From Arthrobacter sp. Marseille-P9274 (GTDB lineage: Bacteria; Actinomycetota; Actinomycetes; Actinomycetales; Micrococcaceae), in NCBI RefSeq assembly GCF_946892675.1, contig NZ_CAMPOV010000001.1, forward strand, positions 124,001-188,000: DNA of 64,000 nucleotides, read 5' to 3'. The position numbers and the translations under genes are program-made. Below are positions 1-64,000 of this stretch, in pieces. The notes below the pieces were generated by a model, which did no database searches, was not told the DNA's origin, and saw only the letters and a program-made list of their open reading frames with translations. Within the stretch, counting starts at the first letter, position 1, and every line of letters begins with the position of its first letter.

Positions 1-91
1 GGACTCGCGACCGATCCCCGCGCCGCAAAACTGATGGTGTGTTCCGGACGGAACGCGGACAGCAGCCCAAACCTTCAGCAGGAGCAAACGC

Positions 92-613
92 ATGTTCACC
101 AAGAAGACCGACTCGGCAGCAGAGCAGGCAACCCGCAGGTCCAGGTTCGGGAAGGCGGGGGCGGCCGCGGCCGTCCTGGCCTTTGCCGCCACTGCGGTAC
201 CCATGGCTCTGGCCGGCCCGGCGCAGGCCACCGACGATCAGCACGGGGATGATCACCAGGGTTGCGAGGTGTGGGCGCTCAAGCCCGTCGTCCATTACAA
301 CGACCACGGTAAGCACGACGACTACGTGGACTATCGGGTCAAGGTCCATTGCGACGAGGGCTACGGCATCGAGCTGTACGACCAGCGCTGGGAGAAGGAC
401 CACGGCCACGACCAGTACCTGGGCGACTGGTCGAAGTACGACCACTTCGACCAGGAAGACACCAGCGTCTACCACATCAAGAAGAAGGCGCCGGACACCG
501 AGCATGGCGACGAGGAGGTCTACCACCGCGTGACCTACAAGGTGTACTACGACGGGGACTGGACCGGCTGGCACAACTGGAAGAAGAGCCACGTCGAGTA
601 CGTCTACCAGTAG
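92..613 (+). CDS. His/Asp-rich secreted protein of unknown function
   Basis: This 173-residue protein starts at an ATG preceded by AGGAG. Its N-terminus has a basic stretch, a hydrophobic Ala-rich core around residues 23-42 and an Ala-x-Ala cleavage site near residue 47, so it should be exported by Sec. The mature part is very rich in His, Asp, Tyr and Trp and has only two Cys, which could form one disulfide. No catalytic motif or known domain is recognisable. The acid/imidazole content would suit metal or cation binding, but that is inference from composition only. It stands alone and converges on a two-component operon across a strong hairpin. Confidence 0.75.
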   Translation: MFTKKTDSAAEQATRRSRFGKAGAAAAVLAFAATAVPMALAGPAQATDDQHGDDHQGCEVWALKPVVHYNDHGKHDDYVDYRVKVHCDEGYGIELYDQRWEKDHGHDQYLGDWSKYDHFDQEDTSVYHIKKKAPDTEHGDEEVYHRVTYKVYYDGDWTGWHNWKKSHVEYVYQ

Positions 614-634
614 GCCCGGCACAAGACCGCGGCC

Positions 635-665
635 GGGGCCGGAAGCCAGGGGGACTTCCGGCCCC
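635..665. terminator. Bidirectional hairpin terminator
   Basis: An 11-bp perfect stem (635-645 with 655-665) closes a 9-nt loop between two convergent genes. There is no T tract, which is common for actinobacterial terminators. It should stop transcripts from both the secreted protein and the response regulator. Confidence 0.6.
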
Positions 666-727
666 GAACCGTCTGTGCCAGCGGCGGCACCGTCCGGCGG
701 CACCCCGCCCAGCGGCTGTCGATCCGG

Positions 728-1429
728 CTACAGCGTGTCTTCGGAGCGGACGAGCCCGCTCTTGTAGGCGGCGGCGACGGCCTGGGCGCGGTCGGTGATG
801 CCGAGCTTGAGGAAAATCCGGTGCATGTGGGTCTTGACCGTCGCCTCACTCAGGAACAGATGTGCGGCGATTTCGGCATTGCTGAGCCCGTGCGCTGCCA
901 CGGTCAGCACATCCCGCTCCCGCTTGGTCAGCTGCGCCAGCTCGGCCGGTCCGGGTGCCCGCACGTCCGGCCTGCGGGCGAAATCGGCCAGCAGCCCGCG
1001 GGTGACCGCCGGATCCAGCCAGCCGCCTCCCGCCGCGAGCGCGCGGATGGCGTCACTCAGCACCCCGGGAGCCGAGCTCTTCAGGATGAAACCGGAGGCG
1101 CCCGAGCGCAGGGCGGTGCGGACTGCCTCGTCGTCGCCAAACGTGGTCAGCACCAGCACGGCCGGTACCGTCTCCACCTTGTCCAGGAACGCATCCGAGC
1201 TCAGCTGTAGGGTTGCTTCCACACCGTCCATCCGGGGCATGCGGATATCCATCACGACGACGTCCGGCTGGATCCGGGCGGCCAGTTCCACCGCCTCTGC
1301 CCCGTCCTTTGCCTCTCCCGCGACGGTGATGTCCGGCTCGGCCTCCAGCAGCATCGCCAGTCCTCCCCGGACGAGCGCCTCGTCATCGGCCAGCAGGACC
1401 CGGATGACGCCGTCCTCCGGCGCAGCCAT
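728..1429 (-). CDS. NarL/FixJ-family response regulator
   Basis: DNA-binding response regulator of 233 residues. The receiver domain spans about residues 8-130. It has the acidic pair in LLADDEA and the phosphoacceptor Asp61 in VVMDIRMP. A LuxR-type helix-turn-helix follows at about 165-225 (LTKRERDVLTVAAHG, then SEATVKTHMHRI). The start chosen is the ATG whose A is the last base of the kinase stop codon (TGATG), which implies translational coupling. It is the partner of the upstream histidine kinase. Its targets are unknown; the co-transcribed hydrolase and protease-like genes are candidates. Confidence 0.93.
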   Translation of the reverse strand: MAAPEDGVIRVLLADDEALVRGGLAMLLEAEPDITVAGEAKDGAEAVELAARIQPDVVVMDIRMPRMDGVEATLQLSSDAFLDKVETVPAVLVLTTFGDDEAVRTALRSGASGFILKSSAPGVLSDAIRALAAGGGWLDPAVTRGLLADFARRPDVRAPGPAELAQLTKRERDVLTVAAHGLSNAEIAAHLFLSEATVKTHMHRIFLKLGITDRAQAVAAAYKSGLVRSEDTL

Positions 1430-2649
1430 CAGGACCTGCCTCCCGCCGCACGGGCCATCCGCGGCCCCCAATGCTGCCGCCGCGGCCGGCCCGGCGTTGC
1501 CCGCCCCGCCGCGGGGAAGGTAGCGGAGACCAGGAAGCCGCCCTCCGGCGTCGTCCCCGCCTCCAGCACGCCGCCCACGGACTCCGCGCGCTGCCGCATG
1601 CCGCCGATCCCGTGGCCGGTTCCCGCCGGACGCCCGCTGCCGCCCCGGCTGCCGTAGCTCCGTACGGCCAGCCCCAGCCCCTTGTCGCTCCACGCGAGCC
1701 GGAGCTCCACCGGGCGCTGCGGGTCCGCGTACTTGACCGCGTTCGTCAGCGCCTCCTGCGCCACCCGGAACACCGCTGTCCCGGTTTCCGCCGGCAGGGC
1801 AGCCGGTTGGCCTTCCACAGCGAACTCGACCTCGCGCCCGGCCGCCCGCAACTCCTGCACCAGGCCCGGCAGCTCGCCCAGCCGCCCGGCCGCTGCCGCC
1901 GCCTCGCCCTCCGCTTCCACGGGATCCGAGGGCACCAGCAGGCCGAGCATCCGGCGCAGCTCGGAAATCGCCTGTGCGCCGAGCTCATCCACGTGCCGCA
2001 GCGCGGTCCTTGCCCGGTCCGGATCGCTCTGCAGCAACCGGCCGGCTCCCGCGGCCTGCAGCACCATCAGGCTGACCGAGTGCGCCACCACGTCGTGGAG
2101 TTCGCGGGCAATCCTGCTGCGCTCGTCCGCCGCCGCCAACTGTGCCTGGATGCGCCGCTGGCGTGCCGCGCTGCGCCCCCACCGTCCGGCCGCGAACGCC
2201 GCCACCGTCATCATCGTGCCCAGCAGCCCGCTGACCAGGACCAGCTGTCCGGCCTCCTCCGGCCGCACAAACTCCAGCTGGGCCAGGACGTTCGCCGCCA
2301 CCAGCACCAAGGCCATGCCCAGCCCCGCATAGGCCGGCCGCAGCCGCGTGTGCCGGGCCACCGAATACAACGCCACGAATGGCCCGAGCATGAGGACCGT
2401 ATGCGGAACCAGCAGCGCGAACCCGATGCTGGCCAGCACCGACAGCGCGAGCACCAGCAGCGGCCGCCTCCGCCGCCACAGCAGCGGCAGGTAGACGGCC
2501 AGCCCGAGCAGGGGCACCGCCCACGGGTCCAGCCAGGACGGCGCGGAGCTGAAATCCCAGGACACCGCCAGGTCCAGCCCGTACAGCAGCAACAGCCCCA
2601 GCGCCTCCAGCACCGGCGTCACGCTGGCAGGGAACCGCGGCGGGCGCAT
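1429..2649 (-). CDS. NarL-type sensor histidine kinase (HisKA_3)
   Basis: Membrane sensor kinase of 406 residues. The N-terminal part (about 10-155) holds five or six hydrophobic segments without a large external domain, so it probably senses a signal in or at the membrane. The HisKA_3 dimerisation segment carries the phosphoacceptor His185 in the ELHDVVAHS motif. The GHKL ATPase domain follows, with the N box at FRVAQEALTNAVKYA and a G box near GHGIGGMRQRA. It starts 6 bp after the protease-like gene and its stop overlaps the regulator start by one base. The C-terminal tail is basic and probably unstructured. Confidence 0.92.
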   Translation of the reverse strand: MRPPRFPASVTPVLEALGLLLLYGLDLAVSWDFSSAPSWLDPWAVPLLGLAVYLPLLWRRRRPLLVLALSVLASIGFALLVPHTVLMLGPFVALYSVARHTRLRPAYAGLGMALVLVAANVLAQLEFVRPEEAGQLVLVSGLLGTMMTVAAFAAGRWGRSAARQRRIQAQLAAADERSRIARELHDVVAHSVSLMVLQAAGAGRLLQSDPDRARTALRHVDELGAQAISELRRMLGLLVPSDPVEAEGEAAAAAGRLGELPGLVQELRAAGREVEFAVEGQPAALPAETGTAVFRVAQEALTNAVKYADPQRPVELRLAWSDKGLGLAVRSYGSRGGSGRPAGTGHGIGGMRQRAESVGGVLEAGTTPEGGFLVSATFPAAGRATPGRPRRQHWGPRMARAAGGRS

Positions 2650-2655
2650 GGCCGC

Positions 2656-3375
2656 CTACCTGCACCGCTTGAAGAAGCACAGCAGGATCCGGTCCGGATC
2701 CGGCGGCCTGGGCCTCGTTTCCGTGTCCTCTCCGGATCCTTCGCCGGCGGCGCCGTCGCCCTCCCCTGCACCGGGCGCTTGGGCGCCGGTCACTTCGCCC
2801 TCCGTCGCCACAGGCCGGCCGGCCCCGGCCAGCTGCGATTCGGCGCCGCCCGCGTCGGCCAGCGGCGCGCGCGGGTCGAAACTGCGGACCCGCAGGCCCC
2901 GACCGTCCAGCTTCCACCGGTCCACCGGTCCCAGCACCTGGGAAACGGTCCCTTCCGGCCGCTGCGCAGGCAGCACCCTCACCGCCTCCAGCGCCGCACA
3001 CACATTTCCCTCGACTCCCAGCGCGCGGTAGAACTCCGCCTCGTCGAAGTCATCAACAACGACGTCGGTGTGCACCTCGTGCACGGGAGCATGGGCCAGT
3101 TTCACCAGGGCGACGGCACCGGGGCCGTTCGGGTTGCCCAGCACATCGATCTCCCGCATCCGGATGTGTTCAACGGTGCCGGTGCCGTCCCGGGAGGGCG
3201 CAGCGACCAGCACGTCCCACCAGCGGTCTGCGTCCTCCACCCAGCCGACATCGCGGCAAACCACCATCGTCTCGCTGATCAGCACGCCCCAGGTCACATG
3301 TCCGGCCTCCGCATCGACCGCGCCTGGCCGCTGGATCGAGACGATCTGCCTGCAGACCCCTTCGCCTGTAGCCAT
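2656..3375 (-). CDS. Trypsin-fold-like protein without a catalytic triad
   Basis: A 239-residue protein whose first 110 residues read like a chymotrypsin-type beta-barrel. The segment WGVLISETMVVC sits where S1 proteases have GGSLIS..WVLTAAHC, and AVALVKLAHAPV sits where they have DIALLKL..PV. The catalytic His and Asp are both replaced, so proteolysis is unlikely. The C-terminal 70 residues are Ala/Gly/Glu/Pro-rich and low in complexity. I see no signal peptide from the chosen ATG. The gene lies 19 bp after the hydrolase and 6 bp before the kinase, so it is probably in the same operon. It might act as a binding or sensing partner. The fold call is by eye and needs structure prediction. Confidence 0.6.
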   Translation of the reverse strand: MATGEGVCRQIVSIQRPGAVDAEAGHVTWGVLISETMVVCRDVGWVEDADRWWDVLVAAPSRDGTGTVEHIRMREIDVLGNPNGPGAVALVKLAHAPVHEVHTDVVVDDFDEAEFYRALGVEGNVCAALEAVRVLPAQRPEGTVSQVLGPVDRWKLDGRGLRVRSFDPRAPLADAGGAESQLAGAGRPVATEGEVTGAQAPGAGEGDGAAGEGSGEDTETRPRPPDPDRILLCFFKRCR

Positions 3376-3394
3376 GGGAAACACCCCTTCCCCG

Positions 3395-4207
3395 CTACGC
3401 CCGATTATCCCGCCGCGGTTCCGTGGCGTCCATGTGCTCGTCCAGGAACCGCAGCACCTTCGGACCGGCCGCATCGATCAAGTGCCCGCCCTCCACGATC
3501 TCGTGGACTGCCCCGGGGATCAGGTCCGCGAGGACCTCGTCAACGGCCCGGAACGGCGGCGGCGACTCGGCGCTGGAAACGATCAGCACCGGCTTGTGCA
3601 GCTGTGTCAGGATCCCTTCGTTCGGCCGGGAGGAGCCGCCCTTCAGCTCGGCCAGGATAGCCGGCGCATTGTCCAGCACCATCGTGCGCAACTCGTCGGG
3701 CAGCGCTGCCCATCCGTGGGCGCCCAGGATCTCCCGGTAGAAGCATTCGGCCCCGGCTTGCGGACCGCCGGACCCGGCGGCCAGGAGCACGTTGTCCACC
3801 AGCGCGCCTTCCCACGAGTGCGCCTCCGCCGTGAGGGTGAGGATGGCCGGCTCCAGCAGGACCAGCGCCCGGACGAACCCCGGATACCGCTCGACCAGAT
3901 TGAGGGCGATCTCCCCGCCGTAGCTGCGGCCGATCACGATTGCCGGCGCCGCATGGAGTTCCTGCAACAGCGCGGCCGCATCGTCGGCATGCTCCTCCAC
4001 GGAGGTCAGCTCGTACGGATCGGGCCGTTCGCTGCGCGTGCAGCCGCGCCGGTCGTAGGCGATGGTGCGCCCGCGCCCGGCGAGCTTGTCCACGGCTGAG
4101 CCCCACACTTTCGCGGAACTGCCGGTACCGTGAATGCACAGAATCGGCGTGCCCGCTCCGTGCTCCTCGTAGTACAGGGCCACGCCCTTCACACGAAGCT
4201 CACTCAT
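3395..4207 (-). CDS. Alpha/beta-fold hydrolase
   Basis: Hydrolase of 270 residues and first gene of the operon leading into the two-component system. An oxyanion-type HG motif lies at residues 26-27 (CIHGTGSSAK). The nucleophile elbow is GRSYGG with Ser95, and the C-terminal catalytic His lies in EGGHLID. An acidic residue should complete the triad in the cap-distal region. No signal peptide is seen, so it is cytoplasmic. The family includes esterases, epoxide hydrolases and lactonases; the substrate cannot be read from sequence. Confidence 0.88.
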   Translation of the reverse strand: MSELRVKGVALYYEEHGAGTPILCIHGTGSSAKVWGSAVDKLAGRGRTIAYDRRGCTRSERPDPYELTSVEEHADDAAALLQELHAAPAIVIGRSYGGEIALNLVERYPGFVRALVLLEPAILTLTAEAHSWEGALVDNVLLAAGSGGPQAGAECFYREILGAHGWAALPDELRTMVLDNAPAILAELKGGSSRPNEGILTQLHKPVLIVSSAESPPPFRAVDEVLADLIPGAVHEIVEGGHLIDAAGPKVLRFLDEHMDATEPRRDNRA

Positions 4208-4253
4208 GGTCCGACCCTACGCGCCGGCGGTTCGGCGGTCTACGTTAAGGCGT

Positions 4254-4296
4254 ACGACGGCGGAACCCCGGCCGGGTGCCGGCCGTCCGCCGTCGT
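4254..4296 (-). terminator. Hairpin after the small membrane protein gene
   Basis: An 11-bp perfect stem (4254-4264 with 4286-4296) encloses a smaller GC-rich stem. A second inverted repeat, CCAGGGCC with GGCCCTGG, lies at about 4309-4326. Both sit between the 43-residue ORF and the hydrolase operon, so they probably insulate the two transcripts. Confidence 0.5.
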
Positions 4297-4334
4297 TGTT
4301 CCGTCCCCCAGGGCCTAAGGGCCCTGGCACGCCT

Positions 4335-4466
4335 TTACAGCGAGAGGGAATAGGTCCCCGCCGCCAGGACCATGGCACCGAGCACGAACACAACCGTGTT
4401 GGCCATATGGCGCTTCTTATCAGGATTCAAACGGCGCCACTTGCGGCGCAGGTTTCGATAACTCAT
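4335..4466 (-). CDS. 43-residue single-span membrane protein
   Basis: A small gene with a GGGGA ribosome site 8-12 bases upstream of its ATG. The product begins with about 20 strongly basic residues (MSYRNLRRKWRRLNP then DKKRH). A hydrophobic stretch (ANTVVFVLGAMVLAAGTYS) follows and the chain ends three residues later. The arrangement predicts a cytoplasmic basic N-terminus and one transmembrane helix with the C-terminus out. Codon usage is G/C-rich at third positions, and flanking hairpins support a separate transcript. I do not recognise a named family. It could modulate an envelope complex or act as a small stress protein. Confidence 0.6.
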   Translation of the reverse strand: MSYRNLRRKWRRLNPDKKRHMANTVVFVLGAMVLAAGTYSLSL

Positions 4467-4817
4467 TGCAGTTTCCCCAACTGTTCAGCACTGACCCGAA
4501 GGGAGCCGCAGCCCTGCTGGGCCGGGCACGTACTGACCCGATTTTTGGGGGATCTGGTACCACGTACGTGCCCGGCGTTTCAGGACTGAGAGCCTCCCAG
4601 TACTAGAGCGCACTGAGGCACGGATACAGGAAGAAATTACAACGTTCCCCAACGCCCCAACTTGCCCGCAGCCCGCAACGGACGAACGTTCCATTCCGCG
4701 CTGCATGCAAAAACATAACCCATCGGCGGCCGGTCTGGGAAGCGCGGCGCGGTGTGATGTTTTCCGGGTGGGACGTTGGCCACGGCCGACGCCCCTGGCG
4801 ACTGCCCGGGAGATGCG

Positions 4818-4851
4818 GAAGACCCCCGCCAGTCTCGGAGCGGGGGTCTTC
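4818..4851. terminator. Intergenic hairpin
   Basis: A 12-bp perfect stem (4818-4829 with 4840-4851) with a 10-nt loop and a run of Cs paired to Gs. It is terminator-like although no gene directly precedes it on the plus strand. It could end a short unannotated RNA or block read-through. Confidence 0.4.
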
Positions 4852-4959
4852 GCAACGGCACCTCAGCGGATGCAATGGGGGAACGCATCCGCCGGGCCAG
4901 GCCAGCGTCTTTGGGGGTAATTCGCGGCCGCTCGTGCCGCCCATTAGTTTGCCACTTAT

Positions 4960-4976
4960 ATTTCGATCGTCGAAAT
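4960..4976. promoter_or_regulatory. Perfect 7-3-7 inverted repeat upstream of acyltransferase
   Basis: ATTTCGA-TCG-TCGAAAT is a perfect dyad inside the AT-rich segment about 170 bp before the acyltransferase start. This is the size and symmetry of a homodimeric repressor operator. No cognate regulator is adjacent. Confidence 0.3.
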
Positions 4977-5142
4977 TCATTGTTACAAATCCGTGTAATG
5001 AACTCGCCGGTCGCCAGCGCCCCTGCTAAACATCGCGGTCGAGTGCCGAAGTCCTCCCGCGCCGAGGTCATGCGAAACCGGAAACCGGCCCTTCGGCTAG
5101 TAACATCGGACGGAATTCGCCCGCGATGCTTTGGAGACACGC

Positions 5143-6333
5143 TTGTCGTTGCCCGCCACCGACCCTGCCCCGCCCAAGCGCCCCGAGTTTCCGTACCTGG
5201 ACGGCCTCCGCGGCCTCTCGGCGGTCCTCGTCGTGCTCTACCACACCTACCTCTTCACAGGCCTCAGCGGCGAGTCCCGCGCAGAGCTGCCGATGCTCAA
5301 GGAGTTCCTGGGCTGGGGCTACCTCGGTGTCCCCGTGTTCATCGTGCTCTCGGGATACGTGCTGATGCTGCCCGTCCTCTCGACGCCGGGACTGAAGTTC
5401 CGCCACGGTGTGTGGTCCTTCATCAAGCGCCGCGGCAAACGCATCCTGCCGCCCTACTACGCCGCCCTCGTCTTCTCGCTCCTGCTGATCGCACTTTTCC
5501 CGGTCCTGCAGGAAAAGGGCGGAACCCAGTGGGACTCGAAAATCCCCGTCACGTGGGGCAGCACCATCAGCCACTTCCTGATGCTGCACGATTTCAACCA
5601 CCACTGGATCGGCAAGATCAACGGTCCGCTCTGGAGCGTCGCCGTCGAATGGCACATCTATTTCCTGATGCCGCTGCTGCTCCTGCCGCTGTGGCGGCGG
5701 ATCCACCCCGCAATCATCGTCGGTGCCCTCACTGCAGCGAGCTTCTGGCTGCTGGCCGAGCGCGCCTTCGGCTTCGTGCATCCCTGGCTGGTGGCCCTCT
5801 TCGCCGCCGGGATGTGGGCCGCGCAGCTGACCATGCGTCAGCAAACGGTCCGGGCCGCCGGCCCCGTCTTCATTCTCCTGGCCGCCGCTACGGTCGGCTG
5901 CGCCGTGTTCAGGTCGGACATCACGCTGCCCACCCGCGGCCTGATGGAACTGATGACCGGATTGGCCGTCGCCGCCGGCCTCGTCTGGCTGGGTCGCCGG
6001 GCCGTGGCGGGGAGGATCCCCCGCGGCGCGAGGCTCCTGCAGGCGCGCCCAATGCTCTTCCTCGGGCTGATTTCCTACAGCGTCTACCTGTTCCACAGCC
6101 CCCTCCTCGGACTGGCGAACCTGCTGCTGCTGCCGCTCGACCTGAGCCTGGCCACCCACTGGGCCGTCATGACGTTCGCCGTCATGCCGGCTGTCCTCGT
6201 CCTTTGCTGGCTCTTCTTCCTGCTGGTCGAGCGGCACTTCCTCAACACGCGCCAGCGGCACACCGTTGAGGCGCATGATCCCGCCGGGCAGCCCGACACG
6301 GGCCTTGAAGACGCGCCGGCCGTTCGGAACTAG
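5143..6333 (+). CDS. OafA-type membrane acyltransferase (acyltransferase 3)
   Basis: Integral membrane O-acyltransferase of 396 residues from the chosen TTG, which has GGAG six bases upstream. The N-terminus carries the family motif YLDGLRGLSAVLVVLYH with its conserved His, followed by GVPVFIVLSGYV. About ten hydrophobic segments follow, ending in a short polar tail. Proteins of this family transfer acetyl or other acyl groups to exported glycans or lipids at the membrane. The exopolysaccharide genes begin 2.5 kb downstream, so acylation of that polymer is possible but unproven, because two minus-strand genes lie between. Confidence 0.9.
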   Translation: MSLPATDPAPPKRPEFPYLDGLRGLSAVLVVLYHTYLFTGLSGESRAELPMLKEFLGWGYLGVPVFIVLSGYVLMLPVLSTPGLKFRHGVWSFIKRRGKRILPPYYAALVFSLLLIALFPVLQEKGGTQWDSKIPVTWGSTISHFLMLHDFNHHWIGKINGPLWSVAVEWHIYFLMPLLLLPLWRRIHPAIIVGALTAASFWLLAERAFGFVHPWLVALFAAGMWAAQLTMRQQTVRAAGPVFILLAAATVGCAVFRSDITLPTRGLMELMTGLAVAAGLVWLGRRAVAGRIPRGARLLQARPMLFLGLISYSVYLFHSPLLGLANLLLLPLDLSLATHWAVMTFAVMPAVLVLCWLFFLLVERHFLNTRQRHTVEAHDPAGQPDTGLEDAPAVRN

Positions 6334-6377
6334 CGGGGCATGACTGCGCTCCTCGGGTTCGTATCCTCCCGCCGCCG

Positions 6378-7496
6378 TCAGGGGGTGAAGAGCCTGCGCA
6401 CCACGTCGCCGGCGGCCAGGGCATCGAGGCCTTCGTTCAGCTCGGCGAGCGGCCGCGTGTCCGTATGCAGCAGCTCGACCGGCAGCCGCCCGGCGCGCCA
6501 GTGCTCCAGGTAGAGCGGGATGTCCCGGCCGGGCACCGCGTCGCCCATGTAGGAGCCGAGCAGCCGCTTGCCGGCTCCGGCGAACTGCAGCGCGGGCACC
6601 GTCAGTTCCTGGGACGGGTGCGGAAGGCCGACGGCGACGGCCGCCCCGCCGCGGTTAGTCACCTCGAGGCAGGCTGCGAGTACGCGGGCGGAACCGGCGG
6701 CCTCGATCGCAACATCGGCACCGTCCTCCCCCGTGGTCTGCCGGATCAGCTCCGCCGCCTCGTCCGGGACGCCCGCGTGCGTGGCCCCGGCTTCCAGCGC
6801 CAGCGGATGCTTCGCGGTGTTCGGGTCGATGGCCACCACCGCGGAGGCGCCGGCCAGCTTCGCCGCCATCACGGCCGCCAGTCCGACGGCGCCGAGCCCG
6901 AACACGGCGACCGACTGCCCGGCCTGCACCTGGGCCGTGTTGGCCACCGCGCCCATGCCGGTGAGCACGGCGCAGCCGAACATTGCCGCAACTTCGTCGG
7001 GCACGTCGTCGTCGATCACCACCACGGACTCCCGCGCCACCACGGCGTGGTCGGCGAAGGCCGAGACTCCCAGGTGGTGGTTGATCCGTTCCCCCTGCCG
7101 CGTGCGCAGCAGCGCAGGGCCGTGGAGCAGGTCTCCGCTGCCGTTGGCCTCGGCCGCTTTCGGGCACAGCGCCGGCCGCCCGGCCCGGCACAGCTTGCAG
7201 GCGCCGCAGCTCGGCACGAAGACCAGCACCACATGGTCCCCCACCTGGACATCGGCCACGCCCTCCCCGACGGCGGCCACCCGGCCCACGGCCTCGTGGC
7301 CAAGCGCCATCGGCAGCGGCCGCACCCGCACTCCGTCCACCACGGACAGGTCCGAGTGGCACAGGCTCGAGTAGCTGATGTCGACGGCGAGCTCGCCGGC
7401 CCGAGGCGCGGGTGCGTCCAGGTCCTCCAGCACCAGCGGCTTCGAGTCGGCGTAGGGCCGGGGCAGGCCGGCCGAGTAGAGGACAGACGCGCGCAT
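6378..7496 (-). CDS. Zinc-dependent medium-chain alcohol dehydrogenase
   Basis: NAD(P)-dependent dehydrogenase of 372 residues. Catalytic zinc ligands are Cys46-His47 (SSLCHSD), His67-Glu68 (GHEAVG) and a later Cys (FGCAVLTG). The structural zinc site is Cys98, 101, 104 and 112. The Rossmann motif FGLGAVGLAA follows at about 200. The pattern is closest to class III/aryl-alcohol-type enzymes that oxidise primary alcohols. The ATG chosen lies two bases after the hydrolase stop and has TGGAGC upstream; an ATG 12 bases earlier lacks a ribosome site. Co-transcription with the hydrolase suggests linked alcohol/ester metabolism. Confidence 0.9.
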   Translation of the reverse strand: MRASVLYSAGLPRPYADSKPLVLEDLDAPAPRAGELAVDISYSSLCHSDLSVVDGVRVRPLPMALGHEAVGRVAAVGEGVADVQVGDHVVLVFVPSCGACKLCRAGRPALCPKAAEANGSGDLLHGPALLRTRQGERINHHLGVSAFADHAVVARESVVVIDDDVPDEVAAMFGCAVLTGMGAVANTAQVQAGQSVAVFGLGAVGLAAVMAAKLAGASAVVAIDPNTAKHPLALEAGATHAGVPDEAAELIRQTTGEDGADVAIEAAGSARVLAACLEVTNRGGAAVAVGLPHPSQELTVPALQFAGAGKRLLGSYMGDAVPGRDIPLYLEHWRAGRLPVELLHTDTRPLAELNEGLDALAAGDVVRRLFTP

Positions 7497-7498
7497 GT

Positions 7499-8326
7499 TC
7501 AGCTCCAAGTCGTACCCGAATGCTTCCTTTCCGCATCCTGCCAGAACTCATGCACGCGCGCATTCCAAACGTCCGGAATCTCCTGGAACGGCTGGTGCGC
7601 CTCGCCCGCCATTACCTCGAACAGCGCCCCGGGGATCTCGTCCGCAACGGCCCTGCCCAGCTCCGGCCGGCTCATCGGGTCGATGCCGCCGGCCAGCACC
7701 AGCGTCGGCACCGAGATTCCGCCCAGCCGCCCGGCCGACTCGTAGCGCAGGCAGGCGTCAGCGAAGGCCAGGAAGTCCTCGGTGGCCTGCTTGTGCGGGA
7801 ACGCCATGGCCCCCTCGATGAACTGCCGGACCATGCCGTTGTTGTGCGCCCGGGGCGTGTAGACCCAGACGAAGAACCCTTCCAGGAAGTCGCGCTCGTT
7901 CGGCGCCAGCTCTGCCTGCCACCGGAAGCCGCGGAACACCGCCTTCATGTATTCGTCCGCCGCGGACCAGGTGCTCTGCAGCACCAGGCTTCGCACCAGG
8001 TCGGGGTGCCGCAGCGCCAGTTCCTGGGCGATGAGGCTCCCGCCGGAGAAGCCGGCGACATGGGCCGACCCGATGCCCACCGCCCGGAGCACCTGCGCGG
8101 CGTCGTCGGCCATGGCTTCGACGGTCAGCGGTCCCGCCGGCATCGCTGTGCGGCCGGCCCCGCGGTTGTCGAACGCGGTCAAACGGTAACGGTCCGCCAG
8201 CCGGTCCAGCTGGAGCTGCCATGATTCCACGGTGTCCCCGAGTCCCCCGACCAGCAGCACGTCCGGGCCCTCGCCGACCCGCTCCGTCCAGATCTGCAAC
8301 TGCCCGGCCTGCACATGCTTGCCCAT
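7499..8326 (-). CDS. Alpha/beta-fold hydrolase
   Basis: A 275-residue hydrolase starting at an ATG with GGGAGG close upstream. The nucleophile elbow is AGFSGGS with Ser94. A conserved Asp sits in AGGIDPMSRPE and the catalytic His in GEAHQPFQE. The GGLGDTVESW segment replaces the usual HG oxyanion motif. The layout matches the haloperoxidase/3-oxoadipate enol-lactonase-like branch; the substrate is unknown. It is the first gene of a two-gene operon with the alcohol dehydrogenase and is divergent from the polysaccharide operon. Confidence 0.87.
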   Translation of the reverse strand: MGKHVQAGQLQIWTERVGEGPDVLLVGGLGDTVESWQLQLDRLADRYRLTAFDNRGAGRTAMPAGPLTVEAMADDAAQVLRAVGIGSAHVAGFSGGSLIAQELALRHPDLVRSLVLQSTWSAADEYMKAVFRGFRWQAELAPNERDFLEGFFVWVYTPRAHNNGMVRQFIEGAMAFPHKQATEDFLAFADACLRYESAGRLGGISVPTLVLAGGIDPMSRPELGRAVADEIPGALFEVMAGEAHQPFQEIPDVWNARVHEFWQDAERKHSGTTWS

Positions 8327-8889
8327 CCCAACCTCCCGGTGGCTGCCGTTGCGCCGGGTCCTCTGGAGGCAGCCCGGCAAGCCGGCCCCGGATCGGCGGG
8401 GCCGCCCACTCCGAAAGCTACCCGGGCTCCCGGGCTGCCGATAGGGCAGCAAGACCCACCCTCGGACCAAGTCGCACCTGCCGGCAGACCGGTAACTGCT
8501 CAGCATGCTTATACTCCTCGGCGGACCGCCCCGGGAGGCAGCGCCCGGATTTCAAGCAGGAAATCGGGTGTCCCCGGTCCCGGAAACCAGCCCGGCCGGT
8601 ACGACGCGGATGTGATTCGAGTAGCCGCCCGGAATCTTCCCGCAGCCAATACTCTGGAGCGCCGGGATCTACCCGCGCCACCGTAGATGCAGAGGCTCAT
8701 CGACGAGCCACCGGCGAATTCGTAAGGCTGGGGGCGGCCATTCGAAACGCGATACGGAGAGACGGAACCTTTCCGGACCGCGATGGCCGCCGGTCGTGCG
8801 GCACAACCGCTGCTGTCCTGGGGGCAGGCAGCCGCGGCGGTGCCTTCCACCGAGCTATCCCCGTCGAATCGAGTGCGCTAGGAGCAGAA
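8327..8889. other. Divergent control region before the polysaccharide operon
   Basis: About 560 bases between the divergent hydrolase and glycosyltransferase genes. An open frame runs through it in phase with the glycosyltransferase but has atypical codon use and no ribosome site, so I do not treat it as coding. It probably carries promoters and a long leader. CCCGGGCTCCCGGG near 8420 can fold as a small hairpin. I recognise no riboswitch. Confidence 0.4.
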
Positions 8890-10170
8890 GTGTTTTCCTT
8901 GGGGGAAATCTTCGACGATATTGCCGCGTCCATTGACTGGACGGCCATCCACGAAATCTATGTAGAAGTCTCGCCGTATTTCCCGGTCGCGGTGGCCGGC
9001 ACCATTGTCTGGGGCCTGTGGATCTACCGCTTCATTCTCTCCCGCCGGGCCCGACCGATCATCACGGGACACCGGGCCACAACCTCGGTCATCGTCCCGT
9101 CCTTCCACGAGGATCCGGACATCCTCATGAGCGCGCTCGAGTCCTGGCGGGCGCAGTGGCCGGACGAGATCATCATCGTGCTGGACGTCGAGGACCTGGA
9201 GGCCTACCGGCGCGTCACGGCGCTGGGCGATCCCACGGTCCAACCGATCCTTTTCCACCACGTGGGCAAGCGCTCGGCGCTCGGCGCCGGCATCAGGCTG
9301 GCGCGCTACGACCTGCTGGTCCTGACGGACTCGGACACGTGGTGGCAGCCGGGCCTGTTGGAGACGGTCCAGATGCCGTTCGAGGACCCCCTGGTGGGGG
9401 CCGTCGGGACGCACCAGAACGTCTATCAGCGGGACACCAGCCTGTGGCGGCGGATCGCCGACTGGCTGGTCAACCTGCGCTACCTGGACTACGTGCCGGC
9501 GATGGGCCGGGCCGGGGCGGTACCCTGCATCTCGGGGCGCACCGCAGTGTACCGCCGGGCGGCCGTACTGCCGGTGCTGGAGCATCTGGAGAACGAGTAC
9601 TTCCTGGGCCGGCGGTGCATCTCCGGCGACGACGGCCGGCTGACCTGGCTGGTCATCGCCTCCGGCTACAAGACCGTCCACCAGTCCATGGCCCGGGCAC
9701 TGTCGATGTTCCCGTCCAGCTTCCGCGCGTTCGTCAAGCAACGCATCCGCTGGAGCCGGAACTCCTACCGCTGCTACCTGACCGCCATCGGCACCGGCTG
9801 GCTCTGGCGGGTTCCGTTCATCACCAAGGTGACGGTACTGCAGATCCTGCTGACGCCGGTCACCATGGGGCTGACCCTCCTCTACCTGGTCTTCAGCAGG
9901 CTGGAGCTGACTCCGCTGGGCGTCGCCGCGGCGGCCAGCTGGCTGCTGCTCGGCCGCGCCGTCCGCGGTGTTTCGCACCTGCGCCGGCATCCCAAAGACC
10001 TGCTGATCCTGCCGATACTGGCATTCGCCGTCATCTTCGTGGCGCTGCCCATCAAGGTGTACGCGTTCGCCACGATGAACAAGCAGGGCTGGCTGACACG
10101 CCACGCGGACCAGACCGGCGGCGACGGCCAGGACGCCACCACCCTCGAGACCTCGGAGGCGGCGGCATGA
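8890..10170 (+). CDS. Processive membrane glycosyltransferase, GT2 (hyaluronan synthase/Alg8-like)
   Basis: Polysaccharide synthase of 426 residues. It starts at a GTG with AGGAG five bases upstream. An N-terminal membrane span (about 32-50) precedes the GT-A domain. The domain has SVIVPSFHED, the DXD motif at residues 147-149 (LTDSDTWW), the GDD motif at 246-248 (ISGDDGRLT) and the processive-synthase motif KQRIRW at 283-288. Four hydrophobic segments follow, as in synthases that couple polymerisation to export. The GDD and QRIRWS motifs are those of hyaluronan synthases and Alg8. A UDP-glucose dehydrogenase gene downstream suggests UDP-glucuronate as donor. It overlaps the next gene by ATGA. 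Confidence 0.92.
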   Translation: MFSLGEIFDDIAASIDWTAIHEIYVEVSPYFPVAVAGTIVWGLWIYRFILSRRARPIITGHRATTSVIVPSFHEDPDILMSALESWRAQWPDEIIIVLDVEDLEAYRRVTALGDPTVQPILFHHVGKRSALGAGIRLARYDLLVLTDSDTWWQPGLLETVQMPFEDPLVGAVGTHQNVYQRDTSLWRRIADWLVNLRYLDYVPAMGRAGAVPCISGRTAVYRRAAVLPVLEHLENEYFLGRRCISGDDGRLTWLVIASGYKTVHQSMARALSMFPSSFRAFVKQRIRWSRNSYRCYLTAIGTGWLWRVPFITKVTVLQILLTPVTMGLTLLYLVFSRLELTPLGVAAAASWLLLGRAVRGVSHLRRHPKDLLILPILAFAVIFVALPIKVYAFATMNKQGWLTRHADQTGGDGQDATTLETSEAAA

Positions 10171-12026
10171 GGAATCCCGCCATCATCATTTCCGCGCTGT
10201 TTCTGGTCGTCGCGGCGCTGGCGGCAGGCTTCTTCGTCGTCGGCGATTTCCTCAAGGAGAAGGACGTGGACGCCTTTGGCCGCAACGAGATCGCCAGCAA
10301 CGGCAACGTCCAGGGCGAGCTCTACCCCGGCGACCCGAGGACCGAGGCCAGGCTGGTCCAGCGCGAGGACGAGCGCCTCATCTATGTCCGCACGGTCGCC
10401 TCCGCCGCCCGCTGGCGCGTCGACGGGCTCAAGGGCCCCTATCGGCTGCGCACCGACTCCACCTTTACCCTGGTGCTGCCGGCGCGGGAGACTCCCTACA
10501 CCGTCGCCGACCTCCTGCAGCTCGCGCCCAAGGCCTTCGTCCGGCATCCGGGCGGCGCCTACCTGCTCTCCGAAAACATCGTGGTGCTGCCGGGCGCCAA
10601 CCTCTCGCTGGCAACGGCCAAGGGGGCGAAGAGCCTGGACCTCCGGCTGGAAAGCAGCGCCGGCTCCTTTGTCTCCCTCGTGGCCCTCGGCGGGTCCGTC
10701 ACCATCGCCGGCACAAAGGACGCCAAGGTCTCCATTACCAGCTGGGACAGCACCAAGGCGTCCCCGGACTTTGAAACCAGGGACGGCCGTTCCTACATCC
10801 GGCTGATCGGCGGACATGCCAAGCTCTCGCATGCCAGGGTGGCCAACCTCGGCTTCTGGAGCGGCAACACCGGCGGGCTGTCGCTGACGGGAACCAACAC
10901 CATCAGCCCCTTCAAGCCGGCGGCCCCGCCGCCCAAACCAGCGCCCCAGGACGCCGCCATCGCCGGTGCACGGCTGCTCTCCGACAAGCAGCTGGAGACC
11001 CTCCACCCCGCCGACGAGGACTACAGCGTGGTCACCGCGGGAATCGACAACGCGGTCTTCGAGAACAACGCCTTCGGGCTCTTCGCCGCCAACGCGCGGG
11101 ACGTCGCAGTCCAGGACACCGCCATCCGCGGGAGCCTGGTGGACGGACTGGTCCTGCACCGGTTCGTCACGAACGCGGCCATCACCAGGACCACCTCCTC
11201 GAACAACGCGGTGGACGGTTTCACGCTGGGGCGGTCCACCACCGGCGTCGTGCTGGACGGCGTCACTGCCCAAGACAACGGCCGCAACGGCGTCTCGCTG
11301 GACGGCCGCCCGCTCTCGGACGGCCCCAATGCGGTGGGCACCGCCGTCGAAATCTACGGCCGCAACCGCATCACCGGCAGCACGCTGAAGGACAACCGCC
11401 GGTACGGCGTCGAGATCAGCGGCGGCGCCCGGCTGCGGGTCGCCGGCAACACGTTCGAGAAGAACCAGGTCGGCGTCGTCGTCAACCATGCAGCCAGGGA
11501 CGTCGTCATCACCGGCAACAAACTGCGGCACCAGAAGGAACACGCCATCGCCATCCGCGAGGCCGGTGCCTCCGCCGTCGTCAGCAAAAACCTCATCACC
11601 GGCGCCGACACGGGCGTCTACGTGCGCAACGCCCGGGCCGACGTCACCGCCAACAGACTGGCCGGCATCTCCAACCACGGGATCACGCTGCGCGGCCGCG
11701 TGGCCGGGACCCAGGTGGCGGGCAACACGGTCTCCGGCTACGGCTCCATCGCCATCTGGGCGGAGGAGTCCGCCGGCGGCGCCGTGGGAGAGAATAACCT
11801 GCTCGGCTGGCAGCCAGAGTATACGCTGCAGCGGGTGGCCAATTTCGTCTTCCAGCCGCTGACCTTCGTGTGGCTGGTCCTCGGCGCGCTGCTGCTGGTG
11901 ACCGCCCTCTCCGGTGGCCGCAGGCGGCGGACCGGAACCATCCGCAACCCCTACGCAGAACGGGTGCCTCTGACCTCGCTGAGCAAGGGCATCCTGGCAC
12001 CCGAAGAGATCGGAGAGCGGGAATGA
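10167..12026 (+). CDS. Membrane-anchored right-handed beta-helix protein, AlgG-like
   Basis: A 619-residue protein with an N-terminal signal anchor (residues 5-27) and a C-terminal membrane span near 570-590 followed by a basic tail. Between them lie a mixed alpha/beta region and, from about 240 to 550, repeated parallel beta-helix coils with many Asn/Gly turns (ENNAFGLFA, SSNNAVDGF, GNTFEKNQVGVVV, GNKLRHQ). The segment SYIRLIGGHAKL then NLGFW resembles the entry of the AlgG C5-epimerase helix, but I cannot find its DPHD catalytic motif. It probably binds, guides or epimerises the nascent polymer outside the membrane. ATGA overlaps on both sides tie it to the synthase and the next protein. 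Confidence 0.85.
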   Translation: MRNPAIIISALFLVVAALAAGFFVVGDFLKEKDVDAFGRNEIASNGNVQGELYPGDPRTEARLVQREDERLIYVRTVASAARWRVDGLKGPYRLRTDSTFTLVLPARETPYTVADLLQLAPKAFVRHPGGAYLLSENIVVLPGANLSLATAKGAKSLDLRLESSAGSFVSLVALGGSVTIAGTKDAKVSITSWDSTKASPDFETRDGRSYIRLIGGHAKLSHARVANLGFWSGNTGGLSLTGTNTISPFKPAAPPPKPAPQDAAIAGARLLSDKQLETLHPADEDYSVVTAGIDNAVFENNAFGLFAANARDVAVQDTAIRGSLVDGLVLHRFVTNAAITRTTSSNNAVDGFTLGRSTTGVVLDGVTAQDNGRNGVSLDGRPLSDGPNAVGTAVEIYGRNRITGSTLKDNRRYGVEISGGARLRVAGNTFEKNQVGVVVNHAARDVVITGNKLRHQKEHAIAIREAGASAVVSKNLITGADTGVYVRNARADVTANRLAGISNHGITLRGRVAGTQVAGNTVSGYGSIAIWAEESAGGAVGENNLLGWQPEYTLQRVANFVFQPLTFVWLVLGALLLVTALSGGRRRRTGTIRNPYAERVPLTSLSKGILAPEEIGERE

Positions 12027-13147
12027 ACAGACGTCCGCTGGCCCTACTGGCCGCCCTCATGACGCTGGCGGCGATCGCCGTCGTCACCGTCTTCATCGTC
12101 AACGGTCCGCTGCGCGGGCCAAATGACGACGCCGGCGCCCTCCCGAGTGCGCCGGTCACCGGCGCGGCACCCGGGTCCGGCACCGCGACGGAAGGCAATG
12201 CATCGGGAGGGAACGCGCCCAAAGGCAGTGCGCCGCCGTCGTCCGTTCCCGCCGCCGCGGCCGGATGCCCGGAGGCCACCGTCACAGTCCGCACCGAGGC
12301 CGAACTCGAGGGTGCGCTGGAGGAACCCGAACCGGGCACGGTCATCGTGCTGTCGGACGGCGTCTACCAAGGCAACTTCACCGCGACGGGGGACGGCACG
12401 GCCGAGCAGCCCATCACCCTCTGCGGCAGTGCCAAGGCGATCCTCGACGGCGGCGACATCGAGGACGGCTACGTCTTCCACCTTGACCAGGCGGCGCACT
12501 GGGTGCTGCAGGGCTTTACCGTGCGCAACGGGCAGAAGGGCGTCATGGCGGACGAGGTCACCCACTCCGTGATCCGCGGCCTGACCGTCACCAAGACCGG
12601 CGACGAGGCCATCCACCTGCGCCGCTTCAGCACCGACAACCTGGTCATCGGCAACACCATTTCCGATACCGGGCACCGCAAAGAAAAGTTTGGCGAGGGC
12701 ATCTACATCGGCACCGCCGAGAGCAACTGGTGCGACGTGAGCAACTGCGAGCCGGACCAAAGCGACCGCAACGAGATCGCGGAAAACAAAATCTCCGCGA
12801 CGACATCGGAGAACGTGGACATCAAGGAAGGAACAGCCAACGGCGTGCTCCGCGACAACCATTTCGACGGCGCCGACCTCGAGGAGGCCGACTCCTGGGT
12901 CGACGTCAAAGGCAAGGGCTGGACCATCACCGGCAACACCGGCACCGACTCACCGGGTGACGGCTACCAGACGCACGAGATCCTGGACGGCTGGGGCACG
13001 GACAACGTCTTCCGCGGCAACACGGCGCAGGTCAACGGGCCCGGCTACGGGTACGCCCTGACCCCCGCCCTGAACAATGTGGTCGAATGCAGCAACCGTG
13101 CCACCGCCGCCGAAAGCGGCCTCTCCAACGAACCCTGCACCAGCTGA
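12023..13147 (+). CDS. Secreted right-handed beta-helix protein (pectate lyase-like)
   Basis: A 374-residue protein with an N-terminal signal sequence or anchor (residues 8-28). A disordered Ala/Gly/Ser/Pro linker follows, then from about residue 85 a parallel beta-helix of the pectate-lyase superfold (TVIVLSDGVYQGNFT, GFTVRNGQKGVM, GNTISDTG, DNHFDGA). Five or more Cys in the helix could form disulfides, as expected outside the cell. A lyase, hydrolase or epimerase acting on the polymer is plausible, but no catalytic set is certain. It overlaps the preceding gene by ATGA and is the third gene of the operon. Confidence 0.85.
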   Translation: MNRRPLALLAALMTLAAIAVVTVFIVNGPLRGPNDDAGALPSAPVTGAAPGSGTATEGNASGGNAPKGSAPPSSVPAAAAGCPEATVTVRTEAELEGALEEPEPGTVIVLSDGVYQGNFTATGDGTAEQPITLCGSAKAILDGGDIEDGYVFHLDQAAHWVLQGFTVRNGQKGVMADEVTHSVIRGLTVTKTGDEAIHLRRFSTDNLVIGNTISDTGHRKEKFGEGIYIGTAESNWCDVSNCEPDQSDRNEIAENKISATTSENVDIKEGTANGVLRDNHFDGADLEEADSWVDVKGKGWTITGNTGTDSPGDGYQTHEILDGWGTDNVFRGNTAQVNGPGYGYALTPALNNVVECSNRATAAESGLSNEPCTS

Positions 13148-13213
13148 TCCTTATCCTCCCCCTCCACCCAACCGCTTGAGAATTCCGCCGGAAACCTAGG
13201 AAAGGCCGTCACC

Positions 13214-14650
13214 GTGGAACCGATTCCCTACTCCCCCGCGCCCAAAATCACCGTGATAGGCACCGGCTACCTGGGTGCCACCCATGCCATCTGCATGGCC
13301 GTGCTCGGCTTCGATGTGCTCGGCGTGGACGTGGACGAGCGCAAGATTGCGCAGTTGGACGCCGGAGAGGTGCCGTTCTTTGAACCCGGGCTGTCGGAGA
13401 AGCTGCGGGAGGCCATCGCCACCGGCCGGCTGCGCTTCACCACGGACTTCGACCAGGCCGCTGCCTTCGGCGACGTGCACTTCGTCTGCGTCGGGACGCC
13501 GCAGGCGGCCAACTCCGCCGCCGCCGAGCTGAAGTACGTGCACGCCGCCTTCACCTCGCTCGCCTCGCGCATCGACCGCAAGGCACTGCTGGTGGGCAAG
13601 TCCACGGTGCCCATCGGCACCGCCGCCCGGCTGGCCCGGATGGTGCACGAGCTCTCCCCCGCCGGCGTCGACCTGGAGCTGGCGTGGAATCCCGAGTTCC
13701 TGCGCGAGGGCTACGCCGTCGAGGACACCCTGCACCCGGACCGCCTGGTCGTCGGCGTCGCCTCGGAGTGGGCCGAAGCCCGGCTGCGCCGCGTCTTCGA
13801 GCCGCTGCTGGCGCAGGGCACGCCGTTGATCGTGACCGAGCTGGCCACCGCCGAACTGGTCAAAGTCGCGGCCAATTCCTTCCTCGCGACCAAGATCTCC
13901 TTCATCAACGCCATGGCCGAGGTCTGCGAAGCCACCGGCGCCGACGTGAGCCTGCTGGCCCGCGCGCTCAGCCTGGACTCGCGGATCGGCGGGCGCTTCC
14001 TCAAACCGGGCCTCGGCTTCGGCGGCGGCTGCCTGCCCAAGGACATCCGTGCCTTCAAGCACCGGGCCGAAGAGCTCGGCGTCGGCCAGGCCGTGCGCTT
14101 CCTCAGCGAAGTCGACTCCATCAACAACCGTCGCCGCACCCGCAGCGTCGACCTCATTCGCGAGCTGGCCGGCGGCGACCTGGCCGGTGTGAAAGTCGCG
14201 GCACTCGGCGCGGCCTTCAAACCCAACTCCGACGACGTCCGCGACGCGCCCGCCCTCGATGTCGCCCGGCTGCTGTACCTGGAAGGGGCCGCCGTCACGG
14301 TCTACGATCCGGAGGCCAACCGCAATGCCCACCGCGCCTACCCGGACCTGGACTACGCCGGCTCGCTCGCCGGCGCGGTCCAGGACGCCGACGTCGTCGC
14401 CCTGCTCACCGAGTGGGACGAGTTCCGCCGCGCCGAACCCCAGCAGCTCGCCGCCCTCGTCGCGCACCGCCGCATCTTCGACGGCCGCCACGCCCTCGAC
14501 CAGGACCTGTACACCGGGCTCGGCTGGGAATACCGTGCCCTCGGCCGCCCGTACCAGCCCAGCACCGCCCGCGCCGCCACGCAGGACGGACGCGTACCCC
14601 GGCCCGGCGCCGTCGTTGGCGAAACACCGCAGGACGCGCGCACCACCTAG
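13214..14650 (+). CDS. ugd: UDP-glucose 6-dehydrogenase
   Basis: Oxidises UDP-glucose to UDP-glucuronate with two NAD+, supplying the uronate donor. The 478-residue protein has the NAD motif GTGYLG at 16-21, the catalytic Cys273 in FGGGCLPKD, the conserved Lys/Asn of KVAANSFLATKISF, and the C-terminal UDP-binding domain with FKPNSDDVRDAP. Length and motifs fit UDP-glucose rather than GDP-mannose enzymes, though the families are related. The start is a GTG with AGGAAAGG upstream. It lies 66 bp after the beta-helix gene and is followed by a strong hairpin, so it probably ends the first transcription unit. Confidence 0.93.
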   Translation: MEPIPYSPAPKITVIGTGYLGATHAICMAVLGFDVLGVDVDERKIAQLDAGEVPFFEPGLSEKLREAIATGRLRFTTDFDQAAAFGDVHFVCVGTPQAANSAAAELKYVHAAFTSLASRIDRKALLVGKSTVPIGTAARLARMVHELSPAGVDLELAWNPEFLREGYAVEDTLHPDRLVVGVASEWAEARLRRVFEPLLAQGTPLIVTELATAELVKVAANSFLATKISFINAMAEVCEATGADVSLLARALSLDSRIGGRFLKPGLGFGGGCLPKDIRAFKHRAEELGVGQAVRFLSEVDSINNRRRTRSVDLIRELAGGDLAGVKVAALGAAFKPNSDDVRDAPALDVARLLYLEGAAVTVYDPEANRNAHRAYPDLDYAGSLAGAVQDADVVALLTEWDEFRRAEPQQLAALVAHRRIFDGRHALDQDLYTGLGWEYRALGRPYQPSTARAATQDGRVPRPGAVVGETPQDARTT

Positions 14651-14707
14651 CCCGGCGCCGTCGTTCTTCCCGGCCGGTGCCCGATCCGGCACCGGGCAAT
14701 CGACGAC

Positions 14708-14739
14708 GCGGGTGGCCGGCATCCGTGCCGGCCACCCGC
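14708..14739. terminator. Hairpin terminator, first of a three-copy family
   Basis: A 14-bp stem with a 4-nt loop built on GGGTGGCCGGC and its complement, directly after the dehydrogenase gene. Near-identical hairpins occur at 58136-58165 and 60366-60395, each preceded by GACGAC or GACGGC. Confidence 0.65.
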
Positions 14740-14829
14740 ATCCCGTGCTGGCGACGCGCCTGTGAAGCCACCTTTTGGAGCAGCTCACGAGCGCAACTTA
14801 GACTGACCCGGTGACGAGGGGAAAACGAT

Positions 14830-15804
14830 TTGGTAAGCCAGCCTCTAGTAAGTGTCGTCGTTCCGGCGAAGGACCAGTCGCCCTTCATCCGTGATTCGAT
14901 GACGAGCCTGTCCCGCCAGTTCGAAGACCCTTCCGTGCTGGAAGTGGTGGTGGTCGACGACGGTTCCACCGACGGCACGGGTGAGCTGGCCGGGGCCTTC
15001 GCGAGCCAGCTGCCCGGCCTCAAGATCCTGCGGAACGACAAGCCCGCCGGTGTTGCCACTGCCCGGAACCAGGGCATCGACGTGGCCTCCGGCCGCTACC
15101 TGGCGTTCCTGGACCCCGACGACTGGTATGCGCCCGGCTACCTTCCGAAGCTGGTGGCGGAAATCGACCAGCTGGGTGTGGATTTCCTTCGGACCGACCA
15201 CATCCGCCATACCGCCGGAAACCGCAGCATCCACCGCGCTCCGCAGGCCCTGCACGGAACCGTCCTCGACCCCCGGGCGGACATTGCCCCGTACAACACC
15301 TCCACGATGATCGACTACCCGATCGTCGCCTTCGGAATCTACGACGGCCGGCTCAAAGACTCGGGGATGCTCCATTTCCTCGACGGGCGGCACACCGCCG
15401 AGGACCGGCCGTGGATGTGGCGGCTCCATCTGCAGTGCAAGAGCTACGCCATCAGCGACCAGCTCGGCGTCATCTACCGGCGCGGGGTCTCCACGTCCCT
15501 CACCCAGATCTATGACCGGCGCCAGCTGGACTTCCTGCCGTGCTTCGAAGAGATCTTCCGCCTCGTGGCCCAGGACTCGGAGGCTGACCGCTTCTGGCCC
15601 AAGGCCGGCCGGCAGTTCCTGGCCATCGCCTGCCACCACCTCAACAGGTCGGAACATATGCCATCGGACGTCTTCGCCGACCTGCAGACGGGGATCGGCC
15701 AAACCTTCGCGACCTTGCCGTCCGACGTCGCCGCGGAAAGCCTGGCGGTGCTCGATTCCAAGCGGCGTGCCCTGGTCGCCCCCATCCTTCGGAGGCCTGT
15801 GTGA
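14830..15804 (+). CDS. Family 2 glycosyltransferase
   Basis: A soluble GT2 enzyme of 324 residues. The GT-A core has SVVVPAKD at the start, VVDDGSTDGTG at 42-51 and the metal-binding DPDD at 95-98. No membrane span is seen, unlike the processive synthase upstream. It should add single sugars to a glycan or lipid acceptor in the cytoplasm. The start is a TTG with GAGGGG upstream. Its stop overlaps the GTG of the next gene, so the two are translationally coupled. A hairpin separates the pair from the synthase operon, so it may be an independent unit. Confidence 0.88.
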   Translation: MVSQPLVSVVVPAKDQSPFIRDSMTSLSRQFEDPSVLEVVVVDDGSTDGTGELAGAFASQLPGLKILRNDKPAGVATARNQGIDVASGRYLAFLDPDDWYAPGYLPKLVAEIDQLGVDFLRTDHIRHTAGNRSIHRAPQALHGTVLDPRADIAPYNTSTMIDYPIVAFGIYDGRLKDSGMLHFLDGRHTAEDRPWMWRLHLQCKSYAISDQLGVIYRRGVSTSLTQIYDRRQLDFLPCFEEIFRLVAQDSEADRFWPKAGRQFLAIACHHLNRSEHMPSDVFADLQTGIGQTFATLPSDVAAESLAVLDSKRRALVAPILRRPV

Positions 15805-17228
15805 AAGAGCTGTTCGTCGTCTCCACCCTCTACCAGTGCGTGGCACTGGCTGCTGCCATCGATGAAGGCGCCATTCCGCCGGCCGCGGGCGAGCGGATCC
15901 TGGTCCTGTCCAACAACTCCCTCGTCCCCGAGGTGTCGGTTCCCTTCCACGAGGCGCCCGGGTTCGCCGAGGCGGCCTCCCGCTTTGACCGCACCGTGGA
16001 CCTGAACGCGCTGGTCTGGCCGCGTCGTCCCGGACAGTTCAATCCACGCGCCGAAGAACTCTACATGTGGCAGCGCGTCCTGCGTGCCCTGTGGGACCTG
16101 GGGGATGACCGCGTGGAGCTGTACGTCGAATCGATCCAGGTCAATCCCGCCGTCGCGCTCTGCCGGATCTTTTCGAGCGCCCGGATCTCCGTGCACTCCG
16201 ACGGCCTGATGAGCTACGGCCCGACGCGCAATCCCATCTCCCGCGAGATGGCCCAGCGGTTCAAGTCGCTCATCTACGTCGATCTGGTGCCGGGTCTGGT
16301 GCCCCAGCTGCTGCGCGAAAACAATCCAGCCCTGGTCCCCGTCGACCGGACAGCCCTCCGTCGCGGCATGGAGGAACTGGCCAGGGCCCTGCCCGAGGAG
16401 CACACGACGTTGTCGGCCTTCTCCGGCACTCCCGCGGCGGATCAGCGGAAGTCGGGAGCGCGGGCGGAGGCCGCAGGGCAGCCGACCGCCCTGGTGCTGG
16501 GCCAGTACCTGTCCGAGCTGAACATCCTCTCCTCCACCGAGGAAATCGAGCTCCACCGGACCATGCTGCAGAAGGCGCTGGACCGCGGCATCCGGTACTG
16601 CGTCTTCAAGCCGCACCCCAGTGCCGGCCCCGGCGCCGTGACCTCCATCCAGGCGGCCGCGGCCGAACTGGGGCTGGAACTTCACGTGCTCACCTCCACC
16701 AGCCCGGCCGAGGTCGTCATGCAGCGGCTCAAGCCGGACCTGGTGGTCAGCTGCTTCTCCACCGCCCTGATGACGGCGAAATACCTGTTCAATATCGACG
16801 TCGCGGCAGTCGGCACGGACGTTCTTTTGGAGCGGCTGACGCCCTACGAAAACAGCAACCGCATCCCCGTCACCATCATCGACGCCCTCCTCGAGCGCGG
16901 TTATGCCGCGCCGGCCGAGATCCCGGGCGGCGCCGGAACGGACGGGGCCGGAGCTGCGGCTCCGCTGCAGCGGCTGGTCGAGGCGGTGGCCTACTGCATG
17001 CAGCCGGACACCCTGGCGGCGGTCCGGCCCCCGGCCGAGGCCTTCCTCGCCACCGCGGACGGCTCGCCGGACATGCGGTACTTCAAGCGGCGCAGGCTCA
17101 CGAAGCTGGAGCTGCCCGGGGCGCTGCCGCCGCGCGAGCCCAAGCCATCCCGGTCCCGTCATCCCCTGCACCGGGCCCGCCGCGTGGGAATCCGGTGGGC
17201 TAAGCGGCTCGCCCGGCGCACCCCCTAG
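15801..17228 (+). CDS. Polysialyltransferase-family glycosyltransferase (POLYST-like)
   Basis: A 475-residue GT-B-type enzyme. It carries the three signatures of bacterial sialyltransferase families: an acidic-Gly motif (HSDGLMSYGP, residues 132-141), the HP motif in FKPHPS (272-273) and a Ser/Thr motif in SCFSTALM (317-324). An Ala/Gly-rich insert at about 205-230 and a basic tail after residue 440 are variable. The family name need not mean sialic acid is used; no CMP-sialate genes are in the window. The start GTG lies within the GTGTGA that ends the GT2 gene. The pair probably builds a surface glycan. Confidence 0.82.
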   Translation: MKELFVVSTLYQCVALAAAIDEGAIPPAAGERILVLSNNSLVPEVSVPFHEAPGFAEAASRFDRTVDLNALVWPRRPGQFNPRAEELYMWQRVLRALWDLGDDRVELYVESIQVNPAVALCRIFSSARISVHSDGLMSYGPTRNPISREMAQRFKSLIYVDLVPGLVPQLLRENNPALVPVDRTALRRGMEELARALPEEHTTLSAFSGTPAADQRKSGARAEAAGQPTALVLGQYLSELNILSSTEEIELHRTMLQKALDRGIRYCVFKPHPSAGPGAVTSIQAAAAELGLELHVLTSTSPAEVVMQRLKPDLVVSCFSTALMTAKYLFNIDVAAVGTDVLLERLTPYENSNRIPVTIIDALLERGYAAPAEIPGGAGTDGAGAAAPLQRLVEAVAYCMQPDTLAAVRPPAEAFLATADGSPDMRYFKRRRLTKLELPGALPPREPKPSRSRHPLHRARRVGIRWAKRLARRTP

Positions 17229-17265
17229 CCGCCAGCCCGTTCGAACAAGCCGTCCATTGGAGAGT

Positions 17266-17297
17266 CCTGCATCGAAACGCGCCGTTTTCGATGCAGG
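17266..17297. terminator. Bidirectional terminator between convergent operons
   Basis: A 12-bp perfect stem (CCTGCATCGAAA with TTTCGATGCAGG) and an 8-nt loop lie between the glycosyltransferase pair and the convergent PLP enzyme gene. The stem is flanked by A/T on both sides. Confidence 0.65.
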
Positions 17298-17320
17298 CCT
17301 GTCCAGCGGATGGGCGGCGC

Positions 17321-18613
17321 CTAGAAGTAGGTCTCGATCAGTCGGGTGATCGTGGCGTCCTCGCCCGGAACCAGGTTCTGCACGGCGGGAATGAGCCGCC
17401 ACTTGTCGAAGGTGGTACAGGGGTGGGACAGGCCGAGCAGGACCAGGTCGCCCACCTTCGGTTCCCACCCCGGGGCGGTTCGCAGGAAGGAATGCTGGTC
17501 GTTCATGTCACTGACGACGGCGCCGTGCAGGGCGGTCACCTGTCCGGGCGCAGCGGGAACCGCGAACTGCGGGACGGGCAGTCCGTCGTCGTACGGGAAG
17601 TCGCGTTTGCCGCCGTCGAGCAGGGCCAGGCCGGGTTCCGGCTGGGACAGCACGCGCGTTAAGCCGTGCGCGGCCGGCACCAGGCTCCGCTCCTCCCCCG
17701 CACGATCCCGGTCGAACGGTGACAGCGCGTGGTATGCGCCGTCGTCGTGCGTGATGTAGGCCCCGGACCGCAGCACGTAGCGCGCTGAATCCGCCTTCCG
17801 CGCCTCCGCAAACAATTCGCCCACGAGTTCCGGGTAGTTGCTGCCGCCACAGGTGACCAGCACATCCCCGTCGCCGTAGCGGCTGCCGAGCTTGCCGTGC
17901 AGTTCGAGCAGGTCCGCGACGTAGCGCCGGATCAGTTCCACCGTCGGCTCCGTACGGTCCTTGCCGAGCGCTCCCTCATAGCCGGCCACACCCGCGAGCC
18001 GCAGCACCGGCGATGCCGCGACCGCCTCGGCCACCTCCAGGGCCGCCGCGACGCTGCGGGCGCCGGTGCGCTTTCCCGGGGCGCCGAGCTCCACCAGCAC
18101 TGACAGCGGCCTGGCCGGGGAGAGCCCGCGCAGCGCGTCTTCGGCCAGCCGCACGGCTTCGGCGCTGTCCACCCAGGACCAGATCGTGCAATCCGGGTGT
18201 TCCAGCTCGCCGGCCACCCAGCGGATGGCGTTCTGATCGGCCAGCTGGTTCGCCAGCATGAGCGTGCCGAAGCCATGCGCGCGGGCGACCTTGAGCTGGC
18301 TCGGATTCGCCACCGTGATGCCGGTGGCGCCGGCGTCCAGCTGCTGCTGCCAGAGCTGCGGCGCCATCGTGGTCTTGCCGTGCGGCATCAGCTCGAGTCC
18401 GCGCTCGCGCAGCCAGCCCGCCATGAACTCGATGTTGTTGGCCAAGGCGTCCTCGCTGAGCACCAGCAGGGGCGTCCAGAACTCCGACAGTTCCGGCTTG
18501 CTGGCCAGGTACTCCCCCACCGTCAGGCCGGCGGCCTCGACCGGGAGGCCCTTGTCCTCTCCGCCGATCAGCCGTTCCAGCACGTGCGCTTCCCGTTCCT
18601 TGCCGGTGGTCAT
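17321..18613 (-). CDS. PLP-dependent amino acid deaminase/aldolase (D-serine dehydratase-like, DSD1 family)
   Basis: Alanine-racemase-fold enzyme of 430 residues. The PLP lysine is Lys80 in LMPHGKTTMAP. The C-terminal part has the GLSHPCTTFDKW motif, whose His and Cys bind zinc in eukaryotic-type D-serine dehydratases and D-threonine aldolases. It should act on a D-hydroxyamino acid, releasing ammonia and a keto acid or cleaving it to glycine and an aldehyde; sequence alone does not separate these. The start ATG overlaps the TGA of the upstream catalase-like gene and has GAGGAGG before it. Confidence 0.87.
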   Translation of the reverse strand: MTTGKEREAHVLERLIGGEDKGLPVEAAGLTVGEYLASKPELSEFWTPLLVLSEDALANNIEFMAGWLRERGLELMPHGKTTMAPQLWQQQLDAGATGITVANPSQLKVARAHGFGTLMLANQLADQNAIRWVAGELEHPDCTIWSWVDSAEAVRLAEDALRGLSPARPLSVLVELGAPGKRTGARSVAAALEVAEAVAASPVLRLAGVAGYEGALGKDRTEPTVELIRRYVADLLELHGKLGSRYGDGDVLVTCGGSNYPELVGELFAEARKADSARYVLRSGAYITHDDGAYHALSPFDRDRAGEERSLVPAAHGLTRVLSQPEPGLALLDGGKRDFPYDDGLPVPQFAVPAAPGQVTALHGAVVSDMNDQHSFLRTAPGWEPKVGDLVLLGLSHPCTTFDKWRLIPAVQNLVPGEDATITRLIETYF

Positions 18614-19341
18614 GGGCCTCCTCGTTCCTGGTCGGCGCGCCTCCGCGTCTGCTTCTCGACAGGTCTGCGCGCCACAGCGTAAGAGGGCTCGCGCAGTGCC
18701 TGCGTCCAACTGTAGGTCCCGGCGCCGGGGATCGGGTGCTGCATGGGGTCGAAGCGCACGGGAGTATCCGCCGCCTCCGCGGACGCGCGGAGCATCAGGG
18801 TCGCGAAGCGCTGCCAAGGCGCTCCGGGACGGCCGTGGTACAGCCCCAGCACCCACTCGCTGCCGCCCAGCGCGTCGCGGAATCCCCGTGGCTCCGCGGG
18901 CAGCCGGCCGTGCGGGCGGAGGGTGCGGGCGGCCAGCTGCACCGGGCCGCCCGTTCCTTCGTACGGCATCATGGTGGTCAGCGCCGCGGGGCCGACGCTG
19001 CGGCGCATCCGGAGCACGTAGCGCCCGGCCCGCGACATGCCGGTCGAGGCCAGCAGGATGTCCACGGGCCCGCCGTCCACCGTGAGCCGCACGGCCAGGC
19101 CGATAATGTCCGGCCAGCCCGGCGGGAAGCCGATGGAGCGGGACAGGCGGGCCTCCACGTTTTCGTTCCCCGCCGCGTCCAGCCACGCAATCCCGCTTCG
19201 GAAGGGGCCGCCCTGGCGTTCCAGCCGGCCGCGCAGGTGGAGGCCCGCGGGGTGGATCGGCCGGTCCGGGCGGAGCGTCTTGACCGCTGCAAAAGCCCGC
19301 GCGAAGACCCGGCCCGCTGTTGCCGCCACGTCTTTCTCCAT
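18610..19341 (-). CDS. Catalase-superfamily-like protein
   Basis: A 243-residue protein. The core (residues 28-110) follows the catalase-fold pattern: IHPAGLHLRGRL, then EARLSRSIGFPPGWPD followed by IIGLAVRL, and a later KQ-like basic tail. In catalases the matching region is the Arg/Ser-rich barrel entrance and heme pocket. I do not see an obvious proximal Tyr motif, so heme binding is uncertain. Similar actinobacterial proteins are left as hypothetical. It overlaps the PLP enzyme by ATGA and is first in that operon. Confidence 0.6.
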   Translation of the reverse strand: MEKDVAATAGRVFARAFAAVKTLRPDRPIHPAGLHLRGRLERQGGPFRSGIAWLDAAGNENVEARLSRSIGFPPGWPDIIGLAVRLTVDGGPVDILLASTGMSRAGRYVLRMRRSVGPAALTTMMPYEGTGGPVQLAARTLRPHGRLPAEPRGFRDALGGSEWVLGLYHGRPGAPWQRFATLMLRASAEAADTPVRFDPMQHPIPGAGTYSWTQALREPSYAVARRPVEKQTRRRADQERGGP

Positions 19342-19373
19342 GCCGCTGCCGTCCCTTCCTCGCCCTGCCCCTT

Positions 19374-19407
19374 AGCGTAGACAGCTTACTGAGCATCTGC
19401 CTACGCT
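19374..19407. promoter_or_regulatory. Inverted repeat in a divergent promoter region
   Basis: AGCGTAGACAG and CTGCCTACGCT form a dyad matching at 10 of 11 positions with a 12-bp spacer. It lies 32 bp upstream of the catalase-like gene start and 60 bp before the small plus-strand gene. The position suggests an operator shared by both promoters. Confidence 0.4.
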
Positions 19408-19467
19408 GGTCTGGACCGGCTCCGCAGGGGTTGCCAGCAGGATTCCACGAGCGTCAGGAGAGCGCCG

Positions 19468-19704
19468 ATGACCAGCCAGAATCCCGATCCCGACGAGCAA
19501 AAGATCACCGGGCTCGAACCGGGCGGCGGCGTCCCGCCGGGCGAGACCCCGCCGGGTGAGGCCTCGACCAGCATGACGCAGGGCCACGACGAGGGCGGCG
19601 GGAAGCGCTGGGTCCAGTGGGCCTGGCTGGTGGTCATCCTCGGCGGAGGGCTCGTGATGGCCCTGCTGTTCCTCACCTACGCCGGCATCCTCGCCTTCGG
19701 CTGA
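19468..19704 (+). CDS. Small single-span membrane protein (DUF6480-like)
   Basis: A 78-residue protein starting at an ATG with AGGAG upstream. The first 45 residues are polar and disordered (GLEPGGGVPPGETPPGEAS). A single hydrophobic helix (WVQWAWLVVILGGG and onward) follows to the end. The layout agrees with a small actinobacterial family I recall as DUF6480, whose function is not established. It converges on the Mo-cofactor oxidoreductase gene 25 bp downstream. Confidence 0.7.
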   Translation: MTSQNPDPDEQKITGLEPGGGVPPGETPPGEASTSMTQGHDEGGGKRWVQWAWLVVILGGGLVMALLFLTYAGILAFG

Positions 19705-19729
19705 CTCCGTCACCCCACCGGGCCGCCGG

Positions 19730-21478
19730 TCACTCCACGGTGAACGTGATCGAATGCCAGCCGGTCGCGCCGTCCGGAGCCGGCGGCGCCTCGTCCTGCG
19801 TCTGCAGCTCGCCGTCCGTATCGTAGGCTCGCACCCGCACCTCGTGCCGCCCCGCCGGCGCGTCCTCCCAGCGGTAGGACCACTGCCGCCAGGTATCGAT
19901 GGACGGCACCGCGGCGAGTTCCGCGTCCTGCCAGCTACCGCCGTCGAACTGGACCTGCACCCGGGAGATGCCGCGGTGCTGCGCCCACGCCGTACCGCCC
20001 ACCGCCACCGTCCCGGCGGAAACGCGGTCGAACGCCCGCGGCACGTCGATCCGCGATGCCGTCTTGATCGGGCCCCGCGCCGACCAGCCGCGCGTGGTCC
20101 AGTAGGCCGTCTTGTCGGCAAAACGCGTGACCTCCAGATCCACCACCCACTTCGTCGCCGACACGTACCCGTAGAGCCCGGGCACCACCATCCGCACCGG
20201 ATAGCCGTGCTCCAGCGGCAGCGGCTCGCCGTTCATCCCGACCGCCAGGAGCGCATCACGCCGGTCCTGCAGCACGGCCAGCGGGGTGGAGGCGCTGAAC
20301 CCGTCGATGCTGGTGGACAGCACCATGTCCGCCCCGGCCTGCGGCCGCGCCCGCTCCAGCAGCTTGCGCAGCGGGTAGCCTAGCCACTTCGCGTTGCCCG
20401 CGAGATCGCCGCCAACCACGTTGGAGACGCAGGTCAGCGTCACGTACGACTCCTCCAGGTCCAGCGCGAGCAGCTCGTCGAAGCTGAGGGTGAACTCCTC
20501 CTCCACAAGGCCGTGCACGCGCAGGCTCCAGTCCGCCGGGTCGATCTCCGGGACCACCAGCGCGGTGTCGATCCGGTAGAAATCCGGGTTAGGCGTGAGG
20601 TACGGCGGCATTCCCTGCACCGGCGCGGCGGTCTCCGCGGGCAGCGGCTTGGCGGGGGTCTTGGCGGCCGGCAGCTTGAGCGCCTGGCGGGCGATGCGCG
20701 CGGTGTTCCGGGCGGCGGAGAACGTCCGGCCGGCAATTCCAACGACGACGGCGGCAGCCGCTGTGAGCCCGGCCGCGACCAGGAAACTCCGCCGGCTCCT
20801 GGCCTCCTCCGTGGCGGCGGCGCCGTCCTGCGGGACCACGGCGCCAGCCTCCGCTTCCGGCGCCCTGGCCCCCGCCTCGACGGCCTTGCCCGTGAGCCAG
20901 CTCAGCGCCAGCAGCCCCGCCAAGGTTCCCACCGCCGTCGGCACCAGGTCCAGGACGCTGTTCACCGCACGGGTCGCCACGCACACTCCCATAACGACGG
21001 CGAGGACCGCTACCAGGGACGCCCCGAGCGCGTACCGCCGCACCGCCAGCATCCCGGCCACCGCCGCCAGCACCGCGGTCACCAGCGCCATCGAGATGAA
21101 CAGCACGGCCTTGTCCGCCGTGCCGAACAGCGAGATGGCAAAGTCCTTCAGCCACGGCGGCGTGAAGTCGATGAACGCGGCACCGACCGACACCAGCGGA
21201 GACGAGCCGGGCCCGAAGAACACCGCCGCCAGCTCGGCCACAGCGAACAGCACGGCCGCGGATACGAGCCCGGCGAGCGCACCGAGCCAGCGCCGCTTCC
21301 CCCGGCCAGGCCCGGCCGCCTTGTCCGAGCCGCCCGCCCTGTCCGAGCCGCCCGCCCTGTCCGAGCCGCCCGCGCCGCCCGCGGGGTCTGGGCTGCCCGC
21401 TAGGCCGGATGGGGGATCGCTCTCCGACCCGTCCACACGGGGCGTACCCGAAGGCTCGGGAGTCTGCCGCTCGTCCAT
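19730..21478 (-). CDS. Membrane-anchored molybdopterin-dependent oxidoreductase (sulfite oxidase family)
   Basis: A 582-residue protein. A disordered N-terminus with three GGSDRA-type repeats (residues 38-54) leads into four or five membrane spans (65-250). The last span is preceded by RSRRSFLVAAG, a twin-arginine-like motif. The sulfite-oxidase Mo-cofactor domain runs from about 290, with the molybdenum-ligand Cys350 in VTLTCVSNVVGG. The C-terminal dimerisation domain is Ig-like (PAGRHEVRVRAYD). It should transfer electrons from an extracytoplasmic substrate. The chosen ATG has GGAAG upstream; an ATG or GTG 27-30 bases earlier is possible. It follows the DUF4383 gene, which has a SigK-like promoter. 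Confidence 0.85.
   Translation of the reverse strand: MDERQTPEPSGTPRVDGSESDPPSGLAGSPDPAGGAGGSDRAGGSDRAGGSDKAAGPGRGKRRWLGALAGLVSAAVLFAVAELAAVFFGPGSSPLVSVGAAFIDFTPPWLKDFAISLFGTADKAVLFISMALVTAVLAAVAGMLAVRRYALGASLVAVLAVVMGVCVATRAVNSVLDLVPTAVGTLAGLLALSWLTGKAVEAGARAPEAEAGAVVPQDGAAATEEARSRRSFLVAAGLTAAAAVVVGIAGRTFSAARNTARIARQALKLPAAKTPAKPLPAETAAPVQGMPPYLTPNPDFYRIDTALVVPEIDPADWSLRVHGLVEEEFTLSFDELLALDLEESYVTLTCVSNVVGGDLAGNAKWLGYPLRKLLERARPQAGADMVLSTSIDGFSASTPLAVLQDRRDALLAVGMNGEPLPLEHGYPVRMVVPGLYGYVSATKWVVDLEVTRFADKTAYWTTRGWSARGPIKTASRIDVPRAFDRVSAGTVAVGGTAWAQHRGISRVQVQFDGGSWQDAELAAVPSIDTWRQWSYRWEDAPAGRHEVRVRAYDTDGELQTQDEAPPAPDGATGWHSITFTVE
21322..21375. repeat. Three 18-bp tandem repeats in an oxidoreductase gene
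   Basis: The unit TGTCCGAGCCGCCCGCCC occurs three times in a row with only the last copy diverging. It encodes the GGSDRA repeats of the disordered N-terminus on the minus strand. Copy number is likely to vary between strains. Confidence 0.75.
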
Positions 21479-21526
21479 CCGGACCACTTCCTTCCGCCGC
21501 GCCATCACCGCCCGCCCGCCGGACCG

Positions 21527-21970
21527 CTACGCCGACGTCCGGCGCCGGCCCAGTGCCGTGCCGAGGCCGATCATCGCCACGCCCAGCACGAAGTGCAGCC
21601 AGTTATCCGCCGTGTTAACAGGAACGAAGTTCGCGGGAGTGCCGTGCCCGATGAGCAGCCCGTACAGCCACAGCACCAGGTACACCCCGCCGCCCCAGAC
21701 CAGGTAGGACTTGGCTGCCGCCCGGCTTCGGGACAGCACCAGTCCGCCGACGCCGAAAAGCAGATGAACGAGGTTGTGCAGCACGGACACCTGGAAAATC
21801 CCCAGCAGCAGAGCGCCCGAGTGGTGCCCCGCGAAGCTGAGCTCCGAGAAGTTGGAGGTGATGCCCGGGACGAAGCCGAGCACCCCGACCAACAGGAACG
21901 CGGCGCCGACAACCAGCGCCGCGGTCTGGACAGCGGTACGGCTGCCGGTTCGAGTGGCTGAAACTGACAT
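21527..21970 (-). CDS. DUF4383 membrane protein
   Basis: A 147-residue protein with four hydrophobic segments. It carries the family pattern VLGFVPGIT, then HNLVHLLFGVGGL, then NTADNWLHFVLGVAMI. The function of DUF4383 is unknown. The ATG chosen has a near-perfect AAGGAGG site eight bases upstream. A SigK-like promoter lies 56-85 bp before the start. It is followed after 48 bp by the Mo-cofactor oxidoreductase, so they are probably co-transcribed and could form one envelope redox unit. Confidence 0.88.
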   Translation of the reverse strand: MSVSATRTGSRTAVQTAALVVGAAFLLVGVLGFVPGITSNFSELSFAGHHSGALLLGIFQVSVLHNLVHLLFGVGGLVLSRSRAAAKSYLVWGGGVYLVLWLYGLLIGHGTPANFVPVNTADNWLHFVLGVAMIGLGTALGRRRTSA

Positions 21971-22289
21971 GGTGTTCCTCCTTGGATCCGTCCGGGCACG
22001 CCGGCTGGCCGGCCCGGTACTGGTCATTCGGAGCGGAGCAGACGCCGGATTGGATCGCAGCGCTTGTTTCGGAACGCTCCGCTGATTGAGGTTGCAGCGG
22101 CTGATTTGGGCAGCAGCCGGTGCATGAACAGCGCCTTGTGCATAAACGATTGGCCGGAAATGGCTCGATAGCGCCCCTAAACCGGCAGTTTCCGGCCAAT
22201 CGATTTCGGATGAACGGCTCGGCGTGCGGGCGTCGGACGGGCTACAGCTCCTGCCATGATCGGCGCGCCGGGCGCGGGCGCCGGCCGGG
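21971..22289. other. Control region of DUF4383 gene and rskA tail duplication
   Basis: This 319-base gap carries the SigK-like promoter (22026-22055), an inverted pair of GATTGGCCGGAAA and TTTCCGGCCAATC (about 22149-22202, a possible terminator for the sigK operon) and a short duplicate of the end of rskA (22239-22264). I see no gene. Confidence 0.5.
22026..22055 (-). promoter_or_regulatory. SigK-like promoter of the DUF4383 operon
   Basis: On the minus strand it reads ATCCAATCCG, 14 bases, CCGAAT. The same two boxes with the same spacing precede the fasciclin gene. I recall the mycobacterial SigK consensus as CCATCC and CCGAAT, so the -10 box matches exactly and the -35 box is close. Confidence 0.65.
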
Positions 22290-22314
22290 CTACAGCTCCT
22301 GCACCATGATCGGC
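22239..22314. repeat. Short direct duplication of the rskA 3' end
   Basis: GGGCTACAGCTCCTGC followed by CATGATCGGC occurs at 22239-22264 and again, with two extra bases (AC), at 22287-22314. The second copy is the end of the anti-sigma gene. The first is a non-coding relic just after its stop. Confidence 0.6.
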
Positions 22315-23206
22315 TCGGTGGTCGGCGCCGGTGATCCGCCGGCGGGCTCGACCGTGATGCCGACGGCCGTCGCGCCCGAGAGCTGCCCCTCGAGCAGCGT
22401 CATCATGGGCGATCCGGGGGCCGCGCTGGACATCAGGCCGGCGGGGACCATGACGTTGTCGTGCTGGAGCCACAGCTCGTAGGTCTTGCCGGCGGGCAGG
22501 TCCGGCAGGCCGTGCGCCGTGACCGCGCCCTGGTTGAGCGAGGGCGCGTAGGCAACGGTAACGACGGCGCCGTCCGCCATCCGCGCTGTGGACACCTTCG
22601 CGTCCTCGGACGTGAGGATCCCGAGCATCGCGCCCTGGGTCTGCTGGGCCTGCGCCAGCTGCTGTTCGAGCCGGTTGTTTTCGGCCGACTGCCCGAGCGC
22701 CCAGCCGGTCAGCCCCGCGCCGGCCAGCAGCAGCACTCCCGCCGCCGCGGCCAGCGCCCGCACCAGGCCCGGCCTAGATCCGCCCGAACCGCTGCTCCTG
22801 CGGGAGCGGCGGCCCGCGCGGCCAGCTCGTCAGTCCCCGCCTCGGCGCCGGCGGCGGTTCCACGTCGCCCCGCCCCGAGCCGGAGCCCTCCCCGGCCCGA
22901 GCCGAAGGTCCGCCCCGGCAGCCGGCCGGACGCCGCCGTCGTACTCCCGCTCCGCGCTGTCGGCCACGACATCCTCCGCCGGAAGCTGGCGCGTGTTCCG
23001 GATGGCGGCCACATGTCCTTCACGCGCTGCGGCGGACGCACCGGGTCCACGCCGTGGGCGAGCATCGCCGCCGTCGCGCTGAGCCCGCGGACTTCCTCGC
23101 GGGTCTGCTCGGAGGCCAGGGCGTGCTGCTCGAAGGCCGCCCGCTCATCGCCCTCCAGGGCGTTCAAAGCGTAGGAGCCGGTCAGGATGTGCAGTTGCTC
23201 GTCCAT
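22290..23206 (-). pseudogene. rskA: Anti-sigma-K factor RskA, disrupted
   Basis: The N-terminal anti-sigma domain starts at 23206 (MDEQLHILTGSYALNALEGD) and reads well to PPQRVKDM at about 23012. There a single missing G shifts the frame; the next frame continues exactly as expected (VAAIRNTRQLPAED). That frame meets a TGA at 22832-22830. The membrane helix (LAAAAGVLLLAGAGLTGWAL) and the extracytoplasmic RskA domain (AYELW-type segment KTYELWLQHD, to 22290) follow in the same frame. So at least one frameshift plus a stop, or several compensating indels, break the gene. Its start overlaps the sigK stop as TGATG. Loss would free SigK. Sequencing error in this GC-rich stretch is the alternative. 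Confidence 0.75.
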
Positions 23207-23814
23207 CACGCCACCCCCAACTTGTCCCTGAGCCTGATCATGCCGTCGCGAATCCGCGTCTTCACCGTGCCCACCGGCACTTTGAGCAGGTTGGCTACTT
23301 CCTGCTGCGTGTAACCGCCATAGTAGGCCAGCCGGATCGCCTCCTGCTGTGCCCGGGTGAGGCTCTCGAGCGCCTTGAGCACCCGTTCGCCCTCGATCTT
23401 CGCCTCGACGATGTCCTGCACGTCGTCGTAACTCTCCTGGAATTCCTTGATGCCCTGCCGCAGGTCCCGGTCCGCGCTGGCCTGCGCCGCCCGGATCCGG
23501 TCCACGGCCCGTCGGTGCGCGATCACGAGGATCCATGAGACGGCCCGCCCGCGGTCGGCGTCGAAACGCGCCGCCTGCTGCCAGACCTCCACGAAGACTT
23601 CCTGCGTGACTTCCTCGCTCTGCGCCGGGTCCCGCACCACCCGGCGGATCAGCCCGAACACCTGCGGCGACACCGCGTCGTAAAGCTCCTCGAACGCCGC
23701 CTCGTCGCCCAGCGCGACCCGGCGGACCAGGTCCTCGTGGGTCGGCGGGGAAGGCTCGGCGGAGCGGAGCCACGGCAGTCGCATGGGCTCTAGACTCTCA
23801 CGCCGGTCGGGCAC
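23206..23814 (-). CDS. sigK: ECF RNA polymerase sigma factor SigK
   Basis: Group 4 sigma factor of 202 residues. Region 2 runs from about residue 35 to 105 (AFEELYDAVSPQVFGLIRRV, then SEEVTQEVFVEVWQQ and SWILVIAHRRAVDRIR). Region 4 is at about 145-200 (YTQQEVANLLKVPVGTVKTR). The adjacent RskA-type anti-sigma gene and the upstream fasciclin lipoprotein gene match the mycobacterial SigK system, in which MPT70 and MPT83 are targets. The start used is a GTG; an internal ATG at residue 11 is an alternative. A hairpin separates it from the fasciclin gene. Confidence 0.92.
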   Translation of the reverse strand: MPDRRESLEPMRLPWLRSAEPSPPTHEDLVRRVALGDEAAFEELYDAVSPQVFGLIRRVVRDPAQSEEVTQEVFVEVWQQAARFDADRGRAVSWILVIAHRRAVDRIRAAQASADRDLRQGIKEFQESYDDVQDIVEAKIEGERVLKALESLTRAQQEAIRLAYYGGYTQQEVANLLKVPVGTVKTRIRDGMIRLRDKLGVA

Positions 23815-23858
23815 GGGGCACCTTTCGCAAAGACGGGGTTTGGTGACGGAGCGGCTGA

Positions 23859-23901
23859 GCGGCCGGATGCGGATGGGCTCCTCGATCCCGCATCCGGCCG
23901 C
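23859..23901 (-). terminator. Hairpin between fasciclin gene and sigK
   Basis: A 14-bp perfect stem (GCGGCCGGATGCGG with its complement) and a 15-nt loop follow the fasciclin stop codon. It should end most transcripts from the fasciclin promoter and leave partial read-through into sigK. Confidence 0.6.
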
Positions 23902-23917
23902 GGTCTCTATGCAGCCG

Positions 23918-24586
23918 TTACTTGGCCGGAGGCACCAGAACCGTATCGATCAGGTAGACAGTGGCGTTGGCCGTCTGGACGCCGCCGCACACCACGCTCG
24001 CATCGTTGACCTTCAGCTCGTCGCCGCTGCCCGCGATCTCCACCGGCTCGCCCTGCACCGTCTCCAGCTCGCCGGTGAGCTTGTCCGGCGCGATCCGGCC
24101 GGGCACCACGTGGTAGGTCAGGGTGCTGGTCAGCGCGTCGGAGTCCGTCTTCAGCGCGTCGATGCTCTTGGCCGGCACCTTCTCGAACGCCGAGTCCACC
24201 GGCGCGAACACCGTGAACTCGCCGCCGTTGAGCGTGTCCACCAGGTCGACGTCGGGATTCAGCTTGCCGGATACGGCCGCGGTCAGCGTGGTCAGCAGCG
24301 GGTTGTTCGACGCGGCCGTCGCCACCGGATCCTGCGCCATTCCCTCCACGGACCCCGCCCCGTCCGGCACCTGGCCGGCGTAGTCCGCGCAGCCCGGCCC
24401 CACGAGATTCGCCGCCGGATCCATCGTCCCGGTGGCCGGCGCCGAGGTCTCCATCGGCGTTCCGGTGCTCATATTGTCCTCGGCCGCCTCGCCGCTGGAG
24501 CTGCCGGCGCCGCCGCACGCGGTCAGCCCCAGGGCCGCCGCGGCCGCCAGACCGACCAGTCCGCTCATCCTCGGGTACGTAGCCAT
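23918..24586 (-). CDS. Fasciclin-domain lipoprotein (MPT83/MPT70-like)
   Basis: Surface lipoprotein of 222 residues. The lipobox LTAC places the lipidated Cys at residue 24. A Ser/Thr/Pro-rich linker leads to one FAS1 domain (about 85-220) with the H1 and H2 motifs ([18 protein letters not shown] and TYHVVPGRI) and a C-terminal [14 protein letters not shown] strand. FAS1 proteins act in adhesion or ligand binding. The SigK-like promoter 74-103 bp upstream and the sigK gene downstream fit the mycobacterial regulon. Confidence 0.92.
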
Positions 24587-24659
24587 GATGGATCTCCTTC
24601 CTCTGGACGGCCGCGCCGCCCTGGGGTCCCGCCCCTTCCGGTGCGGGCTGTCACGATGG

Positions 24660-24689
24660 ATTCGGAGCGGGCGCGCGGACGGATTGGAT
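24660..24689 (-). promoter_or_regulatory. SigK-like promoter of the fasciclin gene
   Basis: On the minus strand it reads ATCCAATCCG, 14 bases, GCT included, then CCGAAT. Both boxes and the spacing equal those at 22026-22055. A start site near 24652 would leave a leader of about 65 bases before the ATG with GGAAGGAGA. Confidence 0.68.
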
Positions 24690-24784
24690 CATTTCGGAGG
24701 AATTTTCCGGCGCCTGGAGAACGACGGCGGCGGGTCATCGGGCGGCGGGCTGGTTGCGGGCGGCTGGTGCGGCGGATCCGGAGG

Positions 24785-25801
24785 TCAGTGCGGCGCGGGG
24801 CCGGTCGTGGAACGGACGACGAGGCTCGGCTGGAGGACCAGGCCGTCGGGCTCCTCCGAGCGGATCCGGGCCGCGGCGCAGGCAACGGCGGCCTCGGCAA
24901 GCCCCGCGGCGTCCTGGCTGACCGAGGTCAGCCGGATGTGGTCGAGCCGGGCGAGCTGGCTGTCGTCGTAGCCGACCACGGACAGGTCGTCCGGCACCTT
25001 CAGCCCGCCCCGCCAGGCAGCCTCGAGGATGCCCAGGGCGCAGCGGTCGTTGAAGGCCACAACCGCGGTGGGGCGGCGGCCGATGAGAAGTTCGCCGGCG
25101 GCGGCGATGCCGTCAGCTTCGTGCGCCCCGCCGTGGAGGACCCGGATGCACTCTCCGAGCCCGGCCTCCCGCATGCTTCTTCCGTAGGCGGCGCGGCGCT
25201 CGGCCGAGGCGACGGCCTCCCCTCCGTCGACGTGCGCGATGTCCCGATGCCCCAGCGAGGCCAGGTGCTGCACGGCTGCCCGGATGCCGGCCGCGTCATC
25301 GCTGCTCACGGCGTCGATCCCGGGGGCGGCTGCGCTGAGGAGGCTAATCACCGGCACCTGTCTGGCCAGCGCGGCGAGGTCTGCCGCGGCGGAGGAGGGC
25401 GAGATCATCAGCGCTGCCTCGACGCCGGCATCAAGGAGAGTCTCCACCGCCCGTCCCTCGGGCCGTCGCGCGCCGACAGCGCTGAGCAGCACCTCGAAGC
25501 CCGCGGCCTCGGCGGCGGCGTAGATGGACTCGACGATCTCCCCGTGGAAAGGCTCAGACACAGTGAACGTGATTCCGAGCAGGCGGGTCCGGCGGCTGCG
25601 CAGGAGCCGCGCGCGGGAGTCAGGGCGGTAACCCAGCTGCCGGGCGGTTTCGAGCACCCGTTCCCGCGTCGCCTCGCCGGCGCCTTCCGCGCCGCGCATC
25701 ACGATGGACGCGAGGGCGCGTGAGACCCCGGACGCCGCGGCCACGTCGGCCAGCGTCGGCCTGCGCCCCGGCCGTCCGCCGGGCTGCTGATCTCGCTCCA
25801 C
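24785..25801 (-). CDS. LacI-family transcriptional regulator
   Basis: Repressor of 338 residues. The helix-turn-helix and hinge are at residues 15-62 (TLADVAAASGVSRALASIVM). The periplasmic-binding-protein-like sensor domain follows, with the effector-pocket segment VVGYDDSQLARL. It is divergent from the dehydrogenase/isomerase operon that starts at 26021. Two identical 14-bp palindromes lie in the gap. The likely effector is the sugar or polyol degraded by that operon. The regulator probably also represses itself. Confidence 0.92.
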   Translation of the reverse strand: MERDQQPGGRPGRRPTLADVAAASGVSRALASIVMRGAEGAGEATRERVLETARQLGYRPDSRARLLRSRRTRLLGITFTVSEPFHGEIVESIYAAAEAAGFEVLLSAVGARRPEGRAVETLLDAGVEAALMISPSSAAADLAALARQVPVISLLSAAAPGIDAVSSDDAAGIRAAVQHLASLGHRDIAHVDGGEAVASAERRAAYGRSMREAGLGECIRVLHGGAHEADGIAAAGELLIGRRPTAVVAFNDRCALGILEAAWRGGLKVPDDLSVVGYDDSQLARLDHIRLTSVSQDAAGLAEAAVACAAARIRSEEPDGLVLQPSLVVRSTTGPAPH

Positions 25802-25906
25802 GTTCTTCCTCCGCCTCTCCCCCGCACTTGCCGGTCCGCCCCGACCGCCTATCCTCCCTCGCTGGAATCTCCAGCGGCGCCAAAGGAGTCGGTCCTGAGC
25901 AGGATA

Positions 25907-25920
25907 CTAGATCGATCTAG
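25907..25920. promoter_or_regulatory. LacI operator site O1
   Basis: CTAGATCGATCTAG, a perfect 14-bp palindrome with the central CG typical of LacI-family operators. Its centre is 56 bp from that of an identical copy, so looping or cooperative binding is possible. Confidence 0.75.
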
Positions 25921-25962
25921 ACAGCGCCGTCCACCTGTGCCACAGTTGTGCCATCCAATCGA

Positions 25963-25976
25963 CTAGATCGATCTAG
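25963..25976. promoter_or_regulatory. LacI operator site O2
   Basis: Second exact copy of CTAGATCGATCTAG, ending 44 bp before the ATG of the Gfo/Idh/MocA gene. It is well placed to block transcription of the plus-strand operon. Confidence 0.75.
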
Positions 25977-26020
25977 AACTCATGCGGCGACGCCCTGCCG
26001 CCCTACCGAGGAGACAACCC

Positions 26021-27124
26021 ATGGCATATCTCGAGCGGACGCCTGCCCGGCCGATACCGGTCCGGCTGGCCCTCATCGGCTCCGGCTGGATCGGGGCCTT
26101 CCATGCCGAAAGCGCCGCGACCCGCATCGCCGGCACCCGCCTTGAAGCCATCGCCGATCCGGCCCTCGACGCCGCCACGGCACTCGCCGACCGGCTCGGC
26201 GTGGCCAAGGTGACCGCGGACGCCGCCGACCTGTGGAGCGATCCGGACATCGACGGCGTCATCATCGCCGCGCCGGCCCGCTTCCATTCCTCCCTGATAG
26301 CCCAGGCTGCTGCCGCCGGGAAACACGTCTTCTGCGAGAAGCCCGCGGCAAGGACCGTGGAAGAACTCGACGGCGCCCTCGCCGCAGTGGAATCGGCCGG
26401 CGTCGAACTGCAGATCGGTTTCAACCGCCGCTTCGCCGCCGACTTCGCCTCAGCCAAGCGCACGGTGGAAGCCGGCACCATCGGCGAACCGCGGCTGCTG
26501 CGTTCCCTGACCCGCGATCCCGGAACCGCCGAGGGCATCCCGCAGGCGGGCCGGATTCCGGCCGGGACGATCTTCCTCGAAACCCTGATCCACGATTTCG
26601 ACACCCTGAACTGGTTCAACCAGGGCGCCGTGCCGGAGCAGGTCCACGTCATGGCGGACGCACTGGTCGAGCCCGGGCTGAAGGACCAGGGCTTCCTCGA
26701 TACCGCCGTCGCCACGATCCGGTACAGCAACGGCGCGATCGCCGTCGCCGAGGCCAACTTCAGCGCCCTCTACGGCTACGACGTTCGGGGCGAGGTATTC
26801 GGCTCGGCCGGCATGGTCACCGCGGGATCGCTGCAGGAGACGGCCGCCACGGCCTATACCCAGCAGGGCTTCAGCGGCGGCACGCCCCGGCTGAACGTGG
26901 AGCTCTTCCACGACGCCTACACCGCCGAACTGGCCCATTTCGCCGAACTGGTCCGCAGCCGCCGCGACGGCACGCCGAGACCGCCCGCCGCTGCGCCCGG
27001 AGGCGGCGATGCGCGGGCGGCCCTCGCCGTCGCCCTGGCCTGCATCAAGTCCGTGGAAACCGGCGGCACAGTCAACATCAGCGACGTTGCCGCCCTCTCT
27101 CCCTCCCCGGCGGCCACCCGATGA
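26021..27124 (+). CDS. Gfo/Idh/MocA-family dehydrogenase (inositol 2-dehydrogenase-like)
   Basis: NAD(P)-dependent sugar or polyol dehydrogenase of 367 residues. The Rossmann motif GSGWIGAFH lies at 20-28. The catalytic EKP motif is in HVFCEKPAA, and the substrate Asp/His pair in LIHDFDTLNWF. This IHDFD pattern is common in inositol dehydrogenases. The ATG has GAGGAG upstream. It overlaps the isomerase gene by ATGA and is controlled by the LacI operator pair. The substrate may be an inositol isomer or another cyclic polyol; IolG proper is probably the gene at 40358. Confidence 0.88.
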   Translation: MAYLERTPARPIPVRLALIGSGWIGAFHAESAATRIAGTRLEAIADPALDAATALADRLGVAKVTADAADLWSDPDIDGVIIAAPARFHSSLIAQAAAAGKHVFCEKPAARTVEELDGALAAVESAGVELQIGFNRRFAADFASAKRTVEAGTIGEPRLLRSLTRDPGTAEGIPQAGRIPAGTIFLETLIHDFDTLNWFNQGAVPEQVHVMADALVEPGLKDQGFLDTAVATIRYSNGAIAVAEANFSALYGYDVRGEVFGSAGMVTAGSLQETAATAYTQQGFSGGTPRLNVELFHDAYTAELAHFAELVRSRRDGTPRPPAAAPGGGDARAALAVALACIKSVETGGTVNISDVAALSPSPAATR

Positions 27125-27936
27125 GCGCCCCGCAGGGCGGCGTCCGCCTGGCGGTCTGCGCGGAGATGGTCTACCTGGACCTGCCCTTCGAGGAGCGGGT
27201 CCGCCGCATCACCGACCGCGGCTTCGACGTCGAACTCTGGGACACGCGCCGGCACGACACCGGCAAGCTCGCCGCCACGGGAGCCACGTTCTCCTCCATG
27301 ACCGGCTACTCCGCCGGCAGTGTGATCGACCCGGACTCCGCCGCCGACGTCCTGCGGACCGCCGCCGAGCTCATCCCGACGGCGCTCGAGCTCGGCGCCA
27401 GCCGCATGGTGGTCCACCCCGCCGCGCTGATCGACGGGCTGGCCGCCCGTCCGGCCTACCGCTCCGCCGGCCGGATGTGGCTGACCGGCCTGAGGACCCT
27501 CGAGAAGCTCGGCGCGCTCGGCGAGCGGCACGGCATCACCTTCGTCCTGGAGAACCTCAACACGGCCGTGGACCATCCGGGCATTCCGCTCGCCCGGGCC
27601 AAGGACACGCTGGACCTGGTGGAGGGCGCCGGGCATCCCAACGTCAAGATGATGCTGGATCTCTACCACGCGCAGATCGGCGAGGGGAACCTGATCGAAC
27701 TGCTCCGGCGGGCGCAGCCGCACATCGGCGAGGTCCAGGTGGCGGACGTGCCCGGCCGGTGCGAGCCGGGCACCGGGGAGATCAACTATCCCGCCGTGGC
27801 CCGTGCCCTGGCGGAAATCGGCTACGAAGGCACGGTCGGCCTGGAGGCCTGGGCCGAATCGGACAGTGACCTGGCCCTGGACCGCTTCCGGGCGGCCTTC
27901 ACCGTCGAGGCCTCGGGGCTCAGGCCTCGACCTTGA
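27121..27936 (+). CDS. TIM-barrel isomerase, hydroxypyruvate isomerase-like
   Basis: A 271-residue xylose-isomerase-like TIM barrel. Metal-binding acidic and His residues are visible in VLENLNTAVDHPG, MMLDLYHAQ, IGEVQVADVPGR and VGLEAWAES. The pattern is that of Hyi, which interconverts hydroxypyruvate and tartronate semialdehyde, but related sugar isomerases share it. It is second in the LacI-controlled operon. Its last 17 bases overlap the end of the convergent dehydrogenase gene. Confidence 0.85.
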   Translation: MSAPQGGVRLAVCAEMVYLDLPFEERVRRITDRGFDVELWDTRRHDTGKLAATGATFSSMTGYSAGSVIDPDSAADVLRTAAELIPTALELGASRMVVHPAALIDGLAARPAYRSAGRMWLTGLRTLEKLGALGERHGITFVLENLNTAVDHPGIPLARAKDTLDLVEGAGHPNVKMMLDLYHAQIGEGNLIELLRRAQPHIGEVQVADVPGRCEPGTGEINYPAVARALAEIGYEGTVGLEAWAESDSDLALDRFRAAFTVEASGLRPRP

Positions 27937-28942
27937 CCGGCACGCCGGTCTCCAGCGAGAGCTGCGCCGCGTCGGCAACCTTCGACGCGGCCACGGCGTC
28001 TTCCGGAGTGCACGGATTCTCCCGCTGACTCTGGACCAGCTCGAGGAAGGCCAGCATTTCGGCCCGGTACGCCGCCTCGAACCGCTCTGCGAAGGTGCGG
28101 TGCGGCTCACCCCGCGGGAAACCGGCACTCGGCTCCGTGGACCGCAGGGCGGTTCTGTCGTCCAGCCCGACCATGACCGAGGCCCTCGAGCCTTGGATTT
28201 CCAGCCGCACGTCATGGCCTGCGCCGTTGTACCGGGTGGCCGAAACGGTCCCCACCGTACCGTCGTCAAGAGTAACGACGGCGAGGGCCGTGTCGACGTC
28301 GCCGACCTGGCCGATCGCGGGGTCACCGTTGTTGGAGCCGCGCGCGTAGACCTCCACGATGTCCCTGCCGGTCAGCCAGCGCAGGATATCGAAGTCGTGC
28401 ACGGAGCAGTCGCGGAAGAGCCCGCCCGAGGTCGCCAGGAATTCGACCGGGGGCGGGAACATGTCCCCCGTGACGGCGCGGAGGGAGTGGATCCAGCCCA
28501 GTTCCCCCGCTTGGTACCTGCGCCTGGCCTCCAGGTAGCCGGTGTCGAAGCGGCGCTGGTGCCCGATCTGGACCACGCCGCCGTGCTCGCGGACATGGTC
28601 CACAACGGGCAGCGAGTCCGCCACGTTCCCGGCGACGGGCTTCTCGCAGAAGACCGGCACGCCGGCGTCGACCCCGGCCCGGATCAGCTCCGGGTGCGTG
28701 CCCGTGCCGGTGGCTACCACCAGGCCGTCGACCCCGCCGTCCAGCAGCACGTCCGCCGACGGCACGGCCTCCGCCCCGAGGGCCTCGGCGACGGAACGGG
28801 CGTAGTCCGCCGCCACGTCCGTGACGAGCAGGCGCAGGCGGACACCGCGTTCCTCCAGCACGGGGCGCAGGCCCATGATGTTGTGCGCGTGCATGCTGCC
28901 GATCCGGCCGACGCCGGCCAGGCCGAGGGTCAGGTGCTTCAT
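27920..28942 (-). CDS. Gfo/Idh/MocA-family inositol dehydrogenase-like protein
   Basis: Dehydrogenase of 340 residues. The Rossmann motif is GVGRIGSMHA at 10-19. The catalytic EKP lies in VFCEKPVAG, and the substrate-site DFD in CSVHDFDILRW. GDMFPPPVEF gives the loop seen in inositol dehydrogenases. It is the last gene of the minus-strand operon that starts with the ABC importer. Several paralogues in one operon suggest that different inositol stereoisomers are oxidised. Confidence 0.87.
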   Translation of the reverse strand: MKHLTLGLAGVGRIGSMHAHNIMGLRPVLEERGVRLRLLVTDVAADYARSVAEALGAEAVPSADVLLDGGVDGLVVATGTGTHPELIRAGVDAGVPVFCEKPVAGNVADSLPVVDHVREHGGVVQIGHQRRFDTGYLEARRRYQAGELGWIHSLRAVTGDMFPPPVEFLATSGGLFRDCSVHDFDILRWLTGRDIVEVYARGSNNGDPAIGQVGDVDTALAVVTLDDGTVGTVSATRYNGAGHDVRLEIQGSRASVMVGLDDRTALRSTEPSAGFPRGEPHRTFAERFEAAYRAEMLAFLELVQSQRENPCTPEDAVAASKVADAAQLSLETGVPVKVEA

Positions 28943-28965
28943 GCTTTCCTTTACTGGTTGGGTCT

Positions 28966-30072
28966 TTACTGGTTGGGCAGGCTCGCGGCCGGAGCCTGGC
29001 GTGCTTCCTCCGGGAAACGGATTCCCAGCTGCCGGCGCAGCTCGTCGGCCAGCCGCAGGAACCGGATCGATTCGGCCATCGGCCGTTCCTCGACCTCCCG
29101 CCGCCCGGCCGCGATGGCGCGGGCCACGGCGGCCGCCTGGTAGTGCAGCCCTTCGAGATGGCCGCCGGGCTCGCCTTCGTAGCGCAGCTCGCCGCCATCG
29201 TGGCCCTTCACCGTGAATCCGCCGGGGAAATTGAACGGCCCGTCGATGGTCAACGTGGCCCGGGTTCCGACGACGGTGGCCGCAGTCGGGGTAAAGCCGT
29301 ACAGGTTCGTGTTGGTTACGGCGTGGGCCCCGCCGGGGAACTGCATCACCGCCGAGATCTGCCCGTTCACGCCCTCCGGGTGCGGAGTCCCGAGCGCGCA
29401 GACTTCCTCCGGGTGGCCGAGCAGCGCGGTAATGAAGGCGAGCGGATAGGTGCCGAGGTCCAGCAGCGGCCCGCCGGCGAGGTCGGCGTCAAAGATCCGG
29501 TGCCCGGGCTCGAAGTGCTCGCCGTACTCCGCCATCACGGACACCACCTGCCCCAGGTGGCCTCCGTCCAGCAGCTGCCGGACGACGTCGAACTTTGGCA
29601 GGAAGAACGTCCACAGCGCCTCCGCGGCGAACAGGCCCCGGGCCCGCGCCAGCTCGGCGATCTCTTCGGCCTGCGCCGCGTTGATGCCGATGGGCTTCTC
29701 CACCAGCACGTGCTTGCCGGCGTCGAGCGCCTCCAGCGCCACCCGGTGATGGTGGTTGTGCGGGGTCGCCACGTAGACGATGTCGACGTCCGGCGCCTCG
29801 GCCAGTTCACGGTAGCTGCCGTAGGCGGCCGGGATGCCGAAGCGGGCGGCGAATCCGGCGGAGCGTTCCAGTGACCGGGAGCCCACCGCCGCCAGCTGCT
29901 GCCGGGTGTGCTGCTGCAGCGAGGCCGCGAAGCGCTCGGCGATCCAGCCGGGTCCGGCGATTCCCCAGCGCAGCGGCGGCGCATCGCGCGAGGCGGGCAC
30001 GCGGCTCTCGGGCAGCCGGGCGGGCAGGCGGTCGTGCACCCGGTCGGGGCGGGCGTTGTCCACGGCGCTCAT
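28966..30072 (-). CDS. Gfo/Idh/MocA-family oxidoreductase, dihydrodiol dehydrogenase-like
   Basis: Oxidoreductase of 368 residues with a 30-residue leader before the Rossmann motif (WGIAGPGWIAERFA). VATPHNHHH and HVLVEKPIG give the catalytic EKP. LDLGTYPLAFITALLG is characteristic of the trans-1,2-dihydrodiol dehydrogenase/glucose-fructose oxidoreductase branch. This branch differs from the IolG-type neighbours, so it may act on a keto or aldose derivative. Its ATG overlaps the stop of the next gene upstream by ATGA. Confidence 0.86.
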   Translation of the reverse strand: MSAVDNARPDRVHDRLPARLPESRVPASRDAPPLRWGIAGPGWIAERFAASLQQHTRQQLAAVGSRSLERSAGFAARFGIPAAYGSYRELAEAPDVDIVYVATPHNHHHRVALEALDAGKHVLVEKPIGINAAQAEEIAELARARGLFAAEALWTFFLPKFDVVRQLLDGGHLGQVVSVMAEYGEHFEPGHRIFDADLAGGPLLDLGTYPLAFITALLGHPEEVCALGTPHPEGVNGQISAVMQFPGGAHAVTNTNLYGFTPTAATVVGTRATLTIDGPFNFPGGFTVKGHDGGELRYEGEPGGHLEGLHYQAAAVARAIAAGRREVEERPMAESIRFLRLADELRRQLGIRFPEEARQAPAASLPNQ

Positions 30073-31073
30073 GCGGCCGCCACCGGGGTGAAGGCGCCGC
30101 CGTCGTGCATCGAGCGCACCATCGCGTCCGCTGCGAGCGTGGCGCGCAGCCCGTCTTCCGCCTTGGCCAGCGACGACGGCGTTCCCTCCAGCAGGTGCCG
30201 GACCCAGGCCTGCAGCTCGCGGCGGTAGGCTTCGGCGAAGCGCGGCCGCCAGTCCGCCGGGTACGCCACGTAGTTTTTCCTCTCCAGGTTGTAGGCCGCG
30301 GCGGCCGGTTCCACTACCCGGGCCGTGCCGCGTTCGCCGACCACTTCGCACTGGGTGGAGTAGCCGTGCCCGGCGTTGAGGAACAGCTCCAGCGTGGCCA
30401 GCACGCCGGAGCGGAGGCGGATCATCATGAAGGCCGGGTCCTGCAGTCCCGGGGCGGCCTCGGACGAGGCAAGGACGCCCGGCACCCAGGACACCTCTGC
30501 GATCGGGGAGTCCAGCAGCCAGGGGAAGGCATCCAGCTCGTGGATCGCGGAATTCGTGACGGCGGATTCGCTGGTTGCCCCGGGCGCGGCGGAGACATTG
30601 CGGCTGATGCCGTGCAGCAGCAGCGGCCGCCCGAGTCCGCCTTCGGCCAGGGCCTGCCGCAGTTCCACATGGCCCGGGTCGAAGCGGCGCATGAAGCCCA
30701 CGCTGACCGGGGAAACGCCGCGCTCGTCGCGCACCGCGCGCTCGGCTTCGACGATCCGCCGCGCCTCGTGCGCCGTTGAGGCCAGCGGTTTCTCGCACAG
30801 CACGGGCTTGCCCGCGTCGAGGCAGGCCTGCACCAGCTCCGGATGGGTCGAGTCGTGGGAGGCGATAACTACCGCGTCCACGCCGTCGTCGTGGATGAGC
30901 TCCAGCGGGTCCGTCACGGCCCGGGCTCCCAGGGCCGAGGCCGCGGCCTTGGCCCGTTCGCCGTCGATGTCGGCCACGCACGCCAGCGTGCTGCCGCCGA
31001 TGTTCCTCGCCAGATTCTCCGCGTGGTCGGCACCCATGATTCCCGCGCCGACCACGCCCGTCCGAATGGTCAC
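30069..31073 (-). CDS. Inositol 2-dehydrogenase-like Gfo/Idh/MocA protein
   Basis: IolG-type dehydrogenase of 334 residues from a GTG with GGGAGG just upstream; an ATG 12 bases earlier is the alternative. It has GAGIMGADHAEN (Rossmann and the IolG-like ADH), PVLCEKPLA, SVGFMRRFDP and SAIHELDAFPWL. All are close to the IolG at 40358. It should oxidise an inositol to the corresponding inosose. It sits directly after the ABC ATPase gene, so import and first oxidation are co-expressed. Confidence 0.88.
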   Translation of the reverse strand: MTIRTGVVGAGIMGADHAENLARNIGGSTLACVADIDGERAKAAASALGARAVTDPLELIHDDGVDAVVIASHDSTHPELVQACLDAGKPVLCEKPLASTAHEARRIVEAERAVRDERGVSPVSVGFMRRFDPGHVELRQALAEGGLGRPLLLHGISRNVSAAPGATSESAVTNSAIHELDAFPWLLDSPIAEVSWVPGVLASSEAAPGLQDPAFMMIRLRSGVLATLELFLNAGHGYSTQCEVVGERGTARVVEPAAAAYNLERKNYVAYPADWRPRFAEAYRRELQAWVRHLLEGTPSSLAKAEDGLRATLAADAMVRSMHDGGAFTPVAAA

Positions 31074-31103
31074 ATGCCCTCCCATGCTTGTTCCGCCGGC
31101 GGC

Positions 31104-32018
31104 CTAGGTGCGCCGGGCTTCCGTAGCTTCGACTTCCGCTTCCACTTCCGCCACGACGTCCTTGTGGCCGCCGAGGGCTTCCAGCTCGTGGGCCAGCTCC
31201 GCCAGTTCCGCGCCGCCTGCCATCTGTGCGGTGAGTTCCTCGAGCGTGATGTCCTTCTTGTTGTAGTAGCCGATGGATTTGCCGCGCTTCAGCAGCAGGA
31301 ACCTGTCCCCGACCGGGAAGGCGTGATGCGGGTTGTGCGTAATGAAGATGACGCCGAGGCCGCGGTCGCGGGCCTGCAGAATGTAGCGCAGCACGACGCC
31401 GGACTGCTTGACGCCCAGGGCCGCCGTCGGCTCGTCGAGGATCAGGACCTTGGCGCCGAAGTGCACGGCGCGGGCGATCGCCACGCATTGGCGTTCGCCG
31501 CCCGAGAGCTGTCCGATCGGCTGCTCCACGTCGCGCAGGTCGATCCCCATGTCCTGCAGTTCCTTCTTGGTGATCTCCTTCATGCGCTCGACGTCGAGCC
31601 GCTTGAAGGGTCCGAAACCGGTGGTCAGTTCCGAGCCGAGGAAGAAGTTGCGCCAGATCGGCATCAGCGACACGACCGCCAGGTCCTGGTACACGGCCGC
31701 GATGCCGGAGTCCAGTGCCTCGCGCGGCGACGACAGCTTGCGGTCCTCGCCGAGGATGGTGAAGGTTCCTTCATCGTGCTGGTGCAGGCCGGCGATGATC
31801 TTGATCAGCGTCGACTTGCCCGCACCGTTGTCCCCGAGCACGCAGGTCACGCGTCCGGCGTCGACCGCCATGGTGACGTCGCGCAGGGCGATGATGTTGC
31901 CGTAGTGCTTGCCCACCTTGTCCAGGTTCAGCAGGTGCACCGGGGTGGAGGTCAGCGGGTCGGTTTCACCCTTGAGCAGGGTGTCCTGGGTGATCTTCTT
32001 GTTGTCCATGGTGGTCAT
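31104..32018 (-). CDS. Sugar/inositol ABC importer ATP-binding subunit, FrcA-like single cassette
   Basis: ATPase of 304 residues with one cassette. Walker A is GDNGAGKST, the signature is LSGGERQ and Walker B is [16 protein letters not shown]. Most CUT2 importers use a fused double-cassette ATPase of about 500 residues; a single cassette with the GVKQS sequence resembles FrcA of the rhizobial fructose system. A long Glu-rich C-terminal tail (about 275-304) is unusual. The ATG chosen has GAGGAG nine bases before it; a GTG overlapping the permease stop is an alternative. Confidence 0.88.
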
Positions 32019-32038
32019 TTCCTTCTGCTCCTCGTCCG

Positions 32039-33079
32039 TCACTTCAGCTCGGCCCGGCGCTTGACCACGAGGTTGACGATCGTGGCCAGCAGGAGCATCA
32101 GGCCCAGGAAGAACTTGAACCAGTCCGGGTTCCACTCGGCGTAGACGATGCCCTTGTTCGCCATGCCGAAGATGAAGGCGCCGATCGCGCCGCCGATGGC
32201 CGAGCCGTAGCCGCCGGTCAGCAGGCAGCCGCCGATCACCGCGGCGATGATGTAGAGGAACTCGTTGCCAATGCCTTCACCGGACTGGACGGTCGCGAAG
32301 GCGAAGAGGTTGTGCATGCCGAGCACCCAGGCGCAGAAGCCGACGGCCATGAACAGGCCGATCTTCGTCCTGACGACCGGGACGCCTACGGCGCGGGCAG
32401 CATTGGCGTCGCCGCCGGAAGCGAAGATCCAGTTGCCGACCCGGGTCCGCAGCAGGATCCACGAAGCGATCGCAACCATGACGATCCAAATGAAAACGGT
32501 GATCTTCACCTCGACGCCGCCGATGTTGACCGAGGAGGCGAAGATCGCCTTGGCGGAATCGAAGCCATCCATATTGGCGATCGACGGCGTGGAGACGCTC
32601 CCGCCGATGGCGCGGGTCAGGCCGAGGTTCAGGCCGGTCAGCATCAGGAAGGTCGCCAGCGTCACGATGAAGGACGGCAACTTGGTCTTGATCAGGATCC
32701 AGCCGTTGATGAAGCCGACGCCGAGCGACATGACCAGGGCCAGGACCACCCCGACCCAGACGTTCATCGAGAAGTACCAGCTGAAGAGCGATGCCATCAG
32801 CGCCGAGCTGATCACGGCAACACCGGTGGAGAGGTCGAATTCGCCGCCGATCATCAGCAGCGAGACGCCCACGGCCATGATGCCGATGGTCGAGGCTCCG
32901 TAGAGCACGGTGGCGATGGACGCCGGCTGCAGGAAGACAGGCGCGACGGCTGCGAAGAAGATGAAGAGGGCGACCGCCCCCACCAGCGCGCCGATTTCCG
33001 GGCGGCCCAGGATCTTGCTCAGAGTGCTTTTCTTGCCGACCCGTTCATCGGTCACCGGCGCTGTTGCTGCGATGGTCAT
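32039..33079 (-). CDS. CUT2-type ABC importer permease
   Basis: Permease of 346 residues with about ten hydrophobic segments. It contains the BPD_transp_2 hallmarks [16 protein letters not shown] and the coupling region [14 protein letters not shown]. It forms the membrane channel with the ATPase and the lipoprotein upstream. CUT2 systems carry ribose, fructose, inositol and similar monosaccharides; here the genomic setting favours inositol. Confidence 0.92.
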
Positions 33080-33141
33080 GTCATTTACTCCTTGGAGGCC
33101 GTGGCGGAGCCGAAACCGGCCCCGCCACAGCTTTCGTCTGT

Positions 33142-34140
33142 TTAGCGGACGCCCTGTTCGGCGAACTGGAGGACCTGCTCAGCGCTCTTCTGGTCCACGA
33201 TGGTCGGGCCGGTCAGCACCGGCTGGCCGCCGCCGATCTCGAACCCGCCGCGCTTGTTCAGCCACAGCGCGTCCACCGCTCCGTAGCCCTGCAGCCACGG
33301 CTGCTGGTCGACGGTGAAGAGGATGTCGCCGTCGACGATCTTCTGTGCCAGTTCGGCGTTCATGTCGAAGGACGCGACCTTCGCGTCGCTGCCCGAGCCC
33401 GAGATGGCCTGCAGGATGGTCAGGGTGAAGGGCGCGCCGAGGCCGATCACGACGTCGGCCGCCTTGGTTGCCTGCAGCTTCGCCGTCACGGTGGACTCGA
33501 CCTGGGTCATGTCCGTGCCCTGGACGTACAGGACTTCGGTGTCCGGAACCTTCGCCTTCACGCCCGCACACCGGTTCTCAAGGCCCACGTGGCCCTGCTC
33601 CTGGATGACGCAGATGGGGTGCTTGTAACCGTCCGAGGCGAGGCGGTCGCCGACGGCCTCGCCGGCAAGCTTCTCGTTGGAACCGAAGTGCGTGATGGCG
33701 CCCAGTTCGGCGGAGCGGTCCTCGCCGGCGTTGAGGCTCACCACCGGAATGCCGGCATCCTCGGCCTTCTTGAGTGCCCCGGCCAGCGCGTCGGGCTTGG
33801 CCAGGGTGACGGCGATTCCGTCGACGCCCTGGTCGATGGCCTGCTCGACCAGCTGCGCCTGCCGGCCGCCTTCGGGATCGGAGAGGTACTGCAGTTCGAC
33901 GTTGTCCTTGGCCGATGCCTCTTCCGCACCCTTGCGGACGATATCCCAGAACGTGTCACCGGGAGCGGCATGGGTAATCAGGGCGACGTTGATCCGGTCG
34001 GTACTGGCGACGGCACCGCCGCCGCCGTCGTTGGCCGCTTCCGGCGTGCGCCCGCCGGAACTCGAGCACGCCGTGAGAGCAAGGGCCGGGACCACGACCG
34101 CTGCGGCCGCGAGTTTCCGCCAGGAAAGCTTGTGTGACAC
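33142..34140 (-). CDS. Sugar ABC importer substrate-binding lipoprotein
   Basis: Binding protein of 332 residues. The lipobox LTAC gives Cys25 as the lipid anchor. The mature part is a type I periplasmic-binding fold (INVALITHAAPGDTFWDI at the start, then QAIDQGVDGIAVT and IPVVSLNAG). It would capture the sugar or inositol at the outer face of the membrane and hand it to the permease. It is the first gene of the minus-strand operon. Two copies of a GntR/IolR-like motif lie upstream. Confidence 0.92.
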   Translation of the reverse strand: MSHKLSWRKLAAAAVVVPALALTACSSSGGRTPEAANDGGGGAVASTDRINVALITHAAPGDTFWDIVRKGAEEASAKDNVELQYLSDPEGGRQAQLVEQAIDQGVDGIAVTLAKPDALAGALKKAEDAGIPVVSLNAGEDRSAELGAITHFGSNEKLAGEAVGDRLASDGYKHPICVIQEQGHVGLENRCAGVKAKVPDTEVLYVQGTDMTQVESTVTAKLQATKAADVVIGLGAPFTLTILQAISGSGSDAKVASFDMNAELAQKIVDGDILFTVDQQPWLQGYGAVDALWLNKRGGFEIGGGQPVLTGPTIVDQKSAEQVLQFAEQGVR

Positions 34141-34269
34141 GAGAATCTCCTTCGTCTGCGTGGTCCGGCCTTCCCCGAAGGCCGGCGGCTGCCCGGCTGC
34201 AGTGCCTGCCCGCCGGGCTCAACGCCTTGAACACAAGAATGGGTGACACGGATCACAAAAGTCAATAGA

Positions 34270-34282
34270 ATGTCAGGACATA
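34270..34282 (-). promoter_or_regulatory. IolR-like operator, ABC importer side
   Basis: On the minus strand it reads TATGTCCTGACAT. The core TGTCCTGACA fits KGWCHTRACA, which I recall as the IolR motif of Corynebacterium glutamicum, at all ten positions. It lies 130 bp upstream of the binding-protein start. Confidence 0.6.
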
Positions 34283-34378
34283 TTCACATTTGGTCGCCCA
34301 AGGCGCGGTGCCGGCCGCTCAAGCAGGAGCTCGGGACCCTCTGAACCTCTGGACACGACTGGTACGCTCGTTGACAGA

Positions 34379-34391
34379 TTTGTCCTGTCAA
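34379..34391 (+). promoter_or_regulatory. IolR-like operator, regulator side
   Basis: TTTGTCCTGTCAA, identical over 13 bp to the site at 47836. It overlaps the segment TTGACA (34371-34376), a likely -35 box for the GntR gene, which suggests autoregulation. Confidence 0.6.
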
Positions 34392-34437
34392 TAGGTCAAC
34401 GGCGAACGATGAACAGGAAGCAGGTGAACGAGGGATC

Positions 34438-35178
34438 ATGAGCACCGAACTCCACATCCCCATCGACCGGTCGTCCCCGGTCCCCCTCTACCACCAGGTC
34501 GTCCAGGGGATTGAGGCGGCGATCCACAGCGGCGCACTGGAATCCGGTTCCCGCCTCGACAACGAGATCGAACTCGCCAGCAAGCTGAAGCTCTCCCGGC
34601 CCACCATGCGCAAGGCCATGGACGAACTGGTCCGCTCCGGCCTGCTGGTGCGGAAGCGGGGCGTCGGCACCCAGGTGGTTTCCAGCCAGGTCCGCCGGCA
34701 CCTGGAACTCTCCAGCCTGTTCGATGACCTGAAGCGCACCGGGCAGAAACCGACCACCGAAGTGCTGGAGTTCCGCCACGGCGCCGCCGATCCCGATGCC
34801 GCCGAGGCCCTGGACCTGCCCGCGGGCGTCAACGTCTACCATTTCACGCGGCTCCGCTGCGTCGGCGGGAAGCCGCTGGCGCTCATGGAGAACTGGGTGC
34901 GGGACGACATCACGGAGATCACGGAGGACGGCCTGCGGAAGCTGGGCCTCTACCAGATCCTTCGGGACGCCGGAGTGAACTTCCGCCTGGCCACGCAGCG
35001 GATCGGCGCGACCGTGGCGGACAAGCGGCAGGCTGGCCTGCTGGAAACCGCTCCGGGCTCCGCGCTGGTCACCATGGAGCGCACGGCCGTGGACGACGCC
35101 GGCCGCAACGTGGAAACCGGCCGGCACGTCTACCGTGCCGACTCCTACAGCTTCGAGATGACCCTGGTCCAGCGCTAA
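34438..35178 (+). CDS. iolR: GntR-family regulator of inositol catabolism (IolR-like)
   Basis: Repressor of 246 residues. The winged helix is at residues 15-80 (PLYHQVVQGIEAAI, then LSRPTMRKAMDELVRSGLL). The UTRA effector domain follows (about 95-240). It is divergent from the importer operon and lies directly before iolB. A 13-bp motif occurs both here and before iolC, the signature of a dedicated regulator. Effector binding by an inosose or a later pathway intermediate is likely from the family, but not shown. The iolR name rests on context as well as sequence. Confidence 0.82.
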   Translation: MSTELHIPIDRSSPVPLYHQVVQGIEAAIHSGALESGSRLDNEIELASKLKLSRPTMRKAMDELVRSGLLVRKRGVGTQVVSSQVRRHLELSSLFDDLKRTGQKPTTEVLEFRHGAADPDAAEALDLPAGVNVYHFTRLRCVGGKPLALMENWVRDDITEITEDGLRKLGLYQILRDAGVNFRLATQRIGATVADKRQAGLLETAPGSALVTMERTAVDDAGRNVETGRHVYRADSYSFEMTLVQR

Positions 35179-35198
35179 ACCACACGAAAGGCCACTCC

Positions 35199-36101
35199 AT
35201 GCCCGGGACAACGCAATGGTTCTATCCGCTAGGTTCCGCCAACGACGGCGCCTGGCAAGTATCACTGGGAGCCTCCGACAGCGCCACCAGGGTCGAGGGT
35301 TGGGCGCACACCGGCCTCAAGGTAGCGCGGCTCGCTCCCGGCGAAGCGGTCAAGCTGGGTGCCGAGGCGGAGGAACGCATCGTGGTTCCGCTGGAAGGCG
35401 CCTTCACGGTGGCCGTGGACGGGACGGACTACGAGCTCCTCGGCCGCGGCTCCGTCTTCGCCGGCCCCTCGGACGTGCTGTATACCGGGATCGAAACCGC
35501 CGTCGCCATTTCTTCGAAGGAGGGCGGGCGCGTCGCGGTCGCCCTGGCGCCGGCGAAGGCCAGCTACCCGGTGCGGCTGATCACCGCGGAAGAGACGCCG
35601 GTCGAACTCCGGGGGGCGGGTGTCTGCTCCCGCCAGGTGCACAACTTCGGCACGCCCGCCGCGCTCGAGGCGGACCGCTTCATCGTCTGCGAGGTCATCA
35701 CGCCGGCCGGGAACTGGTCCTCCTATCCCCCGCACAAGCACGACGAGGAGAAGGACGGCGAAACCAGCCTCGAGGAGATCTACTACTTCGAGACCCGGCT
35801 GGCGCGGGACGCTCCGGCACCGGCCGCCGTCGACCCCATCGGGTACGCGCGTGTCTACGCCTCGGACGAGCGCCCCATCGATGTCAACGCCGAGGTCCGC
35901 AGCGGCGACGTGGTCCTGGTCCCCTACGGCTGGCACGGCCCGGCGATGGCCGCCCCGGGCTACGACCTGTACTACCTCAACGTGATGGCCGGCCCCGGCC
36001 GGGTCCGCGAGTGGCTGATCAGCGACGATCCGCACCACGGCTGGATCCGCCGGACGTGGGACGGGCAGCAGGTCGACCCGAGGCTGCCCTTCACGGACTG
36101 A
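35199..36101 (+). CDS. iolB: 5-deoxy-glucuronate isomerase
   Basis: Converts 5-deoxy-glucuronate to 2-deoxy-5-keto-gluconate in the inositol pathway. The 300-residue double-cupin protein has the conserved metal-site segment SSYPPHKHDE (about 168-178), the Glu in EEIYYFETR and a later His in PYGWHGPAMA. The ATG follows the regulator stop by 20 bp, so the two are co-transcribed. It is separated from the other iol genes by the PhyH/SDR block. Confidence 0.93.
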   Translation: MPGTTQWFYPLGSANDGAWQVSLGASDSATRVEGWAHTGLKVARLAPGEAVKLGAEAEERIVVPLEGAFTVAVDGTDYELLGRGSVFAGPSDVLYTGIETAVAISSKEGGRVAVALAPAKASYPVRLITAEETPVELRGAGVCSRQVHNFGTPAALEADRFIVCEVITPAGNWSSYPPHKHDEEKDGETSLEEIYYFETRLARDAPAPAAVDPIGYARVYASDERPIDVNAEVRSGDVVLVPYGWHGPAMAAPGYDLYYLNVMAGPGRVREWLISDDPHHGWIRRTWDGQQVDPRLPFTD

Positions 36102-36180
36102 CCCGCGGCAGGCAGCATTCCGATGCGCCCCTTCACGGGCCGGCCCGCCGCGCCCGGCGTTCGGGCCGCACTCCGTCAGC

Positions 36181-37206
36181 CTAGAGTCCAGCCGGTATGT
36201 TGTGCGGCGTGATGATGTCGATCTTCGAGGCTTCCCCGGCGGGATCTTCGGGCAGCGCCCCATGGTGGTGCAGCAGGATGCGGCAGCACCGGTTCAGGTC
36301 CAGCCGCAGGTCGTGGTGCAGCAGGGCGCTGATCCTGCCGGCCCGCAGCAGCCCAACGTTGTCGGCGTTCAGGTCGTGTCCGATGAACACCTCGGGCTCC
36401 CGGCCCGCCGCCTCGAACGCGGCCAGCAGCCCGCGGTTGCCTCCGCCGGACGAGTACACGCCGGCCAGCGGCTGCTCCCGGGCGAGCGCGCGCGCCATGA
36501 TCTCCCGGGCGCTGTCGTCCAGTCCGTCCGATCCGTCCAGATAGAGCACCGGCCGCTCAGGGTCCAGCCTGCGCATCGCGGCGCGGAAGCCCATTTCCCG
36601 CTCCTCCTCGCCGCGGAACGCATCATTGCTCACCGTCACCGCGACGGCGCCCGGCCGCCCGCGCAGCCACTGCGAGACCAGGTAGGCGGCCGTTGCCCCG
36701 GCCGAGCGGTTGTCGATCCCGACGTAGGCCAACCTGCGGCTCAGGGGCACGTCCGTGACGAGCGTGACGACCGGAATACCGAGAGCCAGCAGTCGGTCGA
36801 CGGCGGCGGCGACCTCGGGCACGTCGGGCGCCTTGAGCACGACGCCGTGGCTGCCCTGCGAGCCGATGCGGTCCAGCTGCGCGACGCATGCGGCAGCGCT
36901 CCAGAGTTCGTGCAGGTGGAAGCGCGCCCGGAAGACGGCCGGCCGGAGCAGCGGCAGCTCGGCTTCCAGCGCCGTCCGTACGGCGAGGTGGAACCGGGCG
37001 GGCGCGTCCGCGACGACGTCGATCATGAACCGGCGGCCGGTCAGCTCCAGCTGCTGCCGCTGCGCCTCGAGCTCCTGGATGGCCCGCTTCACCTGGCCGG
37101 CCGTCGCGGCGCGCACGCCCGGACGGTTGTGCAGCACCCGGTCGACCGTCGCGTCGCTGACGCCGGCCTGGCGCGCGATCTCACGCACGGTGAATGTATG
37201 GGCCAC
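36181..37206 (-). CDS. LacI-family transcriptional regulator
   Basis: Regulator of 341 residues. The helix-turn-helix is at 6-55 (FTVREIARQAGVSDATVDRV, then LHNRPGVR). The sensor domain is of the periplasmic-binding type, with DNRSAGATAAYLVSQ and FIGHDLNADN. HNIP near the C-terminus (DIITPHNIPAGL) resembles LacI-type regulators of polyol and inositol genes. It is divergent from the PhyH dioxygenase gene, its likely target. The 246-bp gap contains ACTGGTTCCAGT at 37381-37392, a candidate operator. Confidence 0.88.
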   Translation of the reverse strand: MAHTFTVREIARQAGVSDATVDRVLHNRPGVRAATAGQVKRAIQELEAQRQQLELTGRRFMIDVVADAPARFHLAVRTALEAELPLLRPAVFRARFHLHELWSAAACVAQLDRIGSQGSHGVVLKAPDVPEVAAAVDRLLALGIPVVTLVTDVPLSRRLAYVGIDNRSAGATAAYLVSQWLRGRPGAVAVTVSNDAFRGEEEREMGFRAAMRRLDPERPVLYLDGSDGLDDSAREIMARALAREQPLAGVYSSGGGNRGLLAAFEAAGREPEVFIGHDLNADNVGLLRAGRISALLHHDLRLDLNRCCRILLHHHGALPEDPAGEASKIDIITPHNIPAGL

Positions 37207-37452
37207 GCTGCCTCCGGTGGTCTAGGCCTGGCGGATTCGTGATGGATGCGGACTGAATGCGGCCAGCATGGCACGGCGGCAAGGGGCACGGCAAGGCCGT
37301 CCGCAACGTTCCGCCGGGCCTCCGGCCTGATGGGTTTTTGAGGTACTTGCCCCCTTGCCGGCACCCGGGCAGGCCAGAAGACTGGTTCCAGTGCAGCCGG
37401 CCTGCACGCCGCGGCTTTCCTTACCCCTTCCCCCTCGACAAAGGAGTTCCCA
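37207..37452. promoter_or_regulatory. Divergent promoter region, LacI regulator and PhyH gene
   Basis: A 246-base gap with promoters in both directions. ACTGGTTCCAGT at 37381-37392 is a perfect dyad with 5-bp arms. AAAGGAG just before 37453 is the PhyH ribosome site. No small gene is evident. Confidence 0.4.
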
Positions 37453-38658
37453 ATGTCCACCACAGCCCAGCCCGGAACCGTCGGCCTCCGCCAGGACGTC
37501 CAGTGGTTCAGCACGGCCGACTGCCGGCTCGACGAATTCGTGCGCGTCGTCGAGGCGGAGACCCGGCCCCAGGACTACCCCTTCGCCGCGGGAGCCGAGC
37601 GGAACGTCCTGATCTACGGGCCGGACCTGCAGCAGCGGGCCGCGGATCCGGAGGTCCGCCGCGAGATCCAGGCGGAGCTGGTGAGGGCCCTGACCGAAGG
37701 CCCGGGCATCGTGGTGTTCAAGCGCGCCTTCGCGGACACCGCCGTCGTCGACCGCGCCACGGACGCCTTCAACCGGCTGATCGAGGCCCAGCGGTCCGGG
37801 GGCACGGCCGCCGGGGACCACTTCGCGAAGCCCGGAGCCAACGATCGGGTCTGGGGCGCCCTGGACAAGCTGGCCGTCGCGGCCCCCGACGTCTTCGCGG
37901 ACTACTACGCCAACGATGTCCTCGCGCTCATCTCCCAGGCCTGGCTCGGTCCCAACTACCAGGTCACCTCCCAGGTCAACGTGGTCAATCCCGGCGGCGC
38001 CGCGCAGACCGCCCACCGCGACTACCACCTCGGCTTCATGGGGCTGGAGGAAGCCCAGTCCTACCCGGCTCACGTGCATCTGCTCTCCCCCGCCCTGACC
38101 CTGCAGGGAGCGGTGGCGCACTGCGACATGCCTGTCGAGTCCGGACCGACGCTGTACCTGCCGCACTCGCACAAGTATCCGGCCGGCTACGTCGCCTTCC
38201 ACCAGCCGGAATTCACCGAATACTTCGAGCAGCACCAGGTCCAGCTGCCGCTGCAGAAGGGCGACGCGGCCTTCTTCAATCCGGCGCTCTTCCACGGGGC
38301 CGGCCACAACCGCAGCGCCGGCATCCGGCGGATGGCCAACCTCCTGCAGGTCTCGTCCGCCTTCGGCCGCGCCATGGAAACGGTGGACCGGACCAGCATG
38401 TGCAGGGCGCTCTATCCCGTCCTGAGGGAGCGCGTCGCCGCCGGGGCCGGCCCGGATTGGATCCGCAACGTCGTCGCCGCGGCAGCCGAGGGCTACGCGT
38501 TCCCGACCAACCTCGACCGGGACCAGCCGATCGGCGGCATCGCCCCGGAGAGCCAGGCCGCGCTGGTCCTGCGCGCGCTGGAAACCGGGCTGGACGACGC
38601 AGCGTTCGAGACCGAACTGGCGGCCCAGCAGCAGCGCCGCGGCACCGGAGCCGCCTGA
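37453..38658 (+). CDS. Phytanoyl-CoA dioxygenase (PhyH)-family Fe(II)/2-oxoglutarate enzyme
   Basis: A 401-residue double-stranded beta-helix dioxygenase. The iron facial triad is His188-x-Asp190 (TAHRDYH) plus a distal His at 281 or 285 (LFHGAGHNRS), with Arg292 for 2-oxoglutarate. It should hydroxylate or oxidatively open a C-H-activated substrate in the cytoplasm. It precedes an SDR gene by two bases and is set inside the inositol region, so the substrate may be a methylated or otherwise substituted inositol or an inositol-linked compound. That link is inference. Confidence 0.87.
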   Translation: MSTTAQPGTVGLRQDVQWFSTADCRLDEFVRVVEAETRPQDYPFAAGAERNVLIYGPDLQQRAADPEVRREIQAELVRALTEGPGIVVFKRAFADTAVVDRATDAFNRLIEAQRSGGTAAGDHFAKPGANDRVWGALDKLAVAAPDVFADYYANDVLALISQAWLGPNYQVTSQVNVVNPGGAAQTAHRDYHLGFMGLEEAQSYPAHVHLLSPALTLQGAVAHCDMPVESGPTLYLPHSHKYPAGYVAFHQPEFTEYFEQHQVQLPLQKGDAAFFNPALFHGAGHNRSAGIRRMANLLQVSSAFGRAMETVDRTSMCRALYPVLRERVAAGAGPDWIRNVVAAAAEGYAFPTNLDRDQPIGGIAPESQAALVLRALETGLDDAAFETELAAQQQRRGTGAA

Positions 38659-38660
38659 CC

Positions 38661-39449
38661 ATGGCGCTTGCGGATCTGCTGAAGGGCAAGGTCCTGCTGG
38701 TCAGCGGCGGCACGCAGGGGGTCGGCGCCGGCATCGCCCTCGCTGCCGCGCAGCAGGGCGCGGAGGCCGTCGCCGTCGTCGGCCGCAGCGAAGACAAAGG
38801 ACGGCAGTCGGTGGACGCCCTTGAGGCGGCCGGAACCGCGGCGTTCTTCGTCCGGGCCGACCTGGCGGACCACGCCCAGGTCGGCACCGTGGTGGACACC
38901 GCCGTCGCACGTTTTGGCCGGGTGGATGCGCTGGTCAACGCCGCCGGCCTGACCACACGCGGAACCATGCTAGACACCACCGTAGAACTCTTCGACGCCC
39001 ACATTGCCGTGAACCTGAAGGCTCCGTTCTTCCTCATGCAGCAGGCCATCGCCCACCTGCGCGGCCGCGGCGCACCCGGTGCCATCGCCAACATCATCAC
39101 GATGAGTTCGCACGGCGGCCAGCCCTATCTGGCGCCGTACGTCGCGGCCAAGGCCGGGCTGGTGGGGCTGACGAAGAACGCCGCCCACGCGCACCGCTGG
39201 GACCGGATCCGGATCAACGGCATCAACATCGGCTGGACCGCGACGGAGGGCGAGGACGGAATCCAGCGCCGCTTCCACGGGGCCGGCGACGACTGGCTCG
39301 AGCAGGCCAACGCGTCCCAGCCGATGGGCAAGCTAGGGCAGGTCGACGAGATCGCGGACTTCGTCGTGTTCCTGCTCTCCGAGCGCTCCGGAGTGGTCAC
39401 CGGCTCCGTGATCGACTGGGACCAGCAGGTTCCCGGCGCCTACGACTAG
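38661..39449 (+). CDS. Short-chain dehydrogenase/reductase
   Basis: SDR of 262 residues. The cofactor motif is SGGTQGVGAG at 15-24, slightly altered from TGxxxGxG. NAAG lies at about 93-96, the catalytic Ser in IITMSSHGG and the Tyr-x-x-x-Lys in APYVAAKAG. It starts two bases after the dioxygenase stop, so both are translated from one message. The pair suggests hydroxylation followed by oxidation of an alcohol. It ends four bases from the convergent iolH gene. Confidence 0.9.
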   Translation: MALADLLKGKVLLVSGGTQGVGAGIALAAAQQGAEAVAVVGRSEDKGRQSVDALEAAGTAAFFVRADLADHAQVGTVVDTAVARFGRVDALVNAAGLTTRGTMLDTTVELFDAHIAVNLKAPFFLMQQAIAHLRGRGAPGAIANIITMSSHGGQPYLAPYVAAKAGLVGLTKNAAHAHRWDRIRINGINIGWTATEGEDGIQRRFHGAGDDWLEQANASQPMGKLGQVDEIADFVVFLLSERSGVVTGSVIDWDQQVPGAYD

Positions 39450-39453
39450 GCCG

Positions 39454-40326
39454 TCACTGGAAGCCGCCGATGAATTCCTTCATGGTGTCCAGCTGGTAGC
39501 GCGAGACCTCGCGGGCGTGCTCGTTCTCGGCGAAGACGCTGGAAACCATCACGGTCTCCGGCCGGTCCAGGAAGCCGTTCTCGGCCAGCGAGCCGAAGAA
39601 CTCCTGCCAGTCCACGTCGCCGTCGCCGATCTTCAGGTGCTGGTGCACCCGCACCGGGTTGCCCGGCGGATTGGTGATGTAGCGCAGGCCGTGGGAGGCA
39701 TGGTGGTCCATGGTGTCGGCGACGTGGACCACCCGCAGCCGGTCCCCCACGGCCTCCATGATCTGCCCCGGGTCGTCCTTCATGTGGAAGGTGTGCGCCG
39801 CGACGTACACGAAGCCGAGGTTGGGCGAATTGACGCCGCGGATGACGCGCCATGCGGCCAGGCCTTCCTCGACGAAGTCGTCCGGGTGCGGGTCGATGGC
39901 CACGTGGACACCCTCGCGTTCGAAGAGCGGCACGAGCTCCTCCATCGAGCGGTAGAACGCAGCCTCGGACTCTTCCGGTAGCTCCGGCCGGCCGCTGAAC
40001 TCGGTGTTCATCTGCGTCACGCCGAGGTCGACGGCGATCTGCACCGCGCGCTTCCAGTAGCGCACGGCGGCCTCCCGGAGGTTTTCGTCCGGCGACGACC
40101 AGCGCAGCACCGGCAGCACCGAGGCGATTTCGACCTCCCCCTCGGCGCAGGCCTTCTTCAGGTCGGCGACCAGCGCGTCGTCGGCCTTCGGGTGGGTGAA
40201 GAACGGCAAAACGTCCTGGTGCGGCGTGAGCTGGAGGTACTTGTAGCCCAGCTCCGCGGCCAGCTTCGGGAACTCCAGCAGCGAGTGGGTGTGGTGGAAC
40301 GGGGTGGGATCAAGCGCGATCTTCAT
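39454..40326 (-). CDS. iolH: TIM-barrel isomerase/epimerase, IolH-like
   Basis: A 290-residue xylose-isomerase-like TIM barrel. The start MKIALDPTPFHH and segments YLQLTPHQD, NTEFSGRP, IDPHPDDF and HVADTMDHHAS closely follow the IolH of corynebacterial inositol clusters as I recall it. Several His, Asp and Glu can bind a divalent metal. IolH has no firmly assigned reaction; it may isomerise inososes. It is the last gene of the large minus-strand iol operon. Confidence 0.8.
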   Translation of the reverse strand: MKIALDPTPFHHTHSLLEFPKLAAELGYKYLQLTPHQDVLPFFTHPKADDALVADLKKACAEGEVEIASVLPVLRWSSPDENLREAAVRYWKRAVQIAVDLGVTQMNTEFSGRPELPEESEAAFYRSMEELVPLFEREGVHVAIDPHPDDFVEEGLAAWRVIRGVNSPNLGFVYVAAHTFHMKDDPGQIMEAVGDRLRVVHVADTMDHHASHGLRYITNPPGNPVRVHQHLKIGDGDVDWQEFFGSLAENGFLDRPETVMVSSVFAENEHAREVSRYQLDTMKEFIGGFQ

Positions 40327-40357
40327 CGGTGGCGCCCTTCGTTGGTTCGTTTGTCTG

Positions 40358-41377
40358 TCAGCCCTGGCTGTACAGCGCGGGCTTGTCGTTCAACTGGACC
40401 CGGACCTTGGCGCCGGTCTTCTGCGCCTCGACCCCAGCCTCGCAGCAGGCCGCCGTGGCATAGCCGTCCCAGGCGCTCGGGCCCCCAATCCGGCCCTCCA
40501 GTGCGGCGTCGACCCAGGCCTGCAGCTCCACGTCGTAGGCCGTGGCGAAGCGCTCCACGAAGCCCGGCGTCACCTGCCCGCCCCAGCGCCCCTGGGTGCG
40601 GACGTAGGGTCCGGAGTCGTTGCCGATGCTGACCACGCCCTGCTCGAAGGAGGCCTGGGTGGCCACCTCGTAGCCGTACTGGGCGTTGACGTAGATTTCC
40701 ACGTCGGCCAGCACCCCGGAGGCCGTCTCCAGCAGCACGTGCTGCGGATCGTGCTGGCCCTCGGGTGCGTTGCGGGTGCGCTTGCCCAGCCGCACCTGCA
40801 CGGAGGTGATCTCCTCGCCGGTGAAGAAGCGCACGGCGTCGAACTCGTGGACTACCGAGTCGTTGATCAGCATCTCGTTGGTGAAACCGGGCGGCGTCGT
40901 CGGGTTGCGGTGCTGGTGGTGGAGGACCAGCAGCTCCCCCAGCTCGCCGCTGCGGATGATCCGGCCCAGCTGGGCGTACTCCGCGTCGTAGCGGCGCATG
41001 AAGCCGACCTGGATCCGCTGGCGGCCCAGCTTCTCCTCGGCCTGGACCACGCGCCAGGAGGACTCGGCGTCCGGGGTCAGCGGCTTCTCGCACAGGATCG
41101 GGATGTCCTTGGCCAGGGCCGCGTGCAGGACCTCCTCGTGCAGGAAGCCCGGCGTGGCGATCAGCACGGCGTTGACGTCCGGATGATCCAGTGCCGCCGC
41201 ACCATCGGTCAGGGCGAGTGCGCCGGGGACGTCCGCGACGGCGGCGCGGGCGCGGTCCTCGTCAATGTCGACGACGGCGGCCACTTCCGCGCCGTGGATG
41301 CAGCGGTGCAGCCGCTGGATGTGGTCGATGCCCATGCGGCCCGCCCCGATGACGGCCACGCGGAGGTTCTGGTTCAT
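40358..41377 (-). CDS. iolG: myo-Inositol 2-dehydrogenase
   Basis: NAD-dependent enzyme oxidising myo-inositol to 2-keto-myo-inositol. The 339-residue protein has GAGRMGIDHIQRLH at 11-24, ILCEKPLTP with the catalytic Lys, QVGFMRRYD and VVHEFDAVRFF with the catalytic Asp/His set. It sits inside the core iol operon 12 bp after iolE, so among the paralogues here it is the best candidate for canonical IolG. Confidence 0.9.
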   Translation of the reverse strand: MNQNLRVAVIGAGRMGIDHIQRLHRCIHGAEVAAVVDIDEDRARAAVADVPGALALTDGAAALDHPDVNAVLIATPGFLHEEVLHAALAKDIPILCEKPLTPDAESSWRVVQAEEKLGRQRIQVGFMRRYDAEYAQLGRIIRSGELGELLVLHHQHRNPTTPPGFTNEMLINDSVVHEFDAVRFFTGEEITSVQVRLGKRTRNAPEGQHDPQHVLLETASGVLADVEIYVNAQYGYEVATQASFEQGVVSIGNDSGPYVRTQGRWGGQVTPGFVERFATAYDVELQAWVDAALEGRIGGPSAWDGYATAACCEAGVEAQKTGAKVRVQLNDKPALYSQG

Positions 41378-41389
41378 AGGGTCGGTTCC

Positions 41390-42310
41390 TTACTGGACGC
41401 GGGTGCGGGAGCCGCACGAGAGCAGGTACTTGCAGGTGCGCTGGGCGATGGGCATCGGCACGCCGAAGTCCGCCACCGGGTACATGTCCTGCTCCACGAT
41501 GCCGAAGATCGGCTTGTCCAGCCTTTCGACGGCGTCGACCACCTTGGACAGGTCGGGCAGGCCGTTGGGCGGTTCGGTCATGACGCCGGCCGTGTTGGCC
41601 GCGGCCCAGGTCAGGTTCTGCTCGCGCACGGTCTTGAGCACCTCCGGGTCGATCTGCTTCAGGTGCAGGTAGCCGATCCGCTCGGGGTACTTCCCGATCA
41701 GGTCCACGCTGCTGGCCCCGCCGTACTCGGCGTGGCCGGTGTCCAGGCAGAGCGTGACCAACTGCGGATCCGTGTGCTGCAGGAACCGCTCGATGTCCGG
41801 CTGCACGCAGACGTGGGAGTCGGCGTGGGAGTGGAACTGCTGCGCCAGTCCGTACTCCTCCGCCAGCACCTTGCCCAGCCGGTTGTGCCCGTTGAACAGG
41901 TCGTCCCACTGCTGCACCGTCAGTTCGCCGTTCTCCACCGCCTCGCCGGTCACGTCGTCGCGCCACATCGCCGGGATGACCACAATGTGCTTTCCGCCCA
42001 CCGCGGCCGTCAGCTCCGCCACCCGGCGGGCCGGCTCCCAGGCTTCGTCCCATTGGCCGACACCGCGATGGAAGGCGGTGAACACGGTCCCGGCGGAGAC
42101 CTTCAGGTCCCGCTGGGCCAGCTCGTCGGCCAGCTGGCCCGGGTCCGTGGGAAGGTAGCCGTACGGGCCCAACTCGATCCACTTGTAGCCGGATTCGGCC
42201 ACCTCGTCGAGGAACCGCTGCCACGGCGTCTGCTTCGGGTCGTCGGCGAACCAGACCCCCCACGAATCGGGGGCCGTGCCAATGATCAGCTTGTTCTCAA
42301 CTTCGGACAT
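41390..42310 (-). CDS. iolE: Inosose dehydratase-like TIM-barrel protein
   Basis: Dehydrates 2-keto-myo-inositol to a trihydroxycyclohexane-1,2-dione. The 306-residue protein starts with IIGTAPDSWGVWF and has IELGPYGYLP, a strong family marker. Metal ligands are visible in HSHADSHV, LCLDTGHAEYGG and HLKQID. The ATG has TGGAGGA upstream. The position between iolA and iolG supports the call; an IolI-type isomerase would be the alternative. Confidence 0.85.
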   Translation of the reverse strand: MSEVENKLIIGTAPDSWGVWFADDPKQTPWQRFLDEVAESGYKWIELGPYGYLPTDPGQLADELAQRDLKVSAGTVFTAFHRGVGQWDEAWEPARRVAELTAAVGGKHIVVIPAMWRDDVTGEAVENGELTVQQWDDLFNGHNRLGKVLAEEYGLAQQFHSHADSHVCVQPDIERFLQHTDPQLVTLCLDTGHAEYGGASSVDLIGKYPERIGYLHLKQIDPEVLKTVREQNLTWAAANTAGVMTEPPNGLPDLSKVVDAVERLDKPIFGIVEQDMYPVADFGVPMPIAQRTCKYLLSCGSRTRVQ

Positions 42311-42351
42311 TCCTCCAGGTCCTTTCAGTTCGAGTGGTTCGGCGGGACGGG

Positions 42352-43848
42352 TCAGTTGGACGGGAAGGCGAAGGACGCCCCGGACGCCTGCTTCGGTTCG
42401 GGCCAGCGCTGGGTGACGACCTTGCCGCGGGTGTAGAAGCGGATGCCGTCGGGGCCGTAGATGTGGTGGTCGCCGAACAGCGAGTCCTTCCAGCCGCCGA
42501 AGGAGTGCCAGGCCACCGGTACCGGCAGCGGAATGTTCACGCCGACCATGCCGACTTTGACGCCGCGGGTGAACGCGCGGGCGTACGCGCCGGACGAGGT
42601 GAAGATGGCGGTGCCGTTGCCGTACGGGTTCGAGTTGATGATCTCCAGCGCCTCGTCGATGCTGGCCACCCGCACCACGGCGAGCACCGGGCCGAAGATC
42701 TCCTCGCGGTAGGCGCTCATCTCGCGGCGGACGTGGTCGATCACCGTCGGGCCGACGAAGAAGCCGTTCTCGTGGTCCTTGACCACCAGGTCCCGTCCGT
42801 CGACGACCAGCGCGGCGCCGTCCTCCTGGGCCTCGCCGACGATCTTCTGCAGCCGGGCCTTGGACTGCGGCGTGATGACCGGGCCCATGTCGGCGTCCGG
42901 CTCCATGCCGTTGGCGACCTTGACCGCTTCGGCGCGTTCCTTGAGCTTGGCGACCAGGCCCTCCGCGGCGTCGCCCACGGCCACGGCGACCGAGATGGCC
43001 ATGCAGCGCTGGCCGGCGGAGCCGAAGGCGGCGGCGTTGATGTGGTCCGCGGCCAGCTCCATGTCGGCGTCCGGCATCACGACGGCGTGGTTCTTCGCCC
43101 CGCCGAGCGCCTGCACCCGCTTGCCGTGCTGGGTGCCGGTCTCGTAGACGTACCGGGCGATCGGGGTGGAGCCGACGAAGGAGATGCCGTCCACGTCCGG
43201 GTGGGTCAGCAGGCCGTCCACGGCTTCCTTGTCGCCCTGCAGGACGTTGAACACGCCGTCCGGCAGGCCGGCTTCCTTCCACAGCCGGGCCAGGAACAGG
43301 CTCGCCGAGGGGTCCCGTTCCGAGGGCTTGAGGATGAAGGCGTTGCCGGTCACGATCGCCACCGGGGACATCCACAGCGGCACCATGACCGGGAAGTTGA
43401 ACGGGGTGATGCCGGCGACCACACCGAGCGGCTGGCGGAAGGAGAACACGTCGATCCCGCCGGAGACCTGGTCCGAGTACTCGCCCTTCAGGGACTGCGC
43501 CGCGCCGCAGGCGTACTCGACGACCTCGAGCCCGCGGCCCACTTCGCCGGCGGCGTCGGAAACCACCTTGCCGTGCTCGCTGGTGACGACCTTCGCCAGT
43601 TCCTGCACGTTCTCCGCCAGTAGTTCGCGGAACTTGAACAGCACCGAGACCCGCTTGGTCAGCGAGGTCTCGGCCCAGGTCTCGGAGGCGGCCTTGGCGG
43701 CGGCGACGACGTCGTCGATGTCCGCGCGGTTGGCCAGCCGCAGCTCGCCGGTGGCCTCGCCGGTGGCCGGGTTGTAGACCGGCTGGGTCCGGTCCCCCGA
43801 CCCGACGGTTTCCGCACCGTTGATGAAGTGGGTGATGGTCGTGCTCAT
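42352..43848 (-). CDS. iolA: CoA-acylating methylmalonate/malonate-semialdehyde dehydrogenase
   Basis: Aldehyde dehydrogenase of 498 residues (MmsA). FNFPVMVPLWM and GKRVQALGGAKNH are typical of the CoA-dependent branch. The catalytic Cys is in FGSAGQRCMAIS. In inositol breakdown it turns malonate semialdehyde into acetyl-CoA and CO2 with NAD. It lies 25 bp after iolD. The valine pathway uses the same enzyme, but the operon supports the inositol role. Confidence 0.93.
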   Translation of the reverse strand: MSTTITHFINGAETVGSGDRTQPVYNPATGEATGELRLANRADIDDVVAAAKAASETWAETSLTKRVSVLFKFRELLAENVQELAKVVTSEHGKVVSDAAGEVGRGLEVVEYACGAAQSLKGEYSDQVSGGIDVFSFRQPLGVVAGITPFNFPVMVPLWMSPVAIVTGNAFILKPSERDPSASLFLARLWKEAGLPDGVFNVLQGDKEAVDGLLTHPDVDGISFVGSTPIARYVYETGTQHGKRVQALGGAKNHAVVMPDADMELAADHINAAAFGSAGQRCMAISVAVAVGDAAEGLVAKLKERAEAVKVANGMEPDADMGPVITPQSKARLQKIVGEAQEDGAALVVDGRDLVVKDHENGFFVGPTVIDHVRREMSAYREEIFGPVLAVVRVASIDEALEIINSNPYGNGTAIFTSSGAYARAFTRGVKVGMVGVNIPLPVPVAWHSFGGWKDSLFGDHHIYGPDGIRFYTRGKVVTQRWPEPKQASGASFAFPSN

Positions 43849-43873
43849 GTGTGCTCCTTGGGATCGTGCAGGT

Positions 43874-45835
43874 CTAGCCGAGCAGCGGCTTCTGCCGGGA
43901 CTTGTGGTCGGTGTAGGTGCGGTAGGCGTGCTGCGTGGACTCGAGCTCGGAGGCGCCGGAGACCGGCACGTCCCACCAGGACTCGGAATCCGGCGCGTCG
44001 AGCAGCGGATCGGACTCGATATGGATGAGCACAGGGCCGCTGCCCTCGGGTTCGGCCTTCGCCTTGGCCACGGCCGCCTCCAGGTCGGCGATGACGTGCT
44101 CGCCGGGCTCCACGCGGATGACCCGCACCCCCAGCGATTCGGCGTTGGCGGCGAGGTCGATCGGAAGCTTCTCGCCGTCGTCGAAGGTGTGGTGCTTGCG
44201 GTCCAGGGTCCGGTACTTCGTGCCGAAGCGCTGCGAGCCGAGCGATTCGGAGAGCGCCCCGATGGAGGCGTACCCGTGGTTCTGGATGAGCACCGTGACC
44301 AGCTTGAGGCCCTCGGCCACGGCGGTGACCAGCTCGGTGTGCATCATCAGGTAGGAGCCGTCCCCGACCATAACGACGACGTCGCGCGGCCGGGCTTCGG
44401 CGGAGCCTTCGGCTGCGCGGTCCGCCTCGTCGACGGCCGCCCGCTTGACGCCCAGTCCCCCGGGAATCTCGTAGCCCATGCAGGAGTAGGCGTACTCCAC
44501 GTGGTAGCCGAACGGGTCCCGGACCCGCCACATCTTGTGCAGGTCGCCGGGCAGCGAGCCGGCGGCGCAGATGACGACGTCGCGTTCGTCCATCGCGCGG
44601 TTCACCGCGCCGATGATCTCGTTCTGGCTCGGCAGCGGCGTGTGCCGGGTGTCGAAGGCCTCGTCCACGGTCCGGTCCCAGCGGTCCTTCTCCGCCGCCG
44701 CGAGCTGCGCCAGGTCGGCGCCGACGCGGTAGCCCGAGAGTCCCGAGGCCAGCTTCGCCAGCGCCTTCCGGGCGTCGGCGACGATCGGCAGGCTGGTGCC
44801 GTGCTTGTAGGCGTCGATCGGGGCGACGTTGATGTTGACGAATTTGACGTCCGGGTTCTGGAAGGCGGTGCGGGACGCCGTCGTGAAGTCCTCGTAGCGC
44901 GTCCCGACCCCGATAATCAGGTCCGCTTCGCGTGCGACGGCGTTCGCCGCCGTCGTTCCCGTGGAACCAATGGCCCCGAGGCAGTAAGGCGCGTCCCACG
45001 GCAGGACGCCCACGCCCGCCTGGGTGTACGCCACGGGGATGCCGGTCAGTTCGGCGAGCTCGGCCAACTGCTCGTTGGCGAAGGCGTAGAGGACGCCGCC
45101 GCCGGCGATGATCAGCGGGCGCCTGGCCGAGCGGATCATCTCCACCGCGCGGCGGATGTCCTGCTCCTCGGGCTCGGGGCGGCGGATCCGCCAGTCCCGC
45201 TCGGCGAGGAACTCCTCCGGCACATCGAAGACCTCGGCCTGCACGTCCTGCGGCAGCGAGATGGTCACGGCGCCGGTCTCCGCCGGGTCGGTCAGCACGC
45301 GCAAACCGTGGTGCAGGGCGGAGAACAGCTGCTCGGGACGGTTGACCCGGTCGAAGTACTTGGACAAGGGGCGGAAGGCGTCGTTGACCGTGATGTCGTA
45401 GGCCTCGGGCCGCTCCAGCTGCTGCAGCACCGGATCCGCGGCCCGGGTGGCGAAGGTGTCCGAGGGCAGCAGCAGGACCGGCAGGCGGTTGGCCGTGGCC
45501 AGCGCCGCGCCCGTGAGCAGATTGGACGAGCCCGGGCCGATCGAGGTGGAGACCGCGAACGTGGCGCGGCGGCGGTTGTGCCGGGCATAACCGACCGCCT
45601 GGTGCGACTGCGCCTGCTCGTTCCGGCCCTGGTAGTAGGGCATCAGCGCGGGGTCCTTGACCTGCCACTGCTTCAGCGCCTGGCCCACGCCGGCGACGTT
45701 GCCGTGGCCGAAAATGCCGAACATGCCGGGAATCAACCGCCCGCGGTAGTCCTCCCCGCCGACGCTGTCCACCAGGTACTGCCTGCCCAGGAACTCTACG
45801 ACCGCCTGGGCGACGGTCATTCTGCGGGTAGCCAT
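43874..45835 (-). CDS. iolD: 3D-(3,5/4)-trihydroxycyclohexane-1,2-dione hydrolase
   Basis: Thiamine-diphosphate enzyme that opens the inositol ring to 5-deoxy-glucuronate. The 653-residue protein has the TPP family order: N-terminal PYR domain (with GHGNVAGVGQAL and STSIGPGSSNLLTGA), a central domain, and a C-terminal PP domain with the GDGSYLMM...NHGYASIG metal site. Extra length after residue 600 is typical for IolD. Its start overlaps the stop of the aldolase gene by one base (TGATG). Confidence 0.94.
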   Translation of the reverse strand: MATRRMTVAQAVVEFLGRQYLVDSVGGEDYRGRLIPGMFGIFGHGNVAGVGQALKQWQVKDPALMPYYQGRNEQAQSHQAVGYARHNRRRATFAVSTSIGPGSSNLLTGAALATANRLPVLLLPSDTFATRAADPVLQQLERPEAYDITVNDAFRPLSKYFDRVNRPEQLFSALHHGLRVLTDPAETGAVTISLPQDVQAEVFDVPEEFLAERDWRIRRPEPEEQDIRRAVEMIRSARRPLIIAGGGVLYAFANEQLAELAELTGIPVAYTQAGVGVLPWDAPYCLGAIGSTGTTAANAVAREADLIIGVGTRYEDFTTASRTAFQNPDVKFVNINVAPIDAYKHGTSLPIVADARKALAKLASGLSGYRVGADLAQLAAAEKDRWDRTVDEAFDTRHTPLPSQNEIIGAVNRAMDERDVVICAAGSLPGDLHKMWRVRDPFGYHVEYAYSCMGYEIPGGLGVKRAAVDEADRAAEGSAEARPRDVVVMVGDGSYLMMHTELVTAVAEGLKLVTVLIQNHGYASIGALSESLGSQRFGTKYRTLDRKHHTFDDGEKLPIDLAANAESLGVRVIRVEPGEHVIADLEAAVAKAKAEPEGSGPVLIHIESDPLLDAPDSESWWDVPVSGASELESTQHAYRTYTDHKSRQKPLLG

Positions 45836-46752
45836 CAGCTGGCGATCTCCTGTCCGGTGTGTGCGTTCAGCAAAGAAGCGGCGGCGGCGACGGCCTCCTC
45901 GACCGTCCCCTCCTTCGGGTAGAGCAGGGCCCGTCCGACCGTCAGGCCCTGGACGCCGGGCAGCTTGAGGGCGGCGCCCCAGCTGGCGAAGACTTCTTCC
46001 GGCGAGCCGGACGGGTCTCCGCCCAGGAGCACGGTGGGCAGCGTGGTGGCGGCCATGACGCGTTCCATCTCCCCCACCACCGGCAGCTTCATCCAGGTGT
46101 AGGCGCTGGTGGACCCGAGGCCGGAGGCGATGGCGACGGACTTGATGACGGCGTCGGCGCTGAGGTCGTTGCGCACGCGGCCGTTGTCCCACACGGAGAT
46201 GAACGGCTCCACCATGGCAACCAGCCGGCGCTCGGCCAGGCTGTCGATCGCCTTCGCCGTCGATTCGAGCGTGGCCACCGTCGCCGGGTCGCCCAGGCAG
46301 ATGCGGGTGAGCATCTTGCCGCCGTTGGCGCCGAGCGCCTCCAATGCCTCGGCGGTGTGGCCGGTGAACCGGTCATCCATCTCGTTGACGAAGCCGGACA
46401 GACCGCCGCGGTTCATCGAGCCGAAGAGGAGCTTGCCCTCCAGGGCACCCAGCAGCAGCAGATCGTCCATGATGTCGGGGCTGGCCAGCACGCCGTCCAC
46501 GGCGGGGTTCGACAGGGCGGCCTGCAGCCGGTCGAGCAGGTCGCGCCGGTCCGCCATCGCCGTTTTATTGTCCCCGACGGCGAGCGCGCCGCGGGCGGGA
46601 TGGTCGGCTGCGACGATGAAGTTCTGCTCGCCGAGCTTCAGGCCGGGGTGGGGCCGGCGGACCGCGGCGGCACGGGAGACCGCGTCCGGGTCCTCGAGCC
46701 GGATCCGGGACAAGTGTTCGTAGCGGCGCGGGTTGTCGTCGAAGCGGCTCAT
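45835..46752 (-). CDS. Cgl0158-type TIM-barrel aldolase (IolJ-type role)
   Basis: A 305-residue (beta/alpha)8 protein. FIVAADHPARGAL, MSGFVNEMDD-type segment SGFVNEMDDRF, and WMKLPVVGEMERVM resemble class I aldolases of the DeoC/LacD kind. It matches the family named after the C. glutamicum protein Cgl0158. Between iolC and iolD it most likely splits 2-deoxy-5-keto-gluconate 6-phosphate to DHAP and malonate semialdehyde, replacing the usual IolJ. The ATG overlaps the iolC stop by ATGA. Confidence 0.85.
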   Translation of the reverse strand: MSRFDDNPRRYEHLSRIRLEDPDAVSRAAAVRRPHPGLKLGEQNFIVAADHPARGALAVGDNKTAMADRRDLLDRLQAALSNPAVDGVLASPDIMDDLLLLGALEGKLLFGSMNRGGLSGFVNEMDDRFTGHTAEALEALGANGGKMLTRICLGDPATVATLESTAKAIDSLAERRLVAMVEPFISVWDNGRVRNDLSADAVIKSVAIASGLGSTSAYTWMKLPVVGEMERVMAATTLPTVLLGGDPSGSPEEVFASWGAALKLPGVQGLTVGRALLYPKEGTVEEAVAAAASLLNAHTGQEIAS

Positions 46753-47741
46753 CGGACGGCCTCCACGGTTCCGGGCAGGGCGCGGCCGCGTTCGGCCAAC
46801 AGCGCGTGGACTTCTTCCGGCGTCGGCATTGCATCCGCGCACGAAAGCCGCGATGCCACCAGCGCTCCGGAGGCGTTGGCGTAGTCGAGTACGGCGGCCA
46901 GCGGCCAGCCGGCCAGCAGTCCGTGGCAGAAGGCTCCGCCGAAGGCGTCCCCGGCGCCGAGCCCGTTGAGGGTCTCCACGGGGACCGGGGCGGAGACCAC
47001 CCGCTCGGTGCGGGTCTTGGCCATGACGCCGTCGGGCCCCAGCTTCACGACGGCGATTTCCACTCCTGCCTCCAGCAGGCGGTCCGCCTGTTCATCCGGA
47101 GTCCCCTCGCCGACGGCGACCGCGCATTCCTTGTCATTGCCGATAGCGACGGTGACGTGCGGCAGGATCACCGAAACCTGTTCCCGGGCTTCCTCTTCGG
47201 ACGCCCAGAACATCGGCCGGTAGTCGAGGTCCAGCACCGTGTACTGCCCCGGACGGAGACCTTCGCGCGGCCGCGCCTCATGCGCCGCCAGGTGAGCCGA
47301 GCGGCTCGGCTCCTGGCTGAGGCCGGTCACCGTCGACCAAAAGATCCCGGCGTCGCGGATGGCCGCCCGGTCCAGCTCGCCGGCGGCGATCTGCAGGTCG
47401 GGCGCCGTCGGAAAACGACCGTAGAAATAGAGCGGGAAATCGTCCGGCGGGAGGATGGCGCAGAACGTCGCGGGGGTCTGCAGTCCCGGCACCGCCGTCA
47501 CGAAGCCGTCGTCCACCCCGAACTTCCGCAGTTCACGGTGCAGGTACTCCCCGAACGGATCCTCGCCGGTGCGGGTGATGACCGCCGACCGCCGACCATG
47601 CCGGGCGGCCGCGACGGCGACGTTGGAGGGCGAACCGCCCAGGTATTTGCCGAAGCTGTTGACATCCGCCAGCCCGACCCCGATGTCATTCGGATAGATG
47701 TCGACGCTGATCCGTCCCATGGTAAGCAAGTCGTGAGCCAC
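46749..47741 (-). CDS. iolC: 5-dehydro-2-deoxygluconokinase
   Basis: PfkB-family kinase of 330 residues that phosphorylates 2-deoxy-5-keto-gluconate. It has the N-terminal GGSPSNVAVAAARHG motif and the C-terminal active-site GLGAGDAFGGAF with its catalytic Asp. It is the first gene of the large minus-strand iol operon. Two IolR-like motifs lie 95-123 bp upstream. The promoter region is shared with the divergent ROK gene. Confidence 0.93.
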   Translation of the reverse strand: MAHDLLTMGRISVDIYPNDIGVGLADVNSFGKYLGGSPSNVAVAAARHGRRSAVITRTGEDPFGEYLHRELRKFGVDDGFVTAVPGLQTPATFCAILPPDDFPLYFYGRFPTAPDLQIAAGELDRAAIRDAGIFWSTVTGLSQEPSRSAHLAAHEARPREGLRPGQYTVLDLDYRPMFWASEEEAREQVSVILPHVTVAIGNDKECAVAVGEGTPDEQADRLLEAGVEIAVVKLGPDGVMAKTRTERVVSAPVPVETLNGLGAGDAFGGAFCHGLLAGWPLAAVLDYANASGALVASRLSCADAMPTPEEVHALLAERGRALPGTVEAVR

Positions 47742-47835
47742 TAGAGATCATCGGCCTTTCTGTTCGGGGCGAGCCGCCTGGCCGCCTGCCTGGCGAGCTG
47801 TGAGCCGAGCCACATTCATACTTTGCCTGAAGGAC

Positions 47836-47848
47836 TTTGTCCTGTCAA
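47836..47848. promoter_or_regulatory. IolR-like operator before iolC, site 1
   Basis: TTTGTCCTGTCAA, an exact 13-bp copy of the site next to the iolR-like gene at 34379. It lies in the divergent iolC/ROK gap and includes a TTGACA on the minus strand, a possible -35 box for iolC. Confidence 0.65.
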
Positions 47849-47851
47849 ACC

Positions 47852-47864
47852 TTTGTACTGACAT
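47852..47864 (+). promoter_or_regulatory. IolR-like operator before iolC, site 2
   Basis: TTTGTACTGACAT, 16 bp downstream in the same orientation as site 1 and agreeing at 10 of 13 positions. The spacing is about one and a half helical turns. Confidence 0.5.
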
Positions 47865-47912
47865 ATTGACAAGATCGATCGATGCAAGCCGCGGCCTTAT
47901 CCGGCCCCTACT

Positions 47913-48992
47913 ATGGAACCGATGAGAATCTACGACCCCTCCCAACCGCGCGCGGCCGGGGGCAGGGCGCCCGCCTTCCGCAATGTCCGGAGCAGCCTGC
48001 TGCGCCCGGGAGTGCGGCTGCCGGTCCGGCTCGCCCGTCGCGGGCTGGCCATCGGCATCGACATCGGCGGCACCAAGGTTGCCGCGGGCGTAGTCGACGG
48101 CGAGGGGCGGATCCTGGCCGAGCTGTACCGGGACACCCCGGGGCACGACCCGCGCGAGGTGGAACAGGTCATCGTCTCGCTGGTGCGGGATCTCTCGGCT
48201 GAATTCAAGGTCCTCTCCGTCGGCATCGGCGCCGCGGGCTGGATGGACCGCAGCGGCAGCACCGTCCTCTTCAGCCCCCACCTCGCGTGGCGCAACGAGC
48301 CGGTGCGGATGAACCTCGAGAAGCTCCTCCACCGGCGCGTGGCGGTGTCCAACGACGCCGACGCGGCCGCCTGGGCGGAGTTCCGCTTCGGCGCGGGCGT
48401 GGGACAGGACCGGCTCGTCTGCATCACCCTCGGCACGGGCATCGGCGGCGGCATCGTCATCGACGGGCGGATCGAACGCGGCAACTGGGGCGTGGCCGGC
48501 GAGTTCGGCCACCAGATCATCGTGCCCCAGGGCCACCGCTGCGAATGCGGCAACCGGGGCTGCTGGGAGCAGTACGCCTCGGGCAACGCCGTCGGCCGGG
48601 AAGCGCGCGAACTCGCCGCGGCCAATTCTCCCGTCGCCCAGGAATGGCTGCGTGCCGCCGGCGGAGACCCGGACCGGATCACCGGAGCCATCGTCACCGC
48701 CCTTGCCCGCGAGGGCGACACCGCCAGCATCAACCTGCTCGAGGACATCGGCGAGTGGCTCGGCCTCGGCCTGGCCAACCTCGCGGCGGCTCTGGATCCC
48801 GGGATGTTCGTGATCGGCGGAGGGCTGTCCGAAGCCGGCGACCTCCTGCTCGGTCCCGCCCGCAGCGCCTTCAACCGCAACCTCACCGGGCGGGGCTTTC
48901 GGCCCGCCGCGCCGATTGAGCGGGCCGCCCTGGGCTCGAAGGCCGGCCTCATCGGCGCGGCCGATCTGTCCCGCGTGACCGCCTGGCGCTGA
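47913..48992 (+). CDS. ROK-family sugar kinase (glucokinase-like)
   Basis: A 359-residue ROK protein without the N-terminal helix-turn-helix of ROK repressors, so a kinase. It has the ATP motif GIDIGGTKVAAG (about 48-59), the ROK signature TLGTGIGGGIVIDGR, the His of GEFGHQ and the zinc motif CECGNRGC. The first 45 residues are basic and poorly conserved; an ATG three codons later is possible. It is divergent from iolC and shares its motif-bearing control region, so it may phosphorylate a sugar released with inositol. Glucokinase is the default reading. Confidence 0.87.
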   Translation: MEPMRIYDPSQPRAAGGRAPAFRNVRSSLLRPGVRLPVRLARRGLAIGIDIGGTKVAAGVVDGEGRILAELYRDTPGHDPREVEQVIVSLVRDLSAEFKVLSVGIGAAGWMDRSGSTVLFSPHLAWRNEPVRMNLEKLLHRRVAVSNDADAAAWAEFRFGAGVGQDRLVCITLGTGIGGGIVIDGRIERGNWGVAGEFGHQIIVPQGHRCECGNRGCWEQYASGNAVGREARELAAANSPVAQEWLRAAGGDPDRITGAIVTALAREGDTASINLLEDIGEWLGLGLANLAAALDPGMFVIGGGLSEAGDLLLGPARSAFNRNLTGRGFRPAAPIERAALGSKAGLIGAADLSRVTAWR

Positions 48993-49100
48993 CACCGGGC
49001 AAAAGACCATTTCCCGCTTCCGCCGCGTGCACCGCCGTCGTCAGTATGCTGACCCTGAGCCGGCGCGCCGAGCCCGGCCGGACCCGGAGCGGAGGCACCC

Positions 49101-49856
49101 ATGCCCATGTGGCTGCAGGCCCTGCTCTGGGGCACCCTCGCCGGCTCCGCCCTGGTCCTCGGCGCGGCCATCTCCTGGCGCTGGCGCATCCACGCCAAGA
49201 CCGTCTCGACCATCATGGCCTTCGGCGCCGGCGTCCTGATTTCCGCACTGGCCTTCGAGCTGGTCGACGAGGCCGAGAGCAACGGCGGCCTCGCGGCCAC
49301 CGTCGCCGGTTTCCTCGTGGGGGCCGGCATCTTCGTCGCCGCCAACTTCGCACTCGCCCGCCGCGGGGCGAAGCACCGCAAGCGTTCCGGCTCCCAGCAG
49401 CCCAGCGAACAGGAGTCCCCGGGCAGCGGGACGGCGATCGCCGTCGGCGCCCTGCTCGACGGCATTCCCGAATCCCTCGTCCTCGGCCTGGGCCTGATCA
49501 GCGCCGGTACCGTCAGCCCGGCCATGCTGGCCGCCGTCTTCATCTCCAACGTCCCCGAGGGCCTCTCCAGCTCAGCCGGCATGAAGAAGGCCGGCCGCAC
49601 TGCCGGCTACGTCTTCACCGTCTGGGGATCCATCGCCATCCTCAGCGGCGTCGCCGCCTGCCTCGGCTTCCTCGCTCTGGACCAGGCCCCGGCGGAACTC
49701 GTCGCCTTCATCACCGCGCTGGCGGCCGGCGCGATCCTCGCCATGCTGGCCGACACCATGATCCCGGAGGCGTTCGAGGAGCACCATCTGCTCACGGGCC
49801 TCACCGCGTCCGTCGGATTCGTGACGGCGTTCGCGATCCACATCGCCGGCGGCTGA
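49101..49856 (+). CDS. ZIP-family divalent metal transporter
   Basis: Membrane protein of 251 residues with seven to eight hydrophobic segments. The usual HxxPEG metal site in span 4 appears as GALLDGIPESLVLG, and span 5 has NVPEGLSSS. A polar loop rich in Arg, Ser and Gln (about 92-112) separates spans 3 and 4. The first His of the canonical motif is Asp here, so metal selectivity may differ from zinc importers. The gene stands alone; no metal regulator is adjacent. Confidence 0.85.
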   Translation: MPMWLQALLWGTLAGSALVLGAAISWRWRIHAKTVSTIMAFGAGVLISALAFELVDEAESNGGLAATVAGFLVGAGIFVAANFALARRGAKHRKRSGSQQPSEQESPGSGTAIAVGALLDGIPESLVLGLGLISAGTVSPAMLAAVFISNVPEGLSSSAGMKKAGRTAGYVFTVWGSIAILSGVAACLGFLALDQAPAELVAFITALAAGAILAMLADTMIPEAFEEHHLLTGLTASVGFVTAFAIHIAGG

Positions 49857-49949
49857 TCGCCCTCCCGGAAGGTGTGACGGGCCCCGGCAGCTCCCGCCGC
49901 AACTTCTGGTACCGGTCCCGCCGCCGTCTGCGGTTGCGGTCAGCGCGGC

Positions 49950-50030
49950 GGTTGCGGCGACGACGGTCAGCGCAGGGGTTGCGGCGACGGCGGTCAGCGC
50001 AGGGGTTGCGGCGACGACGGTCAGCGCCGT
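49950..50030. repeat. 27-bp tandem repeat, three copies
   Basis: The unit GGTTGCGGCGACGACGGTCA then GCGCAGG occurs three times in a row with two or three differences, and a shorter copy precedes it. It lies between the transporter stop and the end of the HNH gene. A minus-strand frame would read (ALTVVAATP)n, but I see no real gene. Confidence 0.75.
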
Positions 50031-50103
50031 GAGAGCCGCGGGAGCGCGCAACGGCCGTGTCTCTCCCGGGCCGGGCTCCAAGCGCGGCGTGACGCGGGAA
50101 CTG

Positions 50104-51657
50104 TCAGCTGGTCAGCTGGTTGGCGCGTTTGAGGTTGGGCGGGTACCGGTAGTGGTTGCGTCGTGGGACTTGGGACGGGTCCGTGTAGGCGGGCGGGATG
50201 AACCACGGTATCCCGTCTATCGATTCGATGATCCAGTCTCCGGCGTGGATGAGGTGGTGGTGGAAGGAGCAGAGGAGCACGCCGTTGGCAACGGAGGTGC
50301 GGCCTTTGTGTTTCTTCCAGTAGCGGATGTGGTGTGCTTCGGTCCAGTGCGCGGGCATGGTGCAGCCGGGGAAGGCGCAGCCTTTGTCCCGGGCAACGAG
50401 GGCGCGGCGCTGGGCCGGAGTGAAGAGCCGCTGGGCGCGTCCGATGTCGAGGACTTCGCCTTTGCCGCCGAACACGATGGGTATGAGGTCGGCGTCGCAG
50501 GCCATTTTGCGCACGGTGCGGGGTGTGATGAGTCCGCCGAACACGGCCTGGCCCGCGGTCCCGGCTGCGGTGGCGTTCATGAGGTCCTGGTAGTCGATGG
50601 TGACCATGACCTGCGGCCGGTGGCCCCCGCTGGCGGGAAGCCTGTCCGTGGACAGGGCGATCCGGCAGGAGCCGACCAGGCCTTCGAGCAGCAGTTGCGG
50701 CCGGGTGGGTGCCGGCCAGCCGGGATTTGGCCGCCCACCCTCGGCCCCGCCACCCTCGGCCCCGCCGCCGTCGTGCCCGGTGCCGTCTTGCCCGGTGCCG
50801 GCTTCGCCGTCCCCGGTGGTGAGGCGGCCGGCAGCCGCGGCTGCCGTTCCGCCGGCGGCGCGAGACTCGCCGAAGGTGGTCTGCAGGCGGGGGTTGGTGT
50901 GGGTGTTCATGGCGGTGATGAGGTGTTCGTATTGGATGAGGTGTTCGTATTGTTCGTCGGTCGCGGCAATTTCGAAGCGGTGCAGGCCGCGGCGTTTGCC
51001 TTTGAGGAAGACGCCCTGCCGGGCGGCGAGTTGTTCGTCGCTGGGTTCCTGCCCGTCCGGGTCGATGGCCGCTTCCCAGCTGCGGGCGATGATGCGCAGC
51101 GTGTCGGGGTCGGTTTCGGTGGCCTGCCGGGTGAGCTGGTGTTCCATGGCGGCCAGGTCATCCGGGGCCGCTGCTGGGCGGATGCGTTCGAGGGTGTCGT
51201 GGATGAGAGTGGCAGCCGTGCCGCCAATGTCGGACTCTGCCAGTCCGGCTGCCAGGTGTTCGTATTTCGGCGGCGTTTCGCCGCCGGTGATCAGGGTTCG
51301 CGGCATGGTGGCGGCACCGACGCGGATCCGGCGCCGGGCCTCGCTCCGGCTGATCCGCAGCCGGGCCCGGAGGTAGTCCGCGGCGTCCCGGAACTCTGAC
51401 TTCGACTCCGGGGCGCCCGGGTCCCGGCCCGTCATCGTGGCCACGCCCTGCTGCTCGACGGAATGCGCCCCGGCGACCTGGAGCTGCTCCACCGTCCGGG
51501 AGAGGTCCTCGAACAGGCCCACGCAGTCCGCCAGCACCTCAGGATGTTGAAGGCCGGCCTCCTGCCGGAAAATCGCGGCGAATTCCTGCAGTTCGTCGCG
51601 CACCGAAGCGAGGAAGCCGGTGGCTTCCTGAGTCGCTTCGAGGGGTGCGATCGCCAT
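50104..51657 (-). CDS. DUF222 protein with C-terminal HNH nuclease motif
   Basis: A 517-residue protein of the actinobacterial DUF222 (13E12-type) family. The helical DUF222 part spans about 55-380, with RISRSEARRRIRVG as the usual start. A disordered Gly-rich insert lies at about 255-300. The HNH motif near 430-480 has CAFPGC, HWTEAHHI, NGVLLCSFHHHLIH and two Cys pairs for zinc. These genes are often multi-copy and variable. Their role is unknown; DNA repair or mobility has been suggested. An SOS-box-like dyad lies 12 bases upstream of the ATG. Confidence 0.9.
   Translation of the reverse strand: MAIAPLEATQEATGFLASVRDELQEFAAIFRQEAGLQHPEVLADCVGLFEDLSRTVEQLQVAGAHSVEQQGVATMTGRDPGAPESKSEFRDAADYLRARLRISRSEARRRIRVGAATMPRTLITGGETPPKYEHLAAGLAESDIGGTAATLIHDTLERIRPAAAPDDLAAMEHQLTRQATETDPDTLRIIARSWEAAIDPDGQEPSDEQLAARQGVFLKGKRRGLHRFEIAATDEQYEHLIQYEHLITAMNTHTNPRLQTTFGESRAAGGTAAAAAGRLTTGDGEAGTGQDGTGHDGGGAEGGGAEGGRPNPGWPAPTRPQLLLEGLVGSCRIALSTDRLPASGGHRPQVMVTIDYQDLMNATAAGTAGQAVFGGLITPRTVRKMACDADLIPIVFGGKGEVLDIGRAQRLFTPAQRRALVARDKGCAFPGCTMPAHWTEAHHIRYWKKHKGRTSVANGVLLCSFHHHLIHAGDWIIESIDGIPWFIPPAYTDPSQVPRRNHYRYPPNLKRANQLTS
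50917..50952. repeat. Perfect 18-bp tandem duplication in the HNH gene
   Basis: GATGAGGTGTTCGTATTG occurs twice in a row. In the protein this doubles a six-residue unit (QYEHLI) while keeping the frame. The exact identity of both copies indicates a recent slippage event. Confidence 0.8.
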
Positions 51658-51668
51658 GCCTAATTCTA

Positions 51669-51684
51669 TCGAAGAAACGTTCTG
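51669..51684 (-). promoter_or_regulatory. Degenerate LexA/SOS-box-like dyad
   Basis: TCGAAGAAACGTTCTG agrees with the actinobacterial SOS box TCGAACNNNNGTTCGA at 9 of 12 defined positions. It lies between the likely promoter and the ATG of the HNH gene. The match is weak, so DNA-damage control is only a suggestion. Confidence 0.35.
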
Positions 51685-52001
51685 ATAGCACGATAAATCT
51701 CTGCCGTGTAGGACGACTGAAAGGGGCAAAAACCAGGACTGAGGCAGGGCCACGAGGAGGCAATTCACTTGGCAATCCGGCGCCTTCGAATGCACCAAAA
51801 GACCGGCTGTGTGCAGGAGACGACAGGCGCAAGAATCAGGGCCTAAAGCAGCGGAACAATGGGCTGCCGCTTGGTGCGCGAACGCGGGAAAGCCGCTAAG
51901 CGCGCACATGCGGCGAGCCGCGACGCCGCTGCTCGCAGCCATCAGAAATAATCCGGCCGATCGGCTTACCGTTTGCCAAGCCTGCTTATGATGAGGACGG
52001 G
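51685..52001. other. Gap between HNH gene and truncated copper-storage gene
   Basis: About 317 bases of lower GC than the surroundings. No complete gene is visible. A short segment at about 51969-51989 reads TVCQACL in another frame from the downstream gene and looks like a relic of its missing N-terminus. Confidence 0.4.
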
Positions 52002-52262
52002 GTGGCTGACCTTGTCACCTGCATCCGCACCGACCTCGACTGCGCCGACATCTGCGCGGCCACGGGCAACGTCCTGTCCCGTCGCACCGGCGGTGACGCC
52101 GCGACGATTCGGGCGCTCCTCGAGGCCTGCCGGACCGCCTGCCGGTCCTGCGCCGACGACTGCGAGCGCCACGCCTCCATGCACGAGCACTGCCGCCTCT
52201 GCGCAGAGGCCTGCCGGCGCTGCGAGCAGGCCTGCAGCGATCTGCTCTCCGCCCTGGGCTGA
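52002..52262 (+). CDS. Copper-storage (Csp/DUF326) four-helix protein, N-terminus lost
   Basis: An 86-residue Cys-rich helical protein (CIRTDLDCADIC, CRTACRSCADDC, HCRLCAEACRRCEQAC). These spaced Cys pairs line the bore of Csp four-helix bundles that store Cu(I). Full-length relatives have about 130 residues. The match here begins exactly inside the chain (VADLVTCIRT), so about 48 residues forming the first helices are missing. The GTG start has no clear ribosome site. A Cys-containing relic lies just upstream in another frame, so the gene is probably decayed. Confidence 0.75.
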   Translation: MADLVTCIRTDLDCADICAATGNVLSRRTGGDAATIRALLEACRTACRSCADDCERHASMHEHCRLCAEACRRCEQACSDLLSALG

Positions 52263-52349
52263 GACGGGGCAAGGCGGCGTGCTGCCTGGAGATAGCTCCG
52301 CGGGCCGTGCCGGGTAGGGGTCGTTTCCGGCCCGGGGAGGAGGACCGTC

Positions 52350-53537
52350 ATGAAGGCGATCGTCGTGGGCGCCGGCATCGCCGGCCTCGTCACCGCCCGC
52401 CAGCTCGGCCTTGCCGGCTGGGAGGTCGAGCTGGTGGAAAAGGCCGACGGGCCCCGCCGGGACGGCTACATGATGGACTTCTTCGGGCCCGGATTGGAGG
52501 CTTCCGAGCGGATCGGCCTGTATCCGCGATTAGCCCGGATGGCCTACCCTGTGGAGGCCGCCGAGTACGTTGACGCCAAGGAGCGGGTCAAGGCCCGCCT
52601 CGACTACGACCAATTCGCCCGGCTCGCGGGCGGCAAGGTCCTCAGCCTCCTGCGCCCGGACATGGAACGCGCTGCTCTGGCCGCCCTCGACGACGTTCCC
52701 GCCGGCCGCGTCCGCCTCCGCTACGGAACCCGTGTCACAGGGGTGTCGATGGATGGCGACGGGGTGCGGATCGATGCGGACGGCCCCACGGCCCGGCTGC
52801 CCGCAGCTGACGTTGTCATCGGCGCCGACGGGATCCACTCCGCGGTCCGCGCCCGGATCTTTGGTCCCGAGACGGAGTACCTGCGCCCGCTGGGAATGCG
52901 GGCCGCCGCCTTCATCGTGCCCGAGGCCGAGCTGAATGCCCGCTTCAGTGGCCGGTTCATCCTCACTGACAGTCTCGGCCGGACCGCGGGGTTCTACAGC
53001 CTCCGCACCGACGAGGTCGCGGCGTTCCTCGTGTACCGCGACCCGCCTGCCGGCGCCGGCCGGGACGCTGCGACCTCTCCGCGGGACAGGCTGCGCAGCG
53101 AGTTCTCCGGTCTCGGCACCGCGGTCGACCGGCTGCTAAACCTCTGCCCCGCCGACCCGTATGACGACGTCGTGGCGCAGATCGTGATGCCACGCTGGTG
53201 GAAGGGGCGGGCGGTGCTCGTCGGCGACGCGTGCGGTGCAGTCTCCCTCCTGGCCGGGCAGGGCGGTTCGCTGGCCATAGCGGCCGGCGCGCTGCTAGGC
53301 GATGTCCTAGGGAAAGCCGCCTCGGCCGATGGGATCGCGCCGGCCCTTGCGGAGTTCGAACGGGAATGGCAGCCGGTCGTGGCGCAGGCCCAGGCGTCCG
53401 GCAGGCGGGCAGCGTCGTCGTTCCTTCCCGCGAACCGGAGTCAGCGCCTGCTGCGGCGCTGGGTCATCCGCGCCACGAAGCTGCCGGGAATCGACCGTCT
53501 CGTGGCCCGGCAGCTCCTGCGGAGCATCGCGAAGTGA
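52350..53537 (+). CDS. FAD-dependent monooxygenase
   Basis: Flavin monooxygenase of 395 residues. The FAD motif is VVGAGIAGLVTARQL at 5-19. The second nucleotide motif is VVIGADGIHSAVR (about 155-167), and GDACGAVSLLAGQGG (about 293-307) is the GD motif that contacts FAD ribose. It belongs to the class A hydroxylases that act on aromatic or drug-like substrates. The ATG has GGGAGGAGGA upstream. It converges on a second, disrupted monooxygenase gene only 13 bp away. Confidence 0.9.
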   Translation: MKAIVVGAGIAGLVTARQLGLAGWEVELVEKADGPRRDGYMMDFFGPGLEASERIGLYPRLARMAYPVEAAEYVDAKERVKARLDYDQFARLAGGKVLSLLRPDMERAALAALDDVPAGRVRLRYGTRVTGVSMDGDGVRIDADGPTARLPAADVVIGADGIHSAVRARIFGPETEYLRPLGMRAAAFIVPEAELNARFSGRFILTDSLGRTAGFYSLRTDEVAAFLVYRDPPAGAGRDAATSPRDRLRSEFSGLGTAVDRLLNLCPADPYDDVVAQIVMPRWWKGRAVLVGDACGAVSLLAGQGGSLAIAAGALLGDVLGKAASADGIAPALAEFEREWQPVVAQAQASGRRAASSFLPANRSQRLLRRWVIRATKLPGIDRLVARQLLRSIAK

Positions 53538-53550
53538 CGATGGACGGAGG

Positions 53551-55007
53551 CTAGCCCCGGGCGGTGCCGAACCAGCGGGCCAGCGCGTCCTCCAGCCCCG
53601 CCTGCGTCCCGCCTCCCACCCAGGCGACGTGACCATCGGGCCGATCAGGACGGCCGCCGGGGCGCTGACCGGACCAATCACCGGAAGCTCCCACCCGCCG
53701 TCGTACGTGGCGCCCACGGTCTGCACCCGGTCCGCCCACGGCCCGGCGCCGATGCTGCCCGGCGCGCCGAGGTTGAGCAGCACGGGGCGGGCGCGGTGCA
53801 GGAGGGTGGACACGCGCAGCGGGCCGTCGGCGGTGACGACGTCGGGATCCGGCATGCGGCGTCCCAGCAGCGGGTGCCCCTCGCCGAGGTCGTAGCGGAC
53901 GTCCAAGCCAGAGATGAGCCCGGCCACCCGTCTGCGGGCCTCGTCGATCGTCAGCAGGTCGGTCACGGTGTCGGCGAGCGCACCGATGCGCGGATCCGCC
54001 TTCTGCATGATCGACTGCGCCATCGTGTGCTTCAGCGCACGGGCCCCGGCGGGATGCCGCTCGTCGTGGTAGGTGTCCAGCAGGCTATCCGGCGCGCTGC
54101 CTTTGACCACCTGGGCGAGCTTCCAGCCGAGGTTCACGGCGTCCTGGATGCCGAGCCCGATCCCCTGCCCGCCTGAGGGCGCATGGATGTGCGCGGCGTC
54201 CCCGGCGAGCAGCACCCTGCCGCTGCGGTAGGCGGCGGCCTGCCGGGTGGCGTCCGTGAACCGCGAGATCCAGGTCGGGTTGTGGACGCCGAAGTCCGTG
54301 TCGAAGACCTCCGTCAGCGCCTTGCCGAGGTCGGCCAGGGTGGGCTCGGCCGCCGGTCCGATCTCCTTCTCGGTCACGACCACGCGCGTGGTCCGCCCGT
54401 CCTCCATCAGGTGCAGCCCGTGGATCCCGACCTCGTCGATGCGGATGCCCGCCGGCGTCTCTTCGGTCACCTCCACCTCTGCGATCAGGCTGCTCCTCGT
54501 CGCGTCCCAGCCGGGGAAATCGATGCCTGCCGCCTTGCGGATCGCGCTCCGGCCGCCGTCCGCGCCGACCAGGTACAGCGCCCGCAGCTGCCGGCCGCCG
54601 GCGAGCAGCACGTCGACGCCGCTCTCGTCCTGGGCGAAGCCGGCCACCTCGAGCCCACGGTGGACCGGCACCCCCAGCTCCTCGATCCAACCGGCGAGGA
54701 TCCGCTCGATATGGTTCTGCCATAGGCCGAGCGTGTAGGGATGCCGCGTCGGGAAATCGCCCACGTCCAGCATCGTGGTCCCGAAAAATGCCGCCTGGAC
54801 CGGTTTTCCCTCGGCCAGGAACCGGTCGGCGATCCCGCGCTGTTCGAGGATCTCGATCGTGCGCGAATGGAACCCGCCCGCCCGCGAGCCGGCCAGCTCC
54901 GGCGTCGGGCGGCGCTCCACAATCGCCATGTCCACCCCGGCCAGCCTCAGCTCGCCGGCCAGCATCATCCCGGTCGGGCCCCCGCCGGCAACAATCACCT
55001 CGACCAT
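53551..55007 (-). pseudogene. Class A FAD monooxygenase (rifampicin monooxygenase-like), frameshifted near the 3' end
   Basis: The gene codes for about 484 residues when repaired. It has VIVAGGGPTGMMLAGEL at 4-20, YLVGADGGRSAIRKAAG and GDAAHIHAPSGGQG, as in TetX/Rox-type hydroxylases. Near 53640 the frame shifts: one frame reads AAVLIGPMVTSP and the other continues as the expected RPDGHVAWVGGGTQAG to the stop at 53551. One missing base explains it. Only the last 30 residues are affected, so the enzyme could lose its C-terminal strand or be intact if the base is a sequencing error. Confidence 0.8.
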
Positions 55008-55241
55008 CACAGCCCCCGCCTCTCCACGCCTTCCGAGCATCTCGTCGTCGCACGTCCGAGCCAGTCTGAGGCATAACGGGGGCCTTGCCGCAAGCCCCCG
55101 TGGCCGGGATAAATTGGAACTGGCGGGACGTCGTGATCCGATCCCGGCCGCCCCCTTCTGCCAGTCCGGCCCCGGCACTAGCGTGGAGATAGCCGGGCAT
55201 CCCCCGCAGCCCCGGCAGCCCACCAGGCAAAGGAGATTTCC

Positions 55242-55592
55242 ATGGGACTCGGAGACAAGATCAAGCACGCCGCGGACGAGATGCTCCACGGCCGCGGCAA
55301 ACCCAGGCAGGATGCCGAGGACACCCGCGACCCGTCGGAGTTTCCCGAAGCCGAGCCCCTCGGCGCCCGGCAGACCGACCCGGACGGCAACCCGTTCGAC
55401 GACCCTGACGTCGACCCGGACTCGGACGAGCCCCTGACTGCGGAACCGGATCTCGATCCCGATGAGCCCCCGCTCGACGACGCCTACGATCCCGACGGCG
55501 AAACGACCGGCGGCTCCTTCACCGGCCCAGTCCCCGACGATCCGGTTGAGCGCATCGCCAGCCCCCGCGAGGACAAGCCGCCGGCCCTCTAG
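55242..55592 (+). CDS. Acidic hypothetical protein
   Basis: A 116-residue protein with AAAGGAGA upstream of its ATG. The first 20 residues (MGLGDKIKHAADEMLHGRGK) form an amphipathic helix, as in CsbD-like or Rv0909-like small proteins. The rest is a highly acidic, Pro/Asp-rich disordered chain (DPDVDPDSDEP). No enzyme motif is seen. It stands alone; a general stress or chaperone-like role is a guess. Confidence 0.65.
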   Translation: MGLGDKIKHAADEMLHGRGKPRQDAEDTRDPSEFPEAEPLGARQTDPDGNPFDDPDVDPDSDEPLTAEPDLDPDEPPLDDAYDPDGETTGGSFTGPVPDDPVERIASPREDKPPAL

Positions 55593-55785
55593 CACCGCCT
55601 CACATACACAATTGGGGTGACGGTCCCGCATGGTGCAGGGCCGCCACCGCCGTGCCATTGTCCAAGGCGGCTTAGGCCGGTTCCCGCACTCGCCTTCCGG
55701 CATCTGGGGTTTATCCATTATCCTGTTGGCGGTCTCTTGGCTCCGCCGAACCGGAAAGCGAGCCGACTCCCCGGGGGAAACACCA

Positions 55786-57249
55786 ATGCCAGTCTCCAGC
55801 CGCCCTGTGTTCAAAACCGCCGCCCGCATCGCAAAGCAGGCCTCGGCCGCGGCGATCGCCGCCGCAGTGCTCGCCGCCTCCGCAACCTTGGCCGCGCCGG
55901 CCAACGCCGCGCCAGCAATGGCCGCACCGGCCAATTTGGCGCGGGTCCAGCCGGCCGCCGCCGCCAGCAACGTCCTCAACGACAGCAACCGCGCCCAGGT
56001 CCAGCAGGTCTTCGACGGGATCAATGCCTTTCGCAAGTCGAAGGGCCTCAAACCGGTGCGGTTCTACGTGAACGCCGCCAAGGTCTCGCAGGACTGGTCC
56101 ACCAGAATGGCCAACACCGGTATCTTCGAGCACAACCCGGATTACGGGTATGACCCTCGTGTAGCCGGCCGGACTGCATGGGGCGAGATCATCGCCGCCC
56201 GGGACGACCGCAGGGGCCAGGGCCTCGTCCAGCAGTGGATCGATTCCCGGTCTCACAACAAGATCATGTCCGACCCGAACTACACCGTCGTCGGCGTCGG
56301 CATCGCCTTCTCCGACGAGCGCGGCGGCCGCTACGAGATGTACGGCACGGCCAACTTTTTCCGCTACTCGTCCGAGCCCAAGGGTACGTACTCCTCGCCA
56401 AACGCCTACTACGCCACCCTCCCCGCACCGGCACCCGCCGTCCAGCCCATCGCCCAGTGCACCGCCGTCGCCGGAACCCCCGCGACCGGCAGGGACCTCT
56501 CCCGCGCCAGCATCAAGAGCGCCGCGGACTACGTCGCCGCCGACTCCGCCGGCCAGCTCTGGCGCTATCCGGAGAAATCCACCCGCGCGCTCGGCAGCAA
56601 GGTGCTGATCGGCAGCAGCGGCTGGCAGCACGCCCGCTCCACCTCGGTCACCGACTGGAACAACGACGGCTACCTCGACATCGTCGCCCACTGGTCGGAC
56701 GGCAAGGTCCGCGTCTACAAGGGCAAGGCCACCGGCGGCTTCTCCACCTGGTTCAGCGCCGGCAGCATCGCCGCCTCCTCCACGGTCATCGCCGACCGCC
56801 TGTGCGCCAACAACCCGTTCCCCGGCCTGGTCGTCAAGGACGCTGGCGGCAACCTCTCGCTGTACCAGAACCTCAAGGGCGCCGCCTTCCACGCCGCCCC
56901 GAACAAGTTCAACACCGGCTGGGGCAACTACGGCATCGCCCTGACCGACTTCGACCAGGACGGCCGCAAGGACATCCTGGGCGCCAACAAGACCAGCGGC
57001 GTCCTCAAGCTCTACCGCACCAACGGCAAGGGCGCCCTCATCCCCGAAACCCGCCCGACCATCGGCCGCTCCGGCTGGTCCACCGCCGCCACCTTCACCG
57101 ACGCCCGCGGCTTCGGCACCGGCAGCGCCAATGGCATGACGGTCAAATTCCGCAACGGCACGGTGCGCTACTACGAACTCCCCGCCGGCCGGGTCGGCAC
57201 AGCCAAGCAGATCGGCACCGGCTTCGGCACCTATAACACCTTCTCCTGA
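55786..57249 (+). CDS. Secreted CAP/SCP-domain protein with FG-GAP-like propeller
   Basis: A 487-residue exported protein. The signal peptide is at residues 1-42, ending in Ala-rich sequence. The CAP domain covers about 60-200, with the family's His and Glu in FEHNP, AWGEI and the second His in SRSHNKIM. The C-terminal half (about 235-487) has FG-GAP/VCBS-type repeats: WNNDGYLDIVAHWSDG, IGSSGW, DFDQDGRKDILG. CAP proteins bind lipids or act as proteases outside cells. A closely similar propeller ends the protein at 61533. The chosen ATG follows GGGGGAAA. Confidence 0.87.
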   Translation: MPVSSRPVFKTAARIAKQASAAAIAAAVLAASATLAAPANAAPAMAAPANLARVQPAAAASNVLNDSNRAQVQQVFDGINAFRKSKGLKPVRFYVNAAKVSQDWSTRMANTGIFEHNPDYGYDPRVAGRTAWGEIIAARDDRRGQGLVQQWIDSRSHNKIMSDPNYTVVGVGIAFSDERGGRYEMYGTANFFRYSSEPKGTYSSPNAYYATLPAPAPAVQPIAQCTAVAGTPATGRDLSRASIKSAADYVAADSAGQLWRYPEKSTRALGSKVLIGSSGWQHARSTSVTDWNNDGYLDIVAHWSDGKVRVYKGKATGGFSTWFSAGSIAASSTVIADRLCANNPFPGLVVKDAGGNLSLYQNLKGAAFHAAPNKFNTGWGNYGIALTDFDQDGRKDILGANKTSGVLKLYRTNGKGALIPETRPTIGRSGWSTAATFTDARGFGTGSANGMTVKFRNGTVRYYELPAGRVGTAKQIGTGFGTYNTFS

Positions 57250-57326
57250 CCGGCGCGTCATCCGGTGTGACCTCACCCCGGCGGACCTGCTACCGTCGGA
57301 CACTCAGCCGGAAACGGAAGGACTTT

Positions 57327-58112
57327 ATGTCGAGCAACAAATGGCTAGTGGCAATTGCCGTCGCCGGAGCCGTGACCCTCACGGCCTGCGGCGGATCAAC
57401 CGAAGCCGGCAGCGCTGGCCAGACGCAGCAGGCGTCGCCCGGTGCAAGCGGCCAAGCACAGGACCCCGCAGCCGGCCAGCAGGAAATGCCGAAGCCGGAC
57501 CTGAACGGAATCCCCGACGTCGTTGCTGAAGTCAACGGCACCAAGATTTCCAAGGAAGACTTCACCACCGCCTACGAGGCACAGTTCCAGCAGATGGCGA
57601 TGCAGTCCCAGATGATGGGCCAGGAAGTCGACCAGGCCAAGCTCAAGAAGCAGACCGCCGAAGGCATCGTCGGCACCGAGCTGCTCATCCAGGAAGCCGG
57701 CAACCGCGGCCTGGCCGCCTCCGAGAAGGAGACCGACAAGGCCCTCGACGAGATCGTCAAGTCCAACCAGCTCAAGTCCAAGGACGAGTTCATGGCCGAA
57801 ATGAAGAAGCAGGGCATGGACGAGGCCACGGTCATGGAAGAGCTCAAGAACCAGGTCATCGTCGAGAAGCTGATCGCCGAGGAAGCCGGCGACTCCAAGC
57901 CGACCGACAAGGAGCTCAAGGCCGCCTACGACGAGGCCAAGAAGCAGCAGGAGGCCATGGCCAAGCAGGGGGGCCAGGGCGCCGAGATGCCCTCCTTCGA
58001 GGAGGCCAAGCCGCAGCTCGAGGAGCAGGTGAAGTCGCAGAAGGAAGGCGAGGTCGTGCAGAAGCTCGCCAAGGATCTGCGCGCCAAGGCGGACGTCAAG
58101 ATCCACGTCTAG
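57327..58112 (+). CDS. SurA N-domain lipoprotein (chaperone-like)
   Basis: Lipoprotein of 261 residues. The lipobox LTAC gives Cys21, then a Gln/Ser/Pro linker. From about residue 58 the SurA N-terminal fold begins (VVAEVNGTKISKEDF, then LLIQEAGNRGL). The remainder is Lys/Glu-rich helix. I see no full parvulin isomerase domain, so it is probably a holding chaperone on the outer face of the membrane. The ATG has GGAAGGA upstream. A repeated hairpin follows. Confidence 0.87.
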   Translation: MSSNKWLVAIAVAGAVTLTACGGSTEAGSAGQTQQASPGASGQAQDPAAGQQEMPKPDLNGIPDVVAEVNGTKISKEDFTTAYEAQFQQMAMQSQMMGQEVDQAKLKKQTAEGIVGTELLIQEAGNRGLAASEKETDKALDEIVKSNQLKSKDEFMAEMKKQGMDEATVMEELKNQVIVEKLIAEEAGDSKPTDKELKAAYDEAKKQQEAMAKQGGQGAEMPSFEEAKPQLEEQVKSQKEGEVVQKLAKDLRAKADVKIHV

Positions 58113-58135
58113 CGAGCGGTATCCAAGAACGACGG

Positions 58136-58165
58136 CGGGTGGCCGGCTTTGCAGCCGGCCACCCG
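58136..58165. terminator. Hairpin terminator, second of three copies
   Basis: CGGGTGGCCGGC, TTTGCA loop, GCCGGCCACCCG, then TTTCGTTG. The 30-bp core is identical to that at 60366-60395. It ends the SurA-like gene. Confidence 0.75.
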
Positions 58166-58297
58166 TTTCGTTGTGCGGACCAACCGCACGAATAGGAGGC
58201 GGAGGCATCTGTACGCCCTCGGGGGCCGGGCGTACCCTTTAGTCGAGTCGACCTTCGCATGTTCAGCGGGCGCGACCGCAGATAGCTCAGGCGTGAG

Positions 58298-59494
58298 ATG
58301 CATCCAAATGGCCATCATCCTCTTGCCGCTGTCGTTGCGGCGGCAATCCTGTCCCTGACCGCGGCCTGCGGGATTGTCGCCGAGGAGAGTGACCCGACTC
58401 GGACCGGAGCGGCCGGGGGTGCAGGTGGCTCCGCGAGCCCCACGGGGACGGCCGGGACATCCGGCAGTCCGGGCGTCGGCAATGGTCCAGGTTCCAATGG
58501 GTCGTCCCAGCCGGTCCCGACGCAGGGCGGTCCCGACGACGGCCAGTTCGTACCCCCGGGGCCGGCGGCTCCGGGCGGTCCGCCGGCAGGGGCCGGCGCC
58601 CCGGTCATCAGTTGGCTGCCGATCGGGCCGGTGGGGCGGGGCGACCCGACCTGGTATCTGTATCTGAAGAGCGGAAACTGCGATCAGCTCGCCGAACCGG
58701 GCGAGCAGCCCGAGTCGGTGCAGGACGTGGCGAAGGTGTTCTGCCTTGCCGTGGCCGGAGACGAGGCGGCCTGGACCCGCGGAGGCGAGCTTTTGGCCGG
58801 GCTTCCCGCTCCCGGCTCGGACTGCTGGTCGAGCACCGCCAACTCCGTGCTCCGGTCGGTCGTGGACTTCCGCCAGCGGAACCCGGGCGTTGCCTATGAA
58901 CTTGTCGAGGGCAGTGGCCTGGCCTGCGAGCCCACGTTCTACGACCTGGACGACGACGGAAGCGACAATAACGGCCGCAATGCCGCCGCTTCGGTGTGCG
59001 GCGGCACGCAAATGCACATGATCGGCACCCTGGGAGGCCTGCCCGCCGGAAGCATCCGCAGCGTCGTCGTCGGTACCCAGCCGGAGCCCACAACCGTTCC
59101 GGTCGAACCGCTTGGGCCGGACTTCGTCTTCCGGGCACCGCCCTCCGCCCGGGAAGGTTCGACGACGGTGAGCGTCGCCGACGGCGATGTCCTCGTGACG
59201 GAATCCGTCGACATGGAGTATGTCGGCGACCCGAGCACCTGCCCTGGCTTCGAGCCCCCGCCGGATCCCGGCCCCTCGGTCGATCCCGGCGAACCGGGCC
59301 CCGGCCCCGTTGACCCGGAGCCGGGTCAGCCCGAGCCCGGTCCAGTGGAGCCCGGCCCCGTCGAACCAGACCCGGGCCAGCCGGATCCCGGCCCGGATGA
59401 GCCGGACCCGGGTCCGAGCGGTATGCCGCCGTCCGCCGCCGCCGCACGTACCGAAGCGCCGGCAGCCCGCTACACCGCAGGCTGGATCCGATGA
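58298..59494 (+). CDS. Pro-rich lipoprotein of unknown function
   Basis: A 398-residue lipoprotein. The lipobox LTAAC gives Cys24. A Gly/Ser/Pro linker (about 30-100) precedes a folded domain (about 100-310) with several Cys and the acidic loop DLDDDGSDNNG, a likely calcium site. The tail (about 310-380) repeats PGP/DPG units such as EPGPGPVDPEPGQ, a cell-wall-spanning type of segment. I do not recognise the domain. It overlaps the following membrane-protein gene by ATGA, so the two probably work together at the surface. Confidence 0.75.
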   Translation: MHPNGHHPLAAVVAAAILSLTAACGIVAEESDPTRTGAAGGAGGSASPTGTAGTSGSPGVGNGPGSNGSSQPVPTQGGPDDGQFVPPGPAAPGGPPAGAGAPVISWLPIGPVGRGDPTWYLYLKSGNCDQLAEPGEQPESVQDVAKVFCLAVAGDEAAWTRGGELLAGLPAPGSDCWSSTANSVLRSVVDFRQRNPGVAYELVEGSGLACEPTFYDLDDDGSDNNGRNAAASVCGGTQMHMIGTLGGLPAGSIRSVVVGTQPEPTTVPVEPLGPDFVFRAPPSAREGSTTVSVADGDVLVTESVDMEYVGDPSTCPGFEPPPDPGPSVDPGEPGPGPVDPEPGQPEPGPVEPGPVEPDPGQPDPGPDEPDPGPSGMPPSAAAARTEAPAARYTAGWIR

Positions 59495-60354
59495 CGGAAG
59501 CCAGCGGCGACGAACGATCCCCCTGGTCGCGACTCCTCGGCGTCGTCTCCGCGATCGGCCCGCCAATCACCGTCGCGACCGGCCTGCTGTTCTATTTCGG
59601 CTGGGCGCGCGCGGATGCCCAGGCCAGCGACATGGGCCTGGACGAGAGCCTTTTCGGCTACGCCGCCCAGGACTACATCCTGATCAGCATCAACGCCTTG
59701 TATCTCCCGCTGGTGCTGCTCCTCATCGTCGGCGTCCTGTGGCTGGCGGTCGACAGGTGGCTCCGTCGCCAGATCGACGAGGACCGCCACCGGACCCTGA
59801 CCGCCCGGATCGCGGGCAGCGCGGCCCTCGTCGCAGTCGTCATAGCCTTCATCAGCCTTCTGGTGGCCTTTCTTCAGCCCAGCCGGACGGCCATCTTCGC
59901 GCCGTACGTGATGGCAGCCGGCGTGCTCGTGGCCGCCTGGGGTATCCGGCTGCGGCGCCACGCCCGCCTGGGACACGCCCCGTCTCTCACCACGGAGGAG
60001 CGAGCGGTGGAAGTGACCCTCGTGCTGAGCCTCGTGACCCTGCTCCTGTTCTGGGGAACCGCCGACTACGCCCAGGCCGTCGGACGCGGGATCGCCGCGG
60101 GCTTTGAACGGAACGTGCAGTTCTTGCCGCGCGCCGAGGTGTACAGCGAGAAACCACTGGGCATAGGAGCCGATGCGGTCGAGGTCAGCGAAGTGGGCAC
60201 CGGCGAGCAGCCTTTGTACCGGTACGCCGGCCTGCGCCTGCTGGTGCTGAGCGGCGGCCGGTTCTTCTTCCTGAATGACGGCTGGACCACCGAAAACGGA
60301 ACCGTGATTGTCCTTCCGGACGACAATTCAATCCGCGTAGAGTTCGGCAGGTGA
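59491..60354 (+). CDS. Membrane protein of unknown function
   Basis: A 287-residue protein with about five hydrophobic segments in the first 200 residues and a soluble C-terminal part of about 85 residues (YRYAGLRLLVLSGGR...). The first span is followed by GWARADAQASDMGLD, a motif that recurs in several actinobacterial membrane proteins, but I cannot name the family. Coupled to the lipoprotein by an ATGA overlap. A repeated hairpin follows its stop after 11 bases. Confidence 0.72.
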   Translation: MTEASGDERSPWSRLLGVVSAIGPPITVATGLLFYFGWARADAQASDMGLDESLFGYAAQDYILISINALYLPLVLLLIVGVLWLAVDRWLRRQIDEDRHRTLTARIAGSAALVAVVIAFISLLVAFLQPSRTAIFAPYVMAAGVLVAAWGIRLRRHARLGHAPSLTTEERAVEVTLVLSLVTLLLFWGTADYAQAVGRGIAAGFERNVQFLPRAEVYSEKPLGIGADAVEVSEVGTGEQPLYRYAGLRLLVLSGGRFFFLNDGWTTENGTVIVLPDDNSIRVEFGR

Positions 60355-60365
60355 ATGAACGACGA

Positions 60366-60395
60366 CGGGTGGCCGGCTTTGCAGCCGGCCACCCG
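60366..60395. terminator. Hairpin terminator, third of three copies
   Basis: Exact repeat of the 30-bp hairpin at 58136-58165, again followed by a T-containing tail (TTCCGTTGTCC). It serves the convergent membrane-protein and NERD genes. Confidence 0.75.
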
Positions 60396-60438
60396 TTCCG
60401 TTGTCCAGGCCGCTGATCGACCATACTGCGGACTCCCG

Positions 60439-61497
60439 CTACGGGGATTGATCCGCCGTCTGGGAGTTGACCGTGGGCGGCTGGGGCGTCGAGGGTGCTA
60501 CCGCGCTGCTCCGGTTCGCGTTGCCGGCGAAGGTCCAGAACGCGACGACGATGACGGCGAGGACGATCAGACGCACTATCCCGGCCCGCCGGTTCCTGGA
60601 CCTGCTGCGCCGCCGGCCGCTTCCCTTGCGCCGCCGGCCCGAGGGCTTTTCTGATCCGCCGGATTGCTGCCGCCGGCGGCCCTTGGCTGGTCGGCCTCCC
60701 GGCACCGCTGCCGTGGATTGACCTGCAAAAGGTCCGGTCGCCTCGGACGAGCCTCCAAAAAGTGCGGTGGCCGTGGACGGACTTGAAGTCGGCGCCAGTG
60801 CCGCCAGGCTGTCGTGCAGCGCGGATTCCTGCGCAAAAGCAGGCGCGGGTTCCGGCGAAAAGTCCGGCCGGTGACCGGGCAGGCCCACCGCGGCGGTGTT
60901 CAGCAGCGCCGGGCTGGCGCGGCCCGAAAGCAGCTGCTGCAGATGGTGGAAGACCATGTCGATTTCCGCCGACTCGAGGAGAGGGGGCAGGATGTTGACC
61001 GCGAACTGGAGCGACTCGAGTCCAACGATCCTCACGCCGTCCGCGGATTCCGTCCGCAGCTGCGGATGGTTGACCAGGCAGATCCAGCCCTGGACGAGCC
61101 GCCGGTGCCTTGGCTCCAGGACGGCAGCGACGGCCGCGCCCTGCTCCAGCACCCCGGTAGTTTCCCGGACCCGCGAGTAGCCGTTCTGCGTCAGCCGCCC
61201 GTTGCGCAGCTCGACCCGGCCGGTCCAGTTCTTCGCATCGACCACCAGGATCCCGCCAGGCCCCACCAGCACGTCGTCCAGGTTTGCCTTCGGCCGTCCC
61301 GGCCAGTGGGCGTCGTTCAGCAGCCGCCAGCCGCGGGCCTCCAGCTCCCGCAGCTCGGCGGCCACCCGGACCTCCCCGGCGGCGCCGGCCGCCCAGGATC
61401 TAGCGCTCCGCTCCGCCTGCTCGGCCTGTCGCCGCAGCCTTGCCGCCCGTTCGCCGGCCAGCCGCGACTGTTCCGCGGCCCTCTCCCCTGCCGTCAT
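60439..61497 (-). CDS. NERD-domain membrane protein
   Basis: A 352-residue protein. The N-terminus is a basic coiled-coil-like helix (residues 5-35). The NERD nuclease-related domain runs at about 40-150, with AAGEVRVAAEL, the Asp of NLDDVLVG and the Asp-x-Lys of ILVVDAKNW that match the PD-(D/E)xK core. A disordered stretch and a Lys/Arg-rich segment (about 265-310) precede a single C-terminal span. NERD proteins may process nucleic acids; activity is seldom shown. It lies 35 bp downstream of the end of the large secreted-protein gene. Confidence 0.85.
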   Translation of the reverse strand: MTAGERAAEQSRLAGERAARLRRQAEQAERSARSWAAGAAGEVRVAAELRELEARGWRLLNDAHWPGRPKANLDDVLVGPGGILVVDAKNWTGRVELRNGRLTQNGYSRVRETTGVLEQGAAVAAVLEPRHRRLVQGWICLVNHPQLRTESADGVRIVGLESLQFAVNILPPLLESAEIDMVFHHLQQLLSGRASPALLNTAAVGLPGHRPDFSPEPAPAFAQESALHDSLAALAPTSSPSTATALFGGSSEATGPFAGQSTAAVPGGRPAKGRRRQQSGGSEKPSGRRRKGSGRRRSRSRNRRAGIVRLIVLAVIVVAFWTFAGNANRSSAVAPSTPQPPTVNSQTADQSP

Positions 61498-61532
61498 GTT
61501 CCCCCCAGTTTCGCTATGCAGTTGTTGAATTT

Positions 61533-64000
61533 TCAGGACCCGAGCCGAAGGGTCTCCCAGCCGCCCTGTCCGATGAGGGCGCGCTTCAGGATCCGGTTGG
61601 TGCCGACGCCGTAGTGGTACAGGTTGCCGTTCCGGTCGCCCGCGAGGATCCCGGGCAGGCCGGCGGTGACGTGGTCGGAGATCCCCGAGAGGTGCGTCAT
61701 CGCGTTCCAGCCGGAGCTGCCGACGACCCGGCGTTCCTCGCCGAGGAAGCGGCCGGCGCCGTTGGAGCGGTAGAGCTTCAGCTGCCCGGCAGTCGTCCTG
61801 ACCACCAGGTCCATCCTGCGGTCGCGGTCGTAGTCCATCGCCATGAGCTTCAGGTTGCGCCAGCCGGAGGAGCCGATCAGCGTCCGCGCCCCGTGGCCTG
61901 CGCCGGCCGGGTTGGTATAGGCGTAGAGCCTGCCCTCGGCGAGGTTCTTCGCGACGATGCCCGGGAACTGGTCGGACTGGCGCCAGTTGGTCACCAGGAT
62001 CTCGTAGCCCTGCCAGCCGCTGCGGCCGATCTCGGTGCGCTTGAATCCGCCGGCGGCCTGCCCGTAGTCCACGGTCAGCTTGCCGGACTTCCAGTTGGCC
62101 ACCAGGTCCTGGACGCCGTCCTTGTTCCAGTCGGCGACGTCCACCGAAACGGCCGACTGCCAGCCGCCCGAGATGAACGTCCGCTGGGCCAGGTCGCCGC
62201 CCTTCGCGGACGGGTAGACGTAGAGCGACCCGGCCGCGTCGACGGCCGCGATGTCGCCGGCGAGCACCTTGGCCGCACTGTTGGCCGGCGGCACCTTGTC
62301 CGGCAGTACCCGCAGGTCCCGCGCCAGCAGCGCGGGCATGTCGTAGGTGTAGTGGGTGACGCCGGGCAGCACCGTCATCGTGGTCTTGGTGAAGCCGATC
62401 CCGGCGTACATGGTCCGGGCGTTCTTGGCGGTGTCCAGCGCCGACCAGGTGGCCAGCGTCGTGCCACCGAGACCGTCGAGGCTGCCGGAGATCCAGTTCA
62501 CGTTCATCGCCTTGACCGCCGCGGTCGGCGCCGTCGGGACGCCGCGCCATCCGCCGCCGCCCACGATCGTCGCGCCGCCGCCCTTGATCCAGCCCTGCCG
62601 GTCGGCCAGCACCTCGAACGTGATGAATTCGGCCCCGCCGGAATAACCGTGCAGCCAGACCCGACTCGCGTCGACGCCGTACTGGGAGATCACCTTGGCG
62701 GCCAGCGAACGGAAGTAGTCGCCGTTCCTGTCGACGTCCTCCCACCAAGTGATGCCGCCCTTCTTATCGGGCGTGACCACCGGGACCATGATCATGTTCT
62801 TCTTGGCCGCCTCGGCCGCCATCGCCTTCATCACGGCGCCGTTGGGCTGGTGCACGTAGGACTGCGCCGGGTAACTGTAGTCGCCGTGGAAGACGAACAC
62901 CACGCCGACCTTCTGCGAACGGTCCACGTTGTTGCCGTAGACGTGGTACTGGCCGCTCAGCCCGTTGGGCGCGGTGAAGGACTGGTAGGTGGCGTTCGAC
63001 GGCGCCGGCGCGTAGGCTGCGGCCGCGGTCTGGGCGGTGGTCACCGTGGCAGTCAAATAGTTGGCCTTGGTCGCCGTGATCTTCACGGACAGCCTGAGCC
63101 CGAGGTCCGCGGCCGTCACCTTGTAGGTGGCGAGGGTGGCGCCGGAGACGGCCTTGCCGCCGCGCAGCCACTGGTACTTCAGCGCGGCGCCGGCGGTCCA
63201 GCTGCCCTTGGCGGTGAGCGTGCTGCCCACGTAGGCACTGCCGCTGACGCTCGCGGCGACGGTGTTGGCCACCGTGCCCAGGACGGCCTTCGCCGTGACG
63301 GCCGAGGTCGCCGTCGCGGAGGTCATGCCGGCCTTGGTCCCGGTCACCCGCACGCTGAGCCGGGTGCCCGCGTCGGCCGCGGCGACGGTGTAGGTGGCGG
63401 CGGTGGCGCCGCTGATCGCCTGGCCGTCGCGCAGCCACTGGTAGCTCAGCGTGGTGCCGGTGGTCCAGGTGCCCGGCGCGGCGGTGAGCTTCTGGTCCAG
63501 CACCGCGCTGCCCGAGATGGTCGGGACTGCGGTGTTCCGGACCGGCTGCGGCTCGGCCTGGGTAGTGGCCGGCGACTCCGTCGTGGGCTTCGGGCTCGCC
63601 GTCGCCGTCGGAACCGGAGTCGGCGTGGCAGAGGTGGACGGAGCGGGAGTCTTGGTCGGAGTCGGAGCCGGAGTCGGGGTTGGGGTTGGGGTCGGCGTCG
63701 GGATTGGGCTCGGCGTCGGGGTCGCCGAGGCGGTCGGAGCCGTCGCGGCCGTGGCCTTGGCCAGGTCGGCCTCGACCGTGTCGGATACCGCGGTGGTACC
63801 AACGACGGCGGCGCGGTACTTCTGCGTGCCGGTCGCCGTGAGCTTGAGCGTGTGTTCGAAGTCGGCATCGCCGGAGGCCAGCGCGTCGGAGACCCACAGT
63901 TCCTGCCACTTGGCGTCCCGGTAGACCTCCAGCCGGACCGTCTTCCCCGTCGCGTTGACCGCCCGGCCCTCGAACGCGAGCTCGGGGTCGCCGGCCTTGC
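61533..64000 (-). CDS. Large secreted esterase with Ig-like repeats and FG-GAP propeller (5' end outside the window)
   Basis: An open frame runs to the window edge without a stop, so the start lies beyond 64000. Visible order from the N-terminal side: a beta-rich domain, a Pro-Thr linker near 63640-63730, two Ig-like repeats (each with YQWLR.G.A.SGAT..TY.V and a Leu-Ser-Val tail), an alpha/beta hydrolase domain with nucleophile motif GYSGGAE and His in GVTHYTY, and a C-terminal FG-GAP-like propeller (WNKDGVQDLVANWKSGK, IGSSGW). The hydrolase resembles PHB depolymerase/feruloyl-esterase-type enzymes. It should act outside the cell on a polyester or esterified polysaccharide. Confidence 0.87.
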   Translation of the reverse strand, partial: KAGDPELAFEGRAVNATGKTVRLEVYRDAKWQELWVSDALASGDADFEHTLKLTATGTQKYRAAVVGTTAVSDTVEADLAKATAATAPTASATPTPSPIPTPTPTPTPTPAPTPTKTPAPSTSATPTPVPTATASPKPTTESPATTQAEPQPVRNTAVPTISGSAVLDQKLTAAPGTWTTGTTLSYQWLRDGQAISGATAATYTVAAADAGTRLSVRVTGTKAGMTSATATSAVTAKAVLGTVANTVAASVSGSAYVGSTLTAKGSWTAGAALKYQWLRGGKAVSGATLATYKVTAADLGLRLSVKITATKANYLTATVTTAQTAAAAYAPAPSNATYQSFTAPNGLSGQYHVYGNNVDRSQKVGVVFVFHGDYSYPAQSYVHQPNGAVMKAMAAEAAKKNMIMVPVVTPDKKGGITWWEDVDRNGDYFRSLAAKVISQYGVDASRVWLHGYSGGAEFITFEVLADRQGWIKGGGATIVGGGGWRGVPTAPTAAVKAMNVNWISGSLDGLGGTTLATWSALDTAKNARTMYAGIGFTKTTMTVLPGVTHYTYDMPALLARDLRVLPDKVPPANSAAKVLAGDIAAVDAAGSLYVYPSAKGGDLAQRTFISGGWQSAVSVDVADWNKDGVQDLVANWKSGKLTVDYGQAAGGFKRTEIGRSGWQGYEILVTNWRQSDQFPGIVAKNLAEGRLYAYTNPAGAGHGARTLIGSSGWRNLKLMAMDYDRDRRMDLVVRTTAGQLKLYRSNGAGRFLGEERRVVGSSGWNAMTHLSGISDHVTAGLPGILAGDRNGNLYHYGVGTNRILKRALIGQGGWETLRLGS

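Follow-up and report, generated by a model that had tools for sequence, protein, structure and literature searches.

A conserved four-gene cassette of actinobacteria pairs a hyaluronan synthase-like glycosyltransferase with an AlgG homologue and is predicted to make a glucuronate exopolymer

Four plus-strand genes at positions 8890–14650 of the window (the whole 64,000-nucleotide stretch of Arthrobacter sp. Marseille-P9274 DNA that was analysed, from a 4.78-Mb genome) encode, in this order, a processive family-2 glycosyltransferase (GT2A), a parallel beta-helix protein homologous to AlgG (BHX1), a PL31-type beta-helix lyase homologue and a UDP-glucose 6-dehydrogenase (UGD). Because a synthase, a dehydrogenase, an AlgG homologue and a lyase occur together, the cassette would be expected to produce a uronate polymer, modify it at the outer face and trim it. 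We consider it reasonably likely that the product is a synthase-dependent glucuronate exopolymer, probably polyglucuronate, that is modified by the AlgG-like protein during export and trimmed by the lyase. A more specific proposal is put forward tentatively, namely that, during export, an AlgG-derived membrane protein converts part of a beta-1,4-polyglucuronate built from UDP-GlcA to L-iduronate and a PsAly-type lyase trims the chain, as an actinobacterial counterpart of alginate synthesis. The preliminary description had called the locus a Gram-positive analogue of alginate synthesis. This view is borne out in part, by the homologies of BHX1 to AlgG and of the third protein to a lyase, but membership of the alginate system is not supported, given the UDP-glucose-type dehydrogenase. 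The likeness to alginate rests, for the BHX1 part, on homology, and the cassette is a variant of synthase-dependent exopolysaccharide systems, not an alginate system.

The strand and order of the genes (GT2, beta-helix, beta-helix, UDP-glucose dehydrogenase) are as they were first described. The tight spacing, previously given as three ATGA overlaps or short gaps, likewise holds, with an exact tally of two ATGA overlaps (GT2A/BHX1 and BHX1/PL31) and one gap of 66 bp (PL31/UGD). GT2A starts with a GTG codon that has AGGAG shortly 5' of it, and the Pfam and NCBIfam domains detected across the locus are GT2, Beta_helix/NosD and UDPG_MGDP_dh. Scans for promoters and terminators were uninformative, with 0 and 1 sites found, respectively, where 0.6 and 4.5 would be expected. 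The GT2B and polysialyltransferase-family genes that lie downstream were rejected as parts of the cassette, since they gave no match at E<=1e-4 in the loci of 10 relatives.

Among 295 genomes of the same family, strong matches to BHX1 (E<1e-100) were found in 9 genomes at 11 places. Apart from the window itself, the other 10 places all show this four-gene order. Three further genomes gave weak BHX1 matches only, near E 1e-3. A GT2A profile (E<=1e-40) recovered exactly this set of 9 genomes and 11 places, and a PL31 profile (E<=1e-20) recovered those 9 genomes plus 2 others; the accompanying Fisher values ignore kinship. A wider scan of GTDB, which shares some contigs with the family set, used BHX1 as the only query, and the best 80 of 166 relatives were kept, so that distant ones are unrepresented. 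The association of these genes is not due to chance, because the other three adjoin BHX1 in the same order at 64 of these 80 loci although BHX1 was the sole query; the gene order proposed for a neighbourhood check in the preliminary description is thereby confirmed. Among the 16 remaining loci, nine run off contig ends, one (L089) has UGD upstream, and six (L058, L059, L062, L067, L085 and L088, from five Catellatospora and one Nakamurella) have no UGD in the retrieved stretch.

The cassette is widespread yet patchy in actinobacteria. Hosts found in the GTDB scan include Micrococcaceae, Microbacteriaceae, Cellulomonas, Demequina, Kribbella, Nocardioides, Kineococcus, Nakamurella, Micromonosporaceae, Streptomyces, Actinomadura and others, and BHX1 was detected at E<=1e-20 in 3 of 396 genomes of an even sample of the phylum, the window genome included. 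Distance matrices computed for the window together with 60 loci from which all four genes were extracted correlate at 0.92 for GT2A and BHX1 and at 0.56–0.79 for the other pairs, compared with a shuffle maximum of 0.27. When ORFs of at least 100 residues from 79 loci were clustered, no further gene family beside the cassette was present at more than 13 loci. The largest such family has 17 members, of which the three examined are MFS proteins; an MFS transporter was rejected as a fifth component because this broad family occurs at only 13 of the 79 loci and on either strand.

GT2A (8890–10170, plus strand) matches Pfam PF13641 (E 5.8e-25). Its top-scoring curated family is NodC, at 125 bits against a cut-off of 550, and by this curated cut-off GT2A is not a NodC family member. 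The closest solved chains are hyaluronan synthases, with CvHAS as the top PDB match (E 4e-17 with the single sequence and 7.5e-26 with a profile of 41 sequences). According to a 2026 paper on the chlorovirus enzyme, UDP-GlcA lies near K177, R341 and W342, R348 touches the priming loop, and a synthase of this type exports its own product (PMC12987647). In a single-sequence alignment (chain index minus one), the GT2A counterparts of these four CvHAS residues are K127, R287, W288 and R294, and none of them varies among the 41 family members. Because the residues of the UDP-GlcA site are retained throughout, GT2A could plausibly bind UDP-GlcA; equivalent residues may exist in other processive GT2 enzymes too, a point against the favoured reading. 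The acceptor-site R303 of CvHAS is replaced by glycine (Gly249) in all 41 members, and at the sequence level GT2A is no close copy of hyaluronan synthase. Members of the GT2A family have 2–4 hydrophobic segments in a hydropathy scan, and the protein is predicted to be both polymer synthase and self-exporter.

UGD (13214–14650, plus strand) contains three UDPG_MGDP_dh domains and matches TIGR03026 above the cut-off (E 1.5e-125), while its score against the TuaD equivalog (367 bits) is under the cut-off of 700. In PDB profile comparisons, UGD scores 370 bits with the UDP-glucose dehydrogenase 4a7p and 216 bits with the GDP-mannose dehydrogenase 1mfz, which places it closest to UDP-glucose enzymes and outside the AlgD type. 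The enzyme is thus predicted to supply UDP-GlcA. Since a second strong UGD match resides elsewhere in the window genome, the cassette copy looks dedicated. The existence of this second copy, like the six Catellatospora and Nakamurella loci without UGD, counts against the reading that we favour.

BHX1 (10167–12026, plus strand) is closest to AlgG by sequence among solved chains and by structure among the chains compared, with structural alignments of 1.8–1.9 Å at 15–16% sequence identity. It has the fold of this periplasmic mannuronan C5-epimerase (4nk6, 4nk8, 4ozy, 4ozz) and is collinear with it, including the N-terminal part. Unlike AlgG, BHX1 has hydrophobic ends and, ahead of the active-site rungs, a loop that is longer by ~30 residues. 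The AlgG model NF038177 scores BHX1 at 22.1 bits (E 5.3e-5), missing its cut-off of 700, and matches 13 of 49 BHX1 members at E<=1e-3 (best 1.2e-6); run over the whole window genome, it yields no match at E<=0.001. A crude hydropathy scan places a hydrophobic segment at each end of the window protein, in agreement with the earlier view of a membrane-anchored first beta-helix, and across the members the C-terminal segment is found in 47 of 49 and the N-terminal one in only 36 of 49, the latter count speaking against the favoured reading. The C-terminal tail also carries an invariant Pro-Tyr pair (P595, Y596).

In AlgG, as summarised in a 2015 review, the histidine of the DPHD motif probably takes the proton, Tyr314 holds a water, and an arginine shields the carboxylate (PMC4444821). 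The histidine corresponds to AlgG residue 319, as deduced from the title of 4nk8 (D317A). We take the arginine to be R345, in agreement with the residue count made here. The DPHD motif is not kept in BHX1 in whichever register the two proteins are aligned, which counts against the favoured reading, and H331 is the sole DPHD residue that may be kept, in one of two registers. With hhalign, segments spanning both active-site rungs align H319 with H331 in 8 of 8 runs, and R345 aligns with R356 in all six runs that reach it; two further control segment runs stop short of H331. Full-length hhalign alignments are one rung off, pairing R345 with R332 in 4 of 4 runs and leaving the catalytic histidine with no counterpart in BHX1. 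HMMER gives the H331 register with 4nk8 and the other with the remaining three AlgG chains shown. In the His-keeping register, Tyr314 falls on D326 (D 35, H 9, G 3 and A 2 of 49 members), and AlgG D317, P318 and D320 fall on V, L and R in the window protein. We tentatively prefer this register, in which the catalytic histidine and arginine would both be kept, because it matches the strands in sequence starting at the shared N-terminal part.

Conservation among the 49 BHX1 members is complete for H331 and extends to 48 for each of R332 and R356. This constancy, together with the AlgG-like fold, suggests selection on the chemistry of the groove. BHX1 is predicted to be either a co-synthetic modifier of the polymer, with C5-epimerase as the candidate activity, or a guide; the epimerase assignment is plausible but unproven.

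The third protein (12023–13147, plus strand) has an N-terminal hydrophobic segment followed by a Pro/Ala/Gly-rich linker. Its sequence identifies it, more specifically than the earlier wording of a secreted beta-helix, as a homologue of the alginate lyase PsAly from Paenibacillus sp. FPU-7 (6kfn; E 7.5e-38 over residues 86–338, the beta-helix domain). The single hydrophobic segment found by a crude hydropathy scan would suit a secreted or an anchored protein. PL31 is presumably the family name for both PsAly and this gene product. PsAly is described as an endolytic enzyme that prefers polymannuronate and uses Tyr184 and Lys221 for catalysis, and its cation ligands and conserved cleft residues have been listed; mutants of D188 and K191 have 6.8% and 2.1% activity, respectively, equal to losses of 93–98% (PMC6796002). 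With PsAly numbering taken as chain index plus 34, as set from the Cys42–Cys47 disulphide, PsAly residues K128, H154, R156, E181, Y184, E216 and D219 correspond to K172, H198, R200, E225, Y228, E263 and D266, and K221, D246, D250, K252, Q276 and H278 correspond to K268, D290, D294, K296, Q316 and H318. Of these 13 catalytic, metal-binding or conserved cleft residues, 11 are present in 44 of 44 members, including the catalytic Y228 and K268 and the side-chain cation ligands E225, E263, D266 and D290; the ligand Q316 is present in 43 and D294 in 42. The cassette enzyme is thus very probably an active lyase. However, PsAly D188 and K191 are replaced by Ala232 and Asn235 in all 44 members, and its substrate may therefore differ from that of PsAly, perhaps being another uronate. 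The same replacements also weigh against the favoured reading. Charged groove residues, which the preliminary description had called for in both beta-helix proteins, are invariant or nearly so in each.

Glucuronate is proposed as the sugar because of the combination of UGD with a site like that of hyaluronan synthase, and polyglucuronate is favoured over a hyaluronan-like chain because 1,4-polyuronate is the substrate of the relatives of each beta-helix protein. As its family suggests, UGD would oxidise UDP-glucose to UDP-glucuronate, which GT2A, to judge from its family and the residue mapping, would polymerise processively. The chain, most likely beta-1,4-linked polyglucuronate, would be extruded through the membrane channel of GT2A itself, as by hyaluronan synthase, with no exporter of the Alg44/K/E type required. 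BHX1, probably anchored at its two ends next to the synthase, would bind the emerging polyanion in its groove and modify it; the most likely modification is C5-epimerisation of part of the glucuronate to iduronate, an activity that we infer from the demonstrated homology of BHX1 to AlgG. The PsAly-type lyase, given its homology and retained active site, would then cleave this putative substrate by beta-elimination and so trim or release it, in a role likened to that of AlgL in alginate producers. The sugar composition and epimerisation of the polymer are both inferred, and iduronate formation is the boldest step and is unproven. In actinobacteria of this group, the polymer does not have to pass an outer membrane of the Pseudomonas type, and from this and the self-secreting nature of a HAS-type synthase it would follow that four genes suffice.

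The cassette resembles the alginate operon of Pseudomonas and Azotobacter (Alg8, Alg44, AlgK, AlgE, AlgG, AlgX, AlgL, AlgD) in that a processive GT2 synthase and a nucleotide-sugar dehydrogenase stand in one operon with an AlgG homologue and a lyase. It departs from that operon in having a UDP-glucose-type rather than a GDP-mannose dehydrogenase, a HAS/NodC-like synthase, a PsAly-type beta-helix lyase in place of AlgL (which we take to be PL5), a BHX1 with hydrophobic end segments and no DPHD, and no further gene comparably conserved beside it (ORF clustering, 79 loci). According to the 2015 review cited above, AlgL of alginate producers probably gains access to stray polymer only, and AlgG belongs to the export complex (PMC4444821). 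Compared with the Class I hyaluronan synthase CvHAS, GT2A is similar along the synthase, keeps the residues that contact UDP-GlcA and has a UGD partner, but it also has AlgG-like and lyase partners and a glycine for R303. The third protein retains the two catalytic residues (Tyr, Lys) and the two cation sites of PsAly and differs from it in an invariant Ala/Asn pair and in its place within a biosynthetic-looking operon.

The function of BHX1 allows a different reading, to which we assign an appreciable though minority probability, in which it is a non-catalytic guide or scaffold and the polymer stays unmodified. Such a role would be consistent with the loss of DPHD, with a Tyr314 position that varies in the His-keeping register, with the lack of a catalytic histidine in the other register and with the missed NF038177 cut-off. 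Mutants lacking AlgG produce unsaturated oligomers and no alginate, which suggests a structural role in export (PMC4444821). The near-invariance of H331, R332 and R356 in an AlgG-like fold argues for a catalytic BHX1, but binding alone could explain these features too. A second rival, which we regard as doubtful, concerns the polymer: AlgG-like and PsAly-like proteins might act on a hyaluronan-like heteropolymer of alternating GlcA and HexNAc, made from two UDP-sugars as by CvHAS. The closest solved synthase is indeed a hyaluronan synthase that uses UDP-GlcNAc, NodC, the top curated family, uses UDP-GlcNAc also, and the pairing of synthase and UGD recalls the streptococcal has operon. However, the substrate of AlgG/AlgE and PsAly is a 1,4-linked polyuronate that has no hexosamine between its uronate units, the acceptor-site arginine of CvHAS is glycine in every GT2A member, and no gene family beyond the cassette is common at the 79 loci clustered.

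True alginate (mannuronan) made by an actinobacterium would account for homologues of both AlgG and a polymannuronate lyase in one cassette, but it is very improbable and was rejected on the families of the dehydrogenase, with its 370 versus 216 bits in favour of UDP-glucose, and of the synthase, which matches HAS and NodC among the models compared; the altered DPHD and D188/K191 positions point the same way. Marginally less probable still is a catabolic cluster for degrading environmental alginate or another polyuronate. It draws on PsAly, the solved relative of the third protein, being an alginate lyase, and it was rejected in view of the nearly constant presence of synthase and UGD; the only other frequent family, MFS, is confined to 13 of 79 loci on either strand.

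A description of this cassette was not found in the open-access literature searched. The protein families are each known, at least distantly, and it is their combination, its spread in actinobacteria and the association between an AlgG homologue and a HAS-like synthase that appear new. In one account, the genes for glucuronan synthesis were still unknown as of 2023 (PMC10180729); in a survey of synthase-dependent polymers, most alginate operons were from Pseudomonas (PMC7112194), and the epimerisation of bacterial glycosaminoglycans is described as poorly understood in a 2015 review (PMC4432689). The four-gene candidate opens these questions to direct tests in harmless actinobacteria. If the more specific proposal, with partial conversion to L-iduronate, is true, this would be the first locus found to encode synthesis of a glucuronan-type polymer, and BHX1 the first glucuronyl epimerase derived from AlgG. 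The cassette would moreover be a case of an AlgG-type protein that operates alongside a single-membrane, self-exporting synthase and could yield enzymes for iduronate-containing polymers without animal sources.

A mobile origin was considered and rejected: BHX1 matched no plasmid at E<=1e-15 and PL31 matched no phage at E<=1e-5, and PL31 matches of 32–41% identity were found on three plasmid records. The GT2A tree broadly tracks taxonomic families, with some exceptions, and the closest relatives of the window synthase are from Micrococcaceae.

A further homologue of PL31, the cassette's PsAly-type beta-helix lyase homologue, lies close to the cassette in 24 of the 80 loci examined (the best 80 of 166 relatives), including L027–L034, L043, L046 and L082. 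This additional copy is frequently encoded on the strand opposite the cassette. When five such copies were aligned, all 13 key residues, which in PsAly are catalytic, metal-binding or conserved in the cleft, were found to be retained in every one, and four of the five are extended at the N-terminus by an additional, seemingly Ig-like region.

Two genomes each carry a pair of differing cassettes, with spacings of ~57 kb in G263 (L023 and L018) and ~62 kb in G277 (L024 and L022). Within the group formed by L099, L100 and L104, two Actinomadura loci contain a tandem pair of matches to BHX1, the AlgG-homologous beta-helix protein of the cassette, and the BHX1 match at one Streptosporangiaceae locus is long enough for two copies. 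At L045, a complete actinobacterial cassette is present on a contig whose record names Vibrio cholerae strain 35D, almost certainly through contamination or mislabelling.

Two mutually overlapping genes lie downstream of the cassette in the window (14830–17228): a GT2 that begins with TTG and a member of the PF07388 polysialyltransferase family. Neither was matched at E<=1e-4 at any of the 10 family relatives' loci. An acyltransferase-3 family gene (5131–6333), with a possible role in polymer acylation, resides ~2.6 kb upstream of the cassette, from which it is separated by two minus-strand genes. A similar gene was, however, seen at only one of the same 10 loci, with 27% identity.
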